A DNA stretch of 39,013 nt from the NCBI GenBank assembly GCA_016181895.1, contig JACOYL010000005.1, positions 1 through 39,013 of the forward strand. Direction: 5' to 3'. Every line of letters starts with the position of its first letter. Position 1 is the first letter of the stretch. Both the position numbers and the translations under genes were made by a program. The stretch comes from Candidatus Pacearchaeota archaeon (lineage in GTDB: Archaea; Nanobdellota; Nanobdellia; Pacearchaeales; GW2011-AR1). Below the pieces are notes generated by a model. The model searched no databases. It was given only the letters and a program-made list of their open reading frames with translations, and was not told the origin of the DNA. Shown one piece after another: positions 1-39,013 of this stretch.

Positions 1-2895
1 GTGAAAGGAAAGGTTCATAAAGAAAACCTTGGTTGTCTTTATATGTTCACCAAAAGGTTAGTGATGCACGGCTCCAAGAGTTTTCCGAGAAAGACAGAAA
101 TTCCTTTTACTCCGGAAATAAACGTGATTCTCGGTCCAAACGGAAGCGGAAAGAGCAATATTTCCGACGCATTGTGTTTTGTCCTTGGAAGGCTTTCGAT
201 AAAATCAATCCGTGCCTCGAAGTCCAGCAATTTGATTTTTCTCGGCTCCAAAGAGGCATCGCCCGCGAAAGAAGCTTCTGTTGAACTCGTGTTTGACAAT
301 TCAGACAGGGTCTTTTCCCTTGATAAAGACGAGATTTCGATAAAAAGAATTGTGAAAAAAAACGGGCAGGGAATTTACAAGATAAATGACGACACAAAAA
401 CAAGGCAGGAAGTTCTCATGCTTCTCGCGCAGGCGGGCATTGATTCAAACGGATTCAATTTAATTCTCCAGGGAGAAATACAGAATTTCACAAGAATGCA
501 TCCCGAGGAAAGAAGAAAAATAATAGAGGAAGTCTCCGGAATTTCCGTGTATGAAATAAGAAAGGAAAAATCACTGAAAGAACTTGAAAAAACAGACGGG
601 AAATTGAAAGAGGTTCACGCGATATTGAGGGAAAGGACTTCTTACTTGAACAATCTGGAAAGGGAAAGGCAGCAGGCTCTGAAATTCAAAAAGCTCGAGG
701 AAGACATAAAAAAATTCAAGGCGAGCATAATTTCTTTTGATTTGGGCAAAAAGAAAAAGGAATCGGAGATTTTGCAGGGAGAAATTGAAAAAAGAAACAG
801 GGAAATAGAAAAAATAAAAAAAACAATAATTGAAATCCAGGGAAACATTGCAAATTTCGAGTCCAAAATAACAGGAATAAACTCCCTGATGAAAAAAACC
901 TCCGGAATCGAGCAGGAAAAACTCAATCAGGAAATCGCAAACCTTCGCGCGGAACTTGCCGGAATGGAGGTGACGGTAAAAAACCACGAGTCAAAACTCG
1001 AGGAAATATCTAGGCAGAAAACGGAGTTTGAAAAAATAATCAGGGAAGATGAAATTTCGGTAAAGGAACTTGACAAGGAAACCCCGCTGTCGAAAAAGCA
1101 GAAGGACATCGAGGAAAAGAAAAAAGAACTCGAGGAACTTGAAAAAAAGAGACGAAATTTTTACACGATAAAATCAGAGCTGAAATCGGTAAAGGAAAGG
1201 CTTGAAGACAAGAAATCCCTGCTGCAGAATTATTCCAACGAGTCTGAATTTTTGCTGAAGCAAACCATTCATATTTCTAATGAACTTTTTGACAAAAAAA
1301 CAGACGGGAAAAAAGTCGGCTTCCTGAAAAATCTTTTTAAGGAAAAAAAAGAATTTCTTGAAAACCTGGAAAAAAAGGAAACAGAATTGAAAAGAATTTC
1401 CTATGTCAATTCCCATGAGGTTCAAAGCCATGGAAAAATAATCGAGAAAATTTCCAAGCTTGATATTTGCCCTGTATGCAAGTCAAAAATAACAAAAGAG
1501 CATGTTCACGCAATTGACAAAGAGACAAGGGAAAAAGTGAATGAATTGGAGAAATCCGTTTCAAACGCGGAAAAAGAATTGAAAAACATCGGGAAGGAAA
1601 AAAACATATTGAAATCTGAAATTGAAAACGCAACTTCAGAGATTGCAAAAAGGGAATCCGACTTGGTGAAACTCGAAAACATAGAGGGAAAAAAAGAGCA
1701 GATAAAAAACTTGAACGAAAAAATAGAAGGCGTGAAAAAAGAAATTTCCGCCTTGGATTCCGCAAGGAAAAAACTTGAAAGTGGTTTTGACGGGAATTCC
1801 GGAATCGAGCAAAAATACGAAACCTCGAGGATTGAACTACAGGAAATTTCCTTGAGAAGCAGGGAAAACCTTAACGTTGAGGTTTCCTTCAAGCAGCGTG
1901 AATTGGAGAGGACAAAAATCGCGGTAAAACAATTGCTGAGGGACGAAGAGGATTTGAAGGAAGAACTTTCGGAAAATAAAAAATATTTCAATGAAAAAGA
2001 GGCGCTTCTTGAAAAAAAGAGGGAACAGGAAGAAGAGTTGATTGAAAAATTCAAGAAACTGATTTCCGACAGGGATTTGTTGCACAAAAAAACTAGGGAA
2101 GAGGAAACATCTGTTGTCGGAAAACAGGCATCAATCAGAGAGATAGAAAATCAGGTGAATAATCTCAACATAGAAAAAGCCAGGATTTCGGCGGAGGTTG
2201 AAAATCTCGAGGTTGACATGCTTGAATTTCCCAATGTTGAAATAATAAAGACAAACAGGGAATCTCTTGTAAACCGCTTGCAGTCAACAATGGAATCCAA
2301 GGATAAAATCGGAAGTGTAAATCTTCTTTCCCTTGAAGTTTATGACTCTGTAAAAAAAGAATATGATTCCGTCAAGGAGAAAGCCGAGATAGTTGCAAAT
2401 GAAAAGGAAAGCATAATGAAAACGATAAATGAAATCGACAACAAAAAGAAAAAGACATTCATGAGAACGCTGAATGATTTGAATGGAATTTTCACGAGGA
2501 ATTTTTCCGAACTGAGCATAAAAGGAACTGTTTCCCTCGAACTTGAAGACAAAAAAGAGCCTTTCAACGGCGGCGTCGGAATTTTAGTAAAAACAGGACA
2601 CGGAAAATATTTCGACGCAAACTCCCTTTCAGGAGGGGAACAAACCTTGGTTGCTTTGTCTTTGATTTTTGCAATTCAGGAATACAAGCCGTATTATTTC
2701 TACATTCTAGATGAAGTCGACGCCGCTCTTGACAAAAGAAACTCGGAAAGGCTTGCGGAACTTTTAAAAAAACACATGCAAAAAGGGCAATACATAATAA
2801 TAACGCATAATGATGAAGTGATTTTGAACGCGACAAATCTTTACGGAGTCAGCATGCATGAGGGGATTTCAAAAGTAGTGAGTTTGAGGGTTTAA
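1..2895 (+). CDS. smc: SMC-like chromosome segregation ATPase with a CPVC zinc-hook-like motif mid-coil (probable real start ATG at 43)
   Basis: N-terminal Walker A GPNGSGKSNISDALCFVLG; C-terminal LSGGEQTLVALSLIFAIQ and YILDEVDAALD; long coiled coils; CPVC at residues 490-493 of 964. Confidence 0.9.
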   Translation: MKGKVHKENLGCLYMFTKRLVMHGSKSFPRKTEIPFTPEINVILGPNGSGKSNISDALCFVLGRLSIKSIRASKSSNLIFLGSKEASPAKEASVELVFDNSDRVFSLDKDEISIKRIVKKNGQGIYKINDDTKTRQEVLMLLAQAGIDSNGFNLILQGEIQNFTRMHPEERRKIIEEVSGISVYEIRKEKSLKELEKTDGKLKEVHAILRERTSYLNNLERERQQALKFKKLEEDIKKFKASIISFDLGKKKKESEILQGEIEKRNREIEKIKKTIIEIQGNIANFESKITGINSLMKKTSGIEQEKLNQEIANLRAELAGMEVTVKNHESKLEEISRQKTEFEKIIREDEISVKELDKETPLSKKQKDIEEKKKELEELEKKRRNFYTIKSELKSVKERLEDKKSLLQNYSNESEFLLKQTIHISNELFDKKTDGKKVGFLKNLFKEKKEFLENLEKKETELKRISYVNSHEVQSHGKIIEKISKLDICPVCKSKITKEHVHAIDKETREKVNELEKSVSNAEKELKNIGKEKNILKSEIENATSEIAKRESDLVKLENIEGKKEQIKNLNEKIEGVKKEISALDSARKKLESGFDGNSGIEQKYETSRIELQEISLRSRENLNVEVSFKQRELERTKIAVKQLLRDEEDLKEELSENKKYFNEKEALLEKKREQEEELIEKFKKLISDRDLLHKKTREEETSVVGKQASIREIENQVNNLNIEKARISAEVENLEVDMLEFPNVEIIKTNRESLVNRLQSTMESKDKIGSVNLLSLEVYDSVKKEYDSVKEKAEIVANEKESIMKTINEIDNKKKKTFMRTLNDLNGIFTRNFSELSIKGTVSLELEDKKEPFNGGVGILVKTGHGKYFDANSLSGGEQTLVALSLIFAIQEYKPYYFYILDEVDAALDKRNSERLAELLKKHMQKGQYIIITHNDEVILNATNLYGVSMHEGISKVVSLRV

Positions 2896-2896
2896 A

Positions 2897-3652
2897 ATGA
2901 AAATAATTTCCTGGAATGTTGCTGGATTGAGATCCTGTTTTAAGAAGGGATTGCTTGATTTTATTAAAAAACAAAAAGCCGATGTTTATTGCTTTCAGGA
3001 AGTAAAGTGCCAACTGAACCAGTTTCCTTCTGATTTAAATCGATTGGGATACGAGGCATTTCATTCTTTCGCAAAGAAAAAAGGATATAGCGGGGTTTCA
3101 ATTTACACAAGAGTAAAACCCGTTAACGTTTTTTATGGAATGGGAAATGAATTGTTTGATTCAGAAGGAAGGGTTTTGGCTTTGGAATTCAAGAATTTTT
3201 ATCTTTTGAACATTTATTTTCCCCATTCACAAAGGGAATTAAAAAGGCTGAATTTCAAACTCCAATTTAACAAATCAGTATTGGAATTTTGCAAGAAACT
3301 TGAAAAAACAAAGCCTGTCGTAATTGCGTCTGACTTTAATGTCGCGCACACGGAAATTGATTTGGCAAATCCGAAACAAAATGAAAAAAATGCAGGATTT
3401 ACAAAAGAAGAAAGGGAATGGTTTGATTCTTTTCTTAAAAATGGTTTTGTGGACACTTTCAGGGAATTTAACAAAAATGGAGGAAATTACACTTGGTGGA
3501 CATACAGAAATGGTGCAAGAGAAAGAAACATTGGTTGGAGAGTTGATTACTTTGTTGTAAGCGGGAAATTAAAAAAGAAATTGAAAAAAAGCACCATATT
3601 GAAAGATGTTTTTGGCTCAGACCACGCGCCCATACTCCTTGAAGTAAAATAA
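2897..3652 (+). CDS. xth: Exodeoxyribonuclease III / AP endonuclease (EEP family)
   Basis: MKIISWNVAGLRSC, CFQEVK, SDFNVAHTEIDL, WRVDYFVVS and SDHAPI motifs. Confidence 0.92.
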   Translation: MKIISWNVAGLRSCFKKGLLDFIKKQKADVYCFQEVKCQLNQFPSDLNRLGYEAFHSFAKKKGYSGVSIYTRVKPVNVFYGMGNELFDSEGRVLALEFKNFYLLNIYFPHSQRELKRLNFKLQFNKSVLEFCKKLEKTKPVVIASDFNVAHTEIDLANPKQNEKNAGFTKEEREWFDSFLKNGFVDTFREFNKNGGNYTWWTYRNGARERNIGWRVDYFVVSGKLKKKLKKSTILKDVFGSDHAPILLEVK

Positions 3653-3692
3653 TATGCGCACTATTTATAAATTTCAGTGATTTGATTTTTTA

Positions 3693-4310
3693 ATGGGCAA
3701 ACAAATTCTTCTCCAAAGCCTCAAGGAAAAAGGTTTTTCAAAAGAAATCCTAAAAGCATTTTCAAAAATCAAGCGCGAGAATTTCATTCCCAAAGAATTA
3801 AAAGACAGGGCTTATGAAGATATTCCTCTTCCAATTGGAAAGGGGCAGACAATTTCGCAGCCGTATACAATTGCTATGATGTTAAGTTTATTGGATATAA
3901 AAAAAGGACAAAAAATTCTTGAGATAGGAAGCGGTTGCGGTTATGTTCTTGCTTTGCTTTCAAACATCGTCGGGAAAAACGGAAAAGTCTTCGGAATTGA
4001 AATAATAAAAGAACTCGCGGAAAAATCCAAGGAAAATTTAAGAAATTACAAAAATATCAAAGTCTACAACAAAAACGGAAGATTTGGGTTAAAAGAAAAT
4101 GCGCCATTTGATAGGATAATAATTAGCGCCGCGGCATACGATGAAATTCCAAAGCCGTTGATTTCCCAATTAAAAGAAAAAGGAATTCTTGTTGCTCCTC
4201 TCGGAAACAGATATGGACAAGATTTGATTGCCTACCAAAAAATAAACGGTAAATTGAAATTAAAAGAAAAAATTCCGGGCTTTATCTTTGTGCCGCTGGT
4301 TGAGAGATGA
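3693..4310 (+). CDS. pcm: Protein-L-isoaspartate O-methyltransferase
   Basis: GQTISQPYTIAMML, ILEIGSGCGYVLALLS; ends LVAPLGNRYGQDL. Confidence 0.92.
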   Translation: MGKQILLQSLKEKGFSKEILKAFSKIKRENFIPKELKDRAYEDIPLPIGKGQTISQPYTIAMMLSLLDIKKGQKILEIGSGCGYVLALLSNIVGKNGKVFGIEIIKELAEKSKENLRNYKNIKVYNKNGRFGLKENAPFDRIIISAAAYDEIPKPLISQLKEKGILVAPLGNRYGQDLIAYQKINGKLKLKEKIPGFIFVPLVER

Positions 4311-4328
4311 TTTATCAAAAGATTTAAA

Positions 4329-4353
4329 TACATAAATGTATTACATGTATTAC
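4329..4353. promoter_or_regulatory. Candidate VapB/VapBC operator: nested TACAT/ATGTA palindromes and tandem ATGTATTAC repeats
   Basis: TACATAAATGTATTACATGTATTAC immediately upstream of the ATG at 4355, overlapping an AT-rich TATA-like box. Confidence 0.55.
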
Positions 4354-4354
4354 A

Positions 4355-4606
4355 ATGGACAACAAAATAATTTCATTAAGAGTAGACAAAGAACTTAGAG
4401 ATAAAATGAGAGTTCATGAAGAAGTTAATTGGAGTGCTGTTTTAAGAAAAGCAATAATTGAAAACCTAGAAAATAAAGAAAAAGTTGTTTTGGAGAGAAG
4501 GAAAAGGGCAATAGAAGAAATGGACAAACTTAGAAAATTAAGGGTATTTGACAGAGGTAAAGACAGCACTTTGCTGATAAGAGAATGGAGAAGCAAGAGA
4601 AAGTAA
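4355..4606 (+). CDS. VapB-like antitoxin
   Basis: Small protein with an RHH-like N-terminus (MDNKIISLRVDKELRDKMR) overlapping the downstream PIN toxin by 22 nt. Confidence 0.75.
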   Translation: MDNKIISLRVDKELRDKMRVHEEVNWSAVLRKAIIENLENKEKVVLERRKRAIEEMDKLRKLRVFDRGKDSTLLIREWRSKRK

Positions 4607-4992
4607 TAGACGCTTCGGTAATAGTTAAGTGGTTTCTTAACGAAGAAAATTCAGATAAGGCAAGAGAACTGAGAACAGAGTTAACAAAAGAAGATTTAGT
4701 TTTAATTGTTCCTGATTTAATGTTCTTGGAAGTCTTGAATACTTTGCGTTATAAGAGGGCCAAAAAAGATGCTCTGATAAAAGCCAATAAAATATTATTT
4801 GAACTTGGCTTAAAGATAGAAAAAATAGATAAGGAAACATTAATTAAAACAATAGAGAATTCTGTTAAATATAATATAACTGTTTATGATGCCTTATATG
4901 TTTCAATGGCCCAACTCCATAATGCTTCCTTGATAACGGCAGACTCAAAACTTTATAAGATTCCAAATGTGATTGCTCTGGGAAAAATTTAA
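4585..4992 (+). CDS. VapC-like PIN-domain toxin
   Basis: PIN acidic residues: VIDASVIVKWF, FLEVLN, VYDALYV, TADSKLY. Confidence 0.85.
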   Translation: MEKQEKVIDASVIVKWFLNEENSDKARELRTELTKEDLVLIVPDLMFLEVLNTLRYKRAKKDALIKANKILFELGLKIEKIDKETLIKTIENSVKYNITVYDALYVSMAQLHNASLITADSKLYKIPNVIALGKI

Positions 4993-5011
4993 TTTAGTAT
5001 TATTTCTTTTG

Positions 5012-5545
5012 TTAGCGCAATGGTTGAATAGGTTTGTTTCTTCCGCCTTTTCCCACGACTTTAAAATATCTGCTTTGAAGAAAGTGCGGCGGCTCTATTT
5101 GTGAGGGATGCACATGATAATCAAATATGGGAAGATTTGCCGGCGTCAAATAAAGTTCTCCCGTGTATGAACTGCACATAAGCATCCCTTCTGTTGAAAT
5201 ATTCTCTTCATCGGGTTTCTTCCTCAGAAGGTGTCTTTTTGCAAGCCTGCGTATATTTCCTGTGTCATATTCTGCCTTGATTCCCTCATTATATTCCCTT
5301 ATTTTTCTTCTCAATTCAGGCGTCATTCCTATATGCTCGAGTATAAAAAAATCACCAAAGTCTTCCTCTTCCAAATCATGAACTAAATTAATAGATCTCT
5401 TTCCTCTTCTTGTCATAGTATCCATAACATTCTCGCTTGTAAGAATGCCGCAATGCTGGTAACTCCCTGTGAATAAACCAAGCAAAAACTTTGATTTAAA
5501 ATCAGTCCCTTTTATCACTACGACATTGCCGTATTGCGGATACAT
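5012..5545 (-). CDS. Permuted papain-like (YiiX/NlpC-P60-type) cysteine peptidase/amidase candidate
   Basis: GNVVVIKGTDFKSKFLLGLFTGSYQHCGIL (His box) followed by LMCSSYTGELY (Cys box), the permuted order. Confidence 0.55.
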   Translation of the reverse strand: MYPQYGNVVVIKGTDFKSKFLLGLFTGSYQHCGILTSENVMDTMTRRGKRSINLVHDLEEEDFGDFFILEHIGMTPELRRKIREYNEGIKAEYDTGNIRRLAKRHLLRKKPDEENISTEGMLMCSSYTGELYLTPANLPIFDYHVHPSQIEPPHFLQSRYFKVVGKGGRNKPIQPLR

Positions 5546-5600
5546 TTTATCGAGGAAATTAATTATTCCTCTTTTATAAGGATTATTGTGGAAAAATGAA

Positions 5601-6032
5601 TTATTTCTTTTTTCTCATCGTTGCTAATTGTTCTTGGGTATATTTTTTTGTTCCCAAATTAACTCGTCTTTCTTGAGGACCCACTCTAGAATAATCTAAA
5701 CCGAAAGAATATCCTCTTGTTCCTCTCAAAAGATTTGTTTCTTCAAGAGGATCATCATGAAAATTACGTATAAAAAAATAATCTGAAACGGAATATGTTA
5801 TTGGATGATTATAACGAGAATTGGAATTGGTAATATTACCTCTAACATCTATAATTCTACGACATGACGATTCATCCGGATGCTCAAGAGATTCAAATTT
5901 TTGTCCAGCAAGAAATCTTAAATCTGCTTCTAATCCTTTTATATTTTCAAAAGGGATATTGATATTAATACAAACTGTTACATTTTTCCTTTCCAAACGT
6001 TTTGTTTTTGTTCTCTGTCTTTTTTTCGCCAT
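5601..6032 (-). CDS. Hypothetical protein (143 aa, start trimmed to MAKKRQR)
   Basis: ORF in a same-strand run; ATG at 6032 lies just downstream of the preceding stop. Confidence 0.55.
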   Translation of the reverse strand: MAKKRQRTKTKRLERKNVTVCININIPFENIKGLEADLRFLAGQKFESLEHPDESSCRRIIDVRGNITNSNSRYNHPITYSVSDYFFIRNFHDDPLEETNLLRGTRGYSFGLDYSRVGPQERRVNLGTKKYTQEQLATMRKKK

Positions 6033-6033
6033 T

Positions 6034-6282
6034 TTACAAATCTTCCATAAGATTTTTATGGTATAAAGTTCCAACTGCTTCAGCATACTTCTCAATCACA
6101 TCCATAGCTATCTTATATTCAGGCAATTTATCAAAACCACAATTAGGAAAATGTTTTAAGGGTATATTCAAACCATCTAAAGCACTTTCTCTTACAACTT
6201 TAACTAATCTTTTCCCAAGAAGTTCCAATTCTGATTTTTCATCCGCCATTTTTCCGTGAATGTCAAACACCCTCGCTTTCAT
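6034..6282 (-). CDS. Hypothetical protein, 82 aa
   Basis: ORF overlapping the upstream ORF by 20 nt; operon-like spacing. Confidence 0.5.
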   Translation of the reverse strand: MKARVFDIHGKMADEKSELELLGKRLVKVVRESALDGLNIPLKHFPNCGFDKLPEYKIAMDVIEKYAEAVGTLYHKNLMEDL

Positions 6283-6592
6283 ATTTTTTTATTGGTTTTA
6301 ATTGTGTTAATTCTTCTCTTTTTTCCTGAGTCAATCTTCCATTAATTGCATCTTCATAATATACGTCAAATTCGGATGCCCATAAACCCATATTTTGTAA
6401 ATCATCTTTTAAACGTGCATAATCTTCTTTATATGATGATATATCTTCTCTCCCTGAAAAAACTCTATTCCAGATCATAATAATAATCTGTTTCGCGCTT
6501 TCATTGGCTAAATAATCCATTCTCTCAGTAGCTAAATTTCTCACTTTATCTGGGCTTAGCCCATTAACAAAATCAGATATTGTTTTTGTCAT
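6263..6592 (-). CDS. Hypothetical protein, 109 aa
   Basis: First ORF of a compact four-gene minus-strand run. Confidence 0.5.
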   Translation of the reverse strand: MTKTISDFVNGLSPDKVRNLATERMDYLANESAKQIIIMIWNRVFSGREDISSYKEDYARLKDDLQNMGLWASEFDVYYEDAINGRLTQEKREELTQLKPIKKYESEGV

Positions 6593-6666
6593 TTTATCTC
6601 AATTTCGTATCTTTGTTTTAATTATCTTACGCGTATCTGATAAATAATAAAAAATAAAAAATAAAT

Positions 6667-7791
6667 TTAGTAATAACTTTCGCCGAATTCTTCTTTCTTT
6701 TCAGGTTTCTTTGTCACAAGTATTATCAATACCACAAGAAGCACGAGGAAGATTATCGCCAAAATTACCGTAAGAACGGCAACCGCGTTTCCTCCAGTTC
6801 CAGTAGATGTTGCAGGAACGACGACAGAATCCAAAAGCAATCCATCTTTCGAGAAGATGTTAACCTTGAAATCCCCTGTGGCGCTTGCAAGAACTGTTCT
6901 GCTTGAACCCGCAGGAATGACAACCAGCTCGTCGCTCAATCTGACATTTCCCTCTGGAACAAGCTTCAACACGAGCAATTTTCCAGTTGGGTTTGTCAAA
7001 ATAATCTGGTTTCCCGAAACGAATACGTTGCTCGAGAATCCGTTTTCAAGAACAACTTGCGTGACTTTGTTTGTGCTGAAATCGTCGCTTTTAACGGCAA
7101 CTTCAAGTGTGTAAACGCCGTTCTTCGCGGTGTAGGGAATGTCCAAGAAGATTCTTCCGCTGACAACGTCTTCGTCATCGTCGTTTTCAATGGCAACCAA
7201 ATCGCCAAAGTAAGCTGATTTCTGAATTTCGAGTTCAGGCATTCTTACCGTAACGTAAACGTCGTCCAAATTGTTGTATCCGATGTTCTTCAAGACAACT
7301 GTTACAGGAAATAGTTTTCCAGCCTCGGCTGTTTCAGGAGTGCTTATTGAGGCAAAATCCACGTTGTATGAAGTCCTCTGAACTCTCACGTCGAAGGAAT
7401 CAGTATAGGCGACAGAATCTCCGCCCCAAATCTTAAGATTCAAGACGGCATCATCGCTGACCTGATCTTCCAATTCGAAAGGAATTCTCATTGTGAGAAC
7501 TTTCGCATATCTGTGTCCAGCTTCAACTTCGAAATCAGAAGTTGTTTCGTCAACGTCGACTTCTTCTCCCTCGACTTCAACTCTGACTTTCAAATTAGCA
7601 GTGTCAATGTTGGAATCAAAGTAAACCTTGAATGCTACGGTTTCTCCGGAAACAAGAGCCGGATTGTCATTGGCGTCTATGTTGTCAACTGTAAGAAGAA
7701 CGTTGCTGAAATCGGCAGCGCTTATCATGACAGAAAAAAGCAAGATTCCCGCCAGCATAACAAAAAAAACTGAAAGTTTTTTTATGTCCAT
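6667..7791 (-). CDS. Secreted, membrane-anchored surface protein with CARDB/APHP-like beta-sandwich domains
   Basis: Signal peptide MDIKKLSVFFVMLAGILLFSVMISAA; 'VTVVLKNIGYNNLDDVYVTVRMP' CARDB-like; C-terminal TM AVLTVILAIIFLVLLVVLIILV and KKPEKKEE tail. Confidence 0.8.
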   Translation of the reverse strand: MDIKKLSVFFVMLAGILLFSVMISAADFSNVLLTVDNIDANDNPALVSGETVAFKVYFDSNIDTANLKVRVEVEGEEVDVDETTSDFEVEAGHRYAKVLTMRIPFELEDQVSDDAVLNLKIWGGDSVAYTDSFDVRVQRTSYNVDFASISTPETAEAGKLFPVTVVLKNIGYNNLDDVYVTVRMPELEIQKSAYFGDLVAIENDDDEDVVSGRIFLDIPYTAKNGVYTLEVAVKSDDFSTNKVTQVVLENGFSSNVFVSGNQIILTNPTGKLLVLKLVPEGNVRLSDELVVIPAGSSRTVLASATGDFKVNIFSKDGLLLDSVVVPATSTGTGGNAVAVLTVILAIIFLVLLVVLIILVTKKPEKKEEFGESYY

Positions 7792-7989
7792 TTTTGTTTT
7801 AATTTTTGTTTTGTTTGTCGCAAAAACTATGTTTTTGCTTTTTCCTGTCAAAAGAAAGATATTTATAAACTTTTGGGTGACAACACTTTTGTATTAACTT
7901 AAGAGTACTTAGTGTGAGGAACGGGGAGTGGGGTTTATAAAATATCCCAAACGCTTAAATTTTATGACGGAACAGTTGGTTAGAAAGAA

Positions 7990-8541
7990 TTAAGTTCCTT
8001 TGTAGAAATATTTATTGACAGTTTTTTTGTCTATACAAATATTGCTTTTGCATTCCTTCAATAAATCAAATGAAATAGTATTCGCAAAGTGATAATTTTC
8101 AACTTTTTTGCCTTTTTTTGAAACATATTCTGCTAACTTAGCAAAATCTCCGTCACCGCTAAAAAGAATTGCAGTATCATAATCATTTTCATAAGCCCCT
8201 TTCAACATATCTAAGGCGAGATGAATATCGTCTCCCTTGATGACGTGTTTTATTGTTCCATCATCATTATCTTTTTTTTGTCTCTTACACAATATTACCT
8301 CAAATCCCCATCTATTTTTTAACCGATTAAACATATCTTGCTGTTTCTGAAAAATTGCTTGGTTAATATGTTGTTTTAAAGAAGCATTATAGTAATACAC
8401 TTTGATTAATTTTCTATTTTTTCCAATAATCTTTTTGATATACTTATTAAAATCAAATTTATTGTCAGTATATTTAGGATTAATTGTTCTTAAACCACCA
8501 TAAAAGTTGGCTCCGTCGATAAACACAGACACTCTTTCCAT
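7990..8541 (-). CDS. NYN-domain (LabA/PIN-like) ribonuclease, paralogue 1
   Basis: VFIDGANFY, KGDDIHLALDML, YDTAILFSGDGDFAKLAEYV, KGKKV. Confidence 0.85.
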   Translation of the reverse strand: MERVSVFIDGANFYGGLRTINPKYTDNKFDFNKYIKKIIGKNRKLIKVYYYNASLKQHINQAIFQKQQDMFNRLKNRWGFEVILCKRQKKDNDDGTIKHVIKGDDIHLALDMLKGAYENDYDTAILFSGDGDFAKLAEYVSKKGKKVENYHFANTISFDLLKECKSNICIDKKTVNKYFYKGT

Positions 8542-8552
8542 CTAAAATAAAG

Positions 8553-8593
8553 CCTGCGTTGCTGTGAAGCAACGACAGGGAACACAGTGCAGG
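8553..8593 (-). promoter_or_regulatory. Leader hairpin upstream of NYN paralogue 1
   Basis: + strand CCTGC-GTTGC-tgtgaa-GCAAC-[15 nt]-GCAGG, with alternative pairing CTGTG/CACAG. Confidence 0.5.
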
Positions 8594-8848
8594 ATTCTGC
8601 AAGCAGATTAAAGGCTCTCCTTGAAGCCGATAAAATATAGGAAAAAACACTTATAAACTTTTCGTTGGAAGTTGATTTTTTGGATTTAACTTAAACTTTC
8701 CCCAATAATCTTCTGCTCTTCTTTTGTGATTCCATATATTTTTACGGGCATGAATATTCCATTACAACAATGAATAAAAAGATTTTTGTAGCAAGCAAAA
8801 ATAGTACTTGAGGAGAATGTTTTTATAGAAGTCTCACTAGAAAATTAA

Positions 8849-10159
8849 ATGAAAAATAAATCTCTAAATTTAGATTCACTTGATGGGTACGAATTTCAGG
8901 AACTTATAACTAAGATAATGCAGAAGAGAGGTTACAAACAATCAAGAGCAACTCCGAAGTCTAAGGATTTAGGTAAAGACATAATTATGGAAAATCAAAA
9001 AGGAGATGCAATAATTATTGAATGCAAACATCAAAATCTTGTCGGTCGTCCAGTCATTCAAAAATTACAAGGAGCAATGAGTCACGAGGAGAAACAAGAA
9101 CAGAAGAATAAAGTCAAAGGAATAATAGTTACTTCGGGAAGTTTCTCTAAAGATGCCTTAGAATATGTTAAAGAAATACATCAAGAAATTGAACTCATAG
9201 ACGGCAAAAAATTAAAGGATTTGTGTAAGGAATTAAAGGTAATTATAGAAAATGGAAAGGTACAAGTGATTACAAACAAATCTTTCAGAAATTTATCGGA
9301 GAAGAATGTGAAAGAAACTATATTGAAAGAATTTTCAAAGATATATTGGAGTAAAGAATGTTCTCCAAAAATAAAAATAAACTTCAGTCTAAATCCCGTA
9401 ATCTTCATAGAATATGATGTAAATTTTAATACTCATACTTCTGTAGGATGCATAGATAGATATTCCAAAAAAGGCGAAATGGGAGTAGAGGGGGTGACTG
9501 GAAAAGTTCTTTATGAAAATTTAGCCAAATTCTTTTTATCTGGAGACATTGATTTAGAAAATATAAAAAATGAAAATACAAAAATTCAATTTGAATTGTC
9601 TGAAGATGAAATTGAAGATAACGCGATTAATTACATCATAAGTGAACACACCCACGACGTTTACTACACTGGAAACAATAATAGGGGTTATCAAAAAACA
9701 TGTATACCAAAAAAGAGAGATATCTCAATAAAACAGGTTTTACCGGTTTATATACCCAATTGGAGAAGTCAAATAAGTTTAATGAAGATGGATTATTCTC
9801 AGAGATTCTACATAAAAGGCGAGAAATGGATGTATCTGGAAGATGAATTAAAAAAGTGCAAGATTTGTGGTGAAGAAAATAATTACAAAAAACTAAGTTT
9901 ATGCCCTGACTGTGGAAGGGTTGTTTGTGAAAATCATAGGATAATAGATTACTTAGATAAAAAAACTCCAGTCTGTGAACTCCACATTAAGCCATTTAGA
10001 TTATGGATACAGAAAAGAAATTTTGCCAAAAAAGAAAATTTAGAAGAGTATAAAAAATGGTGGATGTCAAGAAATTTTCTTCAAAAGTTATATGAAGATA
10101 AGATTGCTTTAGGTTTTGCAATAGGTATAACCACACTCTTAATCCTTTGGTTAATTTAA
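8849..10159 (+). CDS. Mrr-like PD-(D/E)XK endonuclease with a C-terminal Cys/His cluster and terminal TM helix
   Basis: YEFQELITKIMQKRGYKQSRATPKSKDLGKDIIM...AIIIECKHQN; CKICGE...CPDCGRVVCENH...CELH; terminal helix IALGFAIGITTLLILWLI. Confidence 0.8.
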   Translation: MKNKSLNLDSLDGYEFQELITKIMQKRGYKQSRATPKSKDLGKDIIMENQKGDAIIIECKHQNLVGRPVIQKLQGAMSHEEKQEQKNKVKGIIVTSGSFSKDALEYVKEIHQEIELIDGKKLKDLCKELKVIIENGKVQVITNKSFRNLSEKNVKETILKEFSKIYWSKECSPKIKINFSLNPVIFIEYDVNFNTHTSVGCIDRYSKKGEMGVEGVTGKVLYENLAKFFLSGDIDLENIKNENTKIQFELSEDEIEDNAINYIISEHTHDVYYTGNNNRGYQKTCIPKKRDISIKQVLPVYIPNWRSQISLMKMDYSQRFYIKGEKWMYLEDELKKCKICGEENNYKKLSLCPDCGRVVCENHRIIDYLDKKTPVCELHIKPFRLWIQKRNFAKKENLEEYKKWWMSRNFLQKLYEDKIALGFAIGITTLLILWLI

Positions 10160-10198
10160 AATTATAAAAATAAAAAGAATTTAAAAATCAAATAATTT

Positions 10199-11395
10199 TC
10201 ACAAACTCAGCAATTGAATCTTCTCGCTCGTCGCGCTGAAATTTGAAGCCATTATTGCCTGAATTCCAATTTCCTCGGCAGCGTCTATCAGCGAACCGGT
10301 TACAGAGCCGTCCATTACAATCGCCATCGGATTTCCTTCAATCCTTTTCAAAGACGAAGACACTGCGCGAGCGGAAACTTCCTTAATCATCTTGAAATTA
10401 GAATCAAGAATCAATGCTTTTCCAGAATCTTTGACTTCAGAGGAAAACTTTCTCAATCCTTCTTTTGTTTCTTCTGGAGAAAGTTTTGAAGAATTTGAAG
10501 TTGAAACTCTTGCAGTTTCTCCGGGGGCAATGCGTGGCTCTGAGCGTGTAGCATCGCCTTTCTCAAACCTGTCAAAACTCTTTCCCCTGAAAAACTCGTC
10601 GCTTGAGATTTTTTTCCTCAAAGCCATCCAGATTTCCTTTCCCATCAATTCCTCGACTTCCTTTCCATCGGGGGCAATCGCTATATCCTTTATTTTTGCA
10701 TTGTCAAGAACGTTTCTGGCTATGAGTTTTCCTCCTCGATCTCCGTCGACAAACAAGGTAATGTCTTTTTCCCTGCTCAATGCCTTTATTGAATCCGGAA
10801 GCTTTGTTCCGTTCATTGCAATGACGTTTCTGATTCCGTTCCTCAAAAGATTCATCACATCGGCGCGTCCTTCAACGACGATTATTTCCTTTCCAGATAA
10901 ATCTCCGGAAGGAAGTTTTTCATCTCCGTATTCCGCAATGTCAGATGTCCTTGAATGTTCCTTGATTTCCCTGGAAATTTCTCTGGAATCCGTGGAACCG
11001 TGAATTTCCTGCATTAATTTTTTCGCTCTTTCAATTATGTAATCCCTTTTGCTTCCTCTCACGTCTTCTATTCTTTCGATTTCTATCTGCGCATCAGTGG
11101 GACCGATTCTTTCAATCGTCTCGACGGCGGCTGCAATCAAAGTTGTTTCACTTTGATCCAAGGCAGTCGGAATTTTTATCTTTCCCGTTGTTTTCTTGTC
11201 CTTTCTTTCCAGTTCAACCTCGATTCTGCCGATTTTTCCCTCTTTTTGAAGCTCGCGCATTTCCAAATCCGCGCCAAGCAAACCTTCGGTTTGCCCGAAT
11301 ATTGCTCCGATTACGTCTGGTTTTTCCAAGGCTCCTTCTGCCGAAAAAATCGCATGTATCATGTATTTTATGGATACAGGACTTATTTTTGCCAT
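10199..11395 (-). CDS. dnaG: Archaeal DnaG-like primase (Toprim)
   Basis: KYMIHAIFSAEGALEKPDVIGAIFGQTEGLLG; Toprim VEGRADVMNLLRNGIRNVIAMNGTKLP, LFVDGDRGG. Confidence 0.95.
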   Translation of the reverse strand: MAKISPVSIKYMIHAIFSAEGALEKPDVIGAIFGQTEGLLGADLEMRELQKEGKIGRIEVELERKDKKTTGKIKIPTALDQSETTLIAAAVETIERIGPTDAQIEIERIEDVRGSKRDYIIERAKKLMQEIHGSTDSREISREIKEHSRTSDIAEYGDEKLPSGDLSGKEIIVVEGRADVMNLLRNGIRNVIAMNGTKLPDSIKALSREKDITLFVDGDRGGKLIARNVLDNAKIKDIAIAPDGKEVEELMGKEIWMALRKKISSDEFFRGKSFDRFEKGDATRSEPRIAPGETARVSTSNSSKLSPEETKEGLRKFSSEVKDSGKALILDSNFKMIKEVSARAVSSSLKRIEGNPMAIVMDGSVTGSLIDAAEEIGIQAIMASNFSATSEKIQLLSL

Positions 11396-11422
11396 TTTGT
11401 TATTTTATATGTTTAATTCAAA

Positions 11423-11530
11423 TAGAAAAATATCTGCTTGTTTCAGCTTCGCTGTCTTTCAAAGGCATAAGCCCGAATAAAGTGAACGTGATAATGATAT
11501 CTATGGTGAAATGTGATAGATATTTTTCTA
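11423..11530 (-). promoter_or_regulatory. Structured region upstream of dnaG with mutually exclusive inverted repeats
   Basis: Perfect 13-bp IR TAGAAAAATATCT (11423-11435)/AGATATTTTTCTA (11518-11530); competing 8-bp IR ATATCTAT (11497-11504)/ATAGATAT (11516-11523). Confidence 0.45.
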
Positions 11531-11600
11531 CTTCTGAAAAGAAAGAGGAAGCGGGTTTTTAAATGTTTTTGGATAATAAGATAATCAAAAAGATTATTAT

Positions 11601-12326
11601 TTATTCAATTTTCAAAACTTCTATTCTGTCAAGAAAGAGACTCGAAGGATTCCACTCCGGATTGACAAGTTTGACGAACTTTAATTTTGTGCCGGTGCAA
11701 CGTATTATTTTGATTGTTTTGCCTTTTATTGTGTCAACATTTCCGCAGTGCGTCCATTCGTCGGGAAGATTGTCATTGTTATGGTCTTCTGCAGTCAGAA
11801 TTTGAAGGGCAAGATAGTTGTTTTCATAATTCAATATCGTTAAAGAGATTTGTAATGTGCCCGTATGACTTAATATTGTCTGGTTGTGCTGTTTGAATGC
11901 GAATTGCATGTCCGAAGTTGGAGGCATCTCGCATTCATCTATTAAGCCGTTTGCATTCCACCAGTTGTCAACATAGTCTGATGAAAGATAAGGGGCATTT
12001 GAGCATCGTTTCTTGTCTGTTCCTTCTTTTAGCAGAAGCCTGTTTACAGGAACGTCTTCACACAACCCCTCTGGATTGCACATATTGGAGGTTTGCGCAC
12101 TTGGCTGAATGACTTCCGTTACGGCAATCATGTTGCATACACCTTCTGTGTTACAGAATTCATATTCATATTTGTCAGAAGATTTAATTATACCGCGTTC
12201 CAAAAATAAATTGCCGAAAAATTCCTTTATTTTTTCGAAGAAACTTTTTTCTTTTATTTCTTCAGCATAAACCAAGGGAATAACTGAGAAAATCAAAACA
12301 AGCAAAATTATCACGCTCTTTTTCAT
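11601..12326 (-). CDS. Secreted hypothetical protein (241 aa, start trimmed to MKKSVIILL)
   Basis: Signal peptide MKKSVIILLVLIFSVIPLVYAEE. Confidence 0.65.
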   Translation of the reverse strand: MKKSVIILLVLIFSVIPLVYAEEIKEKSFFEKIKEFFGNLFLERGIIKSSDKYEYEFCNTEGVCNMIAVTEVIQPSAQTSNMCNPEGLCEDVPVNRLLLKEGTDKKRCSNAPYLSSDYVDNWWNANGLIDECEMPPTSDMQFAFKQHNQTILSHTGTLQISLTILNYENNYLALQILTAEDHNNDNLPDEWTHCGNVDTIKGKTIKIIRCTGTKLKFVKLVNPEWNPSSLFLDRIEVLKIE

Positions 12327-12348
12327 CAAATAACTAGAAAACAACAAG

Positions 12349-12525
12349 TTATAATTTTTCCGATTGGAAGGTTTTCCCCTTGAATCCGTAAGGACAGTGC
12401 CTGCAATTGCTCTCGCAGCAATATCCCCTGTCTTTGTGGTATTTTTCCGTGAAGACAATCATTCCGTTTTCTTCATAATAATCAATTCCCTCTATCAATT
12501 CCGAATCTGTGTTTTGTTTGTTCAT
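12349..12525 (-). CDS. Small Cys-rich protein (58 aa), DUF5522-like
   Basis: MVFTEKYHKDRGYCCESNCRHCPYGFKG; start overlaps the upstream gene stop by ATGA. Confidence 0.7.
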   Translation of the reverse strand: MNKQNTDSELIEGIDYYEENGMIVFTEKYHKDRGYCCESNCRHCPYGFKGKTFQSEKL

Positions 12526-13103
12526 GTTAAACTTAGAATCCATTCCCATCCGTAAATTCCCGCAAATGCAACTATTGTGCTGAAGACAATGTTTCCCAAA
12601 ACCAAGGGAATCACGACTTTCATGTAAGGATATCTTGCCAATCCCAATGGAATCACGATGACATCGTTCGGAGCAGGGAAAAAGGCGCCGTAGAAAAACA
12701 GCAAAGTCGGCATAACCCATTTTGGTTTTTGCGAAGCCCATGAATGTATCTTATTGAAGATTCCAACAATTCTGCCGGATATGATTTCTCTTCCCTTGTA
12801 ACCAAGATAATATGTTGTCGAGTCCCCCAAAACCAATCCAATTCCTGAAGCGATTCCAAGCAAAAAAGGATTCAATCCTCCCGCGCCCAAGGTAAAAACA
12901 ACGAGATAATATGGAAATGGAAAAAGAACAGAAGTTCCTCCGAGAAGCGCGGATAAAAAAGTCAGCAAATATCCGTTTTCAACCCCTATCAAAGCCACGA
13001 TTTCCGTGGGAGGATAATTGTAAAGCAAGATGCTCCAAAGAACAAATACCAAAACCACGACAAAAGCAATCAGGAAATTCTTTTCTTTGTTCGTAAAAGC
13101 CAT
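12522..13103 (-). CDS. VTT/DedA-family membrane protein
   Basis: Multi-TM; GGTSVLFPFPYYLVVFTLGAGGLNPFLLGIASGIGLVLGDSTTYYLGYKG; FFPAPNDVIVIPLGLARYP. Confidence 0.8.
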   Translation of the reverse strand: MAFTNKEKNFLIAFVVVLVFVLWSILLYNYPPTEIVALIGVENGYLLTFLSALLGGTSVLFPFPYYLVVFTLGAGGLNPFLLGIASGIGLVLGDSTTYYLGYKGREIISGRIVGIFNKIHSWASQKPKWVMPTLLFFYGAFFPAPNDVIVIPLGLARYPYMKVVIPLVLGNIVFSTIVAFAGIYGWEWILSLT

Positions 13104-13150
13104 TACAGGAAATCTTCTCGGAAGTTTATATAATTATTGAGAAATATGAC

Positions 13151-13360
13151 GCTCGCCATCGGCTCGCTTTAATTGATGCCGTTCCAAATCGGCGTCCCGC
13201 ACGATTTTCCACTCGTTCCTGTTATCTTCCAAGATTATTTTAAAGCAATTTATCAGTTGAAAAAATTTATGAAATTTTTTGTACATTAGCAATTTTTTAG
13301 CGGAGAAATATGACGGGGTCTATTTCGTAGCCAAAGAAATATCGCGAGCCGAAGGCGAGC
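13151..13360. repeat. Separated inverted repeat, 16 of 17 positions, GC-rich arms
   Basis: GCTCGCCATCGGCTCGC (13151-13167) vs GCGAGCCGAAGGCGAGC (13344-13360); inner hairpin AAAAAATTT-ATG-AAATTTTTT at 13260-13280. Confidence 0.6.
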
Positions 13361-13371
13361 ACATTACTAAA

Positions 13372-13542
13372 TCAATGATTCAGCACGAGAACGATTGTAA
13401 AAGAAACAGAAAATAAAAACAAACTCCAAAGCGAAACAGCAAGTTGGTTTATGTCCCCTGCATTTTTCGCGAAGACGAAAAATGCGAGCAATCCGAGAAA
13501 AAAGAAAAATCCCGTGAGCATTCGGCGGAGGAGTTTATGCAT
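13372..13542 (-). CDS. Small two-TM membrane protein (56 aa, below the ORF-track cutoff)
   Basis: MHKLLRRMLTGFFFFLGLLAFFVFAKNAGDINQLAVSLWSLFLFSVSFTIVLVLNH*. Confidence 0.55.
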   Translation of the reverse strand: MHKLLRRMLTGFFFFLGLLAFFVFAKNAGDINQLAVSLWSLFLFSVSFTIVLVLNH

Positions 13543-13594
13543 TTCAAGATAAACATCAACAGCTTTTTAAATTAATTTATAGATATAAGGTTAA

Positions 13595-13751
13595 GCCCTG
13601 TTCGTCTAGAGGCCAAGGATACCACCCTCTCAATGCCGAAGTTTAATCGATGAGGTGATAACTTCTGTCTTGAATGACAGGCAAAATTTGAGAAATTTTT
13701 ATTTCTCAATAGGGAACGGTGGCGACCCGGGTTCGAATCCCGGACAGGGCG
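13595..13751 (+). tRNA. tRNA-Glu (CUC) with an 84-nt intron at 37/38
   Basis: GCCCTGT...ACAGGGC acceptor; GTCT/GGAT D-arm; CCACC/GGTGG anticodon stem with loop CUCUCA^C; CCGGG-TTCGAAT-CCCGG T-arm. Confidence 0.92.
13633..13716 (+). other. tRNA-Glu intron
   Basis: 3-nt bulges CA^A and AA^C flank CUCU/AGGG pairing; internal hairpins GAAGTT/AACTTC, CTGTC/GACAG and TTGAGAAAT/ATTTCTCAA. Confidence 0.85.
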
Positions 13752-13803
13752 TCGATTAATTATTTTCACAAACTTTTTTAAATAGGATTTTCCAATTTAA
13801 TGA

Positions 13804-14244
13804 ATGAACAAATTAACAGTCATAATTGTCGCACTACTTGTAATTGTCGGAGGTTTTTTGTTTTACAATCTTTCACAATCAAATAATTCCGACATAGTTT
13901 CCCTAGATGACGGCATAAGCGCCGGAAATTCCGGAGAAGTTTTCGGAGAAAGTGAAATGATTGCAGAAACTCCTGAACAAACAACAAATCCGAAAACTTA
14001 CGCCATTGAAATAAAAAGTTTTTCTTTTCAGAATCAAGAATTGACAATAAATTCCGGAGACACTGTTATATGGACGAACATGGATTCTGTGTCGCATACC
14101 ATAACTTCTGATTCCGGAAGCGAATTGAATTCAAATTATCTTTCAAAAAGCCAAAGCTATTCCCATACTTTCACGCAAGCAGGAACTTATGATTATCATT
14201 GCGCGCCTCATCCTTACATGAAGGGAAAAATAATCGTGAATTGA
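13804..14244 (+). CDS. Membrane-anchored cupredoxin (plastocyanin-like)
   Basis: N-terminal TM; DTVIWTNMDSVSHTITSDSG...YDYHCAPHPYMKGKIIV (His, Cys-x4-His type copper site). Confidence 0.88.
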   Translation: MNKLTVIIVALLVIVGGFLFYNLSQSNNSDIVSLDDGISAGNSGEVFGESEMIAETPEQTTNPKTYAIEIKSFSFQNQELTINSGDTVIWTNMDSVSHTITSDSGSELNSNYLSKSQSYSHTFTQAGTYDYHCAPHPYMKGKIIVN

Positions 14245-14251
14245 TAATAAA

Positions 14252-14602
14252 ATGGACAAGAACAAACTTCCTGTTTTCTTTTTGAGGCTCGGGATTGCAT
14301 TCGCATTTTTTTACGCCGCAACATCGAGTTTTCTTAATCCGGAAGCATGGTTTGGATTTTTTCCGGAGTTCATAAGAACTCTCCTCCCTGGAAATCTGAT
14401 GCTGAATTTTTTTTCAGTCGGCGAGATTTTTTTGGGACTGTGGCTTTTTTCAAACCACAAGATTTTTTACGCCGCAATCCTAAGCGCATTCATCATGGTT
14501 GGGATAATTGCGTTCAATTTAAATGCGATGTACATTGTTTTTAGGGACATCACGATTTTTTTTGCCTGCGTGGCTTTGGCTTTGATGACGAGGGGGAATT
14601 AA
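14252..14602 (+). CDS. DoxX-like membrane protein
   Basis: LRLGIAFAFFYAATSSFLNPEAWFGFFPEFIRTLL; multi-TM. Confidence 0.6.
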   Translation: MDKNKLPVFFLRLGIAFAFFYAATSSFLNPEAWFGFFPEFIRTLLPGNLMLNFFSVGEIFLGLWLFSNHKIFYAAILSAFIMVGIIAFNLNAMYIVFRDITIFFACVALALMTRGN

Positions 14603-14754
14603 TTTTTGTATCTGATGTCTTTGCGTGAGTTTTTCCCATCATATTCATTAGAGTCATTTTTTGAGAAGTGGCGGTAAAATTCAATTGCAAATCCCGTAGC
14701 AATAAAACCTATTACCGTTTCCAATTGCAATATCGCTTCCAATGTTTCATTCAT
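14599..14754 (-). CDS. Small TM protein (51 aa, below the ORF-track cutoff)
   Basis: MNETLEAILQLETVIGFIATGFAIEFYRHFSKNDSNEYDGKNSRKDIRYKN*; ATGA overlap with the upstream 65-aa ORF. Confidence 0.5.
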   Translation of the reverse strand: MNETLEAILQLETVIGFIATGFAIEFYRHFSKNDSNEYDGKNSRKDIRYKN

Positions 14755-14948
14755 TTTGTTTCAGGATATCTGAATATTTCACCATTTTTTTCAGCTTCTT
14801 CTCTGCTGAAGCCATAGTAATCTCTTTTTCTTTGCTCGTCGTCAGATTTTCTTTTTGCATATATTGATACTCCAAGAAATCCTAAAGATATTGAAAATAC
14901 ACTAATTAATAATAAAGTATCTTTTACAATCTCAACTAAATCTGTCAT
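14751..14948 (-). CDS. Small single-TM protein, 65 aa
   Basis: MTDLVEIVKDTLLLISVFSISLGFLGVSIYAKRKSDDEQRKRDYYGFSREE. Confidence 0.5.
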   Translation of the reverse strand: MTDLVEIVKDTLLLISVFSISLGFLGVSIYAKRKSDDEQRKRDYYGFSREEAEKNGEIFRYPETK

Positions 14949-14987
14949 GATTTTTTATAGACATTCACTTCTTAAATTTTATGATAA

Positions 14988-15108
14988 TGAGCCTACGAGG
15001 ATTTGAACCTCGGACCCCCGCCTCTCTTCGAGTTCTCGAGAGAGAATCATCCGCCGTCGAATGAGCTCCTATAAGAGCGGTGCTCTAACCAGGCTGAGCT
15101 ATAGGCTC
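14988..15108 (-). tRNA. tRNA-Ile (UAU) with a 46-nt intron at 37/38
   Basis: Reverse strand GAGCCTA-TA-GCTC-AGCCTGGTTA-GAGC-A-CCGCT-CTTATA^...^A-GGCGG-GGGTC-CGAGG-TTCAAAT-CCTCG-TAGGCTC-A; mature length 75 nt. Confidence 0.85.
15024..15069 (-). other. tRNA-Ile intron
   Basis: Bulge-helix-bulge: TA^G and AG^A bulges around CTT/AAG pairing, outer helix GAG/CTC. Confidence 0.75.
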
Positions 15109-15244
15109 CTCGAATTTCAAATTAATAATGATATTTAAAATTACCCATTTAATCCCACAAAATATTTATAAATTGAAACTGGCGTTTCTGCAAAATAAAA
15201 TTTCTTTCGGAAATATTTATAAACGATAAAACGATTGTTAATAA

Positions 15245-16123
15245 ATGCAAAAAGTTTTGGTGTTGATATTCCTGTGCTTTATTATATCTGGATATACCAT
15301 CATGCCTGTGGTTCTTGCAGACAATAAAGGCAAGGGAAATTCGGGAAATTCCATTACAGGTTCTGTAAGCGGTCCTAATTCTGGTTCTGGAAGTGATGAT
15401 TCTGATGATGAAGATAGGAATGAAATAAGAGAAAGAATAAGAGAAAAAACCGGAAAAATCGTTCGGGAAGTTGAAGGAAGATTCATTGACGCCGAAGGAA
15501 ACGAGATTAAATTCAAGAGAAAAATAACAATAAAAAATGGGGAAGTTGAGATTGAAACAAAATTGAAAATCGAGGGCAACGGATCAAATTTATCCATTCT
15601 GGATTCAGAAGGAATAAGGCACAGAATAAGAGTCACGCCCGAAAGATTAAGGGCCTTGTTGCAAGAAAGATTGAATGCAAACAACATAACAAATTTTTCA
15701 TTGGAGGAAGTAAAGCACAAGAACATTCCGAGAGTTGTTTATAAGATTAACTCTGAGCATCCAGGAAGATTCCTTGGGATTTTTAAAATAGCCTTGAGGG
15801 CTGAAACACAAGTAGACCCTGAAACAGGAGAAATTCTTGCCATTAACGGGCCTTGGTGGGCTTTCCTTGTCGCGGAGCAATTACCCGACGAAGACGCGGT
15901 TGTAGGAAATGAAACCCTTGCAGAAGAAGTTGTTGCCGACGACGATGAATTGGAAGACGAATTTGAAGACGTTGAAGTCGAGGTAGAGATTGAAGACAAT
16001 GAAGACGAATTAGAAGACGAAGATGAGAACGAAACCGAGGATGAAGACGAGGAAGAAAATGAAACTCTCATAACAGGAGAGGTTGTTGAAACACAGGAAG
16101 TTGAACCGATTGTTTTGAATTGA
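15245..16123 (+). CDS. Secreted protein with a Ser/Gly/Asp linker and highly acidic C-terminal tail
   Basis: Signal peptide MQKVLVLIFLCFIISGYTIMPVVLA; DELEDEFEDVEVEVEIEDNEDELEDEDENETEDEDEEENE tail; TATA-like TTTATAAA about 25 nt upstream of the ATG. Confidence 0.75.
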   Translation: MQKVLVLIFLCFIISGYTIMPVVLADNKGKGNSGNSITGSVSGPNSGSGSDDSDDEDRNEIRERIREKTGKIVREVEGRFIDAEGNEIKFKRKITIKNGEVEIETKLKIEGNGSNLSILDSEGIRHRIRVTPERLRALLQERLNANNITNFSLEEVKHKNIPRVVYKINSEHPGRFLGIFKIALRAETQVDPETGEILAINGPWWAFLVAEQLPDEDAVVGNETLAEEVVADDDELEDEFEDVEVEVEIEDNEDELEDEDENETEDEDEEENETLITGEVVETQEVEPIVLN

Positions 16124-16190
16124 TAAAAGATTTCTAATAAAAATTTTCGTGGATTTGATTTAAGGTTGGTTTGTGTGTGATTAAATAAAA

Positions 16191-16391
16191 TTATTGTTCA
16201 CTAATTTCACTTCTAGAAGTACTTTCCGCGAGGGCATAAGCAAATGTTGTTGTTGCGAAACTTCCAAATGCCCACAAAGCCCCATTAATATAATTTCCTC
16301 TAGCTAACTCGTCTATGGATTCATATCCACAAAATCCTGAAAGGAATTCGTTGATGAGAACGTTGTTAAAATCCCAATCTATACTTTTCAT
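16191..16391 (-). CDS. Hypothetical small protein, 66 aa
   Basis: Intergenic ORF without overlap to stronger genes. Confidence 0.35.
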   Translation of the reverse strand: MKSIDWDFNNVLINEFLSGFCGYESIDELARGNYINGALWAFGSFATTTFAYALAESTSRSEISEQ

Positions 16392-16507
16392 AAATTCTCT
16401 TATTAAAATCTTTTTTTAAAATTATGTATTCTCCACAATCCAATTTTCTTTTGCATTATATCCCCCAACACACTAATCCTTTTAAATTATTTTTGATTAT
16501 TTGAATC

Positions 16508-17800
16508 ATGCCTGTGAAAATAGGGATTATCGGAGGCTCTGGTTTGGAAAAAGGCGATGTGCTTGAAAATTTAGAGGAAATTGAAGTTGAAACTCCTTAC
16601 GGAAAGCCGAGCGGCAAAATAAAAAGGGGAATGATTTACAACTCCGAAGTTTACATCGTTTCCCGGCACGGACTGAATCATGAAATCACGCCGACGAATG
16701 TAAACAATCGCGCGAACATTTACGCTTTGTTCAAACTTGGCTGCCGGTTTATTTTGGCAACAACAGCCGTGGGGAGTTTAAGGGAAAATATAATGCCCGG
16801 AGATTTTGTCGTTGCAAACCAGTTCATAGATTTCACAAAAAACAGAAAAACCACTTTCTTCGAGGATTTCAAAAACGGAATCAAGCATGCGAGTTTGGCG
16901 GAACCGTTTTCGGAATATTTAAGGCAGCATATAATTGATTCTTGCGGGGAATTGAAATTGAGGCATCACAAACTCGGAACAATAATCACGATAGAAGGTC
17001 CAAGATTTTCCACGCGAGCAGAGAGTTTCATGTTCCGTGAATTCGCACATGTGGTAAACATGTCAACAACTCCCGAGGCGATTCTCGCGAAGGAAATGGG
17101 AATTGATTACGCAGTCATTGCAATGTCAACAGATTATGATTGCTGGAAAAGAACAGAGATTCCAGTCACATGGGAGCAAATCGAGAGAATCATGAACAAA
17201 AACTCCGAGAACGTCAAGAGGGTTTTGCTGAAAACAATATGGAAAATTTCAGAGAATGAAATCGCGAGAAGGGACGCTGAAATAATAAAAGGCAAAATAA
17301 GAACAATTCCGAATTTTCCAAAGCAAGGAGTGATGTTTCGGGACATAACGACTTTGTTCAAAGACAGTGAAGGAATGAAAAAGATTGCGGAAATTTTTCA
17401 CAATAGATACAAGGACAGGAAAATCGACATTGTCGCGGGAGTTGAATCCCGAGGATTCATCATCGCCGGAATAGTCGCGGAGAAATTGAATGCGGGCTTT
17501 GTTCCAATCAGAAAAAAAGGGAAGTTGCCGCATGAAAAAGAATCGCAGGAATATCTTCTTGAATACGGCGCGGACACGATAGAAATTCACAAGGATTCGA
17601 TTAAAAAAGGACAAAAAGTTTTGCTTATAGACGACTTGATTGCAACAGGTGGCACGGCTTCCGCCTCATGCCAGTTGATTGAAAAACTCGGGGGAGAAAT
17701 TGTTGAATGCGGCTTCATAATCGAGTTGCCCGATTTGAACGGAAGAAAAAAACTCGGAAAATACAATGTTTTTTCTATCGTGAGGTTTGAAGGAGAGTGA
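16508..17800 (+). CDS. Fusion: S-methyl-5'-thioadenosine phosphorylase + adenine phosphoribosyltransferase
   Basis: MTAP: IGIIGGSGLE, SRHGLNHEITPTNVNNRANIYAL, TIEGPRFSTRAES, VVNMSTTPEAILAKEMG. APRT: IPNFPKQGVMFRDITTLF, VAGVESRGFI, VLLIDDLIATGGTASA. Confidence 0.95.
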   Translation: MPVKIGIIGGSGLEKGDVLENLEEIEVETPYGKPSGKIKRGMIYNSEVYIVSRHGLNHEITPTNVNNRANIYALFKLGCRFILATTAVGSLRENIMPGDFVVANQFIDFTKNRKTTFFEDFKNGIKHASLAEPFSEYLRQHIIDSCGELKLRHHKLGTIITIEGPRFSTRAESFMFREFAHVVNMSTTPEAILAKEMGIDYAVIAMSTDYDCWKRTEIPVTWEQIERIMNKNSENVKRVLLKTIWKISENEIARRDAEIIKGKIRTIPNFPKQGVMFRDITTLFKDSEGMKKIAEIFHNRYKDRKIDIVAGVESRGFIIAGIVAEKLNAGFVPIRKKGKLPHEKESQEYLLEYGADTIEIHKDSIKKGQKVLLIDDLIATGGTASASCQLIEKLGGEIVECGFIIELPDLNGRKKLGKYNVFSIVRFEGE

Positions 17801-17809
17801 ATTATTATT

Positions 17810-18187
17810 TTAATATTTATATCCAGAACCGACTAAATTTTCCCCATCAAAATGATAAATCCCATCTGCTATGAGACCCATTAACTTTCCTTCAATGCTC
17901 CAAAATTCAAAATAAGTTGTGCCGTTTTCAGACTTGTAATCTATTCTTAATATTGGTGTTGGTGTGTCATGTGTCATAAGTATTTTTTTCATTTGCCAAT
18001 TTCTATAATTTTTATCGACGCTGCAGGGAATTTTTTCAGTTATATCCTTATTAAATTTTCCATCTTTATCAATTTGAACACTCAAATCCCATTTACATTC
18101 AGGTAGATTTTCTGCTTCTATTATTTTTGGAGAAACAAACGGCAGAACCAAGAGAGAACCATAAAAGGCAATTTTTCCAAGATTCAT
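17810..18187 (-). CDS. Secreted hypothetical protein, 125 aa
   Basis: N-terminal hydrophobic segment MNLGKIAFYGSLLVLPFVSP. Confidence 0.5.
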   Translation of the reverse strand: MNLGKIAFYGSLLVLPFVSPKIIEAENLPECKWDLSVQIDKDGKFNKDITEKIPCSVDKNYRNWQMKKILMTHDTPTPILRIDYKSENGTTYFEFWSIEGKLMGLIADGIYHFDGENLVGSGYKY

Positions 18188-18294
18188 TCATTTTTTGAAT
18201 TAATAGCATATTTAAGAATTATTGTTCTGGGGGTGTTATTAATATTATTAATTATACTGGAAAAATTTTTAAATCATTGTTTTTTGTTTTTGTG

Positions 18295-18636
18295 ATGGTG
18301 AAAATAGACGAGGAAACTGTTTATGAGTCTCTTACAACAGAGTGGCAAAGCGGGGCGGACATTTATGTTAAATTAGTGGATAGTCTTGGATTGGGGAAAT
18401 TAAGGTGGAGGGGCAAACTGAATTATTTATTTAATTTTCAAACATGGTATGTCAGTGTTAATAAAATGCATGAGTGTCTTGAAAATTTAAGAGAGGAAGG
18501 TTTTGCAGCAAGAAGAATTATGACAATAGAATTATACGGCAAAAAGAGACCGCGGGCGGAATATAAAAAAACCGGGAGGATTAAAGGAGTTAAAGTTAGA
18601 ATTGGAAAGTTAGAGGAATCTTTGTCTGCCGCTTAA
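18295..18636 (+). CDS. Hypothetical, possibly winged-helix-like protein (113 aa, start trimmed)
   Basis: MVKIDEETVYESLTTEWQSGADIYVKLVD...MHECLENLREEGFAARRIM resembles a wHTH pattern. Confidence 0.5.
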   Translation: MVKIDEETVYESLTTEWQSGADIYVKLVDSLGLGKLRWRGKLNYLFNFQTWYVSVNKMHECLENLREEGFAARRIMTIELYGKKRPRAEYKKTGRIKGVKVRIGKLEESLSAA

Positions 18637-18644
18637 AATTTAAT

Positions 18645-19352
18645 TCATCTCTCAATGAAAGTTTTCCTGAAAGTTTTCACGCCTTTTATGTAAGATTCGT
18701 CTCTTTCGTCATAAATGTTTTTTGTATATTGCCAGTTCCAGCACAATTTTTCAATGACTTTGAATCCGAAAGATTCAAAGACGCCTTTTTGTATTCTTAT
18801 AACGTCTCTTCCATTCCAATTTTGTCCGACTAGAATTATTCCGGCGTCGATGTTTCCGACAAGATTTCCTTCCCCTAAAGTTGAACGATGATTTTCAATC
18901 CACGTTAATCTTTCAATAAGCCTTTGATAAACCGCGTTCGCCTGCCCCCAGCGAACGCTTCCGAAGAAAACAATGCAATCCGATTTGAAAAGTTCTTTTG
19001 ATATTCTCCAGAGTTCATCGTCCTTGTTGTTTATGCTTGCCCAGCATTTGTGGAATCCCGATGGGTTCTTGAATTTGTTTTTTAACAACGCCTTTGCAAC
19101 ACCGCAATTGTTTCCAGTTGCAATTGAAACATTTCCCTCGCACATGTAAATTTTCAGCCCGGGAACATTTATCATTCTGACTTTTTTGCCAAGCTTTTTT
19201 TTCATCAAAAATGCCAGCTGCGTGCTCTTAGGGATTTCATGTTGTCCAATCCAGCGGTTTGACGTCGTGAGAAATAAAATCCTCTCTTTTGTTTTAAGAT
19301 AATTCAAAGTTTCGTTGAATTTTTTCCTGTCTCTTTCCAGCCTCTTTTTCAT
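18645..19352 (-). CDS. NAD(P)H-dependent FMN reductase / flavodoxin-fold protein
   Basis: ERILFLTTSNR...ELFKSDCIVFFGSVRWGQANAVYQRLIERLTWIENH; GNIDAGIILVGQNWNG. Confidence 0.72.
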   Translation of the reverse strand: MKKRLERDRKKFNETLNYLKTKERILFLTTSNRWIGQHEIPKSTQLAFLMKKKLGKKVRMINVPGLKIYMCEGNVSIATGNNCGVAKALLKNKFKNPSGFHKCWASINNKDDELWRISKELFKSDCIVFFGSVRWGQANAVYQRLIERLTWIENHRSTLGEGNLVGNIDAGIILVGQNWNGRDVIRIQKGVFESFGFKVIEKLCWNWQYTKNIYDERDESYIKGVKTFRKTFIER

Positions 19353-19379
19353 TGCTGAACAAATGAAAAGTGTTTTAAA

Positions 19380-19697
19380 TTACTTTCTTTGTTTCAAATA
19401 ATAGAAAGAATATCCGCCAATCATTCCGATAATCAAATCATAAATTATGTCCAATGTTTTTTCTTCTTTTATCAAAGGCGAGAAAATTTCAAAAATTTCC
19501 CAAAAGAACAATATCAAAAACAGAATGATGAATTTTTCAGAAGTTTTTGTTTTTTTGAAAAAAGAGTACATGAGAAAAATTCCGAAAAATCCCGCTGCAA
19601 AATGAAGAAATGTCCAGTAATCAATGAAAAGATAATTTGTATCAATCAACTTTGTTCCGAGAAATTCCGCGATTCTCAATCTGATTTCATTTATCAT
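19380..19697 (-). CDS. Small multi-TM membrane protein, 105 aa
   Basis: Hydrophobic helices; ATGA overlap with the upstream gene. Confidence 0.6.
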   Translation of the reverse strand: MINEIRLRIAEFLGTKLIDTNYLFIDYWTFLHFAAGFFGIFLMYSFFKKTKTSEKFIILFLILFFWEIFEIFSPLIKEEKTLDIIYDLIIGMIGGYSFYYLKQRK

Positions 19698-20191
19698 TTC
19701 TTTTTCATCACATTTATTATGTCAAGCAACGACTTTTTTTCAAAATCCAGAATTTTCATTTCCGAAATTTCAATGTTGATTTTTATCAATCCGAGCATTG
19801 ATATGAAAACAGTTCCGGCAAGAAATTCCCTTCCATTGGCTTTTTGAAGAGAAAGAATTATTTTCTGGATTTTGTTTTTTATGCTTTCCCTTTCCATTTT
19901 TTCAGAAATCAAAGTTTCAATTTCATTGAAATCCATTTTAATGTCAGAGAGTTCTTCCGGAGTTTTGTCATCGTATTTTTCCAACGGAATTTTTCTTATT
20001 TCCTCGTTCATCTGGAAACTTGTTATTCCTTTTGTTTCGGGAAGAAAAAAATCAAAGTGCACCTCGTTTTGATTTTTTTCCTTGTCTATTGAAATAAATA
20101 CAGAGCACAAATATGCCTTCGGATTTTCCTTTTTGAATTTCTTGAAATCCTCGTGGTTTCGGAGTTTTTCAAGATAAAATTGGAGGTTCAT
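19694..20191 (-). CDS. Hypothetical protein, 165 aa
   Basis: MNLQFYLEKLRNHEDFKKF; its first 25 nt region is duplicated at 20850-20874. Confidence 0.6.
   Translation of the reverse strand: MNLQFYLEKLRNHEDFKKFKKENPKAYLCSVFISIDKEKNQNEVHFDFFLPETKGITSFQMNEEIRKIPLEKYDDKTPEELSDIKMDFNEIETLISEKMERESIKNKIQKIILSLQKANGREFLAGTVFISMLGLIKINIEISEMKILDFEKKSLLDIINVMKKK
20167..20191. repeat. 25-bp direct repeat, copy A
   Basis: TTTCAAGATAAAATTGGAGGTTCAT, identical to 20850-20874. Confidence 0.95.
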
Positions 20192-20192
20192 T

Positions 20193-20741
20193 TTAATTGA
20201 AGCATTTGTCCAAATCTTCTTTATTTAATTGTCTAAAAGAATCGCATTCTTGTCTTAAATGCCACGAGAACTTATTTTTAAAACCTATGTTTCTCACTTT
20301 TTTGCCTTTTTCCTGCACCGCTTTTATTGCAGGCACAAAATCCCCATCACTTGATACAAGAATTGCAGTATCATAGCCATCGTTATATGCCAATTTTACC
20401 AAATCAACAGCCAGATGAATGTCATCTTCTTTGACCACATAAATGGTTTTCCCGCCGATTGTTTCTTTTTGCATTCTGCATAAAACCAGCTTGAAATTCT
20501 GGATATTCTTTATTTTTTGGAAGAATTTTTGCTGTTTTGAATAGGTTTTTTCATCTTTCTTTCTGTCTAAAGGCGCCGTATAATAATATGTTCTAATATT
20601 CTTTCCTTTATCAGCAATTAATTCAATAAATTTCTCAAAATTAAAATTTATCAATGTTTTCGATTGTCCGTACATTTCTTTTAAGATATGGTACAAATTG
20701 CTTCCATCAATAAAAACCATGAGTTTTTCTTTATTATTCAT
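20193..20741 (-). CDS. NYN-domain ribonuclease, paralogue 2 (start trimmed to MNNKEK)
   Basis: VFIDGSNLYHIL, KEDDIHLAVDLV, YDTAILVSSDGDFVPAIKAV, KGKKV; collinear with the ORF at 7990-8541. Confidence 0.87.
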   Translation of the reverse strand: MNNKEKLMVFIDGSNLYHILKEMYGQSKTLINFNFEKFIELIADKGKNIRTYYYTAPLDRKKDEKTYSKQQKFFQKIKNIQNFKLVLCRMQKETIGGKTIYVVKEDDIHLAVDLVKLAYNDGYDTAILVSSDGDFVPAIKAVQEKGKKVRNIGFKNKFSWHLRQECDSFRQLNKEDLDKCFN

Positions 20742-20776
20742 CAATAAACAACGAAAACAATTATTAATAAAATTAA

Positions 20777-20802
20777 CCCAGAGTTGCCGAAGCAATTCTG
20801 GG
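20777..20802 (-). promoter_or_regulatory. Leader hairpin upstream of NYN paralogue 2
   Basis: + strand CCCAGAGTTGC-CGAA-GCAATTCTGGG, 11 pairs with one G-U. Confidence 0.6.
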
Positions 20803-20849
20803 GGATATATGATTATAAGAAATATGATTCATTTATAAATATTTCTGAA

Positions 20850-20874
20850 TTTCAAGATAAAATTGGAGGTTCAT
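20850..20874. repeat. 25-bp direct repeat, copy B
   Basis: TTTCAAGATAAAATTGGAGGTTCAT; overlaps the stop codon of the GNAT gene. Confidence 0.95.
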
Positions 20875-21416
20875 CTTTTGTAACCCGATTTTAATAATTC
20901 CCATAAATAACCATCTTTCTTTTTTCCATTTTTGATAAAATCTTCTTTTAATAATCCAACTTTCCTAAACTTAAATTTTTTAAATAATTTATTTGAACCC
21001 ATATTCTCTGGCATTGCTTTTCCAAAAATCTTGTTTAATTTTAATTTGTTAAAACCAAAATCTAAAACTGTTTTTTCTGCTTCTGAAACAATACCTTGTT
21101 TTCTATATTTCTTTCCAATCCAATATCCTATTTCCGCTTTTTTATTATTTTTATCAATATTGGCTAAACCAATTACCCCAATAATCTTATTTTTGTCTTT
21201 TATTGTTATCCCAAAAGCATAAGTCTCCCTTGGTTTTTTCTTTTTATCCAATATCTTTTTTTTAATAAATTCTCCTGCATTTTTAATTGAATAAGGATAA
21301 GGAACCGTTGTAAAATTTCCTATTTCTTTATCATTGGCATTTTCAGCGATATCTTTTGCATCTTTCATTGAAACTTCTCTGAGAACAAGTCTTTTTTTCA
21401 GCGATATCTTTTGCAT
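20871..21416 (-). CDS. GNAT N-acetyltransferase (RimJ/RimL-like) with a 5' end rearranged by tandem duplication
   Basis: KRLVLREVSMKDAKDIAENANDKEIGNFTTVPYPY...IGVIGLANIDKNNKKAEIGYWIGKKYRKQGIVSEAEKTVLDFGFNKLKLNKI. Confidence 0.85.
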   Translation of the reverse strand: MQKISLKKRLVLREVSMKDAKDIAENANDKEIGNFTTVPYPYSIKNAGEFIKKKILDKKKKPRETYAFGITIKDKNKIIGVIGLANIDKNNKKAEIGYWIGKKYRKQGIVSEAEKTVLDFGFNKLKLNKIFGKAMPENMGSNKLFKKFKFRKVGLLKEDFIKNGKKKDGYLWELLKSGYKR

Positions 21417-21451
21417 CTTTCATTGAAACTTCTCTGAGAACAAGTCTTTTT
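21340..21451. repeat. 55-bp-period tandem duplication (two copies) at the 5' end of the GNAT gene
   Basis: TTTCAGCGATATCTTTTGCATCTTTCATTGAAACTTCTCTGAGAACAAGTCTTTTT occurs twice, offset 55 bp. Confidence 0.95.
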
Positions 21452-21464
21452 GTAACTAATCTCA

Positions 21465-22790
21465 TCATTTCCTCTCTCCGATTTCCTTTTTCAATCTTAT
21501 GCAGAATTCGTCAACTGTGAAATTCTCGATTTTTTTGTTTTCCCTGATTCTTACAGCCAAACTTTTTTCCTTTTCTTCCCTATCACCCAAAACCACGATA
21601 TAAGGAATTTTTATCATTTCTGCATCTTTCACTTTTCCTTGTACGGGAGTATTGCGAAAGTCTGCGTCGATTCTTGCATTTGGAATTGCTTCCCCAATTT
21701 GCTTTATTACTTTTTTTGCATAAGGAATATTTCTGTCTGTGAAACTTAGAATGCGAACCTGAATCGGGGAGAGCCATGTTTTCAAATTTCCCTGTGTTAG
21801 TTCAAGAATGTGCGCAATCACCCTTTCTGTCGTGCCTGTTGATGAGCGATGTATAACCATTGCTTGCTGTTTTTTTCCGCGTTCATCCATGTAAGACAAA
21901 TCAAATTTCTCCGGAAGCGCAAAGTCTATTTGAATTGTGAACAACGTGTCTTCCTTTCCGTAAACATCTTTGTATTGTATGTCCAATTTCGGCCCGTAAT
22001 AAGCAGCCTCGTTCTCGGCTTCCGTGTATTTTAATTTCAACTTGTCAAGAATTTTTTTCATCATTTTTTGGGTTGCAATCCAGGCTTTCGGATTGTCAAC
22101 ATATTTTCCCCTTTTGTCTTTTGAATCCCATTTGGAAAATCTGTAGTATATATCATTGATGCCGAGTTTTTCAGCTGCGAATTTAATCAATTCAAGAACT
22201 TTTGCAAATTCTTCTTCAATTTGTTTCGGCATGCAGATTATATGCGCGTCTGCGAGAGTCATTTGCCTTACTCTTGTCAATCCGCGAAGTTCGCCGGATT
22301 TCTCATTTCTGAACAGGGTTGAAATTTCCGCATATCTTATCGGGAGCTCCTTGTAGCTTCTCGGCTTGCTCTTGTAAAGAACAAAGTGAAACGGGCATGT
22401 CATCGGACGCAGTGCGAATTTCTCTTTTCCCTCGTCTATGACAAACATTCCATCTCTGTAATGCTGCCAATGTCCTGAGATTTTGTACAAATCGCTTTTC
22501 GCCATGAACGGGGTTGAAACATGCGAGTAACCGCGTTTGATTTCCTCGTCGACAATGAATCTTTCAATTTCTCTTTTTATTGTTGTTCCCCTTTCTGTCA
22601 ATAAAGGAAGTCCGGAGCCGACAACTTCAGAAACAATGTACAAATCCAAATCCCTTCCGAGTTCGACATTGCTTTTCAATCCGTTTTTTCCTCGGGGAGC
22701 GGACATTTTCACTTTCGTGAGTTTGTCCTTAAGTTGCTTGATTTCAGAATCTGAGATTTTTTCTTCCTTTTTTTTTGAGGATTGTTTCAT
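21465..22790 (-). CDS. thrS: Threonyl-tRNA synthetase, compact form without N-terminal TGS/editing domains
   Basis: Class II motifs: HVSTPFMAKSDLYKISGHWQHY, LRPMTCPFHFVLYK, RYAEISTLFRNEKSGELRGLTRVRQMTLADAHI, VIHRSSTGTTERVIAHILE; C-terminal anticodon-binding domain. Confidence 0.93.
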   Translation of the reverse strand: MKQSSKKKEEKISDSEIKQLKDKLTKVKMSAPRGKNGLKSNVELGRDLDLYIVSEVVGSGLPLLTERGTTIKREIERFIVDEEIKRGYSHVSTPFMAKSDLYKISGHWQHYRDGMFVIDEGKEKFALRPMTCPFHFVLYKSKPRSYKELPIRYAEISTLFRNEKSGELRGLTRVRQMTLADAHIICMPKQIEEEFAKVLELIKFAAEKLGINDIYYRFSKWDSKDKRGKYVDNPKAWIATQKMMKKILDKLKLKYTEAENEAAYYGPKLDIQYKDVYGKEDTLFTIQIDFALPEKFDLSYMDERGKKQQAMVIHRSSTGTTERVIAHILELTQGNLKTWLSPIQVRILSFTDRNIPYAKKVIKQIGEAIPNARIDADFRNTPVQGKVKDAEMIKIPYIVVLGDREEKEKSLAVRIRENKKIENFTVDEFCIRLKKEIGERK

Positions 22791-22862
22791 AGCGAGAAAA
22801 AGCGAAAGGTATTTATAAAATTGATGGGAAAGAATTAAAAGTATATTTATCTTAAAATTTTA

Positions 22863-23495
22863 ATGAAGAAGAATATTGATTTAAAGGAGCTTTTTAATGA
22901 TAAAGAAATAATTTCTAAAATTAAAGAAAAATTGCCAAGATTATTTAGAATCGCTGAAATTGAAACTTCAAGAGCTGGAAAAATCGGAATGGAAGTCGGT
23001 TCTGTTAGAGAAAAAATTGTCAGTGCTTTGCTAATCTATAAATTTGGTGAAGAGAACGTTGATACTGAGATTCCGATAACTGAACCAGAAACAGATATTG
23101 TTGTCGGAGAGAAAAATGTTTCAATTAAAACAATAACTAAAGACGGCGGAGTAAAAGCAGTATGGACAGTTGATGCGCAAAGTTCCAAAAAATTTATTGA
23201 AAGTTACAAACCACGATGTGATATAATTCTTGTTCAAATTTGGTGGAGTTTGGAAAAAGACAGTTTCTTTTGGATTCCTATTTCTGTTCAGGAAGAAGTT
23301 TTTAGAAAACTCGGAAAGAATGAATATCTTAAATTGCCAAAAGAAGGAACAAATCCCCGCGGCGTGGAATTTAGCAAAGAAGCTATTAACTTAATGATAG
23401 AAAATTCTAAAACTTTAAAGATAAAAATAAAATGGGATAGGGGCGATTTAAAATATGATGTTTATAAGAGGTGGGTTGAATATTGGAAAGAATAG
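22863..23495 (+). CDS. Putative type II restriction endonuclease (R-M pair 1)
   Basis: PD-(D/E)XK-like PITEPETDIVVGEKNVSIKTITKDGG; convergent with an adjacent DNA methyltransferase. Confidence 0.75.
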   Translation: MKKNIDLKELFNDKEIISKIKEKLPRLFRIAEIETSRAGKIGMEVGSVREKIVSALLIYKFGEENVDTEIPITEPETDIVVGEKNVSIKTITKDGGVKAVWTVDAQSSKKFIESYKPRCDIILVQIWWSLEKDSFFWIPISVQEEVFRKLGKNEYLKLPKEGTNPRGVEFSKEAINLMIENSKTLKIKIKWDRGDLKYDVYKRWVEYWKE

Positions 23496-23496
23496 T

Positions 23497-24381
23497 TTAA
23501 TTTTTTTGGCTAATTAAATCCTGTATTCTTTTTTCAGCCAATTCACAATACTTCTTGTCAATTTCGTACCCAACAAAATTTCTGTTGGATTTTAATGATG
23601 CAATCGCCGTTTGTCCGCTTCCCATGAATGGGTCTAGAATTACATCCCCTTCAAAAGAATATAATTGTATTAATCTATTTGGCAGTTCTTCAGGAAAAGG
23701 TGCAGGATGTCCTATTTTTCTCGCAGAAGTTGCAGGAAATGTCCAAATACTTTTAGTAAACTCCATAAACTCTTCTTTAGAAATACTATCCTTCTTTTTT
23801 GTGTTATCTCTTGAATAATTATCTTTTGAAAAAATCAAAATATATTCATGAACATCTCTTAGTGTTGGATTTTTAGCGCTCTTCCAACTTCCCCATGCCG
23901 TTGAACTTCCCGCGCTTGAAGACTTATTCCAAATTATTTCCCCCCTCATTAAAAAACCCAACTCAGACATAATTTGGATTATATGCGAATGCAATGGTAT
24001 GTAAGGTTTTCTTCCGAGATTGGCCACATTAATGCAAACTCTTCCGCCAGTTACCAAAACTCTTTTTGTTTCTTTAAAAACATCTCTTAAAAGATTAAGA
24101 TATTCCTTTAAACTTAAATCTTCATCGTAATCTTTGCCTACATTATATGGTGGGGAAGTAATCATCAAATGAACTGATTTGTCCGGTAATTCTTTCATCT
24201 TTTCGCTAGATGAACAAAATATTTTATTGACATATTTTTGTGGGATAAAATTTTCTTTTTCAAATGTTTTATCTCCGTTTAAATTAATTTCTTTGTACAT
24301 CTTGGAGTTATAAAATTTAGAAGAATCATGATTCAATCTTCCTGATGTCCCAAAAGAACTGGTTTGTGTGCCGTTTGTCAT
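23497..24381 (-). CDS. DNA amino-methyltransferase, TSPPY type (R-M pair 1)
   Basis: LMITSPPYNVGKDYDE; HPAPFPEELPNRLIQLYSFEGDVILDPFMGSGQTAIASLKSNRNFVGYEID. Confidence 0.92.
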   Translation of the reverse strand: MTNGTQTSSFGTSGRLNHDSSKFYNSKMYKEINLNGDKTFEKENFIPQKYVNKIFCSSSEKMKELPDKSVHLMITSPPYNVGKDYDEDLSLKEYLNLLRDVFKETKRVLVTGGRVCINVANLGRKPYIPLHSHIIQIMSELGFLMRGEIIWNKSSSAGSSTAWGSWKSAKNPTLRDVHEYILIFSKDNYSRDNTKKKDSISKEEFMEFTKSIWTFPATSARKIGHPAPFPEELPNRLIQLYSFEGDVILDPFMGSGQTAIASLKSNRNFVGYEIDKKYCELAEKRIQDLISQKN

Positions 24382-24453
24382 TTTCTCTTTTATAGAAAAT
24401 TGTATAATCCTCTACTTAAATACTTTATTAATTACTATAATAAGATGAACTAT

Positions 24454-24783
24454 TTAATCAAAAACCTCATCAATCTTCGCTGCAAGAATAAAATCATTTT
24501 CAGACAATCCTTCAATAGCATGAGTTAAAAGGGAAATTTTTACTTTTCTATAATCATAAATATAAATGTTTGGATGATGTCCTTCTGATTCCGCAATTTC
24601 TGCAACTTTATTTGTAAATTTAACGGCTTCTTTAAAATCCCTAAATGAGAAATCTTTTTCTATCATTTTATTATTAACAATTTTCCAGTTATTGATTTCT
24701 TTTAAAAGTTTTCTGGATTTTTCTTTGGTTAATGGTTTTTCTGTTCTTTCACAAGGGATAGATTTTTTATTTTTTAAATCCAT
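24454..24783 (-). CDS. Pterin-4a-carbinolamine dehydratase
   Basis: FRDFKEAVKFTNKVAEIAESEGHHPNIYIYDYRKVKISLLTHAIEGLSENDFILAAKID. Confidence 0.9.
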   Translation of the reverse strand: MDLKNKKSIPCERTEKPLTKEKSRKLLKEINNWKIVNNKMIEKDFSFRDFKEAVKFTNKVAEIAESEGHHPNIYIYDYRKVKISLLTHAIEGLSENDFILAAKIDEVFD

Positions 24784-25924
24784 TTAACTTCACCAAAAAC
24801 TTCCCCACACTTTTCTCCGCAAGTTTTCTTTTCTTTTGATGTTCCTTCAGAAATTTATTGATTTTTTCAATCAGAATTTGTTTTAATTCGCTTGTCAAAA
24901 GCCTGCCTGATTTGTAATCATCGTGGATTTTTTGCAACTTTTTGTCGTCGGGCTCGAAGAAAAATTTCAAGTATTGATATGAAACATCTTTATCCGGATT
25001 TCCCCCGTGCTTTCTGTGCTCTTCCAAAGTGTCTTTTCCTCCTGAGAAAGCGTATTTCTTGATTTTTGTTTCTACTTCCTTTGGAGAATCCGTGGTGAAA
25101 ATTGCACTGCTTTTTTCAGAAGAGCTCATTTTTCCCTGCGTGCCTTGAAGCGGAGGCAAAAAAATGCTGTGGATAATCGCCGGTTTTGGAAAGCCGAGTT
25201 TTGGATAAACATCCCTTGCAACGCGAAAATGAGGATCCTGGTCTATTGCCAGAGGAATAAGGCAGGGGATTTTCTTTTTTTTCAAAACACTCGGAAGAAT
25301 TACAGGAGCCGCCTGCATGCTCGTGTAAAAAATCGCCCCGATATTTAAATCGTTGGTGAAACCGAATGCGGCCTTGACCGTTGAAAACGAAATTTTTTTC
25401 GCGATTTTCACGGCTTCGGGATAAAGCAGGTTTGCATTTTTTGTATTGACAAGAAAATGCGTTTTCTTCGGGTTAAATCCCAATGCAGCCACGTCAAGCA
25501 TGTTTTCATGCGTCCATTTTTGCACTTCATCAAAACCCAAGTTTTTTTTGAAAAGAAACTTTTCCTCGTCGGGAAATTGGAACCACAGTTCAACATTGAA
25601 TTTGTCCTGCAGCCATTTTGTAAAAATCCACGGCATCAGATGCCCTATGTGAATCGGGCCCGAGGGGCTTCTTCCGGTATAGAGAAAAAACCTATTGCCC
25701 TTTTCATATTCATCAAGCAGCCAATTCATGTCCCTGTGCGCAAAAAAAACACCGCGCCTCAGCATTGGATGCAGTTCTCCGGCGTGTTTTTTTATTCTTG
25801 CAAGAATTTTATCATTAAGTTTCTCAACCCCGAACTTCTTGATCAATTTTTCATAATCAATATTTCCTCTGACTTCCCACGGAGTAACACTGAATTCATC
25901 ATGTTCTCGAGACTCTTTTTTCAT
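24767..25924 (-). CDS. trpS: Tryptophanyl-tRNA synthetase, archaeal/eukaryotic type (start trimmed to MKKESREHDEF)
   Basis: YTGRSPSGPIHIGHLMPWIFTKWLQ; AIDQDPHFRVARDVYPKLGF; GKMSSSEKSSAIFTTD. Confidence 0.94.
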   Translation of the reverse strand: MKKESREHDEFSVTPWEVRGNIDYEKLIKKFGVEKLNDKILARIKKHAGELHPMLRRGVFFAHRDMNWLLDEYEKGNRFFLYTGRSPSGPIHIGHLMPWIFTKWLQDKFNVELWFQFPDEEKFLFKKNLGFDEVQKWTHENMLDVAALGFNPKKTHFLVNTKNANLLYPEAVKIAKKISFSTVKAAFGFTNDLNIGAIFYTSMQAAPVILPSVLKKKKIPCLIPLAIDQDPHFRVARDVYPKLGFPKPAIIHSIFLPPLQGTQGKMSSSEKSSAIFTTDSPKEVETKIKKYAFSGGKDTLEEHRKHGGNPDKDVSYQYLKFFFEPDDKKLQKIHDDYKSGRLLTSELKQILIEKINKFLKEHQKKRKLAEKSVGKFLVKLNGFKK

Positions 25925-26008
25925 CAAGGAAACAAGGGGAAAGATATTTTTAAAGTTTACAGAAGAAAGAGCAGAAAGATTATTAAAGGACAATTGTTGG
26001 AATTTTCA

Positions 26009-26530
26009 ATGCAAGAATCAATACCAAAACAAGAACCAAGATTGCAACTTTTTAATTTGGAAGGTTTGATTGAGAATTTAAATTTGTCTTTAAGAAATAA
26101 AGAAGATGTTATTGAATTGGGAGAATACAAGCCCAGAGAAATAAAAAGAAATTCTTTGCTTTACAGATTAAGAGGCAGGAAAATTGAAATGGGAGGTATA
26201 TATCCTTTAACTCAAAGAGGAGACGGAAGGGGTATGAATGGAATTTTTAACTATGATTCTGAAATAAAAATCGGGCGCATTTCCTTAGAAACCGGTTTTG
26301 TTGATTTGGATGAAGGAGATGATTGTGAAGTGTATGAACTCTTGGAATTGAGATTAAATTCCCCTGTTGAATTGGCAAACGAAAACGAAATCCCAAAATG
26401 CAAGATTAGATTATACAGGGAAACATGCGAGTGGGCAGAGCCTTCTTTGGAAAGAGAGGATTCTGTAATGTACGGTTTTTTTCCCGTCAGGGACGACTTG
26501 AGCAGATTTTTGCCTTCCATCCATTTTTGA
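26009..26530 (+). CDS. Hypothetical protein, 173 aa
   Basis: Internal ATG start MQESIPKQEPRLQLFNLEG; the N-terminal part of the track ORF is antisense to trpS and discarded. Confidence 0.6.
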   Translation: MQESIPKQEPRLQLFNLEGLIENLNLSLRNKEDVIELGEYKPREIKRNSLLYRLRGRKIEMGGIYPLTQRGDGRGMNGIFNYDSEIKIGRISLETGFVDLDEGDDCEVYELLELRLNSPVELANENEIPKCKIRLYRETCEWAEPSLEREDSVMYGFFPVRDDLSRFLPSIHF

Positions 26531-26615
26531 ATCGTTTGTTTTTGCAATGGTTTTAACAGAATAATCTTTATAAATAACTGATGTCAATATATGATGAGGG
26601 TTTATTAAAAAGAGA

Positions 26616-28649
26616 ATGAAAAACAAATTGATTTTTGCGCTGTTTTTTCTTCTGTTGGCGCCTTTTCTGTCCGCGGAAATAATAGTCACGCAGCAGCCGA
26701 ACGCGATTTACAATTACGGAGATGCAATACAAATTCCCATGATTGTGAAATCAAACACGCAGATCGCCGGAACGTTCAACACCGATTTAATTTGCAACGG
26801 AATCTCGGGAAATTTCTACAAGAACGGGCTTTTTCTCAATGCGGGAGAGGAAAAAAACATTGACGCCGTCGTCATTTTGGACAGGCAAATCATCGGAAAC
26901 GCGTCTGTGTTTTGCATCGTAAGAGCTTATTTTGCCTCGGATTCCGTCCTTACGAATGAATTCAAGGTTTCCGACAAAATAAATATTGAACTGCTGACAA
27001 ACAAAACGGATTTCAATCCGCAGGAAAATATAATCATCGAAGGAAAGGCGACGAGGGAAAACGGAATTCAAGCCAACGGATTCATAGACATGATTTTCCT
27101 TCCAGAAAACGCGAGCCAGAACATGACATACTCAAACACAGTCAACAACGGATTTTTCTCGTTCAATTTCATTCTTCCAAAGGAAACAAAAGCGGGGAAA
27201 TACCTTTTGAAATTAAGCGCATATGAAAAAGATTTTTCAGGGGCTTTGACGAATTTCGGCAATCTTGACGCGGACATTAGAATAAACCAGGTTCCGACAA
27301 GCCTTGAAATCCTGTTTGATGAAAATGAAGTCGAGCCCGGAACTTCAATAAATGTGAGGGCAATTCTTCGCGACCAAACAGGGAAGAAAGTAAGTTCAAG
27401 CGCAATCATTTCCTTGAAAGACACTTACAATGAATTAAGGGCGCAAACGGAAAAGCCGACGGATGAATTGTGGGAATTTCCCGTCGTGTACAATGAAAAA
27501 CCGGGAACATGGACGGCTGTTGCAATTTCGGAAGCGATTACAAGCGAATTGAAATTTGAAATAAAGCAAAAAGAAATCGCGGAAATAAACATAATCAACA
27601 ACACGCTTATAATCACGAACAAGGGAAACGTGCCTTACAACAATTCGCTTCTTGTTAAAATCGGGCATGAAACAGTTGAATTGAAAGTTTTGCTTAAAAT
27701 TGATGAAACAAGGAGATACACCCTAAATGCACCGGACGGAGAGTATTACATAGAAGTCATCCACGACGGCGAAACAAAAATTTCCGAGACTTCCTTCCTT
27801 ACCGGAAAGGCAATCGGCGTCAGAGAAGCCTCGGCCGTTTTGGCATTGACCCGATACCCTCTGGCATGGATTTTTGTCATTCTTGTCCTTGGTTTTGTGT
27901 TTGCAATGATTTTGAGAAAAGGATACAAGGGAAGCTTCATAGGATACATGACTTCGCCGAGAAAAGACAATATTGCAAATCCAATCAACGTTGAAAATGA
28001 ACTTCCTTTCCTGAGAAAAAGAGGAATAACCTTGAAATCAAAGAACAAGGCGGAAATTTCATTGTCTCTGAAAGGAGAAAAACAGGGCACGAGCCTTGTG
28101 ATGCTGAGAATAAAAAATCCCGGAGACGTCACAAATTTCCCCGCCGCCGAACAAGTGCTGCAGGAAATAATCAATTTTGCCGAGGGGAACAAGGCGATTG
28201 TTTACCTCTCTGAAAATACATTAAGCAGCATACTTTTCATCCTTGCTCCCGTCATGACTAAAACTTATCAGAATGAAAAGAATGCGATAGCGATAGCGCA
28301 AAAATTCAGGGAAATTCTTGAAAGATACAACAAGATTGCAAAGCAAAAAATAGATTTCGGCATTTCGTTAAGTTACGGAGACATGGTTTTGAAAAAAGAA
28401 GGAAGCCTTTTGAAATTCATGAGCTTTGGAAACATTTTGAACGTCCTGAAAAAAATTGCATCGCTTGCAAATTCAGAAGTCTTGCTTGCGGAGGACATAA
28501 AGAACAGGATTTTGAAAGACATGAGCGTCGAGAAACTGACAAGAAGCGGGATTGATGTTTACACCTTGAAAGAACCGAGATTCAAGGGCGATGCAAGCAA
28601 GTTCATAAATGATTTCGTGAGAAGAATGAAGAAGGAAGAAAGGTTTTGA
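26616..28649 (+). CDS. Receptor-like membrane protein: secreted Ig/CARDB-like ectodomain, one TM, cytosolic degenerate class III nucleotidyl cyclase-homology domain
   Basis: Signal peptide; TM YPLAWIFVILVLGFVFAMIL; C-terminal IDFGISLSYGDMVLKKEGSLLKFMSFGNILNVLKKIASLANSEVLLAEDIKNRI aligns by eye to the cyclase pattern IGIHTGEvvvGniG..dytviGdaVNlAaRLe..A.pgeilvs. Confidence 0.7.
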   Translation: MKNKLIFALFFLLLAPFLSAEIIVTQQPNAIYNYGDAIQIPMIVKSNTQIAGTFNTDLICNGISGNFYKNGLFLNAGEEKNIDAVVILDRQIIGNASVFCIVRAYFASDSVLTNEFKVSDKINIELLTNKTDFNPQENIIIEGKATRENGIQANGFIDMIFLPENASQNMTYSNTVNNGFFSFNFILPKETKAGKYLLKLSAYEKDFSGALTNFGNLDADIRINQVPTSLEILFDENEVEPGTSINVRAILRDQTGKKVSSSAIISLKDTYNELRAQTEKPTDELWEFPVVYNEKPGTWTAVAISEAITSELKFEIKQKEIAEINIINNTLIITNKGNVPYNNSLLVKIGHETVELKVLLKIDETRRYTLNAPDGEYYIEVIHDGETKISETSFLTGKAIGVREASAVLALTRYPLAWIFVILVLGFVFAMILRKGYKGSFIGYMTSPRKDNIANPINVENELPFLRKRGITLKSKNKAEISLSLKGEKQGTSLVMLRIKNPGDVTNFPAAEQVLQEIINFAEGNKAIVYLSENTLSSILFILAPVMTKTYQNEKNAIAIAQKFREILERYNKIAKQKIDFGISLSYGDMVLKKEGSLLKFMSFGNILNVLKKIASLANSEVLLAEDIKNRILKDMSVEKLTRSGIDVYTLKEPRFKGDASKFINDFVRRMKKEERF

Positions 28650-28700
28650 ATGATTCTAAATACAATAAAACTTATAAACAATTTCTACAACTTATTTTTT

Positions 28701-29063
28701 ATGTCCGAAGAAAATTTAAGTTGGTGTATTACTAACAGATATTCTAATAAAGAAGAAGCCGAGGAAAGCATGAGAGAACATTGGCGAGGATATTATGCTG
28801 AATATGGCACTCTTGCAGGAATGTTGATTTCTGCAGCCGGTTTGGCGGGGACTTTGGTTGTTAAAACCTTTGCTCCTGAAATTGAAGCAGTGCCAGAGAT
28901 TTTGGGTTCTGGAAGTGCGGGTTTGTTTTTATTGAGTTTCTTTGGATATTGTTTTCAAGGCTTGACTATAAATAATGGAAATAATCATCCAAATAGTTAT
29001 AGTTCTTCTGATTTTTACCACGCAGCGAAAAAATTTTTGAGAACAGGAAAAAATCATTGGTGA
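28701..29063 (+). CDS. Small membrane protein (120 aa, start trimmed)
   Basis: MSEENLSWCITNRYSNKEEAEE; two hydrophobic helices. Confidence 0.5.
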   Translation: MSEENLSWCITNRYSNKEEAEESMREHWRGYYAEYGTLAGMLISAAGLAGTLVVKTFAPEIEAVPEILGSGSAGLFLLSFFGYCFQGLTINNGNNHPNSYSSSDFYHAAKKFLRTGKNHW

Positions 29064-29855
29064 TTAATTATTCATTTCCCCTTTCTTGTTCGATTTCTTG
29101 TCAGATTTTTTGGAAAACATTTCCGAAATCTTGTATCCCAATTTGAAGAATTTTATTCCGAATCCCAAAATCAACAAAGCAATTCCAACGCTCAGCATCA
29201 GAAGAAATACAAAATAAGACTGCGAGAACAAGATTGAAACAGGCTTCAAAAATGAAATCCTAAAAGCCGGAAGAATGAAATTAATCACGAAAAACGGAAC
29301 AGAGGAAATCAAAACTAAAATTCCCAGGGAAATCGGCAGGGACAATTTTTCCTCGACAATAAAAAACATTATTCCGACAAGAATCAATGAAGCAAACAGG
29401 GAAAAATAAAACATCTTGTTCCAGTAATTTCTTGCTTCTTCCGAGAACAAAAGATTCTTGTATTTCGCAAAACAGTTTATTGCATTGTCGCACTCGACAT
29501 TTTCATTTGATTCCTGTTCAAAAACCATATCATTGACGCTTTCTTCAATCACGGCGTCGGAGCCTTCGGAGATTTTCTCGCATGGAATTCTTATTTCTGT
29601 TCCTTCGGATTCCAAGGTAAATTCAGTATTGTTTTTGTTTTCACAATACTCGTCTGCATTTTGCAAACTAATATTAAGCTGCTCATCGTTGCCTGTTTCT
29701 TCTGAAATCACAGATGCTATATTTTTTATCAAATCTTCCCTGAAATTTTCCTGTCCTATCGACAACGACAAAGTCAAAGCAAGGTTTCCGAAAGTCAGCG
29801 AAATCAGAAGCAATACAGACAAAATCCAAATCAAAATCCCGCGAATCATTCCCAT
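29064..29855 (-). CDS. Membrane protein with a large extracytoplasmic loop, 4 predicted TM
   Basis: Hydrophobic segments near both ends; Lys-rich C-terminal tail. Confidence 0.6.
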   Translation of the reverse strand: MGMIRGILIWILSVLLLISLTFGNLALTLSLSIGQENFREDLIKNIASVISEETGNDEQLNISLQNADEYCENKNNTEFTLESEGTEIRIPCEKISEGSDAVIEESVNDMVFEQESNENVECDNAINCFAKYKNLLFSEEARNYWNKMFYFSLFASLILVGIMFFIVEEKLSLPISLGILVLISSVPFFVINFILPAFRISFLKPVSILFSQSYFVFLLMLSVGIALLILGFGIKFFKLGYKISEMFSKKSDKKSNKKGEMNN

Positions 29856-29888
29856 TTTGCATTAAAGGGAAACTTCTTTATAAAATTA

Positions 29889-30248
29889 TCAATCCCTTTC
29901 AAGGATTTTTTGCTCTTTTTTTCTCGGCTTGAATGCCTTAATGACTTCTTTATAGATTTTTTTTGCATTTTTTGTGTTGTCCTTGTTCAAATTGCAAACA
30001 AATATGTCGAATGAAAGATAATTGTCCCTTTCTGGCCAAGTATGAATTGAAACATGGGATTCCGCAAGGAGAAGATACCCTGTAATTCCGTCGTCCTTGC
30101 CGAATTTATGAAAATATTCCTTTAATATTGTGAGTTTGTTTTTCCTGACAGAATTAGTGAGAAACTTTTTTAATTTTTTTTCATTGACAAGCAATTCTCC
30201 GTTCCTGCAACCAAAAAAATTTGAAATAATATGTATGCCCTTCTTCAT
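29889..30248 (-). CDS. speD: S-adenosylmethionine decarboxylase proenzyme (SpeD family)
   Basis: GIHIISNFFGC...GYLLLAESHVSIHTWPERDNYLSFDIFVC (pyruvoyl precursor ES motif). Confidence 0.88.
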   Translation of the reverse strand: MKKGIHIISNFFGCRNGELLVNEKKLKKFLTNSVRKNKLTILKEYFHKFGKDDGITGYLLLAESHVSIHTWPERDNYLSFDIFVCNLNKDNTKNAKKIYKEVIKAFKPRKKEQKILERD

Positions 30249-30407
30249 CGTACCTACATAAACACCATCTCCTTTTTACACGAATTTTAAATTCGCTTTT
30301 TTAACAAATGATTTTTTATTTAAAAAGGTATGCCTGTGAAAAATTTGAAAGGAAATTAATATTGGAAATTTGGATAGATTTTTATATGTGTTTTTTATGA
30401 ATTAGAT

Positions 30408-31193
30408 ATGAAGAAAAAGGCAGAATTTGAACGGAACGAAGATAGCGAGAATGATTCTGAAGAACAATATAAGAAGACGGGAGATTTAAATGTTAAGCAC
30501 TTTTCAAGATACGGCGAGTTTTTGGTTTCCTTTGAACTTTCTAAACACGGCTGGAATGTTTATAGTCCGATGTATGATGAGTATATTGACATTATCGCCC
30601 ATAAATATGCGTGCGCCAAATGCGGCAAAAATTGGGCAATAACACCTTCTTTAGTTTGTAGTAATTGTCATAAGGATTTTTCTAAAACACAAAAAAGCAA
30701 TATAATTCCTATCAAGATTTGCAATAAGTGTAAAACGAAATATAAAGGCAATGTAATCAAATGTAAAAAATGCAACAACTCTGGTTCTGAAAATTTCATT
30801 AATATTCCAACTTGCGATAAATGTCATGGAGAAGTAAAATTAGTTAATTTCGTTTGTTCTTGCGGCTCTAAAGAATACAAGACAAAATTCAGAACAATAC
30901 AAGTTAAATCATCAAGAATAGAATATAAAAATGAAAAATCAAAAAACACTTTCGCAATAGACCACAAACCGAGAGATATAATTTCTTGTGAACACCATTA
31001 TTTCATCTGGTGTTTAATAGACGACCTCGATAAACCGCATTTTTTGATTATGTCCGTTAATGATTTTGTTAAGACTATGGGTGGTTCAATGAAAGGCATT
31101 TCATTCCTAAAAGACCAGGACAGACAGCATTTTAGTTCTAAAGACTTTGGGAAATGGAAAGGTTTTGCAAATCGGTTTGATTTATTGGAGTAA
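30408..31193 (+). CDS. Putative restriction endonuclease with zinc ribbons inserted in a PD-(D/E)XK-like core (R-M pair 2)
   Basis: GEFLVSFELSKHGWNVYSPMYDEYIDIIAHK; three CxxC...Cx(1-2)C pairs; FRTIQVKSSRI; convergent with an overlapping methyltransferase. Confidence 0.72.
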   Translation: MKKKAEFERNEDSENDSEEQYKKTGDLNVKHFSRYGEFLVSFELSKHGWNVYSPMYDEYIDIIAHKYACAKCGKNWAITPSLVCSNCHKDFSKTQKSNIIPIKICNKCKTKYKGNVIKCKKCNNSGSENFINIPTCDKCHGEVKLVNFVCSCGSKEYKTKFRTIQVKSSRIEYKNEKSKNTFAIDHKPRDIISCEHHYFIWCLIDDLDKPHFLIMSVNDFVKTMGGSMKGISFLKDQDRQHFSSKDFGKWKGFANRFDLLE

Positions 31194-32256
31194 CACCTCG
31201 CTTTTGTTTTGTTCTAATATAGTTTTCTTTATCAAATACTTTAGATTTTTGAATTTTTATCCTGTCCAAATTTTTTTTATCTAACAAAATAATATCATGT
31301 TTCTCATTGTTATCTAATCTTGTCTGTTTTGTGTAATTCCTTAATCTTTTCTCTCCAATTTTAACATATTCTGGCATTACTTCTATTCCTATGCTATGTC
31401 TCCCGTTTTTCATGGCGACCAATGAAGTTGTAAAACTCCCTGCAAAAGGGTCTAAAATTGTATCTCCTTTATATGAGTAAAATTTAATAGCCATTTCCGG
31501 AATATCCTCAGGAAAAGGAGCGGTATGCCCTGCAATATTTTTATCACCAAATATTTTAATCACAGGACTAAACGAAACAATATCTTTTCTCCACTTCTTT
31601 TTTAAATTTTCTTCAATAATATTTTCTTCTTTTTGTCCTTTTTGCATCATTATTGAACGAGCAGAAAATCTTTTACCCCTGTTTCCTTCACTTCTTTCAA
31701 TGCAATTTTCATTATTGCATTCCCAACTTTGCACGCCTATTTCTGATTGACTATTATTCTGAACATGGGGCGAACCGCAAACAGGACAAGGCAGTCTGGT
31801 TTGGTCCAAAATATGTTTATGGAATATTAAGATATGTTCGTATGAGTTAATTGGATATTGATAAAAAGGGAATTTAGTAACTCCGTTCATATGCCTGTAA
31901 CTTTGTGGCTCTCCCTTATCCCAAATATAATTATCAACATATTCAAAACCTATTTCTTGGCACATGGTGGTGAACAATGCCCCTAAAGGAATCCTCCTCA
32001 ATGTCCATGGTTGGGCGCCTAATTTACATTGCACATCGCCAACATTTAAAACAAAAACCCGATGATTATTCAAAATCCTAAAAATTTCTTTAAATATATT
32101 CCTCATATCATTTAGATAATCGTCTAATTTTTCCCACTGCGAATATTCTCTTGCGTTAAAATAAGGGGGAGATGTAACAACTAAATGAATAGAATTATTT
32201 GAAAGATTTTTTAATATCTCTTTACTGTCTCCTTTAATAAGATAATTATTTGCCAT
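31138..32256 (-). CDS. DNA amino-methyltransferase with zinc-ribbon insertion (R-M pair 2; start trimmed to MANNYLIKG)
   Basis: LVVTSPPYFNAREY; CPVCGSPHV...WECNNENC; HTAPFPEDIPEMAIKFYSYKGDTILDPFAGSFTTSLVAMKNGRHSIGIEV. Confidence 0.9.
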   Translation of the reverse strand: MANNYLIKGDSKEILKNLSNNSIHLVVTSPPYFNAREYSQWEKLDDYLNDMRNIFKEIFRILNNHRVFVLNVGDVQCKLGAQPWTLRRIPLGALFTTMCQEIGFEYVDNYIWDKGEPQSYRHMNGVTKFPFYQYPINSYEHILIFHKHILDQTRLPCPVCGSPHVQNNSQSEIGVQSWECNNENCIERSEGNRGKRFSARSIMMQKGQKEENIIEENLKKKWRKDIVSFSPVIKIFGDKNIAGHTAPFPEDIPEMAIKFYSYKGDTILDPFAGSFTTSLVAMKNGRHSIGIEVMPEYVKIGEKRLRNYTKQTRLDNNEKHDIILLDKKNLDRIKIQKSKVFDKENYIRTKQKRGVTPINQTDLQNLSISQSL

Positions 32257-32440
32257 TTTTTTTCTTTTCTCCATTATTCTTTGGAAATTTTGTTTTTGGT
32301 TTTTTCCAATAAGGCGATTTACAAGAAGGACAAATTTCTGGGATTTCCATTCTTTCTCTCGGAACCCATTCATGGTCGCACCTGTAGCATTTATGGCCTA
32401 AAATAAAAATATTTGCACCGAATTCATTGCCTCTTTTCAT
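32246..32440 (-). CDS. Small zinc-ribbon protein upstream of the methyltransferase
   Basis: HKCYRCDHEWVPRERMEIPEICPSCKSPYWKKPKTK; overlaps the methyltransferase start by 11 nt. Confidence 0.7.
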   Translation of the reverse strand: MKRGNEFGANIFILGHKCYRCDHEWVPRERMEIPEICPSCKSPYWKKPKTKFPKNNGEKKKNGK

Positions 32441-32535
32441 AGCATTATCTTATTTTATGAAATATATAAATCTTTTGTCATTATATTAATAAACATACCT
32501 TAATTGGTATATAATAATGAATTATTAAAAATGCT

Positions 32536-33405
32536 TCACATCCTCTCCAAAACTTCAATTCTCTTTTCAATAGGTGGATGCGTTGATGCAAGATTCTTTA
32601 ACGGATTTGAAAAGAACAAAGGAGCAACCGCTTTCGTGACTTTTTTCTCGACGTATTTTTCCTTCTGGATTTTTTTCAGCGCGCCGATTAATCCCTGTGG
32701 ATAACGGGTAAATTTAACCGCTGTCGCATCCGCGCCGAATTCTCTTTTACGCGAAATTGCCATTTGAATGAGCCGGACGATTATTGGAGCAAGAATCGCC
32801 ATTAAAATCCCAGCCATAATAAAAATCCAATTCTTGTTATTGTTGCTGTTGTGGAACCACAAACTTCTCAAAAAAATTTCTGAAGCGATTGCAATCATAC
32901 CAACCATACCGACGACGAGAGTCATGTATCTTATGTCAAAGTTTGCCACATGAGAAAGTTCATGGGCGAGAACGCCTTCAAGTTCTCTTTTGTCAAGTTT
33001 ATCCAGCGCGCCTGTTGTGGCGCAAACAACTGCGTTTTTCGGATTTCTTCCGGAGGCAAATGCATTTATCTGCTCTGAATTCATAATGTAAAGTTTCGGC
33101 ATCGGCAAACCGCTTGCTATGGTAAGTCCTTCAACCAAATCATAAAATTGCTTGTGACTTTGTCTTGACGCTTCCTTTGCTCCGACGCTGGCGATTGCAA
33201 TTTTTCCGGAATTGTAATAGGAAAACCAGATGTAGAGAAGAGAAATCATAATTGATATAATCATTATTATAAAAAAGAAACCAGGTTCAAATGCGAATGA
33301 AATCACATATCCAAATAGAACAATCACGGAGAATATAACGAGCATGAGGAAAAAAGATTTCCATTTGTTCCTTGAAATCTGGTCGTGAAATGAGATTCGT
33401 TCCAT
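32536..33405 (-). CDS. htpX: HtpX-like M48 membrane metalloprotease
   Basis: LEGVLAHELSHVANFDIRYMTLV; INAFASGRNPKNAVVCATTGAL. Confidence 0.93.
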   Translation of the reverse strand: MERISFHDQISRNKWKSFFLMLVIFSVIVLFGYVISFAFEPGFFFIIMIISIMISLLYIWFSYYNSGKIAIASVGAKEASRQSHKQFYDLVEGLTIASGLPMPKLYIMNSEQINAFASGRNPKNAVVCATTGALDKLDKRELEGVLAHELSHVANFDIRYMTLVVGMVGMIAIASEIFLRSLWFHNSNNNKNWIFIMAGILMAILAPIIVRLIQMAISRKREFGADATAVKFTRYPQGLIGALKKIQKEKYVEKKVTKAVAPLFFSNPLKNLASTHPPIEKRIEVLERM

Positions 33406-33589
33406 GAAAGGAAAAGAGAAGAAGAGTTTTTAAGTTTTGGTGATGGATAACTTATTCCCACCAGCCCACCCTAAAAACCTTATTAACACTAAAACAAAAT
33501 TTATTATGGTAATTAAGAGTTTTTTACATTAACCTTTTTTAAAATAATTCCTGTAAAGTGGCTCGCCCATCAAAAGAAATTAAGGTTAA

Positions 33590-33862
33590 TTATAATTCAA
33601 ATTCTTTAGCTATCTCATCTAATCTTGTTGATTTGAAATCATCATCTGTACTTACAAATAAGAGACCGTCTCTAATTATCCCCATATCTCCTCCAAGAGG
33701 AACCTTAGGGTCATGTAATGATAGACATTTCATGGGGGGCGTTAAATTATCTAATGTAAAATCAATATTCCCAGAGGTATATCCCTTTACTCGTGCAAAA
33801 GCGAGAAATCTTCGTACATTTTCTTCGGTCCTTAAATAATAAATTCTATATGCTTCATCCAT
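33590..33862 (-). CDS. Hypothetical small protein, 90 aa
   Basis: MDEAYRIYYLRTEENVRRFLAFARVKGYT; lies between htpX and lemA. Confidence 0.45.
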   Translation of the reverse strand: MDEAYRIYYLRTEENVRRFLAFARVKGYTSGNIDFTLDNLTPPMKCLSLHDPKVPLGGDMGIIRDGLLFVSTDDDFKSTRLDEIAKEFEL

Positions 33863-33901
33863 TCACATCTATACAAAAAATCCTTTATAATAATTTATAT
33901 C

Positions 33902-34456
33902 CTAAAAATCAACCTTAACAACTTTTCTTTCGGCTTCTGCTATTTTGAGATATTCCTTTGATTTTCTTCCATACAAACTTGCAAAGAATTTTCCCGGCAG
34001 AGTTGTGCACAAAGTGTTGTAGCTTAGGATTGAATCGTTGTAGCTTTGCCTTGCATATGCAACCCTGTCCTCTGTCGTTGACAACTCCCTTTGCAATTCA
34101 AGGAAATTTGTGTTTGCCTTCAAATCAGGATACGCTTCCGCTATTGCGAATAATTTTCCGAGCGCCGCCTCCAATATTCCGTCGGCGCGCACTTTCCCCT
34201 CAAATCCTTTCGCGGAAATCATTGCCTTTCTCGCGTCGGAAACCGCTTTTATCGCGGTTTTTTCGTGCTTTACAAAACCCTGAACCGTTTCAATCAAATT
34301 TGGAATTAAATCGGCGCGTCGTTTCAATTGAACATCTATCTGGCTTAATGAATTTTCAATCCTGTTTACAAGGACCGCGAATCTGTTGTAATACCAGAAA
34401 AATATTATCACAACAAATGCAATAATCCCTATGACTATCCAAATCCATGCTGCCAT
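33902..34456 (-). CDS. lemA: LemA family protein
   Basis: N-terminal TM; YNRFAVLVNRIENSLSQIDVQLKRRADLIPNLIETVQGFVKHE; YPDLKANTNFLELQRELSTTEDRVAYARQSYNDSILSYNT. Confidence 0.95.
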   Translation of the reverse strand: MAAWIWIVIGIIAFVVIIFFWYYNRFAVLVNRIENSLSQIDVQLKRRADLIPNLIETVQGFVKHEKTAIKAVSDARKAMISAKGFEGKVRADGILEAALGKLFAIAEAYPDLKANTNFLELQRELSTTEDRVAYARQSYNDSILSYNTLCTTLPGKFFASLYGRKSKEYLKIAEAERKVVKVDF

Positions 34457-34610
34457 GATTGAAAACAGGGAAAAGAATTTATAAAGTTAATGGAGAAATG
34501 AAATTAAATATGGATTTTGGGATATTTTTTGAAAATAATACGTCTCATTTATTGTTAAGTTAAAGACTCTTTTTGGAAAGATTTAAAGATTTCTTTTTAT
34601 TGTTTTTTTC

Positions 34611-35399
34611 ATGACCGATTTAGTAAGGATTGGCTCGGAAACAGCAAAGGGCGGATTTGCTAATGAAAAAGAAATAGCCAAAAAATTTGAACACTGGAAA
34701 AAAGATAAAGAAGCTCAAAAGTGGCTGAAAATTATGGGTTATGAATTAAAAAAGATTAAAAAAGTTAAGGCAGAAGTATTACATGGGCATAAAACAGACG
34801 TTCAGATTAAAGTGACTATCACATTAAAAAAATTTATTTCTGTCCAAAATTTATCTATTAAAAAGACTAATTCAGATGCGGATTATAACCAAATTGATAA
34901 AAGACTGGTAAAAAATTATATAGACATGTGGGAAATTCCAGAAAATATTGTAACTCTTCTAAAAATATTCTGCGGTGAAATATCTCCAAATAATTTATTA
35001 AAAGAAAATAAAATAACAAAACAAAAATATAATAGTTTAAGAGATAAAAGAAGATTTTTTATGGATGAATTTGAAAATAAGCATAAAAAAGCATTAATAG
35101 ATTTTTTCAAGAAAAATAAAATACTTGTTTTAACAGACATAATAAAGGGCAGGGATAAATTCTCTGCTTCTTGGATGTTAGTTACAAGATATAATCAAGA
35201 TGAAGATGAAACCACTTGGATTTTAGCAGATATAAATAAAGCCTTGAATATCTTTGGCGACGGTGAAGTTGAGATAAGTCCAAAAGGAAGCTTATCTATC
35301 GGCAGAGTTACTTTACAAAGAAAAGGTGGGGATGGTGGCAGGCCAACAGGTAACATGCTACAATTTAAAATAAGACCCTGTGATTTATTTAGATATTAA
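34611..35399 (+). CDS. Type II restriction endonuclease, HinP1I-like (R-M pair 3)
   Basis: Recognised by memory of HinP1I: GSETAKGGFANEKEIAKKFEHWK, DKRRFFMDEF, VLVLTDIIKGRDKFSASWMLV, GRVTLQRKGGDGGRPTGNMLQFKI. Confidence 0.87.
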   Translation: MTDLVRIGSETAKGGFANEKEIAKKFEHWKKDKEAQKWLKIMGYELKKIKKVKAEVLHGHKTDVQIKVTITLKKFISVQNLSIKKTNSDADYNQIDKRLVKNYIDMWEIPENIVTLLKIFCGEISPNNLLKENKITKQKYNSLRDKRRFFMDEFENKHKKALIDFFKKNKILVLTDIIKGRDKFSASWMLVTRYNQDEDETTWILADINKALNIFGDGEVEISPKGSLSIGRVTLQRKGGDGGRPTGNMLQFKIRPCDLFRY

Positions 35400-36338
35400 C
35401 TTCCCTGTGTTTTCTTCTAAATGTAGAATTTCAAAAATATGTTCATTTTTTAAAGTTTTTTGTTTAATTCCTACTTTATCTTCTATTATCTTAAGAAACC
35501 CGGGATTAATATCAATACCTACTGAATTTCTATTTAAATCCTTAGACGCTTTTATCGTTGTTCCAGAACCGACGAATGGATCTAAAACTAAATCGCCAAC
35601 AAAAGTAAACATCTTAATAAACCTCGCCGGCAAATCAATGGGATAAGCTGCAGCATGCTTATCATTTACACCATTAATATCCCATATTGCATCTCTAAAT
35701 TCTCTGAATTCTTTTAATGATATTTTTGATTTTTCCTTTATATCTTGTGACACTTCTCTTTTTCCAATTTTCCTGAATATATGAATTGGCTCAACAGCAG
35801 AGGAAATCATAAAATTAGATGGATAAGGATAACTGCCAAATAAAACTGCTCCACTTCTTGATGTTGTTTTTCTCCAATAAATAGTTCCCATAAATCTTAA
35901 TTCTTTAAAATCATTAAGCTGTTTCCATAAAAGATAAGATAAATTAGCTGTTGTTCTTCTTTTCTCGTCTGGCTCTGTATAATATATATTACCTATGTTA
36001 AGAGCTATTTTTCCATCAGGCATTAAAGTTCTGACAACTTCTTTCCATACCCTCTTTAATTTAGTTAAATATTCTTGCAAACTATCATTAAGTCCTATTT
36101 GACTTGGATGTCCGTAATCTCTAACATTCCAATATGGTGGGGAAGTTACCATTAATTGAAAAGTATTATCTGGAAATGTCTTTAAGACTTTTGCGCTATC
36201 TCCAAATATTATTTTATGATTTGTCTTTTCCGTCTTTCTTTTATAAGTTATGTTTATTTTCTTCATATCTTGAACAGAAATTTTTTCTTCTTGGTCCGCG
36301 ATAGACACAAAATCTTCTCTTGTTGTGATACTTACCAT
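35385..36338 (-). CDS. DNA amino-methyltransferase, TSPPY type (R-M pair 3)
   Basis: LMVTSPPYWNVRDYGHPSQIG; YPIDLPARFIKMFTFVGDLVLDPFVGSGTTIKASKDLNRNSVGIDI. Confidence 0.93.
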   Translation of the reverse strand: MVSITTREDFVSIADQEEKISVQDMKKINITYKRKTEKTNHKIIFGDSAKVLKTFPDNTFQLMVTSPPYWNVRDYGHPSQIGLNDSLQEYLTKLKRVWKEVVRTLMPDGKIALNIGNIYYTEPDEKRRTTANLSYLLWKQLNDFKELRFMGTIYWRKTTSRSGAVLFGSYPYPSNFMISSAVEPIHIFRKIGKREVSQDIKEKSKISLKEFREFRDAIWDINGVNDKHAAAYPIDLPARFIKMFTFVGDLVLDPFVGSGTTIKASKDLNRNSVGIDINPGFLKIIEDKVGIKQKTLKNEHIFEILHLEENTGKLISK

Positions 36339-36390
36339 TAAAAGTTTAATACAAACTAAAATTTATAAAGTTTCCTGAATTTCATTCTTC

Positions 36391-38844
36391 ATGCCGAAAA
36401 AAAGGGAAAAGAATTCTGAAGAAGACGAGGAATACGATGATGTCGGAAAGATTGATTTTGTCGCATGGTTTTCAGAACTGAACAAGAAATCGATAAACAT
36501 CGCGGGAGGCAAAGGCGCGAATCTTGGAGAGATGTACAACGCGAAAATTCCAGTGCCCCCCGGATTTGTCATTACAGCCCAGGCTTACCAATATTTTATC
36601 CGAGAAGCTGGAATAGGAGAAGAGATAAAAAAACTTCTCTCGGGTTTGGATTACGAAAACACAAAACAACTTGATGAAATCACGGAGAAAATTCGCGAGT
36701 TGATTGTCAATTCAGAAATGCCGAGGAAAATGGAAACCGAGATTTTGGAGGCTTATGAAAATCTCAGCGTTGAACCAAGCACAGTCACGGCTCACGAATT
36801 CCTGAAAAGATTTCCAGAGAGCATTTTCGTGGCCGTCAGGAGCAGCGCAACAGCAGAGGATTTGGAAGACGCGAGTTTTGCAGGGCAGCAGGATTCTTAT
36901 TTGAACATAAAAGGAAACGAGAGTTTGCTGAAAACGATAAAAAAATGTTTTGCTTCGCTTTTTACATCAAGGGCGACTTATTATCGGCATAAAAAAGGAT
37001 TTCAGCACGAGAAAACAAGCCTTGCAGTCGTGATTCAAAAAATGGTTGATGCAGACAAGTCAGGGGTTGTTTTTTCCAAAGACCCGAGTTTCAATAATGA
37101 TTACGTGATTGTCGAGGCTGTTTTTGGATTGGGAACAGGAATTGTTTCCGGAATGATAACTCCTGATAAATATCTCGTTTCAGAAGACCTGGAAATTCTT
37201 GAAAAGAAAATCTCCGAGAAGAAAATTGCGGTGACAAGAAACGCGGGAGGCGAGGACATAACTGTTAAGCTGACAAGGGAAAAATCCTTGTCGCAGGTTT
37301 TGAAAGACAGCGAGATAAAAAAAATTGCGGAGATTTCCCTGAAATTGGAAAGGCATTACAAAAAGCCGCAGGACATTGAATTCGCGCTTGAAAACGGGGA
37401 GATTTACGTCGTGCAGACAAGGGCGATAACGACAATGGAAAAAAGAATTACAGGGGTGGCGAAGGAAATCAAAGGAGAAATTGTTTTAGAAGGATTGGCA
37501 GCGAGCCCAGGAATCGGTTCGGGAACAGTCAAGATTGTAAAAACGCTTGAGGATTTGCAGAAAATAAATCTTGGAGATGTTCTTGTGACAAAGATGACAA
37601 ATCCCGACATGGTTGTCACGATGCAGAAATCCGCGGCAATCGTAACAGACGAGGGAGGCTTGACGGCGCACGCCGCGATTGTTTCAAGGGAAATGGGAAT
37701 CCCCTGCATTGTCGGAACACAGGAAGCGACAAAAAAATTAAAAGACGGAGAAATCATAACCGTCGACGGATTCAACGGAAAAGTCTACAGGGGAAAAGTG
37801 GCTGAATCAGAGAAGAAAGAAATTCATAGGGTAATTCACAACACGAAAACCAAACTGAAAGTCATGGTCGACCTTCCAAGCTACGCGGAAAGGGCTTCAA
37901 AGACGGGAATAAAAAGCGTCGGGCTCCTTAGAATCGAGGGAATCATTGCAGAATCGGGAAAGCATCCGAATTATTTTCTTTCAAATAAAAAATTCAAGGA
38001 ATATGAAGAAGTTGTTTTCAACGGCGTGGATTCCATTGCAAAATACTTTCACCAGCTTTGGGTCAGGACTTCTGACATAAGAAGCGACGAGTTTCAGAAT
38101 TTGCTTGGATCCCCCAAGGAAATAGAAGCGAATCCGATGCTGGGGATGCACGGAATAAGATACAGTTTGAAATATCCCGAGCTTTTGAAATCTGAACTTA
38201 GAGCATTGAAAAGAGTTTCTGAAAACGGCAAGGAAATCGGCGTTCTATTGCCCCAGATTATTTCCGTCGAAGAAGTGCAGGAAACAAAAAAATATCTGAA
38301 GGAAATCGGATTTTCAGAGGCAAAAATCGGAGTGATGATTGAAACTCCCGCCGCAGTGCAATTGATAAAGGATTTTTGCGAGGAAGGAATTGATTTCGTT
38401 TCATTCGGAACAAACGATTTGACTCAATACATGCTCGCGATTGACAGGGGAAACAAGGAAGTCCAGCATTTGTACAATGAAATGCATCCGGCGATTTTGT
38501 ATCAACTCGAATATGTAATTAGGGTTGCGAAAAAATACAATGTCGAGACAAGCATCTGCGGGCAGGCGGGAAGCAGAAAGGAAATGGTGAAGTTTCTCGT
38601 AGAGAGAAAAATAGACAGCATTTCCGTGAATGCCGACGCTGCAAAGGAAATCTCCGACTACATTTTGGAGCTTGAGGGAAACCATCTTGGAAAAAGGGAA
38701 ATCGAGCATTTGAAAAGCGAAGAAATTCTCCCGATTCCGGAAGAGCCTGTGGGAGCAGAAGAACTTCAGGAAGGAGAAGTCACGGAGCAGGAAGAAAGAC
38801 AGCAAAAACACAAAAGGGAAGAGAAAAAACTGGATATTTTTTGA
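36391..38844 (+). CDS. ppsA: Phosphoenolpyruvate synthase with acidic/Lys-rich terminal extensions
   Basis: GGKGANLGEMYNAKIPVPPGFVIT; RSSATAEDLEDASFAGQQDSYLN; VTDEGGLTAHAAIVSREMGIPCIVGT; FVSFGTNDLTQYMLAIDR. Confidence 0.96.
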   Translation: MPKKREKNSEEDEEYDDVGKIDFVAWFSELNKKSINIAGGKGANLGEMYNAKIPVPPGFVITAQAYQYFIREAGIGEEIKKLLSGLDYENTKQLDEITEKIRELIVNSEMPRKMETEILEAYENLSVEPSTVTAHEFLKRFPESIFVAVRSSATAEDLEDASFAGQQDSYLNIKGNESLLKTIKKCFASLFTSRATYYRHKKGFQHEKTSLAVVIQKMVDADKSGVVFSKDPSFNNDYVIVEAVFGLGTGIVSGMITPDKYLVSEDLEILEKKISEKKIAVTRNAGGEDITVKLTREKSLSQVLKDSEIKKIAEISLKLERHYKKPQDIEFALENGEIYVVQTRAITTMEKRITGVAKEIKGEIVLEGLAASPGIGSGTVKIVKTLEDLQKINLGDVLVTKMTNPDMVVTMQKSAAIVTDEGGLTAHAAIVSREMGIPCIVGTQEATKKLKDGEIITVDGFNGKVYRGKVAESEKKEIHRVIHNTKTKLKVMVDLPSYAERASKTGIKSVGLLRIEGIIAESGKHPNYFLSNKKFKEYEEVVFNGVDSIAKYFHQLWVRTSDIRSDEFQNLLGSPKEIEANPMLGMHGIRYSLKYPELLKSELRALKRVSENGKEIGVLLPQIISVEEVQETKKYLKEIGFSEAKIGVMIETPAAVQLIKDFCEEGIDFVSFGTNDLTQYMLAIDRGNKEVQHLYNEMHPAILYQLEYVIRVAKKYNVETSICGQAGSRKEMVKFLVERKIDSISVNADAAKEISDYILELEGNHLGKREIEHLKSEEILPIPEEPVGAEELQEGEVTEQEERQQKHKREEKKLDIF

Positions 38845-38870
38845 ATGTTTTTGGGAAGAGGGATAGATGT

Positions 38871-39013
38871 TCAACAATCAGACCAACAACTATTTTTGTT
38901 TTCAGGATAATCACAATAGCCATCCCCACAATAAGTATCTGTTGCCCTGCATGTTCCATGTAAACAGATATTACTTACACACTCGTTATCATAAGAACAA
39001 TAATAACCATTAT
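38871..39013 (-). CDS. C-terminal fragment of a Cys-rich, probably secreted protein (5' end outside window)
   Basis: Reverse-strand open frame ...NGYYCSYDNECVSNICLHGTCRATDTYCGDGYCDYPENKNSCWSDC*. Confidence 0.72.
   Translation of the reverse strand, partial: NGYYCSYDNECVSNICLHGTCRATDTYCGDGYCDYPENKNSCWSDC

Follow-up and report, generated by a model that had tools for sequence, protein, structure and literature searches.

How did a gene for a predicted nuclease come to lie between two neighbouring genes without damaging either of them, and did it arrive alone? The question is raised by a Candidatus Pacearchaeota contig, of which we analysed a stretch of 39,013 nucleotides (hereafter the window) that is part of a 736-kb draft genome (G000). 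The insert is framed by the 25-mer TTTCAAGATAAAATTGGAGGTTCAT, which occurs in two exact copies (Table 1), with no third match at up to three mismatches in a search within the window (0 of 100 shuffles); with only two copies there, it does not behave as a dispersed repeat. Read on the minus strand, the 25-mer is ATGAACCTCCAATTTTATCTTGAAA and constitutes the first 25 nucleotides of a gene encoding a protein of 165 residues (the 165 gene). Copy A is the real start of this gene, whereas in copy B a ghost ATG (20874-20872) overlaps the stop codon of the upstream GNAT acetyltransferase gene (20873-20871), which is thus supplied by copy B as part of an ATGA. The 658 bp between both copies contain a TATA box (ATTTATAAAT), a hairpin, a second TATA-like box and an open reading frame for an NYN-domain protein, whose ATG is located at 20741 and whose stop codon (20195-20193) ends one nucleotide before the ATG of the 165 gene. 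A preliminary description of the sequence had proposed an exact repeat with an ATGA overlap in copy B, a TATA-like box, an NYN frame ending next to the downstream ATG and an insertion that preserves both flanking genes, all of which agrees with the coordinates found here: the GNAT stop is kept by copy B and the start of the 165 gene by copy A. Its 11-bp hairpin is indeed a hairpin, but with an interrupted stem of 6 bp, a 1x1 mismatch and 4 bp, and to its features we add the second TATA-like box and a 55-bp tandem duplication in the 5' end of the GNAT gene.

Table 1. Features of the two NYN modules in the window and of the genes flanking the first.
Feature	Position	Strand	Evidence
165-aa gene, downstream of module	19694..20191	-	carried by 60/92 relatives; abuts ThrS in several
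Copy A, functional start of 165-aa gene	20167..20191	-	exact repeat
Predicted NYN-domain nuclease gene (182 aa)	20193..20741	-	Pfam NYN E 1.6e-29; invariant acidic residues; predicted fold
Second TATA-like box TTTATTAAT, ~30 nt before NYN ATG	20763..20771	-	in 15/20 class A modules
Predicted hairpin ncRNA (stem-loop 20777-20802)	20773..20816	-	covariance model E 5e-8; folding -15 kcal/mol, z -4.0
Putative TATA box of hairpin RNA gene	20831..20840	-	sequence
Copy B, ghost copy (putative target duplication) of 165-aa gene start	20850..20874	-	exact repeat; ghost-free GNAT-ATGA-165 junction in G001 (L004)
GNAT acetyltransferase, upstream of insertion	20871..21416	-	Pfam Acetyltransf_3 E 4e-28
Second predicted NYN gene of window (class C module)	7990..8541	-	42% identical to first; Pfam NYN E 1e-21
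Longer structured RNA of class C module (predicted)	8546..8630	-	directly upstream of second NYN; class C pattern; folding z -2.9

An insertion implies that related genomes might retain the uninterrupted site, and the empty junction anticipated in the preliminary description was found. In G001 (L004), which belongs to the same genus, the GNAT gene is joined to the 165 gene by an ATGA without an NYN gene, at a junction near a contig end that offers 137 bp of upstream sequence. In five further genomes (G008, G014, G026, G031 and G044; loci L008, L026, L007, L012 and L013), the ThrS gene meets the 165 gene in an ATGA with nothing between them. Rather than being occupied by NYN in all relatives, the site is thus NYN-free in six genomes, in a comparison in which nearly all genomes are draft assemblies. 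Among relatives the 165 gene often follows ThrS, and the order ThrS-GNAT-NYN-165 of the window can be set against the orders ThrS-165, GNAT-165 or ThrS-NYN-165 of its relatives, the last of which was found in other genera (L005, L010, L014, L033). The gap between ThrS and the 165 gene is a hot spot, in which other accessory genes are also located.

Comparable insertions recur elsewhere. In G045 (L005/L036), from another genus, an NYN gene is located at the same 165-gene start within its own perfect 25-bp duplication. This duplication differs from that of the window at three positions, while the copies are identical within each genome, and the duplicated segments of G000 and G045 start and end at homologous positions. 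In G051 (L045), an NYN gene is inserted at the start of the diphthine synthase gene (dph5), where the 25-bp repeat TAAAATGCTATACATAATCGGACTT leaves a XerA-like gene with its stop codon and dph5 with its start; five congeners of G051 (G142, G143, G144, G146 and G147) have a dph5 junction without NYN and with various other sequences. This junction varies among the congeners, and in one of them (G146:C11; L178/L181) dph5 is preceded by a degenerate duplicate of roughly its first 77 codons, from which it is separated by a RelE-type toxin-like reading frame. NYN insertions were found in five genera at the 165 site and in four at dph5, with most insertion sites seen in one genome only. Neither the NYNs at the 165 site nor those at dph5 are monophyletic, and well-supported branches force at least two changes each.

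Flanking direct repeats with a score of at least 20 surround 20 of the 113 NYN modules of the family but only 6 of 256 ordinary reading frames (Fisher p = 6e-7), the latter drawn from NYN-bearing contigs plus one other G000 contig and therefore no random sample of genomes; mismatched flanks would lead to 0.3 such repeats around the NYN modules. The repeats are 18-76 bp long, several are imperfect and most modules lack them. A target duplication of fixed length, as in transposons, was rejected on account of this variation. The control genes that reach this score have the look of accessory genes as well, namely a RelE-type toxin pair, an HNH protein and genes between tRNA 3' ends. Insertion between repeats therefore seems to happen in these genomes generally, NYN modules being the cargo found most often. 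The duplications may thus originate from a general host insertion route, and not from the element's own machinery. Direct repeats are enriched at NYN modules without being exclusive to them, since HNH, RelE-type and other genes share them.

We propose that the module would have entered the ATGA overlap between the GNAT and the 165 gene and that the insertion would have duplicated 25 bp of the 165-gene start, leaving both neighbours intact. The duplicated targets of 18-76 bp could be the product of a staggered break that was filled in or of a one-sided illegitimate recombination, both of which fit these lengths; we assign the staggered break an even chance. Both genes of an ATGA junction survive an insertion only if the overlap is duplicated, and selection alone would therefore enrich such anatomy. 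In a different scenario, homology would have facilitated the illegitimate event: donor DNA containing NYN and the 165 gene would have recombined within the 165 gene and been joined illegitimately on the other side, with the recipient's own start left as the ghost. Donors are plausible in light of the ThrS-NYN-165 arrangements in other genera, and the imperfect nature of several repeats and the degenerate dph5 fragment of G146 also point in this direction, but in both the window and G045 the two copies agree at 25 of 25 bp in a region where other species differ, most insertion sites are confined to a single genome and the edges of the modules are sharp on both sides, which makes this scenario rather unlikely.

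As for the cargo of the proposed insertion, the NYN protein matches the profile PF01936 with 103.7 bits compared to a curated cut-off of 24.2, while falling well below the cut-off of TIGR00288. The residues D13, D107, D108, D125, D133 and D135 (P0001 numbering) are invariant in an alignment of five sequences, and the acidic cluster is intact. A structure model (pLDDT 87) finds its best PDB match in 2qip (TM 0.75/0.83), followed among NYN structures by the NYN domain of MARF1 (5yaa, TM 0.58/0.70); beyond NYN relatives, the structure search returned only generic Rossmann-like folds. We thus classify the protein as an NYN/PIN-like predicted ribonuclease, a family in which a characterised CRISPR-associated enzyme is a demonstrated RNase (PMC11346440). 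Almost its full length (residues 6-170 of 183, E 7e-20) is covered by the PADLOC candidate defence model HEC-09, of which no description was traced in the literature searched; the match is a lead towards defence and no proof of it.

The hairpin upstream of this gene shows the signs of a maintained RNA structure. In its stem, 98.7% of the cells are paired, five of ten pairs have changed on both sides and 19 cells carry double changes compared to 3.1 in shuffles. A covariance model, with rough E-values as it was built including the window sequence and many of the sequences later found, gave 23 strong matches in 32 genomes, all 23 directly beside an NYN frame of class A or B, and no strong match in those of the 32 genomes that lack NYN. 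Of 39 class A/B modules, 25 have a TATA-like box ahead of the hairpin, with a peak at -37/-38, compared to 22% in shuffles. In class A, to which the window module belongs, 15 of 20 modules also have the second TATA-like box, 26-30 nt ahead of the assigned NYN start, which suggests a separate leaderless NYN transcript. In class B, the hairpin abuts the NYN ATG and its stem is followed by a U-run, and in class C the RNA is longer. In class D, a hairpin is found downstream of NYN, convergent on the opposite strand and with its own promoter, and it also covaries (13 cells with double changes, at 2 of 12 pairs, vs 4.0 in shuffles). The stem layout with its 1x1 mismatch is common to upstream and convergent arrangements. 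The type of RNA follows the NYN clade, in assignments that derive from one tree and in which some NYN start codons were set by rule. A search of Rfam at E <= 0.5 with 16 loci including RNA classes A-D gave no match. From its sequence, the hairpin is a conserved predicted RNA gene with its own putative archaeal promoter. The preliminary term of a mobile single-gene cassette has therefore to be modified with respect to gene content, because a conserved, covarying hairpin with a promoter resides beside NYN, and in another clade convergent to it, indicating a two-gene module of ncRNA and NYN; its mobility is upheld by sharp-edged similar modules across genera, as described below.

A simpler view would regard the hairpin as a mere 5' leader of the NYN mRNA, acting as autoregulatory element or terminator, and the unit as an ordinary horizontally transferred gene. 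Such a view suits class B, with its hairpin abutting the ATG and its U-run after the stem, but is difficult to reconcile with the class D hairpin, which is convergent on the opposite strand and has a TATA box of its own, with the TATA-like box between hairpin and NYN in class A and with a stem layout that is kept in both arrangements, and we regard it as unlikely.

The module of RNA and NYN also emerges as a unit from comparisons between genomes. Pairs of modules in different genomes share stretches of about 600-840 bp with 74-91% DNA identity. On one side the similarity drops abruptly at the RNA or NYN promoter, and on the other it ends at the NYN stop codon (classes A, B and C) or past the convergent RNA (class D). 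At the sequence level, these edges define the same unit as the direct repeat of the window, where it measures about 660 bases, and they do so independently of the repeat. Between genera, NYNs can be 89-95% identical where the core protein DPH5 is 49-69% identical, and the horizontal mobility of the module is well supported by these comparisons. Of 181 genomes from one archaeal family, 114 encode NYN homologues, with up to 11 per genome, and two named relatives of the window NYN are Candidatus Pacearchaeota. In G077, from another family, the hairpin RNA accompanies a 50%-identical NYN. A bacterial metagenome-assembled genome (L146, bacterium SKS1.bin41) encodes a 42%-identical NYN after a TATAAT-like promoter and two hairpins, and the RNA-NYN pairing may therefore reach bacteria. 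In a scan of viral contigs, no relative of the window NYN was found. The window module consists of RNA and NYN only, with no transposase or integrase inside, and no single genome showed copies that were nearly identical (the best pair being 88% identical at the amino acid level); we therefore rejected a bursting transposon. In light of the pre-insertion-type site, the sharp edges, the movement between genera and the strict RNA-NYN pairing, the 658-bp insert is very probably a horizontally mobile module composed of a hairpin ncRNA gene and an NYN-fold ribonuclease gene.

Such a module could conceivably mobilise itself if NYN cut DNA, possibly with the hairpin RNA as its guide, and drove its own insertion, much as RNA-guided or homing nucleases do. 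The minimal content of RNA and nuclease, the return to the same gene starts in several genera and the homologous end points of the G000 and G045 duplications would be in line with this idea. It is nevertheless improbable, since the characterised CRISPR-associated NYN acts as RNase (PMC11346440), the duplications vary in length, most target sites are unrelated, other cargo (a RelE-type toxin, HNH and unknown genes) is also flanked by repeats and intragenomic bursts are not found. Vertical inheritance from the ancestor of G000 and G045, with the ghost kept by gene conversion or selection and NYN lost from G001 via the repeats, would suit the placement of four of five 165-site NYNs in one large clade but is already disfavoured, and in our view highly improbable, given that the site NYNs do not form one clade and some have closer relatives elsewhere, that the repeat copies are identical within genomes with three differences between them and that relatives contain bare junctions.

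Returning to the mobile RNA-NYN module, we propose that the hairpin RNA would bind and restrain the NYN ribonuclease, which may in turn process the RNA, and that both would act as a type III-like toxin-antitoxin or an abortive-infection pair. This reading is suggested by the strict pairing of a predicted ribonuclease and a small structured RNA in a compact and mobile unit. By analogy, a function of the hairpin as RNA antitoxin of an NYN toxin is plausible, although it falls slightly short of an even chance. The explanation as a whole, comprising a mobile RNA-NYN module, insertion of the staggered-break type and a toxin-antitoxin-like function, we consider on balance fairly probable.

Type III toxin-antitoxin systems (ToxIN, CptIN, TenpIN) are similarly compact and carry a ribonuclease gene with a structured small RNA directly upstream, and the NYN module likewise pairs a structured ncRNA with a nuclease gene. 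By contrast, its protein is NYN/PIN-like according to sequence and model, without the ToxN/CptN/TenpN fold, and its RNA is a single hairpin with a 1x1 mismatch instead of tandem pseudoknot repeats (PMC8860590), a tandem-repeat scan having found no such repeats in the window module; moreover, the RNA can be located downstream, in convergent orientation and with its own promoter (class D). Membership in type III as defined was rejected for the lack of tandem pseudoknot repeats and of a ToxN fold. In AbiF-RCd22, a toxic protein is controlled in cis and in trans by an adjacent protein-binding ncRNA (PMC12373285). The NYN module resembles it by analogy in combining a putative toxin with an adjacent ncRNA, whose control over the protein is here proposed, although AbiF belongs to the Abi_2/AbiD/F family and not to NYN and the RNAs described here match no Rfam family. 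NYN/LabA-like nucleases (PF01936; PADLOC HEC-09; VPA0982; CRISPR-associated NYN) share fold and acidic active site; in the literature searched, no paired mobile hairpin RNA is described for them, and searches for NYN with type III toxin-antitoxin, for NYN with DPANN and hairpin, and in broader terms found no description of an NYN-RNA module. HEARO and OMEGA units (IscB, TnpB) are also small and mobile and combine a single nuclease gene with a single ncRNA. Their nuclease fold differs, and no guide-like segment was noticed in the RNA described here.

RNA antitoxins have been described mainly in bacteria and in combination with few toxin folds. With its insertion at a gene junction and relatives that have moved between distant genera, the module looks like a travelling RNA-plus-nuclease system that has not been described before. 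Tentatively, and with slightly less than even confidence, we suggest a new mobile RNA-nuclease module of Pacearchaeota-type (DPANN) archaea and possibly some bacteria, which would serve addiction or act against viruses and insert at gene junctions with target duplication. Its RNA takes at least three positions relative to NYN, namely upstream with separate promoters, upstream and abutting, or downstream and convergent. A compact NYN ribonuclease with its own hairpin RNA without Rfam match would add a new pairing of nuclease and RNA in reduced genomes. The module would also offer a natural experiment in which gene-sized units enter operon junctions without breaking them, and its sharp edges and perfect target duplications provide a handle on the entry of DNA into uncultured genomes.

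Several further observations concern repeats and accessory genes. In G016 (C52 with L053 and L153; C55 with L081), accessory genes that follow one another are bordered by several divergent versions of a gene start (MPNPKKILMLNYEFPPLGGG, glycosyltransferase-like), an arrangement that looks like the outcome of serial insertions at similar gene starts. In G109:C6 (L157), genes are located in array-like fashion between repeated tRNA 3' ends (TTTACACCGAGTATTCCCAGGTTCGATCC...), which suggests integrase-type capture. In the window, the perfect 55-bp duplication of the GNAT 5' end (21340-21394 / 21395-21449) is the strongest tandem repeat in a scan of this stretch. It shifts the frame from the apparent original GNAT start (ATGATGAGATTAGTTACA, overlapping the ThrS stop codon), and the reading frame now begins at an ATG within the duplicated sequence (21416); this duplication may reflect the repair of a staggered break without an insert. 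Finally, the second NYN module of the window adjoins a gene that by eye resembles an Mrr-type restriction endonuclease (8849-10159), together suggesting a small defence or accessory island.
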